Assembly (NCBI GenBank): GCA_015056315.1
Contig: SVGN01000021.1
Span: 1 to 42,447, forward strand
Direction of reading: 5' to 3'
From: Clostridiales bacterium
GTDB lineage: Bacteria > Bacillota > Clostridia > Christensenellales > Aristaeellaceae
Length of the DNA: 42,447 nucleotides
Position numbers and translations under genes: made by a program. Positions 1 to 42,447 of the stretch are shown piece after piece. Numbering within the stretch: position 1 is the first letter of the stretch; each line of letters starts with the position of its first letter. Under the pieces are notes generated by a model. It had not been told where the DNA came from. It saw only the letters and a program-made list of their open reading frames with translations, and did not search any database.

Positions 1-502
1 TGACCAAAGAGAGCGTGTCGCTGTTTTCTGGTTCCTCTTTTGCGTCAAAAGAGGAACCGCAGGTGTGGGGCGCGGAGCCCCACCCTGTTCCTCGCAGCGG
101 TACTGCGAGGTAAACAAAGCTATGAGCAGCTTGGGTGGAACGACACCCACCGAAAGGGGTCTGCGGGCGGCACCCTCAGTCGGCTTCGCCGACAGCTCCC
201 TCTGAAGAGGGAGCCTTGTGTGGGGGCGGGCAGTTCCCTCTTCAGAGGGAGCCTTGGGGGGGGCGGGACATCCCCGCCATGGCGGTGAGAGGTAACTGCG
301 GTTGGGAGTTGAATCCCTCAGCCCCTAACGGGGCAGCTCCCTTTGGCAAGGGAGCCTTAGGAGTTGGCTGCAACCGCAGCAATGCGCTATACCCAAGCTG
401 GGGAAGCAGACCCCTACCGGCAGCACCCACCTCCCCTTGCACAAGGGAGACATACGGATCAACCGCCGCCCGGTGCGGCCGCCACCCCCGCAGGGGGAAA
501 AT
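1..502. other. Non-coding, palindrome-rich intergenic stretch
   Basis: No convincing gene is seen here; the open frames are low-quality and overlap dyads. The stretch is a series of perfect short hairpins: a 12-bp stem at 30-41/47-58, a 7-bp stem at 65-71/77-83, an 8-bp stem at 90-97/103-110, and then the repeat family listed separately at 179-449. The first hairpin could end a gene lying left of the window, although no T-run follows it. Confidence 0.6.
179..449. repeat. Cluster of REP-like palindromes
   Basis: Four related imperfect palindromes of the type 'GCTCCCTCT..AGAGGGAGC' occur at about 195-214, 233-252, 336-355 and 431-449. The first is preceded by a second perfect dyad (179-193, arms GTCGGC/GCCGAC). 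The repeated tail GGGAGCC follows three of them. The arrangement resembles the dispersed intergenic palindromes common in GC-rich gut clostridia. Function is unknown; they may act in transcript end formation or be non-autonomous mobile repeats. Confidence 0.65.
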
Positions 503-532
503 GAAGAGAGGGGGCCGCAGCCCCCTCTCTTC
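503..532 (-). terminator. Terminator of the GH9 gene
   Basis: A perfect 12-bp inverted repeat (503-514 with 521-532, loop CCGCAG) lies six bases beyond the stop codon of the leftward glycosidase gene. Read on the minus strand it is followed by ATTTTCC, a short T-run. Confidence 0.75.
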
Positions 533-537
533 ACAAC

Positions 538-2064
538 TCAGCTGAGCACTGCCACCAGCGCGATCAGCGGTGAATTCCAATAAATACAGATCTCATTGGT
601 CGAATAGCTGGCATGGTCATCCACAAAGCACTTGCCTGCAGGCTGCCCCTGCAGATGCTCCTTGGCGCAGGCATCCGCCAGCCCGCTGCAGGGGCCGCCG
701 GAGAGCATGCCGGGCTGGCATACGCCCTGGGCCACGCTGGGCCGGTGATGGGGATGGCGCATGGGCTGCGCACCGAAGCCGGAAACATAGCAGTAGCTGA
801 GGGGGTTCACGCCCAGCAGATAATGCAGCTGCTTCTGGGCCGCCACCAGATAGCGCTCCTCGCCGGTCAGGCGGTGAGCCTGGCTCAGCAGCATGCCCTG
901 GTTGGCCACATCCATGTTGCTGCCCCAGTGGAGCTGCTCCGTCATGGTGATGCCGTAGGCATTGATGCGCCCCAACAGCTGCTCCGCCGCCCGGAGCACC
1001 CAGGCGCGGCAGCTTTCGCCCAGCCTGCCGGGCAGCTGCACGCCCTCGATGGCTGCATAGCCGCGCATATCGCCCCAGCCCAGGGGGGCTGCATCCTGCT
1101 TGATGCTTTCCAGCGCCTTTTCCACCTGGGGCAGATAGCTGTCGCCACAGGCAAGGGCCAGCTCCACGACTGCCCAGAGGCGCTCGTCCGCATCGTTCCA
1201 ATCGCCGTAGCCGCCGGTACGGATGCCCTCCGGGTTGCGGAACAGCATCGGCCCGCTGGCGGCAAGGAAAGCCCATGCCCGCTTGGCAGCCTCCAGCATA
1301 CGGTCTGCAAAGGCGGGGTCGCTCTCCCGGTAATGGCGGCTGGCCATGGCCATGCAGGCGGCGAAATCGCCGGTGGCGGTGGTGGAAACGGGGCTGAGGA
1401 ACAGCTCCTCCTTTTCTTCGTGGGGCATGATCATGCCGCAGAAGCTGGCGCAGCTCACCTTGTGGTATACAGCGCCATCCTCCCGCTGCATCTTCAGCAT
1501 CCATTCCAGCTCCCAGCGGGCTTCTTGCATAAGCTCGGTGAGGCCGGGCACGAAGGCGGCGGGAGCCCACTCATGGGCCAGCAGCATATCGGCAACGGTC
1601 TTGGCTGCGGGCACGATGTAACGGCCATAGTCGCCCGCATCATGCCAGCCGCCGGATACCTCCCGCTGCTCCTCGCTGCCCCAGACCCGGGCCAGCCCGG
1701 TGTGGCAGGCAGGGTGGGCAAAGAGACCGGCCTCCGGCTTCAGATCATCGCCGCAGCGCTGGTAGTAGAGCATATCCACCAGCCCGGTGAGCAGCGCCTG
1801 ATAGGGCTTCTCCGCCACAACGAAGGGGTGGGAGCTTTCTTTGCCGGAACAGAGGGTATAGGTGCCCGGCTCGGTGAGGGCGGAAAAATCGATGATGGCC
1901 AGATCGTCGCCCCAAAGAGGGGTGCGCTCGTTGCCTACAGGCAGGGTGAGCACCGTTTCGCCTGCGGCGTTGCGCACCTCCAGGGTGCTGCCTGCTTCGC
2001 CCCGGAGCAAAGCGGTCTTCTGCATGGCAGGGGTATAGCCCAGCTGGTTAACCTGAATATTCAT
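538..2064 (-). CDS. Glycoside hydrolase family 9 enzyme, cytoplasmic
   Basis: A 508-residue protein that should hydrolyse beta-1,4-linked glucan-type oligosaccharides. Residues 1 to about 85 form the Ig-like CelD_N module often found before GH9 domains (starts MNIQVNQLGY). The rest is an (alpha/alpha)6 GH9 catalytic domain. The conserved HDAGDYGRY motif places the two catalytic-base Asp residues at D142 and D145, the late block GVNPLSYCYVSGFG is typical of the family, and the C-terminal TNEICIYWN supplies the likely proton donor E491. There is no signal peptide and no carbohydrate-binding or dockerin module, so it probably acts on imported cellodextrin-like or modified oligosaccharides inside the cell. 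The substrate cannot be read from sequence; beta-glucosidase or exo-glucosaminidase-like activity is possible. It is monocistronic, with its own promoter at 2097-2126. Confidence 0.92.
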   Translation of the reverse strand: MNIQVNQLGYTPAMQKTALLRGEAGSTLEVRNAAGETVLTLPVGNERTPLWGDDLAIIDFSALTEPGTYTLCSGKESSHPFVVAEKPYQALLTGLVDMLYYQRCGDDLKPEAGLFAHPACHTGLARVWGSEEQREVSGGWHDAGDYGRYIVPAAKTVADMLLAHEWAPAAFVPGLTELMQEARWELEWMLKMQREDGAVYHKVSCASFCGMIMPHEEKEELFLSPVSTTATGDFAACMAMASRHYRESDPAFADRMLEAAKRAWAFLAASGPMLFRNPEGIRTGGYGDWNDADERLWAVVELALACGDSYLPQVEKALESIKQDAAPLGWGDMRGYAAIEGVQLPGRLGESCRAWVLRAAEQLLGRINAYGITMTEQLHWGSNMDVANQGMLLSQAHRLTGEERYLVAAQKQLHYLLGVNPLSYCYVSGFGAQPMRHPHHRPSVAQGVCQPGMLSGGPCSGLADACAKEHLQGQPAGKCFVDDHASYSTNEICIYWNSPLIALVAVLS

Positions 2065-2096
2065 GGCGGTTTCCTCGTTTCTCGGTTGTTTTGCGT

Positions 2097-2126
2097 ATTA
2101 TAGCATTTACCGGGTGCTGCATACAA
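2097..2126 (-). promoter_or_regulatory. Sigma-A type promoter of the GH9 gene
   Basis: On the minus strand, TTGTAT (2126-2121) and a perfect TATAAT (2102-2097) are separated by 18 bp. The start codon of the glycosidase lies about 33 bp further on, preceded by a GAGGAAA ribosome site. Confidence 0.7.
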
Positions 2127-2191
2127 GCATCATAAGGTAAAATAACCCGGATTTTTTGTTGGCAGGGGTGCGGGTCGCCCGTGCCAGTGCC

Positions 2192-2220
2192 TTGACTCCC
2201 CGGCGGCATTCTGCTACAAT
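2192..2220 (+). promoter_or_regulatory. Sigma-A type promoter of the MATE transporter gene
   Basis: TTGACT (2192-2197) and TACAAT (2215-2220) with an exact 17-bp spacer. Predicted transcription start is near 2227, which gives a leader of about 97 nt before the transporter start codon. Confidence 0.8.
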
Positions 2221-2227
2221 ACGCCTT

Positions 2228-2309
2228 GTTCATCGGAGGGCAAGACTCACAAGAAGCGACTGCCGGATAAGATGACGGGTGAGAGACCCGTTGTCTTATC
2301 CGTTTTTTT
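2228..2309 (+). promoter_or_regulatory. Candidate guanidine-IV (mepA-motif) riboswitch with terminator
   Basis: The short leader between promoter and MATE gene folds into two hairpins. The first is a small stem GGCA/TGCC (2239-2242 with 2261-2264) with an 18-nt loop. The second is a 17-bp stem (2264-2280 with 2286-2302, two G-T wobbles) followed directly by seven T (2303-2309), an intrinsic terminator just before the ribosome site. Loop bases CTCAC (2246-2250) are complementary to GTGAG (2279-2283) at the apex of the terminator hairpin, so a loop-loop contact is possible. Bases TCATC (2230-2234) can also pair with GATGA (2271-2275) inside the terminator arm, giving an antiterminator. Two hairpins, a loop-loop contact, a terminator built into the aptamer and a downstream MATE gene all match what is known of the guanidine-IV class. 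Assignment is by this resemblance, not by a covariance search. Confidence 0.68.
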
Positions 2310-2323
2310 GTAAGGAGGCACCT

Positions 2324-3682
2324 ATGCAGAAGAACCGTTCCTTTACCGAAGGCCCCATTCTTTCCACACTGTTGCGCTTTGCGCTGCCCGTGCTGGGCGC
2401 AATGATCCTGCAGGCCATGTACGGCGCGGTGGATCTGCTGGTGGTGGGGCAGTTCGCCGATCCGGCAGCGGTATCCGCCGTATCCACCGGCAGCCAGCTG
2501 ATGCACACCCTGACCACCGTGGTGATCGGCCTCGCCATGGGCGTTACGGTGCTGGTGGGGCGCAGCATCGGCGAAAAGCGGGAGGATAAGGCCGGGGAGA
2601 TCATCGGCAGCTCGGTATGGCTGTTCGGCGGGCTGGGGCTGCTTTTGAGCGTTGCCATCGCCCTGCTTGCCGTGCCCCTTTCCCGCCTGATGCACGCGCC
2701 GGAGCCCGCCTTTGTGCAGACGGTGCAGTATGTGGCCATCTGCGGTGCGGGTACGCTGTTCATTACCGCCTACAATGTGCTGGGCAGCGTTTTCCGGGGT
2801 CTGGGTGATTCCAAAACGCCGCTGATGGTAGTGGCCATCGCCTGTGTGGTCAATATCGTGGGTGATCTGCTCTTCGTGGCGGTGATCCCTCTGGGGGCAG
2901 CCGGTGCGGCGCTGGCAACGGTGCTGGCGCAGGGCATCAGTGTGGGGCTGTGCCTTCTTCTGCTCAAAAAGCGCGGTCTGCCCTTTCCCTTTGACCGGGG
3001 CTGCCTCAGACCCAGGCGGCAGCACATTGTGCAAACGGTGCGGGTGGGCGCGCCCATCGCTCTGCAGGATCTGCTTGTGAGCCTTTCCTTTTTGGTGCTG
3101 CTGGTGATCATCAACTCGCTGGGCGTTACCGCCTCCGCAGGCATGGGCGTTGCGGAGAAGCTCTGCGCCTTCATCATGCTGGTGCCCTCGGCCTTCTCCA
3201 GCGCCCTGAGCGCCTTTGTGGCGCAGAACATGGGCGCAGGGCAGCCTGTGCGGGCCCGCCGTGCCCTGCTGTGCGGCATTTTGGCATCGCTGGCCATTGC
3301 GGTGGCCATCTCCTGGCTCTCCTTCTTCCACGGCGAAATGCTGGCCGCCATCTTCTCCAGGGATGGAGAGGTGAACCTGGCCGCTGCCGACTACCTGAAG
3401 GGCTACGCCATCGATGTGCTGATGACCAGCTTCCTGTTCTGCTTCATCGGCTTCTTCAACGGCTGCGGCAACACCACCTTTGTTATGCTGCAGGGGCTGA
3501 TCGGCGCTTTTGGTGTGCGCATCCCCATTTCGTGGCTGATGAGCCGCCTGGAGCCGGTCTCGCTGTTCCGCATCAGCCTGGCCACCCCGGCCTCCACCTT
3601 TGTGCAGATCGTGCTGTGCGCCCTGTTCCTTGTCTATACCGTGCGGCGGGAGAAGGAGAAGCGAAGCGTGCCGGTCGGGTAA
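2324..3682 (+). CDS. MATE family multidrug/cation efflux transporter
   Basis: A 452-residue integral membrane protein with the hydrophobic profile of about twelve helices in two homologous halves. It starts MQKNRSFTEGPILSTLL, the usual MATE opening, and has the repeated 'ALP..GAMILQAMYGAVDLLVVGQF' type first helix. It would export organic cations or drugs in exchange for Na+ or H+. The start at 2324 is chosen because TAAGGAGG sits at the right distance upstream; an in-frame ATG at 2279 lies inside the terminator hairpin. Expression is probably governed by the leader riboswitch, which suggests guanidine or a guanidine-like cation as inducer and perhaps substrate. The gene converges on the deacetylase gene and shares a terminator with it. 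Confidence 0.93.
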   Translation: MQKNRSFTEGPILSTLLRFALPVLGAMILQAMYGAVDLLVVGQFADPAAVSAVSTGSQLMHTLTTVVIGLAMGVTVLVGRSIGEKREDKAGEIIGSSVWLFGGLGLLLSVAIALLAVPLSRLMHAPEPAFVQTVQYVAICGAGTLFITAYNVLGSVFRGLGDSKTPLMVVAIACVVNIVGDLLFVAVIPLGAAGAALATVLAQGISVGLCLLLLKKRGLPFPFDRGCLRPRRQHIVQTVRVGAPIALQDLLVSLSFLVLLVIINSLGVTASAGMGVAEKLCAFIMLVPSAFSSALSAFVAQNMGAGQPVRARRALLCGILASLAIAVAISWLSFFHGEMLAAIFSRDGEVNLAAADYLKGYAIDVLMTSFLFCFIGFFNGCGNTTFVMLQGLIGAFGVRIPISWLMSRLEPVSLFRISLATPASTFVQIVLCALFLVYTVRREKEKRSVPVG

Positions 3683-3692
3683 CAACAAAAGA

Positions 3693-3727
3693 AGCGCCAT
3701 GCTTTCATTTTTCGAAAGCATGGCGCT
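3693..3727. terminator. Bidirectional terminator between MATE and deacetylase genes
   Basis: A perfect 14-bp inverted repeat (3693-3706 with 3714-3727, loop ATTTTTC) sits between convergent genes. It is flanked by an A-rich tract on the left, which gives a T-run on the minus strand, and by ATTTC on the right. Confidence 0.85.
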
Positions 3728-3792
3728 ATTTCATGAACGCGCAGGAGACGATGCGCAAAAACGGTGCAGCCTCCCGGCTCACCCGGCTTTTC

Positions 3793-4623
3793 TCAGAACA
3801 GCTTAACGCTCTGCCCGCCGGGTATCTCGTGGATCTTCCGGCCCGCGCCGGGCAGCTCCACCTGGATCCATACGCTCTGGGCGTTGGGGTTGTATACCCG
3901 GTCGCCCGCTGCGGTGTACTGCAGGCGGGAGGCATCGTCCATGTAATCCACGATCTCGATGTTGGTGGCGTACCAGATATCCTCCCTGCCGCCGATGAAT
4001 TGGCAGAACTCCTCCATCACATGCCAGTTGTCCCGGTCGGTGAATTCGTAGCTGTGGCCCCAGACGTACATCATGTACAGGTACTGGCTCTTGAACAGCT
4101 CTGCAAAGGCTTTGCCCTTCTCCATCAGCTGGCCGTTGTGGTGGCAGGTACCCGCCCACTCCAGAAAGTTTTCCGGCATGCCGAAATGCCCGGTGGTGGG
4201 CACCACCCGTGCATGCCGGATGCCCAGCGCAGGCAGCATGGCAATGATGTCTTTGGAATAGGAGCCGTTGGGGTAGGCCAGGCCCCGCACCGGGCGGCCG
4301 ATCAGATCCTCCAGACCGCGGCGGTCGGCCAGGATCTGCTGGGCCACCTGCTCCGTGGGGCAGCGGGCGATGGTGGGGTGGGTGTAGGTGTGGCAGGCCA
4401 CCTCATGGCCCTTGTAGACGGTTTTGTATTCGTTCAGCGGGATGCGCTTCTCATCCCAGTCGATGCCTGCGTTCAGGTTGAAGGTGCCCTTGATGCCGTG
4501 CTTGTTGAACAGCTCCACCAGGCGGTAATCCTCCCGGCGGCCGTCGTCGTAGCTCATGGTAAGCACCTTGTGCTTGCCGCCGGGGAAACAGGTGTAGATC
4601 ACAGGGAGACGGAACATGCTCAT
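3793..4623 (-). CDS. Polysaccharide deacetylase family protein (CE4, NodB fold)
   Basis: A 276-residue protein built almost entirely of a NodB-type deacetylase domain, which removes acetyl groups from acetylated sugars in a metal-dependent way. The family motifs are visible: TMSYDDGRR with the base/metal pair D26-D27, and the metal ligands H78 and H82 in CHTYTHPTI. There is no signal peptide or membrane anchor, unlike classical peptidoglycan deacetylases, so a cytoplasmic oligosaccharide substrate is more likely. Its ATG overlaps the stop of the upstream PL11 lyase gene by four bases (ATGA), implying translational coupling. This ties it to rhamnogalacturonan breakdown, perhaps removing acetyl groups from pectin fragments. 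The exact substrate is inference. Confidence 0.85.
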   Translation of the reverse strand: MSMFRLPVIYTCFPGGKHKVLTMSYDDGRREDYRLVELFNKHGIKGTFNLNAGIDWDEKRIPLNEYKTVYKGHEVACHTYTHPTIARCPTEQVAQQILADRRGLEDLIGRPVRGLAYPNGSYSKDIIAMLPALGIRHARVVPTTGHFGMPENFLEWAGTCHHNGQLMEKGKAFAELFKSQYLYMMYVWGHSYEFTDRDNWHVMEEFCQFIGGREDIWYATNIEIVDYMDDASRLQYTAAGDRVYNPNAQSVWIQVELPGAGRKIHEIPGGQSVKLF

Positions 4624-7043
4624 TCATCCTCCTTTACGGGCAGCCAGGGGTACACCAGCCGGAAGTCCATATCCGGGGCATAGTAGTAGGAGGGGTACAC
4701 CGGCTGGTTGTAGCAGTTGTTCTGCCAGGCGATGCCGCAGCGGTACTGGGGGTCGTGCATCATGGTGGGCAGCTTGTGGGGGGTAAGGTCGGTGGAGGTG
4801 TAGATGCGGATGGCGGTGCTGTCCTCATTGCGCAGGAGCAGCTCCTCGCGGAAGTCGCCGAAGATATCGCCGATCAGGCAGGGGTTGCCCTTGGTGGAGT
4901 TGTTGGTGAGGGTGCCCTCCGGCTCCAGCACCACGCCCCGGCGCAGATCGCAGACCCGCCCGGTCTTGTGGCTGTGCAGGTAATCGGGGGTATCGGTCAC
5001 CTGGGTGGTCAGGTCGCCCAGCCAGTAGATGCGGGCATTGGTGGAGGGCTCCGGCGCATCCAGCCGGTTGCCCTTGCAATCGTACATGCCCTTGGACCAG
5101 ACCTGCAGGCCCCGCACCTCCGGCAGCACCTTGCCGATCATGCAGCGGCCCAGGTCGCCCTCGTGGTACTCGCCGAAGCGCACCGCGCCGGTCTCCGCAT
5201 CCCGCAGGGCAAAGCCGTAGGGTGCATGGCGGCCTTCCTCGAATACGTTGAAGATCTCCAGCCCCGGCACATCCGGGTCGATATCCGCCACGTGCATGGA
5301 GTCGCCGTGGCCCAGCTTGGCCTCCCGGCCATCCGGCAAAAGGCCGGTGGAGCTGTAGAGCAGGGAGCCGTCGTGGTCGATGCAGGCAGCGCCGTAGATG
5401 ATCTCCATGCAGCCGTCCCCGTCCACATCGGCGCAGGAGAGGCTGTGGTTGCCCTGCCGGGCCAGCTTGCCGTAGACGGGGTCGGTACCGTCCTGGGCAT
5501 CGCCGGGCATCACCCGGAAGGGGTTCTGCATGGGCAGGAAGCCGCTGTCCACCTGCCAGCGCAGCTTGTGGGTGCCGCCCACCACATCGTAAGCGGCGAT
5601 GCAGCTGCGGGTGTAGTAGCCGCGGCACACGATCAGCGAGGGGCGCACACCGTCCAGATAGGCAACGCCGGAGAGGAAGCGATCCACCCGGTTGCAGGGC
5701 TCGATGCGGTTCCAGGCATAATCGCCCCAGAGCAGACCGTCGTCGATGCGGGGGAAGGGGAAGGGGATGGTCTCCAGCTCGGAGCCGTCGCCCGCAAACA
5801 GGGTCAGGTATTCGGGGCCCTCGTAGATGAAGCCCTCAAAGCTTTCCAGCTGGTTGCGGGGGCTGCGGGAGGGGGCGTACTCGGTCATAAAGTAGTCTGC
5901 CAGCGCATCCGCAGCCTGCTGGGTGAGGGGGTATTCGTAGCGCTGCTCAATGCCGAAGCATTCCTCCAGCGTGGCAGGCCACTGCCCCCGCACCACCTCC
6001 GGGTGCTCATGCCAGCCAAGGAACATCTCTGCCACATGGCGGCGGTAGTCCGCGCCGGAGCAGACGTAGTGATCCTGATGGCTCCAGCCGTTTGCGATAT
6101 CCTCCTGGGGCATGGTCACCCAGAAGCTGTCCCGCTCGCTGCCGTCGGGGTTGTAGCGGGTCATGCGGGTGCCGGGAGCGGTCTTGACAGACATCTCCGC
6201 CATACCGTCGCCGTTGAAGTCGTAGACCATGAACTGGGTGTAGTGCGCACCGGCACGGATGTTGGGGCCCATATCCAGCCGCCACAGCAGCTGCCCGTCC
6301 AGCTTGTAGCAATCGATGATGCAGCGCCCGGTGTAGCCCTTGATGGATACATCTTGGCTGTTGGTGGGATCCCACTTGACGATGTACTCGTATACACCGT
6401 CGCCGTCCACATCGCCGACGGACATATCGTTGGCGGTGTATTCGAAGGTCTGCCCGGCAGGGGTGACGCCGCCCTCGGGCCTCTGCAGGGGTAGGTCGTA
6501 GCAGCCCTTCTCCCAGACGGAGACCGGCTCGCAGGGGGCACAGCCCTCGGGTGCCACGGCATAGGCATCGGCTTCGGTGCCGCTTTCGTCCAGCCAGTTG
6601 GTGCTGTCGGTGATGCGGGCCACCGGCTGGCCGTTGCGGTAAACGGTGAATGCCGCACCGAGGATGCGCTGCTTCGTGGCACCGGTCACCTCGCTGCGCA
6701 GGAGCCGCCAGCTGAGGAACACGCCGTTGGCGGTCTTTACCGCCACCAGACCCCGGCCCAGGTTTTCCAGCTGGGGCTCGGGGGTAACGGTAGCTTCGGC
6801 GGTGAGGATGCCGCTCTTTTCCACAAGGCTGCCATCCTGACCGTAAGCGGCCACGTAGAAGCGGTAGGGCCGGTCTGCCTGCCGGGGGAAGGCGCAGGCG
6901 GTACTGGCTGCGGGCAGGGGCTTGTAGCAGGCGGGGTCGGTCTCACGGTCGGCCCAGTAGAGCACATAGGAGGCGGCACCGGGCACGGCGCTCCACTCCA
7001 GACGGATGCCCTCCTTGCCGGAGGAAAGGATCGAAAGCTGCAT
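4620..7043 (-). CDS. Rhamnogalacturonan lyase, PL11 family (YesW/YesX-like)
   Basis: An 807-residue enzyme that should cleave the rhamnose-galacturonate backbone of rhamnogalacturonan I by beta-elimination. Residues 1 to about 90 resemble a fibronectin type III module. From about 95 on comes the PL11 domain, an eight-bladed propeller with repeated calcium-binding loops such as DVDGDG (211-216), DFNGDG and a second DVDGDG near the middle. Family blocks KWDPTNSQD, AGAHYTQFMVYDFNGDG and KTAPGTRM are present. Bacillus YesW is secreted, but here no signal peptide precedes the FnIII module, so the enzyme appears cytoplasmic like YesX. The start at 7043 has a GAAGGGA ribosome site. It lies 56 bp after the SGNH esterase gene and overlaps the deacetylase gene, consistent with one pectin-directed operon. 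Confidence 0.9.
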   Translation of the reverse strand: MQLSILSSGKEGIRLEWSAVPGAASYVLYWADRETDPACYKPLPAASTACAFPRQADRPYRFYVAAYGQDGSLVEKSGILTAEATVTPEPQLENLGRGLVAVKTANGVFLSWRLLRSEVTGATKQRILGAAFTVYRNGQPVARITDSTNWLDESGTEADAYAVAPEGCAPCEPVSVWEKGCYDLPLQRPEGGVTPAGQTFEYTANDMSVGDVDGDGVYEYIVKWDPTNSQDVSIKGYTGRCIIDCYKLDGQLLWRLDMGPNIRAGAHYTQFMVYDFNGDGMAEMSVKTAPGTRMTRYNPDGSERDSFWVTMPQEDIANGWSHQDHYVCSGADYRRHVAEMFLGWHEHPEVVRGQWPATLEECFGIEQRYEYPLTQQAADALADYFMTEYAPSRSPRNQLESFEGFIYEGPEYLTLFAGDGSELETIPFPFPRIDDGLLWGDYAWNRIEPCNRVDRFLSGVAYLDGVRPSLIVCRGYYTRSCIAAYDVVGGTHKLRWQVDSGFLPMQNPFRVMPGDAQDGTDPVYGKLARQGNHSLSCADVDGDGCMEIIYGAACIDHDGSLLYSSTGLLPDGREAKLGHGDSMHVADIDPDVPGLEIFNVFEEGRHAPYGFALRDAETGAVRFGEYHEGDLGRCMIGKVLPEVRGLQVWSKGMYDCKGNRLDAPEPSTNARIYWLGDLTTQVTDTPDYLHSHKTGRVCDLRRGVVLEPEGTLTNNSTKGNPCLIGDIFGDFREELLLRNEDSTAIRIYTSTDLTPHKLPTMMHDPQYRCGIAWQNNCYNQPVYPSYYYAPDMDFRLVYPWLPVKEDE

Positions 7044-7099
7044 ATTCGTGGTCTCCCTTCATCAATACAGTGTGGGGAACGAAAAAACGGGGGCAGGGG

Positions 7100-8176
7100 T
7101 CAGCGGAGGGCCAGCATCTCCCGGAGCACCGGCTCGATGACATCGGCCATGCGCAGGAAGCCCAGATCGTTGGGGTGGGTACCATCTACGGTGCAGAGAT
7201 CCCGGTCGGTGGTGCCGAAGAGGGTCTCCCCGTCCAGCATCCATACCCGGCGGTCGCCTGCGGCCAGCGCGTTTTCCCAGGTGCGCCGGATCACCGCCCG
7301 GCGTTTCTGCGCCATGGGTGGGTTCTTGTCGTAATCCGGCTTGGAAATGAGCAGGATGGGCAGCTCCGGCTGCAGGCTGCGCACCGTGCGGAAAAACGGC
7401 TCATGGGTGGCGGTCAAATGCTCTGCATCCGGGGCGTTGTGGTCGTAATCCATCACAAAGGCACTGAGGGCAAGGCTGCCGATGTATTCCGCCAGCACCG
7501 TTTCGCCCTTGGCGTTGCCCGCAAAGCCCAGATTGATGTGGGCTGCATCCAGCCTGCGGCACACCAGGTGGGTGTAGCAGGAGCCGCATTTGGTGGCGCA
7601 GCCTCCCTGGGTGATGGAGGAGCCGTAAAACAGGATGGGCTTTTGCAGCCCCGGTGCACGCCCCGGCAGCAGCTGTGCTTTTGGTGCAAGGGCGATGTAC
7701 AATTCGCTCAGGCCATTGTACAGGGGCAGGTAGAGCGCATAGTGGCGCAGGCCGCCGGGCAGGTCTGTGTAGCTGGTCTGCTCCGGCAGGCAGCCGCAGC
7801 CCCTGTTCATGGCGGGCATAAAGTTGCGTACCTGCCGCCAGCCCCCGTCCCACTCCTCGAACAGCTCCATGCCGCTCTGGCCGCAGGCGGTAAAGTGGGG
7901 CATATTGCCCGTGCCCTTCAGCCGCCACACCAGCCCCAGCCCCGGCGAATCGGTGGTGAAGCGCACGATGCCTCCCGCCAGGTGCTGGGAGAGGTTCTGC
8001 ACCCCCTCGCTGCAACGGGGCAGCAGCGAAAGGGGCAGGCGGCTCCAACTGCGCTCCCGGTTGGGCACCAGCCCGTAAACGGTAAAGGGCGCAGCCTGTG
8101 GGTCGTGAAGGGTGTACCCGGAGGGGATAACGCCCTCCAGCTGAAAGTTCTTGTCCAGCTCGTCGATGCGTTTCAT
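7100..8176 (-). CDS. SGNH/GDSL hydrolase, probable carbohydrate acetylesterase
   Basis: A 358-residue protein with two parts. The first 175 residues form a beta-rich jelly-roll type domain seen ahead of some carbohydrate esterases. Then follows a flavodoxin-like SGNH domain with the nucleophile block FYGSSITQGG (probable Ser187) and the Asp-His pair in DGTHPNDLGF (D331, H334). Enzymes of this layout usually deacetylate plant polysaccharide fragments. No signal peptide is visible. It lies 14 bp downstream of the dipeptidase gene and 56 bp upstream of the PL11 lyase gene. Given that company, an acetylesterase for acetylated galacturonate or rhamnogalacturonan oligosaccharides is the best guess. 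Confidence 0.85.
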   Translation of the reverse strand: MKRIDELDKNFQLEGVIPSGYTLHDPQAAPFTVYGLVPNRERSWSRLPLSLLPRCSEGVQNLSQHLAGGIVRFTTDSPGLGLVWRLKGTGNMPHFTACGQSGMELFEEWDGGWRQVRNFMPAMNRGCGCLPEQTSYTDLPGGLRHYALYLPLYNGLSELYIALAPKAQLLPGRAPGLQKPILFYGSSITQGGCATKCGSCYTHLVCRRLDAAHINLGFAGNAKGETVLAEYIGSLALSAFVMDYDHNAPDAEHLTATHEPFFRTVRSLQPELPILLISKPDYDKNPPMAQKRRAVIRRTWENALAAGDRRVWMLDGETLFGTTDRDLCTVDGTHPNDLGFLRMADVIEPVLREMLALR

Positions 8177-8190
8177 GGCAGGGCCCTTTC

Positions 8191-9645
8191 TCAGTCGATG
8201 GTATCATCCAGCGCAGCCAGTGCGCCCACATAGATGCGGCAGCAGTTGACCATCTTCTCCACCGGCAGCAGCTCGTCCCGGCCGTGGGCGTTGCCGTGGC
8301 CCGGGGGCAGCAGGCCGGAGAGATCCACGCTCTGGCCGGGCATGCCGGGGCCGAAGGAGATGGCGTTGGGCACCACCCGGGAGTAGGTGCCGCCGCCCAT
8401 GGTATAGGGCTCATCCTCCCGGCCGGTGGCGGCCCTGTAGACCGCCTGCAGGGTCTGGATGCGGGGGTCGTCCACAGGAATATAGTAGGGGCGGCTGTGG
8501 CTGAAGCCGCAGACCTCTGCGCCCCGGCGCTGCCAGTGGCCGATCAGGTCGTTTTCCAGCGCATCGCCGTCGGTATGGATGGGGTAGCGGCAATCGGCGC
8601 TCAGGGTGAGCACGCCGTTTTGCAGATGGGCAACGCCGTAGACCAGCGTCAGTTCGCCGGAGATGTCGTCCCGGCAGGCAACGCCCTCGCTTTGGCCCCA
8701 GGGGTCGGCGGTCAGCTCCGCCGCCTGACGGATGGCATGGGCACAGGAGCCGGTCAAAAGCCCGGAGGCATCCAGCACAGCGGTAAGGCGGGCAATGGCG
8801 TTATCCGCTCCCTGGGGGAAGGCCGCATGGCCCGCCCTGCCGTGGGCGGTGATGCGGGTGCCCTCCCCGCAGGCCTCAACGGTGATGGAGGCTGCCATGG
8901 TGCGGGCAGGCTCCATGATGGCGTCCGCCACCTGCTTGGGCGGCAGCGAAAGCACACATTCCGCCCGGTCGGGGATCACATTGCGCACGGTACCTGCCTC
9001 AAAGGCGCAAAGCTCGCCCTCGCAGGGGAAGGAAAGCTCCGCATCCATACTGCCCTTCTGCCCGTAGTTGACCGGGAAGCCTGCATCCGGCACCAGCGAT
9101 ACCTTGGGGAAGCGCATGCCGCTGTCTAAAAGGTGCTGCATATCCTGCATGCCGGTCTCCTCGCTCAGACCGCAGAGCAGCTCTATGCCGTGGCGCAGCG
9201 GGTAGCCCAGCTCCCTCAGGCAGCGCATGGCAAACAGACCGGCAATGGCAGAACCCTTGTTATCATCCACGCCCCTGCCGATGACCACATCCTGCCTGGG
9301 CAGGTAGGAGGCACCGTAGGGCGGGTATACCCAGCCCTCGCCTGCGGGCACCACATCCAGATGGGCAATGATGCCGATGGTGTTTTCCCTGTCGCCCATG
9401 GAAAGGGAGGCGGCATAGCCCTGATGATTGGTCACCTCGAAGCCGTAGTGCCTGCCCCGGGCCATGGCGTGGCTCAGCATCTGCAGGCAGTCTGCCCCGA
9501 AGGGCATGCCGGGGGCGCTCAGATCCTCCCGGCTCACAGAGGGAAAGCTGGCCCAGGATTGCAGCTCCTGGATCATCTCCCGGCGGTGCTCGCCGATCCA
9601 TTTGGCAGCCTCTGCCATCAACTGGGTATACTTCTCCATGTTCAT
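8191..9645 (-). CDS. pepV: M20 family dipeptidase, PepV-like
   Basis: A 484-residue zinc aminodipeptidase of the PepV type, which splits unblocked dipeptides in the cytoplasm. Metal-binding and catalytic motifs are in the expected order: AHLDVVPAGEGW (first His/Asp), GRGVDDNKG (bridging Asp), GLSEETGMQD (Glu pair), VPDAGFP (Asp), and the C-terminal MGGGTYSR block. The lid domain between the two halves has the usual length. The start MNMEKYTQLM is preferred to a longer frame beginning at 9747, because the extra 34 residues show no family similarity. The ribosome site for either of the two close Met codons (9645, 9639) is weak. It is first in a leftward gene run with esterase, lyase and deacetylase genes, an unusual partner for carbohydrate enzymes. 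Confidence 0.9.
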   Translation of the reverse strand: MNMEKYTQLMAEAAKWIGEHRREMIQELQSWASFPSVSREDLSAPGMPFGADCLQMLSHAMARGRHYGFEVTNHQGYAASLSMGDRENTIGIIAHLDVVPAGEGWVYPPYGASYLPRQDVVIGRGVDDNKGSAIAGLFAMRCLRELGYPLRHGIELLCGLSEETGMQDMQHLLDSGMRFPKVSLVPDAGFPVNYGQKGSMDAELSFPCEGELCAFEAGTVRNVIPDRAECVLSLPPKQVADAIMEPARTMAASITVEACGEGTRITAHGRAGHAAFPQGADNAIARLTAVLDASGLLTGSCAHAIRQAAELTADPWGQSEGVACRDDISGELTLVYGVAHLQNGVLTLSADCRYPIHTDGDALENDLIGHWQRRGAEVCGFSHSRPYYIPVDDPRIQTLQAVYRAATGREDEPYTMGGGTYSRVVPNAISFGPGMPGQSVDLSGLLPPGHGNAHGRDELLPVEKMVNCCRIYVGALAALDDTID

Positions 9646-9873
9646 AGGTATCGATCCCGCTTTCTGCGCAAGGTGCGCGGGTGTATATGGCTGAAATGTC
9701 TTTTGCTTTGACGTTTCGACCAGCCCAGGCCCCTTCCCTGCCTGCAAGGGGGTTAATGGTCATTTTTGGGCAGGATCGGGTTTTTTCTGTGAGGAGAGGA
9801 GGCCTGCGGTTGTGCTACCATGCAGGTAGAGAAACCGTTCCAACCGCATAACACATAAGGAGGAACAAGCAAC

Positions 9874-10881
9874 ATGACCTATATTGCCGATGAAAACCGC
9901 TACAACAGCATGCTCTACCGCCGCTGCGGCAAGAGCGGCCTGAAGCTCCCCGCCATCTCTCTGGGCCTGTGGCACAACTTTGGCGACATTACACCCTTCG
10001 GCGTGCAGCAGAGCCTTCTGCGCACCGCCTTCGACAACGGCATCACCCATTTCGACCTGGCCAACAACTACGGCCCGCCCTACGGCGAGGCCGAGCGCAA
10101 TTTTGGCATGCATATGCTCCGGGATTGGAAGCCCTACCGGGATGAGCTGATCATTTCCACCAAGGCGGGCTACGATATGTGGCCCGGGCCCTACGGCGAT
10201 TTCGGCTCCCGCAAGTACCTGATCGCCAGCCTGGACCAGTCCCTCAAACGGATGAACGTGGAGTATGTGGATATCTTCTACCACCACCGCCCCGACCCGG
10301 AGACCCCCATCGAGGAGACCATGGGCGCGCTGGAGCAGATCCTGCGCAGCGGCAAGGCGCTGTATGTGGGCATCTCCAACTACAATGCCCAGCAGACCGA
10401 GGCTGCGGTAAAGGCCCTGGGCGCTCTGGGCTCCCGCCTGCTCATCCATCAGCCCAGCTATTCCATGCTCAACCGCTGGATCGAGAAGCCCATGGAGGGC
10501 GTGGGCAGCCTGTGCGATGTACTGCGCAAGACCGGTACCGGCTGCATCTGCTTTGCGCCTTTGCAGAACGGTCTGCTCACCGGCAAGTATCTGGGCGGCA
10601 TCCCTGCCGATTCCCGCGCCGCGCAGGATCCCCGCTACCTGAAGCCCTCCTCCATCACCGAGGAGAAGCTGGCCGTCATCTCCAAGCTGAACGACATTGC
10701 TCAGGCCCGCGGCCAGAAGCTGGCCCAGATGGCCCTGCAGTGGGTGCTGCGGGATGAGGTGGTCACCTCTGCGTTGATCGGTGCCAGCCGCCCCCAGCAG
10801 ATCATCGAAAACGTGGAAGCGCTGAAGGGCCCCGCCTTCACCGAGGCAGAGCTGCAGGCCATCGAAGCCGTTCTGGGCTGA
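9874..10881 (+). CDS. Aldo/keto reductase, YghZ-like (L-glyceraldehyde 3-phosphate reductase type)
   Basis: A 335-residue NADPH-dependent reductase with the (beta/alpha)8 aldo/keto reductase fold. The N-terminal block RCGKSGLKLPAISLGLWHNF is characteristic of the YghZ/Gpr and potassium-channel beta-subunit-like branch. The tetrad is visible as Asp and Tyr in THFDLANNYGPPYGEAE, Lys in ISTKAGYDM, and His in DIFYHHRPD. The cofactor-binding loop near the end, LIGASRPQQI, is also present. It would reduce small aldehydes or phosphorylated aldehydes such as methylglyoxal or L-glyceraldehyde 3-phosphate. The start has a strong AAGGAGG at a good distance. It diverges from the dipeptidase operon, and no unambiguous promoter was picked out in the gap. 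Confidence 0.92.
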   Translation: MTYIADENRYNSMLYRRCGKSGLKLPAISLGLWHNFGDITPFGVQQSLLRTAFDNGITHFDLANNYGPPYGEAERNFGMHMLRDWKPYRDELIISTKAGYDMWPGPYGDFGSRKYLIASLDQSLKRMNVEYVDIFYHHRPDPETPIEETMGALEQILRSGKALYVGISNYNAQQTEAAVKALGALGSRLLIHQPSYSMLNRWIEKPMEGVGSLCDVLRKTGTGCICFAPLQNGLLTGKYLGGIPADSRAAQDPRYLKPSSITEEKLAVISKLNDIAQARGQKLAQMALQWVLRDEVVTSALIGASRPQQIIENVEALKGPAFTEAELQAIEAVLG

Positions 10882-10955
10882 AAAACAGTTTGACGGTATG
10901 GTTTTTGAAAAGGCGGGGCATACTGCTTTCATCACCGAAAAGGAGGTGGAAAGCG

Positions 10956-11123
10956 ATGTCCTTCCAGAACAAGAACCAGTGCATCCATTGCTCTGTGGAG
11001 AGCTGCCGCCACTACGACCAGAAGGGTCTGTGCCAGCTGGAGAGCATTCAGGTCAAGCCCCGCAGCCAGTGCCAGAGCGGTACCTGCGACGAGAGCCTGT
11101 GCGCCAGCTACCACGCCAAGTAA
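10956..11123 (+). CDS. Small Cys-rich DUF1540 protein
   Basis: A 55-residue protein with seven cysteines (C9, C12, C17, C26, C39, C44, C49). The spacing CxxCxxxxC followed by further Cys matches the DUF1540 family of small, presumably metal-binding proteins common in Clostridia. Function is unknown. The start at 10956 is set by AAAAGGAGG immediately upstream; a longer in-frame start at 10890 would include a sequence without family likeness. It may be co-transcribed with the aldo/keto reductase gene 75 bp upstream. Confidence 0.8.
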   Translation: MSFQNKNQCIHCSVESCRHYDQKGLCQLESIQVKPRSQCQSGTCDESLCASYHAK

Positions 11124-11143
11124 CGAAAACGAATACCCAAAAG

Positions 11144-11171
11144 GAAACGCTCCGGCTTGCCGGGGCGTTTC
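11144..11171 (+). terminator. Hairpin terminator after DUF1540 gene
   Basis: A 12-bp stem (11144-11155 with 11160-11171, one G-T pair) with loop CTTG, 20 bp after the stop codon. It is preceded by A-rich sequence but has only a weak T-run after it. Confidence 0.6.
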
Positions 11172-11480
11172 AGTTCGTCAAAAAACTCGCCTACGGCGTC
11201 TTTTTTGACGACTTCTGCACCGTTTGCCCAGGAGCCTACGGCTCCCCGGGCGGCAAACGGCGGGCTACCGCCTTCTTTTCGAATCCCTTGCTACGCAAGG
11301 GTTCCGAAACCACCGGAAGGGTGAGCGAAGCGAACCGAGGCGCGAGGACAGTGCGAAGCACTCCGCAGAGCCGAAGCCCGAAACCAACCGAAGGTTGGGT
11401 TTGGGCCGCAATACACGCCGCCGGTTTCGGATTGGCAATCGGAGGGCTGCGGCCCTCCGATACCTCTTGGGGCTTCTTTG
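11172..11480. repeat. Non-coding block of tightly packed small palindromes
   Basis: About 300 bp with no plausible gene. It is made of many short dyads whose loops are CTACG-, CTTCG- or GCTAC-like: CGCC-TA-GGCG, GGAGCC-TAC-GGCTCC, CCCTTGC-TAC-GCAAGGG, ACCAACC-GAA-GGTTGGGT, and CGGAGGGC-TG-CGGCCCTCCG near 11440-11460. Two further arms pair over longer distance (CCGTTTGCC at about 11220 with GGCAAACGG at about 11252). The density of hairpins suggests a structured RNA, a compound repeat element or a site of decayed mobile DNA. No known RNA family was recognised. Confidence 0.5.
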
Positions 11481-11488
11481 ACAGTCTG

Positions 11489-11524
11489 AAGGGGGCTGCC
11501 TGCATTGCTGCGGGCAGCCCCCTT
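11489..11524. terminator. Terminator downstream of the peptidoglycan-binding protein gene
   Basis: A perfect 12-bp inverted repeat (11489-11500 with 11513-11524, arms AAGGGGGCTGCC/GGCAGCCCCCTT) lies 32 bp beyond the stop codon of the leftward gene. The T-run is short in both directions. Confidence 0.65.
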
Positions 11525-11555
11525 GATGTATTCTATCCGAATATCTGTGGAGGAA

Positions 11556-13961
11556 TCACTCCACCACCTGGCCGGTCATCTCCAGCCACTTTTTGCGGAT
11601 GGCCTTCTGGTTCTGCACACCGTAGTCGGGGTCGTTCTTGGAGCATTCGTCCATATCCCGCAGGAAGTGTACGCACAGGTGGCCGTTGAAGCCGTTGTTC
11701 TGGATGGAGCCGGAAAGGTGGGGCACATTGTGCATGGTGGCCAGTACCCACGTGCCGCTGGGCAGCTGCACATACACCGGCTTGGGCGTCCAGGTGTTCT
11801 TGTAGCCAAAGGCCTTGAACATGATCTTGGTATCGGTCTCGGTGAGGGGCTCGCTGTCTGCGTGACGGCCCAGGCTGTAGAAGCGGAGCGTCCACTGCAG
11901 GTTGGTGGCCGGGTCGAATACTTTTACGGTCTGGCCGCTGCGCACCGTGGGCTTGATCTCCCGGAACCAGTGCAGCAGCTTCACGCTGCCGGTGCTGGGG
12001 CCGGTGGCTACGCCGGTGCCCTCGGGCAGCTCGCTGTCGCTGCCTGCGATGCTGGCATCGTAGGGCTTGGCCTTGCCGCTGTAGAGCAGCGCCTGGGTGG
12101 TGGGATCCGCCGTGCCGGTGGGTACCATGCCGTTGCACTGCTGGAAGGCATTCACCGCCATCTGGGTCAGTGCGCCGTAGTCGCCGTCGGCGGTCACGTT
12201 GTAGTTCAGCGCCTTCAGGGCCTGCTGCAGCTTGCGTACCGCCTCGCCCTTGGAGCCGTAGCTCAGGGTGGTGTAGCCGGTATCGGTGCTGCCGCTGCCG
12301 GAGTCGTTGCTGCCGGTATTGCCGGAGTTGCTGCCGGAGCCGGTGTTGCCACTGCCGGTGTTGCCGGAGCTGTTGCTGCCGCTGCCGGAACTGTTGCTGC
12401 CGGAGTCGGTATTACCGCTGCCGGAGCTGTTATTGCCGGAGCTGCTGCCGCCTGCGGTGCTGCCATCGGCTGCGATGGCTTTTTCGGAGAACAGCACCTT
12501 GAAGGTGCGCATGCCCGCCAGACCATCGGCGGTGAGACCGTTGTTCTGCTGGAAGGCCCGAACGGCGGCCACGCTGCCGTTGCCGTATACACCGTCCAGC
12601 AGGCTCTTGTAGTAGCCCAGCTCCTTCAGCCGCCGCTGCACGGTGAGCACATCCTGCCCGGTGCAGCCGTTGTACAGGGTACGGCTCAGCCCGGAGGGGA
12701 GGGCGTTGCCCGTAGAACCGCTGCCGGTATTGCCGGTGGAGCCGCTGCTGCCGGAATCGGTGTTGCCGCTGCCTGTGGAGCCGGAGGAAGAGCCGCCTTC
12801 GGTGCTGCCGCTCCCGCCGGTGGAGCCGCTGCCCGTGCTGCCGGAGGCTCCGGTATTGCTGCCTGCCTCCAGCGCAGCGATCTTCTGCCGGATCAGCGCC
12901 ATGGTCTGGGTGCCGCAGAGACCGTCGGGGGTGAGGCTGTTATCCTTCTGGAACTGCACCAGCGCCCGCAGGGTGCCCGTGCCGAACTTGCCGTCGATGC
13001 CGCCGGTGCTGTAGCCCAGGCGGGTCAGCATGGTCTGCAGCTCGGTGACCCTGTCGCCGCTGTTGCCGTATTTGATGGTGTTGGGGTTGGTGCTGCCCGC
13101 AGCGTTGGCTACCAGATCCTGCAGGTCGGAGCCGCTCGCGCCGGAGCCGCTGCCGGTGGAACTGCTGCCGCTGCCGGAGGAACCGCTGCCGGTATTGCCG
13201 GAAGAACCGCTGTCGGAGCTGCTGCCGCCGTTGCCGGTGTTCCCGGCAGAGCCGCTGCCCGGTGCCTGCGCCTCCAGCTTCTGCCGGATCAGCGCCATGG
13301 TCTGGGTGCCGCAGAGGCCGTCGGGGGTGAGGCCGTTATCCTTCTGGAACTGTACCAGCGCCCGCAGGGTGCCCGTGCCGAACTTACCGTCGATACCGCC
13401 CACATCGTAGCCCAGCTGCACCAGCATGGTCTGCAGCTCGGAGACCCGGCTGCCGCTGTTGCCGTACTTGATGGTGTTGGGGTTGGTGCTGCCAGCGGCG
13501 TTGGCCATCAGATCCTGCAGGTCGGAGCTGCTGCCGGAGCCGGAAGCACTGCTGCCGCTGCCGGAGGAACCGCTGCCGGAGGAACCGTTCCCCGAAGAGC
13601 CGGAGGAGCTGCTGCCGGAGGAGCCGCTGCCCGTTACCGTGGCCAGCGAACCGTCCGCAGCGATGCTGGGGCCGTCGTAGAGCTTGCTCAGGGTAAGGTG
13701 ACCGGCCTTGCCGTCCGGCTCCAGGCTGTTGGCGGCCTGGTACAGCTTTACCGCGTACTCGGTGCCGCGGCCGAATTTGCCGTCGGTGCCTTCAGGGTCG
13801 TAGCCCAGCTCCAGCAGCGCCTGCTGCAGCCGCAGCACCTCTTCGCCCCGGTCGCCGTATTCCAGCGTGCGGTAGCGCTCGGCCAGCGCCCCGGCGCTGA
13901 TGAGCATCATCAGCGCCACCAGCAGCGCCAAACAGCGACGAATGTGACGAAAACGTTTCAT
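11556..13961 (-). CDS. Secreted multi-repeat peptidoglycan-binding protein with unrecognised C-terminal domain
   Basis: An 801-residue exported protein. Residues 1-28 form a signal peptide (basic start, hydrophobic core, ALA end). Five PG_binding_1 modules follow at about 30-97, 164-228, 297-362, 428-492 and 565-628. They are joined by Ser/Gly-rich, highly repetitive linkers (about 111-146, 234-278, 366-420, 502-562). Modules two and three are near-identical. The C-terminal 145 residues (about 658-801) form a separate domain with a His-Cys-His cluster, GHLCVHFL (H761, C763, H765), loosely reminiscent of the SHGCVR site of L,D-transpeptidases, but without a clear match. The protein probably sits in the wall and modifies or senses peptidoglycan; catalysis is only a guess. 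It has its own promoter at 14082-14110. Confidence 0.85.
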   Translation of the reverse strand: MKRFRHIRRCLALLVALMMLISAGALAERYRTLEYGDRGEEVLRLQQALLELGYDPEGTDGKFGRGTEYAVKLYQAANSLEPDGKAGHLTLSKLYDGPSIAADGSLATVTGSGSSGSSSSGSSGNGSSGSGSSGSGSSASGSGSSSDLQDLMANAAGSTNPNTIKYGNSGSRVSELQTMLVQLGYDVGGIDGKFGTGTLRALVQFQKDNGLTPDGLCGTQTMALIRQKLEAQAPGSGSAGNTGNGGSSSDSGSSGNTGSGSSGSGSSSTGSGSGASGSDLQDLVANAAGSTNPNTIKYGNSGDRVTELQTMLTRLGYSTGGIDGKFGTGTLRALVQFQKDNSLTPDGLCGTQTMALIRQKIAALEAGSNTGASGSTGSGSTGGSGSTEGGSSSGSTGSGNTDSGSSGSTGNTGSGSTGNALPSGLSRTLYNGCTGQDVLTVQRRLKELGYYKSLLDGVYGNGSVAAVRAFQQNNGLTADGLAGMRTFKVLFSEKAIAADGSTAGGSSSGNNSSGSGNTDSGSNSSGSGSNSSGNTGSGNTGSGSNSGNTGSNDSGSGSTDTGYTTLSYGSKGEAVRKLQQALKALNYNVTADGDYGALTQMAVNAFQQCNGMVPTGTADPTTQALLYSGKAKPYDASIAGSDSELPEGTGVATGPSTGSVKLLHWFREIKPTVRSGQTVKVFDPATNLQWTLRFYSLGRHADSEPLTETDTKIMFKAFGYKNTWTPKPVYVQLPSGTWVLATMHNVPHLSGSIQNNGFNGHLCVHFLRDMDECSKNDPDYGVQNQKAIRKKWLEMTGQVVE
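12276..13631 (-). repeat. Four Ser/Gly-linker simple-repeat tracts
   Basis: The DNA at about 12276-12458, 12702-12866, 13128-13262 and 13524-13631 consists of degenerate 3- and 6-bp units related to GCCGGA/GCTGCC. They encode Gly-Ser-Asn-Thr linkers between the peptidoglycan-binding modules. Such tracts are prone to length change by slippage or recombination, so linker length probably differs between strains. Confidence 0.85.
12876..13523 (-). repeat. Near-identical direct repeat of about 250 bp inside the wall-protein gene
   Basis: Modules two (13272-13523) and three (12876-13127) of the peptidoglycan-binding protein share almost the same DNA, including the whole run from DLQDL through PDGLCGTQTMALIRQK. 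The other three modules are diverged. This indicates a recent internal duplication together with part of the adjoining linker. Confidence 0.8.
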
Positions 13962-14081
13962 GATCCGGTACCTCCTGTGCTTGTGGAAAACAGGCGCGCC
14001 CCAAACAGGGGTTTTATGGAAAAACCGTTGGAATGCATCGTTTTTCCCGCTGCCTGTATGCGTTGCTTTTTCAACGGCACA

Positions 14082-14110
14082 AGTATATCAAAAGATGACG
14101 GGAAAGTAAA
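14082..14110 (-). promoter_or_regulatory. Promoter of the peptidoglycan-binding protein gene
   Basis: On the minus strand, TTTACT (14110-14105) and TATACT (14087-14082) with a 17-bp spacer, in an AT-rich island. The predicted untranslated leader is about 115 nt. In the remaining 13962-14336 gap nothing else is seen apart from the tandem repeat and the divergent promoter listed next. Confidence 0.75.
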
Positions 14111-14193
14111 TACTATTACAAATATGTTACGAGTTTTTCGCCCCGGTGTGAACGGCATCCGGCGAAAGGGCTGCACGGCGGCGTTTTCTGCGC

Positions 14194-14243
14194 CCGGCAC
14201 GGAAAAAATGATCTCTCACCGGCACGGAAAAAATGATCTCTCT
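14194..14243. repeat. 25-bp tandem direct repeat between divergent promoters
   Basis: Two adjacent copies of a 25-bp unit (14194-14218 and 14219-14243), starting CCGGCACGGAAAAAATGATC, differing only at the last base. They lie immediately upstream of the rightward promoter at 14249-14277. They could be paired regulator binding sites or simply a replication slip. Confidence 0.85.
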
Positions 14244-14248
14244 CATCC

Positions 14249-14277
14249 TTTACATCGGTGCATGGAAATGCTAAACT
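14249..14277 (+). promoter_or_regulatory. Promoter of the secreted protein gene at 14337
   Basis: TTTACA (14249-14254) and TAAACT (14272-14277), exactly 17 bp apart. The leader that follows contains a small hairpin (ACAGGAAG/CTTCCTGT) shortly before the AAGGAG ribosome site. Confidence 0.72.
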
Positions 14278-14336
14278 AAATCGTTAGTATCGTACAGGAA
14301 GCGGAAAGTCTTCCTGTGCAAAGGAGACCAAGGAGC

Positions 14337-15212
14337 ATGAAGAAAAGAGTCTGTCTTGTATGCATCCTGCTTACGCTGGCGCTGTGCCTGCCCTGCGCAA
14401 GGGCTGCCGACGGCTGCTTTGTGATGAATGTGGATGCGCTGGATCTGACCCGTCTCAACCAGGATGCCTATGTGCAGCAGTACCTGTCCGCCCAGACTCC
14501 GGGGCTGGAGGTGGTCAAGCAGCTGCCGGATGGCGCAGCGCTGCCGGTGCGCCTGTCCCTTGTGCGGATGGATGCCCAGCAGCTGGTGTTCGATAAGGAT
14601 TACGGCATCCAGCAGGGCACCTTTACCAGCGGCAGCCTGTACCTGCCCTATGTGGGCAACTTTACCGTGCCCTATCTGGTGACCCTGTACGTGGGCGATA
14701 CGGTGTACGCCATGCCCTTCATGCATCTGCAATCCCGCCTGCAATACAACGGTGCCTGCACCTATGGCGCATACCTCTACGATTTTTCTCCCGCTCTGGG
14801 GCGGGATTGGCACATGGGCACCATGCTGGATCTGGATGCGCTTCGCACCCAGGGCATCCTTACGGTGGATATCTGTGCCAGCAACAGCTACCTGATCGGC
14901 CAGGCCACCGTCATCCTGCAGGACAGCATGATCTGCGTGATCCCGAACCTGGATCAGTCCGCCGGGGTGGAGGTGCACAGCCAGGAGCTGTATGTGGCCA
15001 CCGATTGCCTCCGGCTGCTGGCGGAGGGCTGGGGCGAGCCCTGCCAGCCCGGCGAGTGGATCTATGTGGGCGATGCAAAGAGCGCCATGCTCTACCTGCC
15101 CATGACCATCAGCTACAACCCGGCAGGCCTTTCCGGCTTCCATTACGATCTGAGCTACGGTTACCAACAGCAGCAGCTGGTGCTCTGGCAGCAGAACTGC
15201 GGCCTGGAATAA
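14337..15212 (+). CDS. Secreted protein of unknown function
   Basis: A 291-residue protein not recognised as a member of a known family. It has a clear signal peptide (MKKRVCLVCILLTLALCLPC...ARA, cleavage likely after residue 24). The mature part is rich in beta-forming and aromatic residues, with no obvious catalytic motif and five or so scattered Cys. The start at 14337 is supported by AAGGAGACCAAGGAG; an upstream in-frame ATG at 14316 would put charged residues before the signal peptide. It is divergent from the peptidoglycan-binding protein gene and convergent with another small secreted protein, with a strong shared terminator. An envelope role is likely, nothing more. Confidence 0.75.
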   Translation: MKKRVCLVCILLTLALCLPCARAADGCFVMNVDALDLTRLNQDAYVQQYLSAQTPGLEVVKQLPDGAALPVRLSLVRMDAQQLVFDKDYGIQQGTFTSGSLYLPYVGNFTVPYLVTLYVGDTVYAMPFMHLQSRLQYNGACTYGAYLYDFSPALGRDWHMGTMLDLDALRTQGILTVDICASNSYLIGQATVILQDSMICVIPNLDQSAGVEVHSQELYVATDCLRLLAEGWGEPCQPGEWIYVGDAKSAMLYLPMTISYNPAGLSGFHYDLSYGYQQQQLVLWQQNCGLE

Positions 15213-15224
15213 AGCAAACCAAAT

Positions 15225-15267
15225 AAAGCAGAGCCCTGCGGGAAATGCTCCCGCAGGGCTCTGCTTT
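15225..15267. terminator. Strong bidirectional terminator
   Basis: A perfect 19-bp inverted repeat (15225-15243 with 15249-15267, loop AATGC), with A-rich left and T-rich right arm ends, between convergent genes ending at 15212 and 15301. Confidence 0.9.
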
Positions 15268-15300
15268 GCTTCTCGAAGGCTGCCCGAAGGCGGCAAGGTC

Positions 15301-15816
15301 TTATTCCTGGGGCACCGGTACGGCAACGATCTCCTCGCCGCCCAGCTCGGACTGGATCATCGCCAGGAAGGCCGAGGCATCCTCGGGGCTTGTGATGGCA
15401 AGATTGCCGATCTCCTCGCCCAGCTCCATGATCAGCACCAGCGTTTCGCATTCGTCCAGAGCGGAGCAGAGCACCTCATAGCTGGCTGCCACCTGGATGC
15501 AGGCCAGCAGCAGCTCGCCGTTGTCCGGCTCGATCCATATGCTGGTCTCGGGCTGGCCTTCGGCGTTGCGGCCTACCAGCGTAGCATAACCTTCGCTGAA
15601 GAAAACGTGGAAGAATACGCCGTTTACCTCATCGCCCGCCAGTTCTTCGTCGTTCAGCAGCATAACGGGGCCCAGAAAGGCAAAATCGCCGTTTTCTTCG
15701 ATGCTGAAGGTGTTCTTCAGGCTTTCGTAGCAGGTATCGGCACAGGCAGCGGAGCAAAGGCTCATGAGCAGGGCGCACACCAGCGTGAGCGCCACAAGGC
15801 GCAGGGGTTTGTTCAT
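15301..15816 (-). CDS. Small secreted protein of unknown function
   Basis: A 171-residue protein with a typical signal peptide (MNKPLRLVALTLVCALLMSL...ACA, cleavage near residue 26). The mature domain is strongly acidic (many Glu/Asp, ends VPVPQE) and begins with a YESLKNTF-type helix. No known family was recognised. The start at 15816 has GGAGGAG at the right distance and gives the only sensible signal peptide; the frame stays open further upstream but crosses the promoter at 15875-15903. It stands alone, convergent with the other secreted unknown. Confidence 0.75.
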   Translation of the reverse strand: MNKPLRLVALTLVCALLMSLCSAACADTCYESLKNTFSIEENGDFAFLGPVMLLNDEELAGDEVNGVFFHVFFSEGYATLVGRNAEGQPETSIWIEPDNGELLLACIQVAASYEVLCSALDECETLVLIMELGEEIGNLAITSPEDASAFLAMIQSELGGEEIVAVPVPQE

Positions 15817-15874
15817 AACAGGTCTCCTCCTTACGGTAGCGGATATGATAACGCACATATCCCTCTTGCCTACC

Positions 15875-15903
15875 AATATAGCACAACTCTCCCGGTCTGT
15901 CAC
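15875..15903 (-). promoter_or_regulatory. Promoter of the small secreted protein gene
   Basis: On the minus strand, GTGACA (15903-15898) and TATATT (15880-15875) with a 17-bp spacer, about 60 bp ahead of the start codon. Confidence 0.65.
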
Positions 15904-15987
15904 GCCCGGGGGCAGAGAAAGGCCGGGCTGCAGGGCGCAGGGATTTGTTTTCCTTTTGTATACAGCGTTTTTCTCCCCGATAATAAA

Positions 15988-16016
15988 TTGACATTCCCGG
16001 TTCGGTGTTGTAAAGT
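15988..16016 (+). promoter_or_regulatory. Promoter of the acyl-CoA ligase / ior / paaK operon
   Basis: Perfect TTGACA (15988-15993) and TAAAGT (16011-16016) with a 17-bp spacer. Predicted start lies near 16023, about 53 bp before the first gene. No terminator or aptamer was seen in this leader. Confidence 0.75.
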
Positions 16017-16075
16017 TTCTTAGTGCCGAGATTTGTGATGGTTTCACAAAATACAACGGAAAAGGACAATATTAC

Positions 16076-17713
16076 ATGACGATCATCGATTTGCTCGAGC
16101 GCAATGCGTCGCTCTACACCAACGAGACTGCTTTGGTAGAGATCAACCCCGACCAGCCGGAGACCCGCCGCACCACCTGGCAGGAGTTCGAGCTGGTGGA
16201 GCCCACCCCCAAGGTGCGCCACTACCGCCGCGAGATCACCTGGGGCGTGTTCAACGAAAAAGCCAACCGTCTTGCCAATATGCTCACCCAGAACGGCATC
16301 GGCAAGGGCAAGAAGGTAGCCATTCTGCTGATGAACTGCATCGACTGGCTGCCCATTTATTTCGGCATCCTCAAGAGCGGCGCTCTGGCCGTACCGCTCA
16401 ATTTCCGTTACGCCTCCTCCGAGATCGAGTACTGCCTCAACCTGGCCGAGGCCGATGCGCTCATCTTCGGGCCGGAGTTCATCGGCCGTGTGGAGGGCAT
16501 CGCAGACAAGATCGGCCGCAGCCGCATGCTCATTTATCTGGGCGCAGGCTGCCCCGCCTTTGCCGATGATTACAACGACCTTACCTCCGAGTGCTCCGGC
16601 GTTTTCGCAGGCTGCCCCCTTACCGAGAACGATGATGCCGCCATCTATTTCTCCTCCGGCACCACCGGCTTCCCCAAGGCCATCCTGCACAAGCACCGCA
16701 GCCTGATCCACTCCTGCAAGGTGGAGCAGGCACACCATAGTCAGGGCCGCAGCGATTGCTTCCTGTGCATCCCGCCGCTGTACCACACCGGTGCCAAGAT
16801 GCACTGGTTCGGCAGCCTGCTGGCAGGCTCCAAGGCGGTCATTCTCAAGGGCACCCGCCCCGAGACCATCCTGAAGGCCGCCAGCGAGGAAAAGTGCACC
16901 ATCGTGTGGCTGCTGGTGCCGTGGGCGCAGGATATCCTTGCTGCGCTGGACCGCGGCGAGCTGAAGCTGGAGGATTACGAGCTCTCCCAGTGGCGGCTGA
17001 TGCACATCGGTGCCCAGCCCGTGCCCCAGAGCCTGATCCGCCGCTGGCTGGAGTACTTCCCCGATCAGGAATACGATACCAACTACGGTCTGAGCGAATC
17101 CATCGGCCCCGGCGCCGTGCACCTTGGCGTGGAGAATGTGCACAAGGTGGGCGCTATCGGCATCCCCGGCTACGGCTGGGAGACGAAGATCGTCCACCCC
17201 GACGGCACCCCTGTGGAGCGCGGCGATGTGGGCGAGCTGATCCTCAAGGGCCCCGGCGTGATGACCTGCTACTACAACGACCCCGCCGCCACCGCCGAGA
17301 CCCTCAAGGACGGCTGGCTCTACACCGGCGATATGGCCATGCAGGATGAGGACGGCTTCATCTATCTGGTAGACCGCAAGAAGGATGTGATCATCACCGG
17401 CGGCGAGAACCTCTACCCGGTGCAGATCGAAGACTTCCTTGCCTCCAACCCCAAGATCTGGGATGTGGCCGTGATCGGTCTGCCGGATCCCCGCCTGGGC
17501 GAGATCGCCACGGCGATCATCCAGCTGCACCCGGATGTGGAATGCAGCGAGGAGGAGATCAACGAGTTCTGCAAGACCCTGCCCCGCTACAAGCGCCCCC
17601 GCAAGATCATCTTTGCCGATGTGCCCCGCAACCCCACCGGCAAGATCGAAAAGCCCAAGCTGCGCAAGATGTACGGCGGCGAGGGCCTGGTAGCCAGCCA
17701 GAACAAGTCTTAA
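16076..17713 (+). CDS. AMP-dependent acyl/aryl-CoA ligase
   Basis: A 545-residue class I adenylate-forming enzyme that joins a carboxylic acid to CoA through an acyl-adenylate. The ATP-binding loop FSSGTTGFPKA, the NYGLSES block, the hinge motif DGWLYTGDMAMQDEDGF with DRKKDVI, and the C-terminal catalytic Lys in NPTGKIEKPKL are all intact. The acid substrate cannot be read from sequence; fatty, aryl or arylacetic acids are all possible. An insertion after the first helix (PTPKVRHYRREITWG, about residues 42-57) is unusual. It is the first gene of an operon with iorAB, a phenylacetate-CoA ligase and an ACT protein, so an aromatic acid is the most economical guess. Confidence 0.9.
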   Translation: MTIIDLLERNASLYTNETALVEINPDQPETRRTTWQEFELVEPTPKVRHYRREITWGVFNEKANRLANMLTQNGIGKGKKVAILLMNCIDWLPIYFGILKSGALAVPLNFRYASSEIEYCLNLAEADALIFGPEFIGRVEGIADKIGRSRMLIYLGAGCPAFADDYNDLTSECSGVFAGCPLTENDDAAIYFSSGTTGFPKAILHKHRSLIHSCKVEQAHHSQGRSDCFLCIPPLYHTGAKMHWFGSLLAGSKAVILKGTRPETILKAASEEKCTIVWLLVPWAQDILAALDRGELKLEDYELSQWRLMHIGAQPVPQSLIRRWLEYFPDQEYDTNYGLSESIGPGAVHLGVENVHKVGAIGIPGYGWETKIVHPDGTPVERGDVGELILKGPGVMTCYYNDPAATAETLKDGWLYTGDMAMQDEDGFIYLVDRKKDVIITGGENLYPVQIEDFLASNPKIWDVAVIGLPDPRLGEIATAIIQLHPDVECSEEEINEFCKTLPRYKRPRKIIFADVPRNPTGKIEKPKLRKMYGGEGLVASQNKS

Positions 17714-17810
17714 GAGAAGGGCCTGTGAGCGCTGCCCGTACCCGGCAGGGGCCAAGGCCTCTGCATTCTGCCCCCCTGACTATCCCCCCTTTTGAAAGGA
17801 ATACATCACC

Positions 17811-19541
17811 ATGAAAAAGCTTTTGATCGGCAATCAGGCGGTTGCCATGGGTCTCTACCACGGCGGTCTGGGTCTGGCCTCCAGCTACCCCGGCACCCCC
17901 TCCACCGAGATCACCGAATTCCTTGCCATGAACGATGATATCCACACCGAGTGGGCCCCCAACGAGAAGGTGGCCATGGAGGTGGCCTTCGGTGCCTCTC
18001 TGGCCGGCATGCGCTCCACCTGCGCCATGAAGCATGTGGGCCTCAATGTGGCTGCCGACCCGCTGTTCACCCTGTCCTACACCGGCGTGAACGGCGGCAT
18101 GGTCATCTGCGTGGCAGACGACCCCGCCATGCACTCCTCCCAGAACGAGCAGGACAGCCGCCACTACGCCATCGCGGCCAAGGTGCCCATGCTGGAGCCT
18201 GCCGACTCTGCCGAGGCCTATGCCTTTGCCAAGAGCGCCTTTGCCCTTTCCGAAAAGTACGATACCCCCGTGCTGCTGCGCATGTGCACCCGCATCGCCC
18301 ACAGCCAGAGTATCGTGGAGCTGGGCGAGCGTGAGGCCGTCGAGGTAAAGCCCTACGAAAAGAACCCCGGCAAGTACATCATGATGCCCGGCAACGCCAA
18401 GAAGCGCCACCCGGTGGTGGAGGAGCGCACCGCCGCCCTTGCCGAAATGGCCAACGATTGCATCTACAACACCGTGGAGATGGCTGCCGACAACAAGATC
18501 GGCATCATCACCTCCGGCACCTCCTACCTGTATGTAAAGGAAGTGATGGGGGAGAAGGCCAGCATCCTCAAGATCGGCATGCCCAACCCCCTGCCCGGGA
18601 AGCTCATCCGCGATTTCGCCGCCAAGGTGGAAAAGCTCTATGTGATCGAAGAGCTGGATCCCGTCATCGAGAGCTATGTGCGCTCTCTGGGCATCGAAGT
18701 GGTGGGCAAGGAGCTGTTCAGCCCCATCGGTGAGTTCTCCCAGCAGACCATCGCCGCTGCTTTCGGCCTGCCCTCTCCCGCCAGCATCGCTGCCGACTCC
18801 GCCGTGCCCGGCCGCCCGCCCATGATGTGCGCAGGCTGCCCCCACCGTGGTCTGTTCTACACCCTTGCCAAAAACAAGATCACCGTTCTGGGCGATATCG
18901 GCTGCTACACCCTGGGCGCTGTGCCGCCGCTGAATGCGCTGGATTCCACCCTGTGCATGGGTGCCTCTGTCTCCGGCCTGCACGGCTTCAACAAGGCCCG
19001 CGGCGAGGAAGCCGAGGGCAAGACCGTAGCCGTGATCGGCGATTCCACCTTCATGCATTCCGGCATGACGGGTCTGGTGAACGTGGCCTACAACGCCACC
19101 AACTCCACCGTCATCATTCTGGATAACTCCATCACCGGCATGACCGGCCACCAGCAGAACCCCACCACCGGCTACAACATCAAGGGCGACCCCGCCGCCA
19201 AGGTGGATCTGGAAGCCCTCTGCCGGGCCCTGGGCATCGCCCGTGTGCGTGTGGTGGATCCCTACGACCTGAAGGCCTGCGAGACCGCCGTGAAGGAAGA
19301 GCTGGCTGCCAAGGAGCCTTCCGTCATCATCTCCCGCCGCCCCTGCGTGCTGCTCAAGACCGTCAAGGCCAAGCCCGCTCTGGTCATCGATCCGGAGAAG
19401 TGCAAGAGCTGCAAGCGCTGCATGAGCCTGGGCTGCCCCGCCATCAGCATGCACGGCGGCAAGGCCCGCATCGATGCCACCCTGTGCGTGGGCTGCGGCG
19501 TTTGCAAGCAGCTGTGCGCCTTTGACGCCATCGGCGAGTAA
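17811..19541 (+). CDS. iorA: Indolepyruvate:ferredoxin oxidoreductase, alpha subunit
   Basis: A 576-residue subunit of the enzyme that interconverts aryl-pyruvates (indole-, phenyl-, hydroxyphenylpyruvate) and arylacetyl-CoA with ferredoxin and CO2. The N-terminal pyrimidine-binding domain begins with AVAMGLYHGG and SYPGTPSTEI. The thiamine diphosphate domain has GDIGCYTLG and GDSTFMHSGMTG...NSITGMTGHQQNP. The last 55 residues carry two [4Fe-4S] motifs, CKSCKRCMSLGCP and CVGCGVCKQLC. Family length is normal. A GAAAGGA ribosome site precedes the start, and the gene is followed after 15 bp by the beta subunit. Direction in vivo depends on ferredoxin redox state: aromatic amino acid fermentation, or reductive synthesis of aryl-pyruvates from arylacetates. 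Confidence 0.96.
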   Translation: MKKLLIGNQAVAMGLYHGGLGLASSYPGTPSTEITEFLAMNDDIHTEWAPNEKVAMEVAFGASLAGMRSTCAMKHVGLNVAADPLFTLSYTGVNGGMVICVADDPAMHSSQNEQDSRHYAIAAKVPMLEPADSAEAYAFAKSAFALSEKYDTPVLLRMCTRIAHSQSIVELGEREAVEVKPYEKNPGKYIMMPGNAKKRHPVVEERTAALAEMANDCIYNTVEMAADNKIGIITSGTSYLYVKEVMGEKASILKIGMPNPLPGKLIRDFAAKVEKLYVIEELDPVIESYVRSLGIEVVGKELFSPIGEFSQQTIAAAFGLPSPASIAADSAVPGRPPMMCAGCPHRGLFYTLAKNKITVLGDIGCYTLGAVPPLNALDSTLCMGASVSGLHGFNKARGEEAEGKTVAVIGDSTFMHSGMTGLVNVAYNATNSTVIILDNSITGMTGHQQNPTTGYNIKGDPAAKVDLEALCRALGIARVRVVDPYDLKACETAVKEELAAKEPSVIISRRPCVLLKTVKAKPALVIDPEKCKSCKRCMSLGCPAISMHGGKARIDATLCVGCGVCKQLCAFDAIGE

Positions 19542-19556
19542 GGAGGAATAGCAGCA

Positions 19557-20129
19557 ATGAAAACTACCAGCATTATGATCGTCGGCGTCGGCGGGCAGGG
19601 CAGCCTGCTGGCCTCCAAGCTGCTGGGGCAGCTTCTGGTGGATGAGGGCTACGATGTAAAGGTGAGCGAAGTGCACGGCATGAGCCAGCGCGGCGGCTCC
19701 GTTGTTACCTATGTCCGCTACGGCGAAAAGGTCTACTCTCCCATCGTTACCGAGGGCGAGGCAGACTACATCATTTCCTTTGAGAAGCTGGAAGCGGCCC
19801 GCTATGCCGCCTTCCTCAAGACCGATGGCCGGATGGTGGTCAACACCCAGGAGATCGACCCCATGCCCGTCATCATCGGCGCGGCCACCTACCCCACCGA
19901 TGTGCTCAGCGAGCTGAAGCAGAAGGGCCTCAACATCGACGATTTCGACGCCCTCACCCCCGCGGTGGAGGCTGGCTCCTCCAAGGCGGTCAACATCGTG
20001 CTGATGGGCCGCTTTGCCAAGTATGTGGATATTCCCTACGAGCGCTGGATCGCCGCCATCGAAAAGGCAGTAAAGCCCAAGTTTGTGGAGATGAACAAGC
20101 GCGCTTTCGAGCTGGGCTACCGCTCCTGA
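19557..20129 (+). CDS. iorB: Indolepyruvate:ferredoxin oxidoreductase, beta subunit
   Basis: A 190-residue gamma-domain-like subunit that completes the IorAB complex. The opening IMIVGVGGQGSLLASKLL is the typical glycine-rich start of the 2-oxoacid:acceptor oxidoreductase gamma/beta family, followed by EVHGMSQRGGSV and the AADYI-like block EADYIISFEKLEAAR. The start has a strong TAAGGAGG. It sits directly after iorA and 48 bp before the paaK-type gene, so the operon is tight. Confidence 0.95.
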   Translation: MKTTSIMIVGVGGQGSLLASKLLGQLLVDEGYDVKVSEVHGMSQRGGSVVTYVRYGEKVYSPIVTEGEADYIISFEKLEAARYAAFLKTDGRMVVNTQEIDPMPVIIGAATYPTDVLSELKQKGLNIDDFDALTPAVEAGSSKAVNIVLMGRFAKYVDIPYERWIAAIEKAVKPKFVEMNKRAFELGYRS

Positions 20130-20177
20130 GGCTGCACTGCCTTCCCCGCAATAACAACAGAACTGAGGCGAGCACCA

Positions 20178-21485
20178 ATGGAACAACGATACTACCAGCC
20201 CGAGATCGAGACCATGCCCGTTGAGGAGATCAAAAAGCTCCAATCCGAAAAGCTGGTCAAGCAGGTCAGGCATGTATACGACCATGTACCCTACTACCGC
20301 GCCCTGATGGAAGAAAGAGGCGTAAAGCCCGAAGACATCAAGGGCATCGAAGATATTGCCAGACTGCCCTTCCTGACCAAGGCCGATCTTCGGGAAGCCT
20401 ATCCCACCGGTCTTTTGGCGGTTCCCCAGAAGGATTGCGTCCGCATCCACTCCACTTCCGGCACCACCGGCCGCCGTGTGGTGGCTTTCTACACCCAGCA
20501 CGACGTGGATCTGTGGGAGGATTGCTGTGCCCGTGCGATTATGGCTACCGGCTGCACTGATGAGGATGTGTGCCAGGTCGCTTACGGTTATGGCTTGTTC
20601 ACCGGTGGCTCCGGTCTGCATGGCGGTTCCCATAAAGTGGGCTGCCTTACGCTGCCTATGTCTTCCGGCAATACCGAGCGGCAGATCCAGTTTATGATGG
20701 ATCTGGGCGCTACCCTTCTCTGCTGCACCCCCTCCTATGCCGCCTACCTCGGCGAGAGCCTGAAGGAAATGGGCTACAAGCCCGAGGATAACAAGCTCAA
20801 GGCCGGTATCTTCGGTGCCGAACCCTGGACCGAGGAAATGCGCCGTGGCATTGAAGCGTCTCTGGGCATCAAGGCCTACGATATCTACGGCCTTACCGAG
20901 ACCTCCGGCCCCGGTGTGGCCTTCGAGTGCAGCGAGCAGAAGGGTATGCACATCAACGAAGACCACTTCTATGCCGAGATCATCGATCCCGATACCGGCG
21001 AGGTGCTGCCCGAGGGCAGCAAGGGCGAGCTGGTATTCACCAGCCTGGACAAGGAAGCCTTCCCCCTGCTGCGGTACCGTACCCGCGATATCTGCGTGCT
21101 CACCCGTGAGCCCTGCGCCTGCGGCCGTACCCACATCCGTATGTCCAAGCCCATGGGCCGCAGCGATGATATGCTCATCATCCGCGGTGTGAATGTGTTC
21201 CCCAGCCAGATCGAGACCGTTCTGCTCAAGGAGGGCTACAGCCCCAACTACCAGATCGTGCTGGATCGCGTGAATAACAACGATACCTTCGATGTAAACG
21301 TGGAAATGAACCCCGACCAGTTCGTGGATACCGTCGGCGGCCTTACCAAGCAGGAAAAGGCGCTGGCTGCCGCCATGAAGACCATGCTGGGCATCAACCC
21401 CACGGTGCATCTGGTCTCGCCCAAGAGCATCGTGCGCAGCGAGGGCAAGGCCGTCCGCGTGATCGACAAGCGCAAGCTGTTCTGA
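20178..21485 (+). CDS. paaK: Phenylacetate-CoA ligase (PaaK type)
   Basis: A 435-residue adenylate-forming ligase that activates phenylacetate or a related arylacetate (indoleacetate, hydroxyphenylacetate) to its CoA thioester. PaaK-branch motifs are visible: YDHVPYYRALMEERGV near residues 35-50, the phosphate loop STSGTTGRRV (about 96-105), YGLTETSGPG, and the C-terminal MGRSDDMLIIRGVNVFPSQIE. The CACGRTH segment matches the Cys-rich loop of this branch. The product, arylacetyl-CoA, is the substrate or product of IorAB encoded just upstream. Together they could turn arylacetates from the environment into aryl-pyruvates for aromatic amino acids, or run the other way and conserve energy. The downstream ACT gene suggests allosteric or regulatory control. 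Confidence 0.93.
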   Translation: MEQRYYQPEIETMPVEEIKKLQSEKLVKQVRHVYDHVPYYRALMEERGVKPEDIKGIEDIARLPFLTKADLREAYPTGLLAVPQKDCVRIHSTSGTTGRRVVAFYTQHDVDLWEDCCARAIMATGCTDEDVCQVAYGYGLFTGGSGLHGGSHKVGCLTLPMSSGNTERQIQFMMDLGATLLCCTPSYAAYLGESLKEMGYKPEDNKLKAGIFGAEPWTEEMRRGIEASLGIKAYDIYGLTETSGPGVAFECSEQKGMHINEDHFYAEIIDPDTGEVLPEGSKGELVFTSLDKEAFPLLRYRTRDICVLTREPCACGRTHIRMSKPMGRSDDMLIIRGVNVFPSQIETVLLKEGYSPNYQIVLDRVNNNDTFDVNVEMNPDQFVDTVGGLTKQEKALAAAMKTMLGINPTVHLVSPKSIVRSEGKAVRVIDKRKLF

Positions 21486-21509
21486 TGTTTGGGAAAGGAG
21501 CATGAAAAG

Positions 21510-21941
21510 ATGGCTATCAATCAGTTGACTGTATTTGTGGAAAACAAGCAGGGTGCGCTGGTGCAGATCACCGAAGCGCTGGCCGCCGTCAATGTGGATA
21601 TTCGTGCCCTGTCCATTGCCGATACCCAGGAGTTCGGCATCCTCCGGCTCATCGTGAATAACAACGAGGCTGCCACCGCCGCCCTCAATGATCTGGGCTA
21701 CATCATCAAGAACATCGATGTGGTGGGCGTCAAGATCGGCGATGCCCCCGGCAAGCTGTCCAAGGCGCTGGATGTGCTGGATAAGTCCGGCATCAATATG
21801 GAGTACCTTTATGCCTTCCTCACCCGCACGGAGAAGCATGCCTATGTGGTGATCCGTGTGGCGGATAATGAGGCCGCTGAGGCGGCCTTTACCGCTGCAG
21901 GCTTCCATATCATTACCGATGCGGATGTTGCCAAGCTGTGA
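21510..21941 (+). CDS. Tandem ACT-domain amino-acid-binding protein
   Basis: A 143-residue protein of two ACT domains (about 1-70 and 71-143) without any catalytic part. Each has the expected glycine turn (NKQGALVQITEAL in the first, DAPGKLSKALDVL in the second). Such stand-alone double ACT proteins bind amino acids and are frequently found beside arylacetate-CoA ligases in anaerobes. Start at 21510 is chosen from an upstream GGAAAGGAG and family length; an earlier in-frame ATG at 21489 would add seven residues. It is the last gene of the operon, with a terminator hairpin at 21970. An aromatic amino acid is the likely ligand, but this is inference. Confidence 0.88.
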   Translation: MAINQLTVFVENKQGALVQITEALAAVNVDIRALSIADTQEFGILRLIVNNNEAATAALNDLGYIIKNIDVVGVKIGDAPGKLSKALDVLDKSGINMEYLYAFLTRTEKHAYVVIRVADNEAAEAAFTAAGFHIITDADVAKL

Positions 21942-21969
21942 CCGATCACAGCAGTGCGGGCCGTATCTG

Positions 21970-21999
21970 CGAACGCCTTCCCGCCCGGGAGGGCGTTCG
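21970..21999 (+). terminator. Terminator after the ACT gene
   Basis: Complementary arms CGAACGCCTTCCCG (21970-21983) and CGGGAGGGCGTTCG (21986-21999, one wobble) are followed by TTGCGTTT. The two-base loop means the innermost pairs must open. Confidence 0.7.
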
Positions 22000-22048
22000 T
22001 TGCGTTTGGGTACACCTTGCATCCATCAGGAAACGGAGCGTGAAAACG

Positions 22049-22441
22049 ATGCTGTACCGATACAACGAGCCTGTTGCCCCGGGGGCTTTGGCCGACCTTC
22101 GTCAGGCCGTGGGCTGGAACCGGATGGAGCAGGCCTATGCCGATCCCCGGCTCACCTCCTACTGCCACATCGCCGCCTATGAGGGGGATGCGCTGGTGGG
22201 CTACATCGATTGTGTATCCAACGGCGTTACCGATGCGTATATCCAGGATCTGATGATCCACCCGGCTCATCAGGGGAGGGGCATCGGCACCGAGCTGATG
22301 CACAGGATGCTTGCCGCCCTGAAGGAGAAGCGCATCTACATGGTCTCCGTCATCTTCGAAGAGGCGTTGAAGCCCTTTTACGCCCGCTTCGGTTTTTCGC
22401 CCATGCTCAGCGGGCAGCTGGAGACCTTTCACTGCGATTGA
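22049..22441 (+). CDS. GNAT family N-acetyltransferase
   Basis: A 130-residue single-domain acetyltransferase that would use acetyl-CoA. Motif A is clear: the strand IQDLMIHPAHQGRGIGTELM holds the pyrophosphate-binding Q/RxxGxG/A loop (QGRGIG). A late FYARFGF block matches the common GNAT end. The acceptor is unknown. The start at 22049 (MLYRYNEPV) has GGAG eight to ten bases upstream; the frame is open further upstream but passes through the preceding terminator. Confidence 0.88.
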   Translation: MLYRYNEPVAPGALADLRQAVGWNRMEQAYADPRLTSYCHIAAYEGDALVGYIDCVSNGVTDAYIQDLMIHPAHQGRGIGTELMHRMLAALKEKRIYMVSVIFEEALKPFYARFGFSPMLSGQLETFHCD

Positions 22442-22453
22442 AAAGCCCCATAC

Positions 22454-22502
22454 AAAAAGCACCGCAGCGCTGCACGCTTTCGGCAGTTCTGCGGTGCTTT
22501 TT
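22454..22502. terminator. Bidirectional terminator between two GNAT genes
   Basis: Perfect 14-bp arms AAAAAGCACCGCAG (22454-22467) and CTGCGGTGCTTTTT (22489-22502), giving T-runs in both directions, between convergent genes. Confidence 0.9.
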
Positions 22503-22513
22503 CGTTTGTTGGG

Positions 22514-23314
22514 TCACTGGGCGAGCGCAATGGTGCACAGCTTGCCCCTGAGCACGTAGCCGATCTTCTCGTAGCAGGCGTTGGAGGCGGCGTAGTCCGC
22601 ATCGGTGTAGAGCATGGGCATGAGCCCCTGCCGGGCGGCCAGCTCCGTTACCTGATAGACCAGATGCTGGGCATAGTGCCGCCTGCGGTGCTCCGGCACG
22701 GTGTAGACGCTGCCCACGCAGCCCAGCCCGTCCTCTGCGTTCAGCGAGCAGCAGGCCACGGTCTCGCCTGCTTCGTTTTTCCAAAGATAGAAGCCGCCGT
22801 TTTCGATGCGCTGCCGGGCCAGCCGGAGGCAGTGCTCCATGCTGCTCCTGTCCTGCCCCACATCCTCGTGGAAACGGTCGATCAGCTGGGCCGCTTCCTC
22901 CGCATCCCCGGAGGTGCAGCGGTAGAGACAGCCGTCGGTGGGCACGGCCGGGGCGATGGCCTGCGGGCAATCGTAGGCAAACATGTTGGTCACGATACGC
23001 AGCTTCAGCCCGCTTTGCGCTGCCAAAAGCAGAAAGGCTTCGGCCAGCTCGTATTTCAGGTTGTAGCGGTAGCCCTCCTCAAAGGGGCAGGCGCTCTGCG
23101 CCAGCTGCCAGGCCCGTTCGGCATCCGTGGGCGCAAGACCGTCGGGGGTCCAGAGCCAGACCGGGTAAGGGGCGGTGGTATGGCAGAGGATGAGCTTTTC
23201 GTGGTCGGTGCGCACCACATTGCAGGGGTAGTGCAGCACCCGGCGCAGCACCGAAAAGGTATAGGGGTCGCTTTCCAGCAGGCGGAAGTCCCGCTCGTTC
23301 ACTGTATGCTCCAT
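22514..23314 (-). CDS. GNAT family acetyltransferase with N-terminal extension
   Basis: A 266-residue protein whose C-terminal half is a GNAT domain: VGSVYTVPEHRRRHYAQHL carries the acetyl-CoA loop in a variant form (RRRHYA instead of RGxGxA), and YEKIGYVLRGK ends the domain. The N-terminal half, with FSVLRRVLHYP and HTTAPYPVWLW, looks like a diverged second acetyltransferase-like lobe; the two-lobe arrangement is known in several clostridial GNATs. Substrate unknown. It is the last gene of a leftward three-gene operon, 26 bp after the serine hydrolase gene. Confidence 0.82.
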   Translation of the reverse strand: MEHTVNERDFRLLESDPYTFSVLRRVLHYPCNVVRTDHEKLILCHTTAPYPVWLWTPDGLAPTDAERAWQLAQSACPFEEGYRYNLKYELAEAFLLLAAQSGLKLRIVTNMFAYDCPQAIAPAVPTDGCLYRCTSGDAEEAAQLIDRFHEDVGQDRSSMEHCLRLARQRIENGGFYLWKNEAGETVACCSLNAEDGLGCVGSVYTVPEHRRRHYAQHLVYQVTELAARQGLMPMLYTDADYAASNACYEKIGYVLRGKLCTIALAQ

Positions 23315-23340
23315 TGGGGGTAAAGCCCTCCTTGCAATGC

Positions 23341-24399
23341 TTATTCGCCCGCAGCCGCGTACACCGCATTGTGCAGCAGCCTGCGCACCCGGTAGATGCC
23401 GGTGGAATCCCGGGAGGGGCAGATGCGGTTGGTCAGGAACACGATGTACAGCCCGCTCTCCGGCTCCAAAGTAAGGCTGGTGCCGGTAAAGCCCGTATGC
23501 CCGATGGTCTGGGCGGGGAACAGGTCGCCGGTAAAGCCGTTATCCAGCCGGGGCAGGTAGAAGCCCAGACCGCGGCCCTGAGGCATATCCGGGGTGTGGT
23601 TCTGCATGCTCAGCCGCACCGCTGCGGTGGAAAGGTAGCGGGAGCCGTCCGGCAGCTGCCCCTTGCGGGCCAGCATCTGCATGAACAGGGCCAGGTCATC
23701 CATGGTGGAGAACACGCCTGCGTTGCCGCTGACGCCGCCCAGGAACCGGGCGTTCTCGTCGTGCACCTGGCCGGAGAGGCACTGGCCGTCGTCCTGCATC
23801 TCGGTGGCGGCAATGTTGCCGGGCTTGGGCAGGTAGCCGGTCTTCTGCATGCGCAGCGGCCAGAAGACCTCCTGCTCGGCCAGCTCGTTGAGGGGCAGGT
23901 CGTACAGGCATTCCAGCAGCTGCCCCAGCAGGATGTACCCTGCGCAGCAGTACTGTTGGCCCATGCCGGGCCGGTAGCGCAGGGGAGCCCGCAGCAGCAG
24001 CTCAGCGGTATCCTCCGGGTCTTTGCCGGTCTCCCACAGGTGCAGCCCGCTGGAAAAACCCGCCGTATGGGTCAGGATCTGCCCAATGGTGATGTTCTGC
24101 TTATCCTCCGGCGCGTCCACGAAGGTGCCCAGCTGATCCCACAGGCACAGCTTGCCCGCTTCCATGGCCCGCAGCGCCAGCATGCCGATGACCAGCGGCT
24201 TGGTAAGGGAGGCCAGGTCGTAACGGGTGTGCTCGGTGGTCATGGGGGCATCGTCCTCGATGGACAGCTGCCCGTAGGCGCGCCGGAACAGTACCCGGTC
24301 GCCCTTGCCCACCAGCAGGTTGGCGGCGGTGAAGGCTTCATCGCTGATGGCCTGACGGATCACCTGATCGGCCTTGGAAAAATCGGCTGTGCGCATCAT
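23341..24399 (-). CDS. Serine hydrolase of the beta-lactamase (class C / penicillin-binding) family
   Basis: A 352-residue enzyme of the serine beta-lactamase-like esterase group. The SxxK nucleophile motif is SLTK at residues 64-67 (within LASLTKPLV), and HTG in IGHTGFTG replaces the KTG box, as in many esterases of this family. The second motif, usually YxN, reads Y150-C-C. There is no signal peptide, so a cytoplasmic esterase or peptidase role is more likely than drug resistance. Its ATG overlaps the stop of the HAD gene by four bases (24396-24399), indicating coupling. Substrate is unknown. Confidence 0.88.
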   Translation of the reverse strand: MMRTADFSKADQVIRQAISDEAFTAANLLVGKGDRVLFRRAYGQLSIEDDAPMTTEHTRYDLASLTKPLVIGMLALRAMEAGKLCLWDQLGTFVDAPEDKQNITIGQILTHTAGFSSGLHLWETGKDPEDTAELLLRAPLRYRPGMGQQYCCAGYILLGQLLECLYDLPLNELAEQEVFWPLRMQKTGYLPKPGNIAATEMQDDGQCLSGQVHDENARFLGGVSGNAGVFSTMDDLALFMQMLARKGQLPDGSRYLSTAAVRLSMQNHTPDMPQGRGLGFYLPRLDNGFTGDLFPAQTIGHTGFTGTSLTLEPESGLYIVFLTNRICPSRDSTGIYRVRRLLHNAVYAAAGE

Positions 24400-25097
24400 T
24401 TCGCCTCCTTGGCTGCGGCTTTGCCGGAGCGGGTGCTCCAGCGTACGATGGTAACATTCTCCATGGCGCTGAGCGCCTTTTGCATCTTCTTGCCCGGGTT
24501 CACGGCCACCTTTTTGGCGCAGACCTCCAGCATGGGCAGGTCGCCGGTGGAGTTGCCGTAGGCGGCGGAGGCTTCGTAATCCAGCCGGTCGCCTTTGGCG
24601 GCCAGGTACTCTGCCAGCCGCAGGGGTTTTTGCAGCCCCCGGCAGTTATCGCCCACCAGGCTGGTGTACAGCCCGGAGGGATCCACATCCATCCGGGTGC
24701 CGATCACATCGCTCACGCCCAGCAGCTCCTTCATGGGCATAAGATAAAACGATGGCGAGGCGGTGATCAGCAGCACGATGGCCCCTTCTTCTTTTTCCTT
24801 CTGCAAAGCGGCGATGCCTTCGGGAAAGAACCGGGGCACCAGCACCTCCCGGCAGAAGCGCTGAGCCACATCCTGCATTTCCAGCTCGGAGCGGCCCTCC
24901 ATCCACTGCAGGGCGATCTGCTTGGCTTTTTCGATGGTGATGCGCCCTGCCTTGAATTGTGCGGCAGCCCACAGCCCGGCCAGCAGCTGGCGGCGGGTGG
25001 AGAGCTTCTGCTTGCGGGCAAAGGTACAAAAACGGATGATGGAATCGCCCTTGCAGAGGGTGCCGTCAAAGTCGAACAGAGCGTATTTCTTGTGCAT
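24396..25097 (-). CDS. HAD-superfamily phosphatase, SerB-like subfamily IB
   Basis: A 233-residue phosphohydrolase. Motif I is FDFDGTLCKGDS near the start (the nucleophile Asp and the acid/base Asp two residues later), motif II is LLITASPS, and motifs III/IV are the Lys in GLQKPLRL and YGNSTGDLPML. The helical cap between motifs I and II places it near the phosphoserine phosphatase / HAD-IB group, acting on small phosphorylated metabolites. The start MHKKYALFDFDG is preferred because motif I must lie near the N-terminus; a longer frame begins at 25169. It is first in the operon with the serine hydrolase and GNAT genes. Confidence 0.87.
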   Translation of the reverse strand: MHKKYALFDFDGTLCKGDSIIRFCTFARKQKLSTRRQLLAGLWAAAQFKAGRITIEKAKQIALQWMEGRSELEMQDVAQRFCREVLVPRFFPEGIAALQKEKEEGAIVLLITASPSFYLMPMKELLGVSDVIGTRMDVDPSGLYTSLVGDNCRGLQKPLRLAEYLAAKGDRLDYEASAAYGNSTGDLPMLEVCAKKVAVNPGKKMQKALSAMENVTIVRWSTRSGKAAAKEAK

Positions 25098-25147
25098 GGG
25101 GGAGGACCGTCCTTTCGTGGGGCAGCCAAAAAGACTGCGCTGATGGC

Positions 25148-25153
25148 AGTATA
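25148..25153 (-). promoter_or_regulatory. Probable -10 box of the HAD operon
   Basis: TATACT on the minus strand, about 50 bp before the HAD start codon. The matching -35 region is a T-rich stretch that fits the consensus poorly. Confidence 0.4.
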
Positions 25154-25257
25154 GCACGAATAGCCGCAAAAAAACAGGGTGGGCAGAAGAAAACCACCCG
25201 TCTGATCTGGCGAATTTGCATCCAATTTGAACAAATATAGCGAAAACGTTTGCTTTC

Positions 25258-25300
25258 CGAATGTTATCAAGTTGTCATTTTGGAATGTTCGTGATATACT
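25258..25300 (+). promoter_or_regulatory. purE promoter overlapped by a PurBox-like inverted repeat
   Basis: TTGTCA (25272-25277) and TATACT (25295-25300) with a 17-bp spacer form a good sigma-A promoter. Around the -35 and spacer lie CGAATGTT (25258-25265) and its inverted partner AATGTTCG (25284-25291, reading CGAACATT on the other strand). Paired, inverted CGAAC-core boxes near the promoter are how Bacillus PurR recognises purine genes, so purine/PRPP-responsive repression is plausible here. The boxes match the Bacillus consensus only in the core. Confidence 0.6.
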
Positions 25301-25306
25301 GAACAA

Positions 25307-25474
25307 GGTGTTTTCTTTGCATAAGGAAACAAACGACCCAAATCGCCGTTTTCAAGAACCGGTACAAAAAACCGCCGTTTTGAAAAAATGTTCGGGTTTT
25401 TACCGGAAGATCGGCCACGGCAAGCCGGAAAAGAACGGCTGCCAAGAACCATGCAAAGTGGAGGAACCGTACGT
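25307..25474 (+). other. Long untranslated leader of purE
   Basis: About 168 nt between the predicted transcript start and the purE ATG. It holds two copies of CGCCGTTTT (about 25343-25351 and 25371-25379), and weak pairing of TTTTCAA with TTGAAAA. It does not match the purine, ZTP or THF riboswitch signatures that I know, and no terminator hairpin with a T-run is evident. The gap between the HAD start (25097) and this promoter shows AT-rich sequence and no gene. Confidence 0.45.
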
Positions 25475-25969
25475 ATGAAAAAAGTCGGCATCGTTATGGG
25501 CAGCGACAGCGACCTGCCCGTTGTAGAAAAAGCGGTCAACATGCTGGAGGCGCTGGGCGTGCCCTGCGAGACCCATGTGTATTCCGCCCACCGCACCCCC
25601 GAGGAGGCCCGCCTGTTCGCCCTCAATGCCCGCAAGAACGGCTTCGGTGCCATTATTGCCGCAGCGGGCATGGCCGCCCATCTGGCCGGTGCCATTGCCG
25701 CCAACACCACCCTGCCGGTGATCGGCATCCCCTGCAAGTCTTCTGTGCTGGATGGCATGGATGCCCTGCTCTCCACCGTTATGATGCCTCCGGGCATCCC
25801 CGTTGCCACGGTGGCCATCGGCGGCGGTGCCAATGCGGCGCTGCTGGCAGCCCAGATCATCGCCGTGGAGGATGCGGAGCTGGCCGCCCGTCTGGACGAG
25901 AAGCGCGCCAAGGATGCCGCCGTGGTGCTGGAGAAGGACGCCGCCATCTGCGAGAAATACAGCCGATAA
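25475..25969 (+). CDS. purE: N5-carboxyaminoimidazole ribonucleotide mutase
   Basis: A 164-residue enzyme of the class I PurE fold, which moves the carboxyl group of N5-CAIR to carbon 4 to give CAIR in purine synthesis. Signature segments are MGSDSDLPV at the N-terminus, SAHRTPEE with the conserved active-site His, IAAAGMAAHLAG, and VMMPPGIPVATV. The start has GTGGAGGAACC upstream. It is the first gene of the purine cluster. No purK or purC is in the window, so their genes must be elsewhere if the pathway is complete. Confidence 0.96.
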   Translation: MKKVGIVMGSDSDLPVVEKAVNMLEALGVPCETHVYSAHRTPEEARLFALNARKNGFGAIIAAAGMAAHLAGAIAANTTLPVIGIPCKSSVLDGMDALLSTVMMPPGIPVATVAIGGGANAALLAAQIIAVEDAELAARLDEKRAKDAAVVLEKDAAICEKYSR

Positions 25970-26000
25970 CGTATTCAACAGAGCAAGGAGTGAATGAACC

Positions 26001-27425
26001 ATGGGTGGCTTCTTTGGCGCAACGCTCAAGCGCAATGCCATCTCAGACGTGTTCTTCGGTACCGACTACCATTCCCACCTGGGTACCCGCCGGGCGGGTA
26101 TGGCAGCCTTCGACACGGAGATCGGTCTGCAGCGCGAGATCCACAATATTTCCAACTCTCCCTTCCGCACCAAGTTTGAGCATATTTTCGACGAGATGAC
26201 GGGCAACTCCGCCATCGGCTGCATCAGCGACTGGGATCCCCAGCCCCTGCTGATCCGCTCCAACCTGGGCACCTATGCCATCAGCATCGTGGGTGTGGTG
26301 AACAACGCCGATGAGCTGATCCAGAATTTCCTTTCCTTCAGCGGCGGGCATTTCGATGCCATGACCGGCGGCCGCATCAACAACACCGAGCTGGTGGCCG
26401 CCATGATCAACCAGAAGAGCAACTTTGCCGAGGGCATCCGCTTTGCGCAGGATGTGATCAAGGGCACCGCCAACATCCTCATCCTCAAGGAGGATGGCAA
26501 CCTGATCGCCGCCCGCGATAAGCTGGGCCGCATCCCGGTGGCCATCGGCAAGAGCGAGGATGGCTACTGCGCCTCCTTCGAATCCTTCGCCTACCAGAAG
26601 CTGGGCTTTGAGGATGTAAAGGAGCTGGGCCCCGGCGAGATCGTGGAGCTGAGCCCCGACGGCATGACCCAGCTCAAAGCGCCCGGCAGCGAGATGCGCA
26701 TGTGCTCCTTCCTCTGGTCCTACTACGGTTACCCCACCTCCACCTACGAGGGCGTGAACGTAGAGGTGATGCGCTACCGCAACGGTGCCATCATGGCCGA
26801 TAACGACAAGGCCAACGGCGTGGCTCAGGAGATCGATTATGTGGGCGGTGTGCCCGATTCCGGCACGCCTCACGCCATCGGCTACGCCAACAAGAGCGGC
26901 AAGCATTTTGCCCGCGCCTTTATCAAATACACTCCCACCTGGGCCCGCAGCTTTACCCCCACCCATCAGGAGGAGCGCAACCGGGTGGCCAAGATGAAGC
27001 AGATCCCCGTGCATGCGCTCATCAAGGATAAAGACCTGCTCTTCGTAGACGACTCCATCGTGCGCGGCACCCAGCTGCGGGAGACCGTCGAGTTCCTGTA
27101 CGATAACGGTGCCAAGGCGGTGCACATCCGCTCTGCCTGCCCGCCCATTATGTACGGCTGCAAGTACCTGAACTTCTCCCGCTCCAACAGCGATATGGAT
27201 CTGATCGCCCGCCGGGTGATCATGGAGCTGGAGGGCGATGAGGGCATGAAGCATCTGGATGAGTACAGCGATGCCAAGACCGAGCGCGGCCAGAACCTGC
27301 GCAAGGCCATTTGCGAGAAGATGCACTTTGCCTCGCTGGAGTTCCAGTCCATCGAGGGCCTTGTGGAGGCCATCGGCATCGAGCCCTGCAAGCTCTGCAC
27401 CTATTGCTGGAACGGCAAGGAGTAA
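26001..27425 (+). CDS. purF: Amidophosphoribosyltransferase-like PurF lacking the N-terminal catalytic Cys
   Basis: A 474-residue homologue of the first enzyme of purine synthesis, which makes phosphoribosylamine from PRPP and ammonia released from glutamine. The C-terminal phosphoribosyltransferase half is intact: the PRPP loop LLFVDDSIVRGTQ is complete. Cysteines in RMCSFLW, ACPPIMYGC and EPCKLC are placed like the [4Fe-4S] ligands of Bacillus PurF. The N-terminal half has the class II glutaminase fold (HSHLGTRRAGMA, NNADEL), but it begins MGGFFGATLK, with Gly where the nucleophile Cys must be, and there is no propeptide. It should therefore be unable to hydrolyse glutamine by the usual route and may use free ammonia or another donor. 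An AAGGAG site precedes the ATG; no Cys is available by choosing another start. It lies 31 bp after purE. Confidence 0.9.
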   Translation: MGGFFGATLKRNAISDVFFGTDYHSHLGTRRAGMAAFDTEIGLQREIHNISNSPFRTKFEHIFDEMTGNSAIGCISDWDPQPLLIRSNLGTYAISIVGVVNNADELIQNFLSFSGGHFDAMTGGRINNTELVAAMINQKSNFAEGIRFAQDVIKGTANILILKEDGNLIAARDKLGRIPVAIGKSEDGYCASFESFAYQKLGFEDVKELGPGEIVELSPDGMTQLKAPGSEMRMCSFLWSYYGYPTSTYEGVNVEVMRYRNGAIMADNDKANGVAQEIDYVGGVPDSGTPHAIGYANKSGKHFARAFIKYTPTWARSFTPTHQEERNRVAKMKQIPVHALIKDKDLLFVDDSIVRGTQLRETVEFLYDNGAKAVHIRSACPPIMYGCKYLNFSRSNSDMDLIARRVIMELEGDEGMKHLDEYSDAKTERGQNLRKAICEKMHFASLEFQSIEGLVEAIGIEPCKLCTYCWNGKE

Positions 27426-27436
27426 AGGGGGAGACG

Positions 27437-27480
27437 CTGGGGCGCTGCCCCAGACCCCGGCAGGGGGATGATCCCCCTGC
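27437..27480. repeat. Dispersed palindromic repeat, copy A
   Basis: Two adjacent perfect dyads: CTGGGGC/GCCCCAG (27437-27443 with 27447-27453) and GCAGGGGGAT/ATCCCCCTGC (27460-27469 with 27471-27480). A copy in the opposite orientation, with the same order of parts, is at 38017-38060. It follows the purF stop codon closely and may end or attenuate transcripts. Confidence 0.75.
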
Positions 27481-27540
27481 ACCCTGCAATTTGCCCCGCT
27501 TCGCGGTGCAAAGGGATAGCCAATCATCAACTGCCAACCC

Positions 27541-27563
27541 CTGCGTTCATCAAATGAACGCAG
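27541..27563. other. Perfect 10-bp hairpin between purF and purM
   Basis: Arms CTGCGTTCAT (27541-27550) and ATGAACGCAG (27554-27563) with loop CAA. It lacks a T-run, so it is not a standard terminator. The rest of the 237-bp gap contains further GC-rich dyads (GGGATCGATCCC, CCCAAGG...CCTTGGG) and no gene. Confidence 0.6.
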
Positions 27564-27662
27564 TAACGGGATCGATCCCCAAGGGATGAAGGCCCTTGGG
27601 CGGGGTCGCGGAACAGCGCCCCTGCTCCCGTCCCCCTACGACACAAAAGGAGGAACCACACA

Positions 27663-28706
27663 ATGCACAACCAGTCCAAGTCCGACAGCTACGCCGCCGC
27701 TGGCGTGGATATCACCGCAGGCTACAAGGCCGTAGAACTGATGAAAAAGCACATCGCCCGCACCATGACCGCAGGCGTTTGCTCCGATGTGGGCGGCTTC
27801 GGCGGCCTGTTCGAGCTGGATCTGACCGGCATCACCCAGCCGGTGCTGGTAAGCGGCACCGACGGCTGCGGCACCAAGGTAAAGCTGGCCATGCTGATGG
27901 ATAAGCACGATACCATCGGTATCGATGCGGTGGCCATGTGCGTGAACGATATCATCTGCTGCGGCGCAAAGCCCCTGTTCTTCCTGGATTACATCGCCTG
28001 CGGCAAGAACTACCCCGAAAAGATCGCCCAGATCGTTTCCGGCGTGGCGGAGGGCTGCGTGCAGTCCGGCGCTGCCCTCATCGGCGGCGAGACCGCCGAG
28101 CACCCCGGCCTGATGCCCGAAGATGACTACGACGTGGCAGGCTACTGCACCGGCGTTGTGGATAAGGCCAAGATCATCGATAACAAGGCCATGCAGCCCG
28201 GCGATGTGATCATCGCCCTGCCCTCCACCGGCGTGCACTCCAACGGCTTCTCCCTGGTGCGCAAGGTGTTCGACGTGGAAAACGCCGATCTCACCAGCCC
28301 TGTAAGTGAGCTGGGCGGCAAGAGCCTGGGCGAAACGCTGCTCACCCCCACCCGCATTTACGTAAAGCCCGTGCTGGCCCTCAACGAGCAGGTAAAGATC
28401 AAGGGCATCAGCCACATCACCGGCGGCGGCTTCTACGAGAACATCCCGCGCTCCATCCCCGAGGGCCTGGGTGCCAGGATCGACAAGGCCTCCGTTAAGG
28501 TGCTGCCTATCTTCGACCTGATCGCCAAGACCGGCAACATCAGCGAGCGCGACATGTACAACACCTTCAACATGGGCGTTGGCATGAGCATCGTCGTCAG
28601 CAGGGAGGATGCCGACAAGGCCATCGAGATCCTCAAGCAGAACGGCGAGGATGCCTACCTGATCGGCGAGATCGTTGCCTCCGAGGAGCAGATCACCATC
28701 TGCTGA
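27663..28706 (+). CDS. purM: Phosphoribosylformylglycinamidine cyclo-ligase (AIR synthetase)
   Basis: A 347-residue ATP-dependent enzyme that closes FGAM to aminoimidazole ribotide. It has the normal length and order of motifs: SYAAAGVDITAGYKAVE at the start, the Gly-rich GGFGGLFEL, VSGTDGCGTKVKLA, MCVNDIICCGAKPLFFLDY, IGGETAEHPG, and the late HITGGGFYENIPR. AAAAGGAGG precedes the ATG. It begins the second part of the purine cluster, after the repeat-containing gap; spacing to purN is 38 bp. Confidence 0.97.
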   Translation: MHNQSKSDSYAAAGVDITAGYKAVELMKKHIARTMTAGVCSDVGGFGGLFELDLTGITQPVLVSGTDGCGTKVKLAMLMDKHDTIGIDAVAMCVNDIICCGAKPLFFLDYIACGKNYPEKIAQIVSGVAEGCVQSGAALIGGETAEHPGLMPEDDYDVAGYCTGVVDKAKIIDNKAMQPGDVIIALPSTGVHSNGFSLVRKVFDVENADLTSPVSELGGKSLGETLLTPTRIYVKPVLALNEQVKIKGISHITGGGFYENIPRSIPEGLGARIDKASVKVLPIFDLIAKTGNISERDMYNTFNMGVGMSIVVSREDADKAIEILKQNGEDAYLIGEIVASEEQITIC

Positions 28707-28744
28707 TCTCCCACCCCCTGCCAAAGAAAGAGAGGGCGTAAACC

Positions 28745-29380
28745 ATGAAAAACATCGCTGTGCTGGTCTCCGGCGGCGGCACCAACCTGCAGGCGCTCAT
28801 CGACGCGGAAAAACGCGGCGAGCTGGGCCCGGGCAAGCTGGCGGCGGTCATCTCCTCCAAGGAGGGCGCATATGCGCTGGAGCGTGCCGCCAAGGCGGGC
28901 ATCCCCGGCTATGTGCTGGCCCGCAAGAGCTTTGCCGACAGCCGCGCCATGACCGTGGCGCTGGTGGAACAGCTCCGCCAATTGAACATCGATCTGGTGG
29001 TGCTGGCAGGCTGCATGGTCATCTTTACCGAAGAACTGACCAATGCATACCCCAATGCCATCATCAACGTGCACCCGGCGCTGATCCCGTCCTTCTGCGG
29101 CAAGGGTTTCTACGGCCTGCATGTGCACGAGGCCGCCCTCAGCTACGGCGTTAAGCTCTCCGGTGCCACGGTGCACTTCGTCAGCGAGGAGTGCGACGGC
29201 GGCCCCATCATCGCCCAGAAGGCTGTGGCCGTACTGGAGGGCGATACCCCCGAAACGCTGCAAAAACGCATCATGGAAGAAGCCGAATGGAAGCTGCTTC
29301 CCGAAGCGGTGAAACTTTTCTGCCAAGGCCGTCTCCGTGTGGAGGGCCGCATCGTCAAGATCGAACAGGAGGAAGCCTAA
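28745..29380 (+). CDS. purN: Phosphoribosylglycinamide formyltransferase, 10-formyl-THF dependent
   Basis: A 211-residue GAR transformylase of the PurN type, which transfers a formyl group from 10-formyltetrahydrofolate. The N-terminal VLVSGGGTNLQALID binds the nucleotide phosphate. The active-site residues are N108 and H110 in IINVHPALIPSF and D151 in EECDGGPI. The formyl donor would come from Fhs, encoded at the end of the same cluster. The stop codon touches the start of the next gene. Confidence 0.96.
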   Translation: MKNIAVLVSGGGTNLQALIDAEKRGELGPGKLAAVISSKEGAYALERAAKAGIPGYVLARKSFADSRAMTVALVEQLRQLNIDLVVLAGCMVIFTEELTNAYPNAIINVHPALIPSFCGKGFYGLHVHEAALSYGVKLSGATVHFVSEECDGGPIIAQKAVAVLEGDTPETLQKRIMEEAEWKLLPEAVKLFCQGRLRVEGRIVKIEQEEA

Positions 29381-30100
29381 ATGAACATCTACCAGATCCA
29401 GACCATGGCTCAGCGCCTTGAAGGCAACACCTACCCCGGCCGCGGCATCGTGATCGGCAAGACCGCCGATGGTAAGAAGAGCGCCGTTGCTTACTTCATC
29501 ATGGGCCGCAGTGCCAACAGCCGCAACCGCATCTTTACCGAGAAGGACGGTGCCATCTTCACCGAGCCCTTCGATGCCTCCAAGGTGGAGGATCCTTCCC
29601 TGATCATCTACGCTGCCCTGCGCAACTACGAAAACAAGCTCATCGTTACCAACGGCGACCAGACCGATACCATCTGGGAGGGCCTGAAGGCCGGCAAGAG
29701 CTTCTCCGAAGCCCTCACCAGCCGCGAGTTCGAACCCGATGCCCCCAACCTGACCCCCCGCATCAGCGGTATGCTCACCTATGCCGATAACAGCTTCACC
29801 TACGAGATGAGCATTCTGAAGAGCGCCGATGCCGAAGGCACCGCCTGCAACCGCTACACCTTCTCCTACCCCAGCCTGAACGGTCTGGGCCACTTCATCC
29901 ACACCTATGTGTGCGATGGCAACCCCATCCCCACCTTCCAGGGCGAGCCCGAGCGGGTGGCCATCCCCGACGACATCGATGCCTTTACCACCGAAGTGTG
30001 GAATGCGCTGGATGAGAACAACAAGATCTCCCTCTACGTGCGCTATACCGACCTTGCCACCGGCGAGAGCGAGAGCCGCATGCTGAACAAGAATGCTTAA
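29381..30100 (+). CDS. purO: IMP cyclohydrolase, PurO type
   Basis: A 239-residue protein matching the archaeal-type PurO family, which closes FAICAR to IMP. Family features are the opening NTYPGRGIVIGKT, the AVAYFIMGRSANSRNR segment, and the four-layered alpha/beta composition with no relation to the PurH cyclohydrolase domain. Its ATG follows the purN stop with no gap. The next gene encodes a stand-alone AICAR transformylase, so the two together replace bifunctional PurH. PurO was first described in methanogens; this copy has ordinary neighbouring codon use and looks long settled in the cluster. Confidence 0.9.
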   Translation: MNIYQIQTMAQRLEGNTYPGRGIVIGKTADGKKSAVAYFIMGRSANSRNRIFTEKDGAIFTEPFDASKVEDPSLIIYAALRNYENKLIVTNGDQTDTIWEGLKAGKSFSEALTSREFEPDAPNLTPRISGMLTYADNSFTYEMSILKSADAEGTACNRYTFSYPSLNGLGHFIHTYVCDGNPIPTFQGEPERVAIPDDIDAFTTEVWNALDENNKISLYVRYTDLATGESESRMLNKNA

Positions 30101-30113
30101 GGAGTGTGCCAAC

Positions 30114-31298
30114 ATGAAAGAGTTTGAACTGAAGTACGGCTGCAACCCCAACCAGAAGCCTGCCCGCATCTACATGCACGACGGCTCCGACCTGCCTGTT
30201 ACCATTCTCTCCGGCCGCCCCGGCTTTATCAACTTCCTGGATGCCTTCAACTCCTGGCAGCTGGTCAAGGAGCTGAAGGAAGCCCTGGGCCTGCCCGCCG
30301 CCGCCTCCTTCAAGCATGTAAGCCCCACCTCCGCTGCGGTGGGCACCAAGCTGAGCGATAAGCTCAAGAAGGCCTGCTTTGTAGACGACATCGAGGGCCT
30401 GGATGATTCTCCCCTGGGCTGCGCCTACGCCCGTGCCCGCGGCACCGACCGTATGTGCTCCTTCGGCGATTGGGTAGCCCTCAGCGATGTGTGCGATGTG
30501 ACCACCGCCACCATGATCAAGCGTGAGGTATCCGACGGCGTTATCGCTCCCGGCTACGAGCCCGAGGCGCTGGAGATCCTCAAGACCAAGCGCAAGGGCA
30601 ACTACAACATCGTGCAGATCGACCCCGACTACGTGCCCTCCCTGGCCGAGCGCAAGCAGGTGTTCGGCATCACCTTTGAGCAGGGCCGCAACAATTTCGA
30701 GATCAACCGCGAGCTGCTCCAGAACGTGGTCACCGCCAACAAGGATATGCCCGAGTCCGCTGTCCGCGACCTGATCGTGGCCCTGATCACCCTCAAGTAC
30801 ACCCAGTCCAACTCCGTGTGCTACGCGGTGGATGGTCAGGCCATCGGCGTGGGTGCCGGTCAGCAGAGCCGTATCCACTGCACCCGTCTGGCCGGCGGCA
30901 AGGCCGATACCTGGCAGCTGCGCCAGCACGACAAGGTGCTGGGTCTGCCCTTCAAGCCCGAGCTGGGCCGCCCCGACCGCGATAACGTGATCGACGGCTA
31001 CATCAACCACAACGAAGAAGATGTGTGCGCCGAGGGCGTGTGGCAGAACTACTTCACCCAGCGCCCCGAGCCCTTCACCAAGGAGGAGCAGCGCGCTTAC
31101 CTGGATACCATCAGCGGTGTTGCCCTGGGCTCCGATGCCTTCTTCCCCTTCCCCGACAACATCCAGCGTGCCCGCATGAGCGGCGCTACCTACATTGCCG
31201 AGCCCGGCGGCTCCATCCGTGATGATCTGGTCATCGCCGAGTGCGATAAGCTGAACATCTCCATGTGCTTCACCGGCATGCGCCTGTTCCACCACTAA
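30114..31298 (+). CDS. Stand-alone AICAR formyltransferase
   Basis: A 394-residue protein corresponding to the transformylase half of PurH, without the cyclohydrolase half. It transfers a formyl group from 10-formyl-THF to AICAR, giving FAICAR for PurO. Recognisable blocks are ELKYGCNPNQKPARIY, SFKHVSPTSAAVG (the Lys-His active-site pair), DGVIAPGYEPEALEILK, and GVGAGQQSRIHCTRLAG. The start at 30114 has AAGGAG upstream; it opens 13 bp after purO. Homologues of this short form are known in several anaerobes. The symbol purH is withheld because the fused protein of that name is absent. Confidence 0.94.
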   Translation: MKEFELKYGCNPNQKPARIYMHDGSDLPVTILSGRPGFINFLDAFNSWQLVKELKEALGLPAAASFKHVSPTSAAVGTKLSDKLKKACFVDDIEGLDDSPLGCAYARARGTDRMCSFGDWVALSDVCDVTTATMIKREVSDGVIAPGYEPEALEILKTKRKGNYNIVQIDPDYVPSLAERKQVFGITFEQGRNNFEINRELLQNVVTANKDMPESAVRDLIVALITLKYTQSNSVCYAVDGQAIGVGAGQQSRIHCTRLAGGKADTWQLRQHDKVLGLPFKPELGRPDRDNVIDGYINHNEEDVCAEGVWQNYFTQRPEPFTKEEQRAYLDTISGVALGSDAFFPFPDNIQRARMSGATYIAEPGGSIRDDLVIAECDKLNISMCFTGMRLFHH

Positions 31299-31324
31299 TT
31301 CTGCCAGCGGAGGGTATCAGAACC

Positions 31325-32599
31325 ATGAAAGTACTGGTCGTAGGCGGCGGCGGGCGTGAACACGCCATTATCCGCAAGATCAAGGAAAACCCCACGGTTG
31401 AACAAATTTTCGCGCTCCCCGGCAACGGCGGCATCGCTGCCGATGCCACCTGCGTGGGCATCTCCGCAACGGATGTGCCCGCCATCGTGGCCTTTGCCAA
31501 GGAGAATGCGATCGATTATGCGGTCGTCGCCCCTGACGATCCGCTGGTGCTGGGCTGCGTGGATGCTCTCCAGGCGGAGGGCTTCCCCTGCTTCGGCCCC
31601 AGCGCTGCCGCTGCCGCCATCGAGGGCAGCAAGGTCTTCTCCAAGAACCTGATGAAGAAGTACAATATCCCCACCGCTGCCTACGAGGTCTTTACCGATG
31701 AGGCCGCCGCCGTGGAATACCTCAAGAATGCCCCCATGCCCACCGTCATCAAGGCGGATGGCCTTGCGCTGGGCAAGGGCGTCATCATCGCCCAGAGCTT
31801 TGAGGAGGCCGCCGAGGCGGTGCACTCCATGATGAGCGATAAGGTCTTCGGTAAGAGCGGCGACCAGATCGTTATTGAAGAGTTCCTCACCGGCCCCGAG
31901 GTATCCGTGCTGGCCTTTACCGACGGCATCACCGTCAAGCCCATGGTCTCCTCTATGGACCACAAGCGGGCAGGCGATAACGACACCGGCCTCAACACCG
32001 GCGGCATGGGCACCATCGCCCCCAACCCCTACTACACCGAGGCTGTTGCCAAGGAGTGCATGGAGACCATCTTCCTGCCCACCGTAAGCGCCATGAACGC
32101 TGAGGGCCGCACCTTCAAGGGCTGCCTGTACTTCGGCCTGATGCTCACGCCCAATGGCCCCAAGGTGATCGAGTACAACTGCCGCTTCGGCGACCCGGAG
32201 ACCCAGGTGGTGCTGCCCCTTCTGGAGAGCGACCTTCTCACCATCATGCAGGCGGTCACCACCCAGACCCTCAGCGAGACCGAAGTGAAGTTTGCAGACA
32301 AGCACGCCTGCTGCGTCATTATGGCCAGCAAGGGCTACCCCACCAAGTACGACAAGGGCTTTGAGATCACCATCCCCGATGAGATCGCCAAGAACGTGTT
32401 CGTAGCCGGTGCCGCCCTGAAGGATGGCAAGCTGGTGACCAGCGGCGGCCGCGTGCTGGGTGCCACCGCCATCGCCGATACGCTGGGCGGGGCCATCGAG
32501 AGCGCCTACGGTCTGGTAGACAAGATCTGTTTTGATAACGCCTATTACCGCCACGACATCGGCGCACGCGCCATGCAGGCTGCGGGGGAGGAAAAGTAA
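31325..32599 (+). CDS. purD: Phosphoribosylamine-glycine ligase (GAR synthetase)
   Basis: A 424-residue ATP-grasp ligase that joins phosphoribosylamine and glycine. It starts MKVLVVGGGGREHAI, the standard dinucleotide-like fold, and has the ATP-grasp blocks PTVIKADGLALGKGV and VIEYNCRFGDPETQVVLPLL. The start at 31325 has GGAGGG upstream. Its TAA overlaps the ATG of purL (TAATG), indicating translational coupling. Confidence 0.97.
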   Translation: MKVLVVGGGGREHAIIRKIKENPTVEQIFALPGNGGIAADATCVGISATDVPAIVAFAKENAIDYAVVAPDDPLVLGCVDALQAEGFPCFGPSAAAAAIEGSKVFSKNLMKKYNIPTAAYEVFTDEAAAVEYLKNAPMPTVIKADGLALGKGVIIAQSFEEAAEAVHSMMSDKVFGKSGDQIVIEEFLTGPEVSVLAFTDGITVKPMVSSMDHKRAGDNDTGLNTGGMGTIAPNPYYTEAVAKECMETIFLPTVSAMNAEGRTFKGCLYFGLMLTPNGPKVIEYNCRFGDPETQVVLPLLESDLLTIMQAVTTQTLSETEVKFADKHACCVIMASKGYPTKYDKGFEITIPDEIAKNVFVAGAALKDGKLVTSGGRVLGATAIADTLGGAIESAYGLVDKICFDNAYYRHDIGARAMQAAGEEK

Positions 32600-35500
32600 T
32601 GGTATACCGTATTTACGTAGAGAAGAAACCCGAACTGGCAAACGAGGCCCGCGCACTGCTCTCCGATGCCAATGCGTTCCTTGGCATCAAGGGCCTGGAG
32701 AAGGTTCGCCTCATCAACCGTTACGATGTGGAGAACATTACCGAAGAATTGTTCGATTATGCTGTGGGCACCGTATTCTCCGAGCCCCAGCTGGATATGA
32801 CCTCCCGCCAGCTGAGCGTGGAGGGCGCTGCTGCCGTGTTTGCCGTGGAGTACCTGCCCGGCCAGTTCGACCAGCGTGCCGACTCCGCCGCCCAGTGCAT
32901 CCAGATCATCTCTCAGGGCGAGCGCCCCACCGTGCGCACCGCCAAGGTGTACGCCCTCTACGGTACCCTGACCGATGAGCAGATCGCCGAGATCCGCAAG
33001 TATGTGATCAACCCGGTGGAAGCCCGCGAGGCTACCCTGGATATGCCCGAGACCCTCAAGACCACCTACGCCATCCCCACCGAGGTAGAGACCCTGACCG
33101 GCTTCACCAAGCTGGATCGCGAGGGCCTGGAGGCCTTCGTCAAGAAGTACGGCCTGGCCATGGATGCCGACGATGTAGCCTTCTGCCAGAACTACTTCCT
33201 CAGCGAAGAACGCGACCCCACCATCACCGAGATCCGCATGATCGATACCTACTGGTCCGATCACTGCCGCCATACCACCTTCCTCACCATCATCGATGAT
33301 GCCCATTTCGAGGATGAGCTGCTGCAGAAGGCCTACGAAGAGTACATGCAGACCCGCAAGGATCTGAACCGGGTAAAGCCCGTCTGCCTGATGGATCTGG
33401 CCACCATCGCCGTGCGCTACCTGAAGAAGGAAGGCAAGCTGGATAAGCTGGACGAGTCCGAAGAGATCAACGCCTGCACGGTGAAGATCGATGTGGAAGT
33501 GGATGGCGTTACCGAGCCCTGGCTGCTGCTGTTCAAGAACGAGACCCATAACCACCCCACCGAGATCGAGCCCTTCGGCGGCGCTGCCACCTGCATCGGC
33601 GGTGCCATCCGCGATCCCCTGTCCGGCCGCAGCTATGTGTACGGCGCGATGCGCGTTACCGGCGCTGCCGACCCCACCCGCCCCGTCAGCGAGACCATCA
33701 AGGGCAAGCTGCCCCAGCGCAAGCTGGTCACCACCGCTGCTGCGGGCTACTCCAGCTACGGCAACCAGATCGGTCTGGCTACCGGCATCGTGGATGAGCT
33801 GTACCACGATGGCTACGCTGCCAAGCGTATGGAGATCGGTGCGGTGATCGCCGCCACCCCTGCCGAGAATGTGCGCCGCGAGGTGCCCGCCCCCGGCGAT
33901 ATCGTTATCCTGCTGGGCGGCAGCACCGGCCGTGATGGCTGCGGCGGCGCTACCGGCTCCTCCAAGGCCCACACCGAGCAGTCTCTGGAGACCTGCGGCG
34001 CAGAGGTGCAGAAGGGCAACGCCCCCGAGGAGCGCAAGCTCCAGCGCCTGTTCCGCAACGGCGATGCCTGCCGCATGATCAAGCGCTGCAACGACTTTGG
34101 TGCTGGCGGCGTATCCGTTGCCATCGGCGAGCTGGCCGATGGTCTGGAGATCGACCTGAACGCTGTGCCCAAGAAGTACGACGGTCTGGATGGCACCGAG
34201 CTGGCCATCTCCGAGTCTCAGGAGCGCATGGCCGTTGTGGTGGAAGCCAAGGATGTGGAAGCCTTCCTGGCCCTGGCTGCCAAGGAGAACCTGCAGGCCT
34301 GCCCCGTGGCTGAGGTCAAGGCCGAGCCCCGCCTGCGCATGAACTGGAACGGCAAGACCATCGTGGATCTGAGCCGCGAGTTCCTCAACTCCAACGGTGC
34401 CGAGAAGCACATCTCCATCGATGTGGAGGCCGCCAAGGATTTCCGCAAGGAAGTGAAGGGCACCTTCACCGAGAACTACACCGCTCTGGCTGGCGACCTG
34501 AACATCTGCTCCAAGCGCGGCCTCAGCGAGCGTTTCGACTCCACCATCGGTGCCGGTACCGTGCTGATGCCCTTCGGCGGCAAGAACCAGCTGACCCCCA
34601 TCCAGGCCATGGTGCAGAAGATCTCTGTTGAGAAGAAGCACACCAACGATTGTTCCTTCATGTCCTGGGGCTATAACCCCTTCCTGACCGAGAAGAGCCC
34701 CTACCACGGCGCTTATCTGGCTGTGGTGGAGAGCGTCTGCAAGCTGATCGCCACCGGCGCTTCCTTCGAGGATGTATACCTTACCTTCCAGGAGTATTTC
34801 CAGCGCCCCGGCAAGGATTCCACCCGCTGGGGCCAGCCTCTGGCTGCGCTGCTGGGTGCCTTCAAGGCTCAGAAGGAGCTGGGCATCGGCTCCATCGGCG
34901 GCAAGGACTCCATGAGCGGCTCCTTCGAGAGCCTGGATGTGCCCCCCACGCTGGTCTCCTTCGCTGTGACCACCGGCAAGGTGAGCGATGTGGTCTCCCC
35001 CGAGTTCAAAAAGGCCGGTAACAAGGTGGTCGTGCTCGCTCCCGAGTACGATGCGGAGGGCCTGCCCACCACCGAGAGCCTTGTCAAGCTGTTCGATACC
35101 GTGCATGGCCTCATGCAGAGCGGCAAGGCCGTGGCCTGCTACACCCCCGGCATGGGCGGCATCGCCGAGGCCGTAATGAAGATGGGCTTCGGCAACGGCC
35201 TGGGCTTCCAGTTCGCCGATGATGTGACCGTAGAAGAGCTGTTCGGCTACAGCTACGCCGCCTTCGTTGTGGAAGTGACCGGCGATGTGGAAGGCGCACG
35301 CCTGCTGGGTACCGTTACCGACGACGGCAAGCTGACCCTGAAGGGCGAGAGCCTGGCTGTGGAAAGCCTGCTGAACACCTACGAGAACAAGCTGGAGAAG
35401 GTCTACAGCTGCAATATTCCCGAGAGCGGCTCCAAGATGGAGAACTTCTCCAATGCTGCCACCAGCTGGCCCAAGCCCGCTGTGAAGGTGGCCCGCCCCA

Positions 35501-36291
35501 AGGTGCTGATCCCCGCCTTCCCCGGCACCAACTGCGAGTTCGACAGCGCCAAGGCTGTGGAGGATGCTGGCGCAGAGGCCAAGATCATGGTCATCCGCAA
35601 CCTGACCGCTTCCGCCATTGCCCAGAGCGTGGAGGACTTTGCCAATGAGCTGAAGACCGCCCAGATGGTGTTCATCCCCGGCGGCTTCTCCGGCGGCGAC
35701 GAGCCCGACGGCAGCGGCAAGTTCATTACCGCTTTCTTCCGCAACGCCGCCATCCGCGAGGGCGTTACCGAGCTGCTGGAGAAGCGCGACGGCCTTATGT
35801 GCGGTATCTGCAACGGCTTCCAGGCGCTCATCAAGCTGGGTCTGGTGCCCTACGGCAAGATCATCGATACCGATGAGAACTGCCCCACCCTTACCTTCAA
35901 CACCATCGCCCGCCACCAGAGCCGCATCGTGCGCACCCGCATCGCCTCCAACAAGAGCCCCTGGCTGAGCCTGATGAATGTGGGCGACGTGGTCAACGTG
36001 CCCATCTCCCACGGCGAGGGCCGCTTCCTGGCCAGCGAAGAGCTGATCCGTCAGCTGGCTGCCAATGGCCAGATCGCCACCCAGTATGTGGATCTTGATG
36101 GCAACGCCACCGGCGATGTGCACTTCAACCCCAACGATTCCCTGTACGCCATCGAGGGCATCACCTCTCCCGATGGCCGCGTGCTTGGCAAGATGGGCCA
36201 CAGCGAGCGCGTGGGCGCGGGCCTGTACAAGAACGTGCCCGGCAACTACGACATCCGCATGTTTGAAGCTGCTGTAAAGTACTTCAAGTGA
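32599..36291 (+). CDS. purL: Single-chain phosphoribosylformylglycinamidine synthase
   Basis: A 1230-residue protein combining the PurS-like, PurL synthetase and PurQ glutaminase parts. It makes FGAM from FGAR, ATP and glutamine. Residues 1 to about 90 are the PurS-like part. The central part has the [17 protein letters not shown] substrate site, the GGKDSMSG block, and two synthetase halves. The C-terminal glutaminase (from about 965) has the nucleophile C1071 in GICNGFQAL and the His-Glu site in [13 protein letters not shown]. Unlike the PurF of this cluster, the glutaminase is therefore intact. This clostridial single-chain layout differs from the separate PurS/PurQ/PurL of Bacillus. It is coupled to purD by a TAATG overlap and followed by fhs after 19 bp. 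Confidence 0.96.
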
Positions 36292-36310
36292 TTTTCCGAG
36301 GAGGATCAAC

Positions 36311-37987
36311 ATGGAATACAAGTCTGATATCCAGATCGCACAAGAGTGCGAAATGCTGCATATTGATGAGATCGCCCGCCGTGCCCATGTGGATGACAAG
36401 TACATCGAGCACTACGGCCGCTACAAGGCCAAGGTGGATCTGAGCCTGCTCAGCGAGACCGACCGCCCCGACGGCAAGCTGATCCTTGTTACCGCCATCA
36501 CCCCCACCCCTGCGGGCGAAGGCAAGACCACCACCACCATCGGTCTGGCGGATGGCCTCAAGCGCATCGGTAAGGATGTTGTGGTCGCCCTGCGTGAGCC
36601 CTCCCTTGGCCCGGTCTTCGGCATCAAGGGCGGCGCTGCGGGCGGCGGCTATGCGCAGGTGGTACCTATGGAGGATATCAACCTGCACTTCACCGGCGAC
36701 TTCCACGCCATCGGCGCGGCCAACAACCTGCTGGCCGCCATGCTGGATAACCACATTCAGCAGGGCAATGCGCTGGGCATCGATGTTCGTAAGATCACCT
36801 GGAAGCGCTGCGTGGATATGAACGACCGCCAGCTGCGCAACATCGTGGGCGGCCTGGGCGGCCGCATCAACGGTGTGCCCCGTGAGGATGGCTTCGACAT
36901 CACCGTGGCCAGCGAGATCATGGCGGTGCTGTGCCTCTCCAGCTCCATTGCCGACCTGAAGGCCCGCCTGAGCCGCATCATCGTTGGCTATACCGCCGAT
37001 GATACCCCCGTTACCTGCGGCCAGCTGAACGCTGCCGGTGCCATGGCTGCCCTTTTGAAGGATGCCCTGAAGCCCAACCTGGTGCAGACCCTGGAGGGCA
37101 CCCCTGCCTTTGTGCACGGCGGCCCCTTCGCCAACATCGCCCACGGCTGCAACAGCGTGATGGCCACCCGTCTTGCCCTCAAGATGGGCGACTACACCGT
37201 TACCGAGGCTGGCTTCGGTGCCGACCTGGGTGCTGAGAAGTTCCTGGATATCAAGTGCCGCATGGCAGGCCTCACCCCCGATGCGGTGGTGGTGGTGGCC
37301 ACCGTACGCGCCCTCAAGATGCACGGCGGCCTGCCCAAGACCGCTCTGGCCAACGAGGATCTGGATGCGCTGGAGAAGGGCATCCCCAACCTGCTGCGCC
37401 ATGTGAGCAACATGAAGAACGTGTACAAGCTGCCCTGCGTGGTGGCGGTCAACCGCTTCCCCACCGATACGGATGCGGAGATCGACTTCATCATTGCCAA
37501 GTGCCGCGAGCTGGGCGTGAACACTGTGCTTTCCACCGTCTGGGCCGAAGGCGGCAAGGGCGGCGAGGAACTGGCCAAGGAAGTGGTACGCCTGTGCGAG
37601 GAGGAGAAGGGCGACTTCACCTTCTCTTACGATCTGGACTGCTCCATCGAGGAGAAGATCGAAGCCGTGGTCAAGAAGGTCTACGGCGGCGACGGTGTGG
37701 TGCTCACCCCCAATGCCAAGAAGCAGGTGGATATGCTCACCAAGCTGGGCTACGACAAGATGCCCATCTGCGTTGCCAAGACCCAGTACTCCTTCTCTGA
37801 CGACCCCACCAAGCTGGGCGCGCCGGAGGGCTTCACCGTAACGGTGAAGAACGTGAAGGTGTCTGCGGGTGCAGGCTTCATCGTGGTGCTGACCGGCGAT
37901 ATCATGACCATGCCCGGTCTGCCCAAGGTGCCCGCCGCCGAGCGCATCGATGTGGATGACAACGGCGTGATCACTGGTCTGTTCTGA
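36311..37987 (+). CDS. fhs: Formate-tetrahydrofolate ligase
   Basis: A 558-residue enzyme that makes 10-formyl-THF from formate, ATP and THF. The phosphate loop [11 protein letters not shown] (about 66-76) and blocks [20 protein letters not shown] and DINLHFTGD are highly conserved. Length is normal. A GAGGAGG ribosome site precedes the start. As the last gene of the purine cluster it probably supplies the formyl groups for PurN and the AICAR transformylase, linking formate in the gut to purine output. No ZTP-type aptamer is seen directly upstream; control is presumably at the cluster promoters. Confidence 0.97.
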
Positions 37988-38016
37988 TGGATGGGTAAAG
38001 GATAAATGAGTGGGGT

Positions 38017-38060
38017 GCAGGGGGATCATCCCCCTGCCAGGGTGTGGGGCAGAGCCCCAC
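38017..38060. repeat. Dispersed palindromic repeat, copy B (inverted relative to copy A)
   Basis: Perfect dyads GCAGGGGGAT/ATCCCCCTGC (38017-38026 with 38028-38037) and GTGGGGC/GCCCCAC (38044-38050 with 38054-38060). The reverse complement matches copy A at 27437-27480 across both hairpins and the joining bases. It lies 29 bp after the fhs stop codon. Further GC-rich dyads such as GCGCC/GGCGC continue to about 38115; no gene is seen in the gap. Confidence 0.75.
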
Positions 38061-38174
38061 AAACCCCGCGCCGCAGCGCAAACCCATGCAAGCACAGCGA
38101 GCGCCGAAGGCGCAAGATGTGCGGCGGGGGAGGCTGCCCCCACTGATCATCCACAACCGCAACCTAAACAATAT

Positions 38175-38214
38175 AAGCCCCGGAGCGTTCCCCATAAGGG
38201 AAGCTCCGGGGCTT
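38175..38214. terminator. Bidirectional terminator between fhs and the alpha/beta hydrolase gene
   Basis: Perfect 12-bp arms AAGCCCCGGAGC (38175-38186) and GCTCCGGGGCTT (38203-38214), with an inner TTCCC/GGGAA stem, between convergent genes. Confidence 0.8.
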
Positions 38215-38245
38215 TGCTATACAGTTTTTCGTTTGGTATCAGGTA

Positions 38246-39052
38246 TCAAGCAAGGAAGCCAAGCACCCGCCCGCAAAAATCCTTCGCCTCTTCATATGCC
38301 GCATGCCCGTACTGCGGGTACATGTACAACTCGCTCCCCGCGATCCCCGCATGCAGCTGCCGGGAGGCCTCCGCCCCCACGATCTTATCCTGCTCCCCGC
38401 CGATGATCAGCGTGGGGGCGGTGATGCTGCCAAGCTGTGCAGCCGCATCATGGGTCAGACAGGCTTCTGCCATGTGCAGAAAGCGGGTAAAGTCCTTGGG
38501 CTTGCCCACCTTGCTGAGCAGCGGCAGAAACAGCCGGTTCTTCTTCAGATAGGCATCGGAATAGCTCTTCTCTGCCGTGTCCAGCATGATGGCGGCATAA
38601 TCCCCCTGCCGGGCCATGTCCATCCAGCGGGGCACGACAGCATGCACGGTTTCATTGCAGCTGGGTGTGGTCACGGCCAGCACCAGCCTGCGCACCTTTT
38701 CCGGGTGGTCGATGCTGAGCCACTGGGCGATCATACCGCCTTGGGAAACGCCCAGCACATCCGCCTGCGGGATGCCCAGAAGCTCCATGCAGCGGGCCAG
38801 ATCGGCAGCCATATCCCGGGTGGTGAAGCCCTCGGTCAGCGGCTCCCGGCGGCTGATGAGGGTAACGGTGTAGCCCGCACCCGCAAAAGCCCGGTACTGG
38901 TATGCCACCGGCAGGGCCATGCCCTTTGCGGTCTTGAGTCCGTCGACAAGGCCGGGGATCATGAGCAGGTGTTTTTCTCCCTTGCCGAATTGCAGATAAT
39001 GAACGGTGGATGTATCCAGCGTGAGCATTCCGTTGCGGGCATTGTACAGCAT
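38246..39052 (-). CDS. Alpha/beta hydrolase fold protein
   Basis: A 268-residue hydrolase of the alpha/beta fold. The nucleophile elbow is GVSQGG, the catalytic His is in PQYGHAAYE near the end, and the acid is probably the Asp in GGEQDKIVG. The segment LLMIPGLVDGLKTAKG carries the oxyanion region. The chemistry could be ester, lactone or C-C hydrolysis; substrate unknown. The start at 39052 has AAAGGAAG upstream; the frame is open further but without family likeness. It stands alone, convergent with fhs. Confidence 0.88.
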   Translation of the reverse strand: MLYNARNGMLTLDTSTVHYLQFGKGEKHLLMIPGLVDGLKTAKGMALPVAYQYRAFAGAGYTVTLISRREPLTEGFTTRDMAADLARCMELLGIPQADVLGVSQGGMIAQWLSIDHPEKVRRLVLAVTTPSCNETVHAVVPRWMDMARQGDYAAIMLDTAEKSYSDAYLKKNRLFLPLLSKVGKPKDFTRFLHMAEACLTHDAAAQLGSITAPTLIIGGEQDKIVGAEASRQLHAGIAGSELYMYPQYGHAAYEEAKDFCGRVLGFLA

Positions 39053-39197
39053 GCAAAAACTTCCTTTCGTAGCGGATGGGTACAGCATAGCAGAGAATGG
39101 CAGCGGCGGAAAGGGAAGCAGGTTTAGAATGTCGTTAGAAAAGCCTGAGAACATCTGTGACCGTCCCCGAACAGGGGCCGCTCCAACCCAAACAGAA

Positions 39198-39242
39198 GAC
39201 CCGGCTTGCAGATGCTTTGTCAGCATTCCTGCAAGCCGGGTC
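39198..39242 (-). terminator. Terminator of the acetylesterase-like gene
   Basis: Perfect 14-bp arms (39198-39211 with 39229-39242) with a nested ATGC/GCAT dyad in the loop, 11 bp beyond the stop codon of the leftward gene. A weak T-run follows on the minus strand. Confidence 0.75.
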
Positions 39243-39253
39243 CTATCTGCCTT

Positions 39254-40051
39254 TTACATCACCTGGGTCAAAAACCGGAAGGCATCCTCCAGCCAGCCCT
39301 GCACCTCAGGGATGATCTGCCCGTCGTACCCGGGCACGGCGGTGGTCTCGTTGGCCATGGCCAGCCCGTGCCCGCCGAAGGGGTAGATATGCACCTCGGC
39401 CTGTACCCCAGAGGCCTTCAACGCCTGTGCCATATAGAGGGTGTTCTCCACGGGCACAGCACCGTCCTGCCAGGTATGCCAGAGGAAGGTGGGCGGCGTG
39501 GCGGGGGAGACGTGCTCCTCCAGCGAATAGGGCAGATGGTCGGTCACATCCTCCGAGCCGGTCAGAGCGATAAAGGAGCCCCGGTGGGCCTTCTCCCCGG
39601 CGGTGATCACCGGGTAGCACAGCACCATGGCGTTGGGGCGGGCTTGCTCGGGCGTTACGCCCGCCTGTGCCATCAGCTCCTCGTTCTGCCACCATACGCC
39701 CAAAGAGCCCGCCACGTGGCCGCCTGCGGAAAAGCCCATGATGGCGATGCGGTCGGGCTGGATATGGAAGCTCTCCGCATGGCTGCGTACATAGGCCACC
39801 GCCTGGGCGGCATCACACAGCTGGGTGGGGTAACGATGGGGGTCAAGGTGATAGCTGAGTACAAAGCAGCTGACCCCAAGGCTGGCATAGCGCAGGGCCA
39901 TCAGCTCGCCCTCTCTGGGGGAAAGATGGGTGTAGCCGCCGCCGGGGCAGATGACCAGCCCGATGCGGTGGTCGTCGCCCGCTACGGTGGGGGCGGGGAT
40001 GTAGCCGGTCAGGGTCGCGCCGCCGGGCAGGGTGATGGTCTCGTAAGTCAT
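39254..40051 (-). CDS. Alpha/beta hydrolase, probable carbohydrate acetylesterase
   Basis: A 265-residue esterase of the BD-FAE / acetylxylan-esterase-like group. It has the oxyanion block CPGGGYTHLSPREGE, the nucleophile elbow GFSAGGH, the Asp in WHTWQDGAVP and the His in FGGHGLAM. Such cytoplasmic enzymes remove acetyl groups from imported xylo- or other plant oligosaccharides, in line with the carbohydrate enzymes at the left end of the window. The start at 40051 (MTYETITL) has AGAAAGAAGG upstream; a longer frame from a TTG at 40093 is less likely. Confidence 0.87.
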   Translation of the reverse strand: MTYETITLPGGATLTGYIPAPTVAGDDHRIGLVICPGGGYTHLSPREGELMALRYASLGVSCFVLSYHLDPHRYPTQLCDAAQAVAYVRSHAESFHIQPDRIAIMGFSAGGHVAGSLGVWWQNEELMAQAGVTPEQARPNAMVLCYPVITAGEKAHRGSFIALTGSEDVTDHLPYSLEEHVSPATPPTFLWHTWQDGAVPVENTLYMAQALKASGVQAEVHIYPFGGHGLAMANETTAVPGYDGQIIPEVQGWLEDAFRFLTQVM

Positions 40052-40159
40052 GGCGGGAGCCTTCTTTCTGTGTTGGGGTGGGCAGCCGCACAAACCATGT
40101 ACCCTTGCTGCCTGTGTTTACTATAGAACAGATCGCCTTTCGGGTCAATGAGAGAAAAA

Positions 40160-40190
40160 CAGCAGGACGAAAGAAAGTATCGTCCTGCTG
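40160..40190 (-). terminator. Terminator of the MerR gene
   Basis: Perfect 11-bp arms CAGCAGGACGA (40160-40170) and TCGTCCTGCTG (40180-40190). On the minus strand the stem is followed by TTTTTCTCTC, a proper T-run. Confidence 0.85.
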
Positions 40191-40241
40191 CTGGTGTTTA
40201 TTGGCTCGCCAAGCAAGGAATGTTGTCGTTGGGCACAGCCC

Positions 40242-40967
40242 TCAGCCGCAATACACTCCGATGGCTTCGCTGACGAACTGCGCCGTACCCTCGCCGCCGG
40301 CCTTGTCGATGTTGCGGCGGAACCGCTCGTCCGTTACATACATCTGCCCAAGCCCCCGCAGGGTCTCTTTATCGCAGGGGTAGAAGCAGTCGGTGATCAG
40401 CTGCTGCAATTCGCCCACAGCCGCTTGTACCTCCGGCGCAGCCGCACCCTTCTCCCGCAGGCTGCCGATGGCTGCCAGCTTGGCCATCAGCCGGTTACCG
40501 TCCTGCGCCTGCTGTTGATAGGGACGCTTTGCGCCCTGCTGCTCCCAGCTTTGCCATGCAGCGCTGCCGCCCCATTTTTCCTTGGCTTCCGCTTGCAGCT
40601 TCTCCTGCTCGGTCTTATCAAAAACCTGAAATTCCATACGGATCTCTCCTTGCGTTTCCATGTCACGGGCAAAGGCGATGATGCCGTCGAGCCGCTTCCG
40701 CTGGCACTCCAGCAGGGCGATCTGCCGCGATAATGCCTGCTTGGGGTCGTAGGCGGGGTCATCCAGGATCGCCTTGATCTCCTTCAGCGGAAACCCCAGC
40801 TCCCGATAGATCAGGATGCTTTGCAGCCTTTTCAGCGCAGCCTCATCGTAGAGGCGGTACCCGGCCTCTGTGACCTGCGTGGGCGTGAGCAGCCCCAGCT
40901 GATCGTAGTGGTGCAGCGTGCGCACGCTGACCCCTGTCAGCACGCTTACCTGATGTACGGTGTGCAT
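40242..40967 (-). CDS. MerR family regulator with TipAS-like drug-binding domain
   Basis: A 241-residue transcription regulator. Residues 1-70 are the MerR winged helix (VHQVSVLTGVSVRTLHHYDQLGLL with the typical RTLHHYD), followed by a long dimerisation helix to about 115. The C-terminal half resembles the TipAS antibiotic-recognition domain of TipAL-type regulators (EKWGGSAAWQ...YVTDERFRRNIDKAGGEGTAQF), which binds bulky ligands such as thiopeptides. The start at 40967 fits the MerR start and an AGGGAGG site; an upstream in-frame start would lie in the operator. No target gene is adjacent, so it probably acts on its own promoter and on sites elsewhere. Confidence 0.92.
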   Translation of the reverse strand: MHTVHQVSVLTGVSVRTLHHYDQLGLLTPTQVTEAGYRLYDEAALKRLQSILIYRELGFPLKEIKAILDDPAYDPKQALSRQIALLECQRKRLDGIIAFARDMETQGEIRMEFQVFDKTEQEKLQAEAKEKWGGSAAWQSWEQQGAKRPYQQQAQDGNRLMAKLAAIGSLREKGAAAPEVQAAVGELQQLITDCFYPCDKETLRGLGQMYVTDERFRRNIDKAGGEGTAQFVSEAIGVYCG

Positions 40968-40996
40968 GGTGCGTTTCCTCCCTTCCGTGCCATGAT

Positions 40997-41027
40997 AGCA
41001 TAAACCATCACGTAACGGTAGGGTCAA
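40997..41027 (-). promoter_or_regulatory. MerR-type promoter/operator with 19-bp spacer
   Basis: On the minus strand, TTGACC (41027-41022) and TATGCT (41002-40997) are separated by 19 bp, the elongated spacing typical of MerR-activated promoters. The spacer holds an imperfect dyad, CCTACCGTTACGTGATGG, as expected for a TipA-like operator. It lies 30 bp before the regulator's start codon, which suggests autoregulation. Confidence 0.8.
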
Positions 41028-41108
41028 GGGGGAATTTGTGGTTTATTTCAAAAAAGCAGGATCGCTGGTGGGAGAGTTTTTAAGGATGAATCGCTCCCAC
41101 AACGAAAA

Positions 41109-41142
41109 AACAAGCATCTGGCGAATATACCGGATGCTCGTT
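41109..41142 (-). terminator. Terminator of the kinase gene
   Basis: Thirteen-base arms (41109-41121 with 41130-41142) pair at 12 positions including one wobble. On the minus strand they are followed by TTTTTT. The gap between this site and the kinase stop codon (41143-41257) has no gene. Confidence 0.7.
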
Positions 41143-41257
41143 TGCCTATGTAGCTCAACAAACGCAATGCACTGGTACAGTGCGTATAATTGCGCCCTCC
41201 CGTGGTGCAGAATAAGTAGTGAACCTACTGCTGTGTCCAAAGCTGAACAAACGGATA

Positions 41258-42247
41258 TTATTTACCGTTGCCTGCGTAGGGAATATGATTTACCAGACAT
41301 CTTGCGGCATCTTCGATATCCTCTGCGTCTACATCTTCACCCTCCCGGGCGCAAACTTCAAATTCATCGACGATGTTTTCAATAAGCACCATATCAATGA
41401 ACAATGGTAATTTTTCCAACAAGAATTCATCTGCATCCGTTTCGGTTTTATATCCCTGCAGAATCGTGTCAAAATAAAGCTGCATGTATTCCATACGCTT
41501 CGTCGGATTTGCCTCGCTTCTGAACCAACCTTCGCCATGAATCCAGAGATTTGCCAGGTCGAACATAAACCAGCAGTTTATGCAGTTGTCGAAGTCAAAT
41601 ACAGTGATGTCACCTGTATCCATGTCGATGTGGTAGTTTCCGTCGCTGAAATCGAAATGAATCAGACCATACACGTCCGGCTCTGTCGGCAATGCCCGGA
41701 ATTGATCCAGCCGGTCTGCTATGGCTTTTTTCAGTTCGCTATATTCCTGCGGAATTAGGCGGTTGATGTAGTCCATATTGTACTTGTCAAAATAATCAGG
41801 CCGGCGATGCGCCGGAGAATATTGTTTCGATAGTTGATGGATTCTGCCCAGTGTTTTCCCGGTATTATAGAAATATTCTGCAAGTGGGGCACCCTCACGA
41901 TAACGATACCCGTTATCTGAAATCAGCATTCCTTTCGCATATGCAAACAGGCAAACATAATACCTTCGCCCCTCTGTTTCCAAGCATTCCACAAATCTGC
42001 CATGAATGGATGGGATTACATCAGCAACCGGAGCACCATTCTGCGCAAGGTAATGCACAAACTCTGTCTCTGCCCGGAAGTCCTCCCCTTTTCTGTCATT
42101 CAGTACGGATATACGAAGAACATACTTGTTTTCCTTGTTGTTGCAAATATAGATCAGATTGCGTCCCCCATCGTGCCCGCTTACCATATTGCATGTGTAT
42201 GATTCCAATTGATACAGGGTCTTTGACTGTTCCAGGATCCTCTTCAA
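41258..42247 (-). CDS. Aminoglycoside-phosphotransferase / choline-kinase-like protein
   Basis: A 329-residue kinase-like protein of the APH family. The catalytic loop is GLIHFDFSDGNYH (HxD...N) and the metal-binding motif is VFDFDNCINCWF; the N-lobe has YVLRIS with the likely ATP-binding Lys replaced by Arg. The substrate may be a small alcohol, amino sugar or antibiotic, or it may be a CotS/homoserine-kinase-like enzyme; resistance is not shown. The start is TTG at 42247, supported by a strong AAGGAGG seven bases upstream and no better ATG. The gene is clearly more AT-rich than its neighbours and lies next to an IS3 end, both signs of horizontal transfer. Confidence 0.82.
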   Translation of the reverse strand: MKRILEQSKTLYQLESYTCNMVSGHDGGRNLIYICNNKENKYVLRISVLNDRKGEDFRAETEFVHYLAQNGAPVADVIPSIHGRFVECLETEGRRYYVCLFAYAKGMLISDNGYRYREGAPLAEYFYNTGKTLGRIHQLSKQYSPAHRRPDYFDKYNMDYINRLIPQEYSELKKAIADRLDQFRALPTEPDVYGLIHFDFSDGNYHIDMDTGDITVFDFDNCINCWFMFDLANLWIHGEGWFRSEANPTKRMEYMQLYFDTILQGYKTETDADEFLLEKLPLFIDMVLIENIVDEFEVCAREGEDVDAEDIEDAARCLVNHIPYAGNGK

Positions 42248-42285
42248 ACAGTTTCCTCCTTGAAAATTCGGTTTTTTTTAGTTTC

Positions 42286-42314
42286 ATTCTAACATGGCGA
42301 TATAAAAACCGCAA
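42286..42314 (-). promoter_or_regulatory. Promoter of the kinase gene
   Basis: On the minus strand, TTGCGG (42314-42309) and TAGAAT (42291-42286) with a 17-bp spacer. The -35 box lies only 12 bp from the end of the IS3-family element, so the insertion may have brought or altered upstream control. Confidence 0.6.
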
Positions 42315-42326
42315 GCCCGAATGAAG

Positions 42327-42447
42327 TGACCCCAAAAAGTTAGACAGAAGAAAACAATTAAGCAACCGAAAGGGCTTGAAGTCTGTGAAGAGCAGGCGTC
42401 AAGCCCTTTAACTTAAGCTTGATACGCCGATTATTATAGTAATCAAG
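42327..42447 (-). mobile_element. Right end of an IS3-family insertion sequence (truncated by window)
   Basis: The element boundary is set at TGACCCCAAAAAGTTAGACA (42327-42346), which has the TG start and sequence style of IS3/IS150-group terminal repeats. It contains the end of the transposase gene. The rest of the element lies beyond the window. Confidence 0.8.
42358..42447 (-). CDS. IS3-family transposase (OrfB), C-terminal 29 residues
   Basis: Partial gene running off the right edge. The last 29 codons read LDYYNNRRIKLKLKGL then TPALHRLQALSVA and a TAA stop at 42360-42358. YNNxRxxxxLxGLTP is the standard end of the DDE integrase-type transposase of the IS3 family. The stop is 31 bp from the element boundary. 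Whether the rest is intact cannot be seen. Confidence 0.88.
   Translation of the reverse strand, partial: LDYYNNRRIKLKLKGLTPALHRLQALSVA

Follow-up and report, generated by a model that had tools for sequence, protein, structure and literature searches.

A PurF-like Protein without a Glutamine Site and Its Probable Role at the Entry of Purine Synthesis in Clostridia

The PurF-like Gene and Its Operon

The stretch of DNA analyzed here as a whole (the window) comprises 42,447 nucleotides, positions 1 to 42,447 of contig SVGN01000021.1 from a Clostridiales bacterium of the family Aristaeellaceae (assembly GCA_015056315.1; 3.09 Mb in 101 contigs, 80% complete). It harbors a row of purine genes in the order purE, a purF-like gene, purM, purN, a PurO-like gene, the AICAR formyltransferase gene, purD, purL, and the gene of formate–tetrahydrofolate ligase (Table 1). 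In place of a bifunctional PurH, two individual enzymes complete IMP synthesis (29381–31298), namely a PurO-like IMP cyclohydrolase and an AICAR formyltransferase. The scan of the window against Rfam at gathering scores gave no matches, hence no purine riboswitch was detected, and ARAGORN reported no tRNAs in it. Upstream of the purine genes, at 16076–21485, there are consecutive genes for an acyl-CoA ligase, the alpha and beta subunits of indolepyruvate ferredoxin oxidoreductase, and a phenylacetate-CoA-ligase-like protein, perhaps an aryl-acid fermentation cluster.

Table 1. Purine genes of the window and the features of its PurF-like protein.
Feature	Position	Strand	Evidence or remark
purE	25388..25969	+	TIGR01162; profile aligns from aa 33 on, start probably near 25475
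PurF-like protein lacking the glutaminase site (D)	26001..27425	+	474-aa ORF; TIGR01134; alignment to E. coli PurF
N-terminus MGGFFG, Gly where Cys1 is expected	26001..26018	+	translation, alignment
Canonical GHVRY glutamine loop (E. coli Arg73) replaced by GCISDWDPQP, 8-residue deletion	26217..26246 (approximate)	+	alignment
PRPP-binding signature DDSIVRGT, aa 350–357	27048..27071	+	81/81 rows
Span of the four presumed Fe-S ligand cysteines C235, C387, C466, C469	26703..27407	+	alignment with clostridial PurF
purM	27663..28706	+	TIGR00878
purN	28745..29380	+	TIGR00639
IMP cyclohydrolase-like (PurO-like)	29381..30100	+	PF07826; scores under the archaeal PurO cut-offs of NCBIfam
AICAR formyltransferase	30093..31298	+	NF005492
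purD	31265..32599	+	TIGR00877; profile match from aa 21
purL, single-chain FGAM synthase	32599..36291	+	TIGR01857

The product of the purF-like gene belongs to a type of PurF-like protein without a glutamine site, hereinafter called D, with C standing for canonical PurF. Its translation begins with MGGFFGATLK. An AAGGAG resembling a ribosome-binding site ends approximately 10 nt 5′ of the ATG, and an in-frame TGA is situated two codons 5′ of the latter; hence, a Cys contributed by an upstream start is ruled out. The closest sequence matches of D in the PDB are PurF of Bacillus subtilis and Arabidopsis. Its identity to canonical PurF amounts to 24–30%, its score against the NCBIfam model TIGR01134 (PurF) is 165.6 bits, i.e., below the curated cut-off of 350, and it features an insertion of ~27 residues near aa 410–437 relative to canonical PurF.

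In 77 of the 79 close loci counted (all but L060 of the 80), purM lies directly 3′ of D, and D adjoins purM in 43 of the 56 family genomes possessing it (33/42 with D only and 10/14 with both types). The C-only operons retrieved from four of the six such species of the same genus display the order purE, a purC-size ORF (confirmed as purC in the one species checked), C, and purM onward. D therefore occupies the operon slot of C, and the gene content of D-type and C-type purine operons is largely alike. In a genome assembled into a single contig (G362), where the PurF profile search found no canonical C, the row reads purE, purC, D, purM, a PurN/PurO-like protein, purB, AICAR formyltransferase, purD, and purL. 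The PurN/PurO-like protein of this D-only genome is a 477-aa ORF (L122:11715–13145) with an N-terminal PurN part and a BLAST match to a PurO-like protein, probably a PurN–PurO fusion.

Loss of the Glutamine Site

The D protein of the window was aligned with those of 80 loci at 74–92% identity to it, out of at least 578 relatives, and with 15 canonical sequences (14 clostridial loci and E. coli K-12, whose PurF provides the numbering). The column of Cys1 is occupied by Gly in 80 of the 81 D rows and by Ser in the remaining one, and Cys is found there in none. The preliminary description of this DNA, which had recognized a PurF homologue without its catalytic N-terminal Cys, is borne out in this respect: Gly stands at Cys1 and the TGA bars an upstream start. 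The sequencing error that it had named as a possible refutation is excluded, since not one of the 81 aligned rows has Cys in this column; the common loss and the in-frame TGA together also lead to the rejection of a wrongly chosen start.

The changes extend to Arg26, Arg73, Asn101, and Asp127 of E. coli PurF, which we take to be glutamine-site residues and which are retained, along with Cys1, in all 15 canonical rows. In each of the 81 D rows, the Arg26 column contains Leu, residues 73–76 are deleted, the Asn101 column contains V, I, or T, and the Asp127 column contains a residue other than Asp. To call D a protein without the catalytic cysteine is thus an understatement: the remaining glutamine site is lost as well. 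In view of this loss, D should not take nitrogen from glutamine.

The Retained Phosphoribosyltransferase Half and the N-Terminal Domain

In the phosphoribosyltransferase half, the DDSIVRGT signature, Lys326, and Lys349 are retained in 81/81 D rows and Arg332 in 80/81. The columns of C235, C387, and C466 hold Cys in all of the rows and that of C469 in 80 of the 81, the remaining row having a gap; these presumed Fe-S columns align with Cys residues invariant in the 14 clostridial canonical PurF. D has the cysteines that correspond to the Fe-S ligands in PurF of the B. subtilis type, their role as ligands in D being presumed. The earlier statement that the PRPP loop and the presumptive Fe-S cysteines are kept agrees with these counts.

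According to the predicted structure, the overall fold of D matches that of canonical PurF with its two domains. For the N-domain, the prediction gives an Ntn fold, mostly with pLDDT near 90, and beta-lactam and carbapenam synthetases appear among the fold matches of the prediction. The residues D22, Y23, H24, S25, H26, H48, R56, D77, and N127 are invariant in the 51 D rows counted (out of 52, all but D_L141 with its short start), and the canonical sequences in the alignment differ from D over most of its invariant N-domain residues. Such conservation exceeds the need of a bare ammonia port and counts against that picture.

The dN/dS of D comprises 0.107 and 0.097 versus two relatives; by domain, it is 0.11–0.13 in the N-domain, slightly looser than 0.08 in the C-domain in these two comparisons. 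D is under purifying selection. The possibility of a decaying pseudogene was rejected on the basis of these values and of the full-length frame seen in nearly all relatives. In the tree, the 52 sampled D rows are set apart from C by a branch with a support of 100/100, so D represents a single clade separate from canonical PurF, and repeated recent loss of the Cys within ordinary PurF is unsupported.

Distribution of D and Canonical PurF across Genomes

The family survey encompassed 131 genomes, mostly draft assemblies, all at least 90% complete except that of the window; the presence lists of D, C, and purM for this and the class survey were compiled by hand from search tables. D was detected in 56 of these genomes, C over the cut-off in 72, and purM over the cut-off in 113. 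Both D and C occur in 14 genomes, D only in 42, C only in 58, and neither in 17. Each of the 113 purM-positive genomes possesses at least one of the two types, 42 carrying D alone, and among the 18 purM-negative ones, 17 have neither and one has C. The genus of the window includes six genomes with D only, six with C only, and one lacking D, C, and purM alike; six genera contain a mixture of D-only and C-only species.

A second purF with Cys, envisaged in the preliminary description, was found in part of the genomes. The incomplete source genome yielded none: the PurF profile matches only D and the glutaminase half of a 618-aa frame there, the latter being presumably GlmS as judged from its length and the part matched. 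Of the 56 family genomes with D, 14 carry C and 42 have no C over the cut-off, an absence established for most of them on draft assemblies. In one of those counted as D-only, G147, a different contig bears a C-terminal fragment of the canonical type, so this genome may hold both types; in G093 and G107, the D gene is fragmented or incomplete.

In the class survey (n = 343), both types were recorded in 68 genomes, D only in 33 (31 purM-positive), C only in 198, and neither in 44 (38 purM-negative); C over the cut-off is present in about 266–267 genomes. The D gene is fragmented or incomplete in G459, G162, and G489, and G291, counted as D-only, has a sub-cut-off canonical match. Six genomes are purM-positive with neither type, and four of them (G201, G328, G371, and G432) have sub-cut-off PurF matches from 1e-76 to 1e-99, the others showing a weaker PurF match (G223, 1.8e-44) or a match at the GlmS level only (G399). 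In the genus g106, canonical PurF is present and the PurM matches are weak (about 1e-15 to 1e-32), so its PurM may be unusual or missing. In the phylum sample (n = 249), D was found in 17 genomes, 12 of them from other classes, each with at least one further match; one of these classes is represented by G643, with two D genes and one further PurF-type match.

Since D occurs alongside C in 14/131 family and 68/343 class genomes, its presence in many species is no simple replacement. In a few genomes (G046, G233, G320; loci L026, L061, L123, L124, L125), C and D lie side by side, and this adjacency suggests joint action or redundancy.

In 13 of the 56 family genomes with D, the gene resides outside the operon. 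Non-operon D proteins are mostly 50–58%, up to 66%, identical to D of the window, and they are flanked by varied genes, as judged from the 10 neighboring proteins scanned. Nine purM-positive family genomes have no PurF homologue over the cut-off besides a non-operon D; hence, the replacement seems to have occurred more than once. Certain neighbors deserve mention: in G284, a non-operon D begins 28 bp after a carB-type gene for the large chain of carbamoyl phosphate synthase, another ammonia-using enzyme (L131:5092–9763), and in the D-only genome G173, D is located directly downstream of glmS (L141:2188–5586).

Proposed Function and Alternative Explanations

The coverage of the pathway by one type or the other, the operon slot, and the single-contig genome without C indicate that D very probably makes phosphoribosylamine (PRA) in place of PurF. 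The fuller reading, that PRA is formed by D from PRPP instead of by canonical PurF and most likely with free cytosolic NH3, is considered likely. With the phosphoribosyltransferase half and the Fe-S ligands kept, and the nucleophile and the glutamine-binding residues lost, the reaction of D would be PRPP + NH3 → PRA + PPi. Free cytosolic NH3 would serve as its nitrogen source, and the former glutamine pocket is perhaps an open port for NH3 entry. The earlier suggestion of PRA formation without glutamine hydrolysis fits the co-occurrence, the operon position, and the residues; the other role proposed along with it is unlikely where D is the sole homologue.

The capability of using ammonia has precedents. 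E. coli PurF with Cys replaced by Ala or Ser is described as losing glutamine use and still using ammonia (Brown et al. 2011, citing Mei and Zalkin 1989; PMC3261824), and D would resemble this mutant made permanent, its nucleophile and glutamine loop being gone and its phosphoribosyltransferase half intact. A 2025 paper refers to the use of ambient NH3 by PRPP amidotransferase, and one of its legends depicts a previously published scheme, with external NH3 entering from the glutamine site (PMC12017579). Ammonium transporter genes were found in 21/42 D-only, 32/58 C-only, 13/14 D-plus-C, and 5/17 family genomes with neither, so no association with the D-only status was found among the 131 genomes, a point against the ammonia reading.

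Ammonia could also reach D in trans from a separate glutaminase, as in a split amidotransferase. Split glutaminase/synthase pairs exist, and the single cases of D beside the carB-type gene and glmS, both linked to glutaminases, would suit such an arrangement, which nevertheless appears unlikely: the purine operons retrieved, whose content is largely the same with D and C, showed no additional glutaminase gene, the neighbors of non-operon D are variable, and a stand-alone glutaminase, sought as PF04960 only, was found in one of the 131 family genomes, namely one with both D and C. To a similar extent improbable is an N-domain rebuilt around the new invariant residues for another amide donor, an allosteric ligand, or a structural role, with NH3 or a new donor feeding the phosphoribosyltransferase. 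The DYHSH motif, H48, R56, D77, and N127, invariant in D and mostly different in the canonical sequences, as well as the confidently predicted Ntn fold, are in line with such rebuilding; still, no ligand or donor can be named, the conservation may be structural, and selection on the N-domain is slightly looser than on the C-domain.

Much less probable is that D is a regulator or another phosphoribosyltransferase, the D-only species obtaining PRA by another route. The co-occurrence of D with C in the class, the D genes outside the operon, and the PurF-independent PRA formation reported for Salmonella hisA mutants (PMC3485032) speak for it. However, D is present in all 42 purM-positive family genomes without C over the cut-off and often holds the PurF slot of the operon, and the Salmonella route, as described in the same source, relieves a thiamine requirement, while strains without PurF still need purines. 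Practically negligible is the chance of an annotation or assembly artefact, be it a start farther upstream that would supply Cys or a second purF that escaped an incomplete assembly. Despite the fragmented and incomplete state of the source genome, this explanation is refuted by the TGA, by the loss common to 81/81 rows, and by the D-only state of the single-contig genome and of 42/56 family genomes with D, all at least 90% complete but the source one.

Returning to amination by free NH3, a broader version would posit a large group of Clostridia in which an ammonia-specific PRPP-aminating enzyme has replaced glutamine-dependent PurF as the sole purine entry. Operon and non-operon D would then reflect repeated swaps, and the former glutaminase domain would have been rebuilt around a new invariant DYHSH pocket with a possible role in ammonia entry or sensing. 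This version is put forward tentatively, its chances being slightly below even.

Comparison with Known Systems

With canonical PurF (EC 2.4.2.14, TIGR01134; the B. subtilis type with an Fe-S cluster), D has in common the fold, the PRPP signature, the flexible-loop Lys and Arg, the Fe-S columns, and the place in the operon, but it differs by the missing nucleophile Cys, the lost glutamine residues, the deleted loop, the insertion, and the score under the cut-off. Beta-lactam and carbapenam synthetases possess an Ntn-type N-domain without known glutaminase activity and are not known to use ammonia; their synthetase half is unrelated to the phosphoribosyltransferase of D. Vertebrate carbamoyl phosphate synthetase I, with a glutaminase class unrelated to that of PurF, catalyzes another reaction than D, so the two are comparable only in the way they work. 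Its glutaminase Cys is reported to be lost (Ser in human) and free ammonia to be used (PMC4655335, PMC7657897).

Another comparable system is the crenarchaeal PurF′, likewise a PurF-like protein without the N-terminal Cys encoded near purine genes, for which Brown et al. (2011; PMC3261824) mention ammonia-dependent activity as one possibility. Every Crenarchaeon studied there also has a PurF with Cys; PurF′ thus accompanies a normal PurF, whereas D is alone over the cut-off in 42 of the 56 genomes with D (42 of the 131 family genomes).

Significance

Among the titles and beginnings of abstracts listed from the literature searched, the scope of which excluded most subscription journals, no description of a bacterial Cys-less PurF was found. 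A Cys-less archaeal PurF′ and the ammonia hypothesis have been known since 2011; within this literature, D as the sole homologue seems to be new. The genomic evidence for the function of D in vivo is strong, and ammonia is its probable nitrogen donor. Whether an Ntn amidotransferase can survive without its glutaminase is a question for which D provides a natural test case, cf. carbamoyl phosphate synthetase I with its different glutaminase domain.

In conventional teaching, purine synthesis is committed at a step that depends on glutamine. As judged from the genomes, many gut Clostridia probably begin purine synthesis from free ammonia and not from glutamine. If D alone makes PRA, annotations and metabolic models treating it as an ordinary amidophosphoribosyltransferase would need correcting, and the species relying on D should resist glutamine analogues at the PRA step. 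Many gut Clostridia would then take their purine nitrogen straight from ammonia, and their purine synthesis would be tied to the ammonia pool of the gut.
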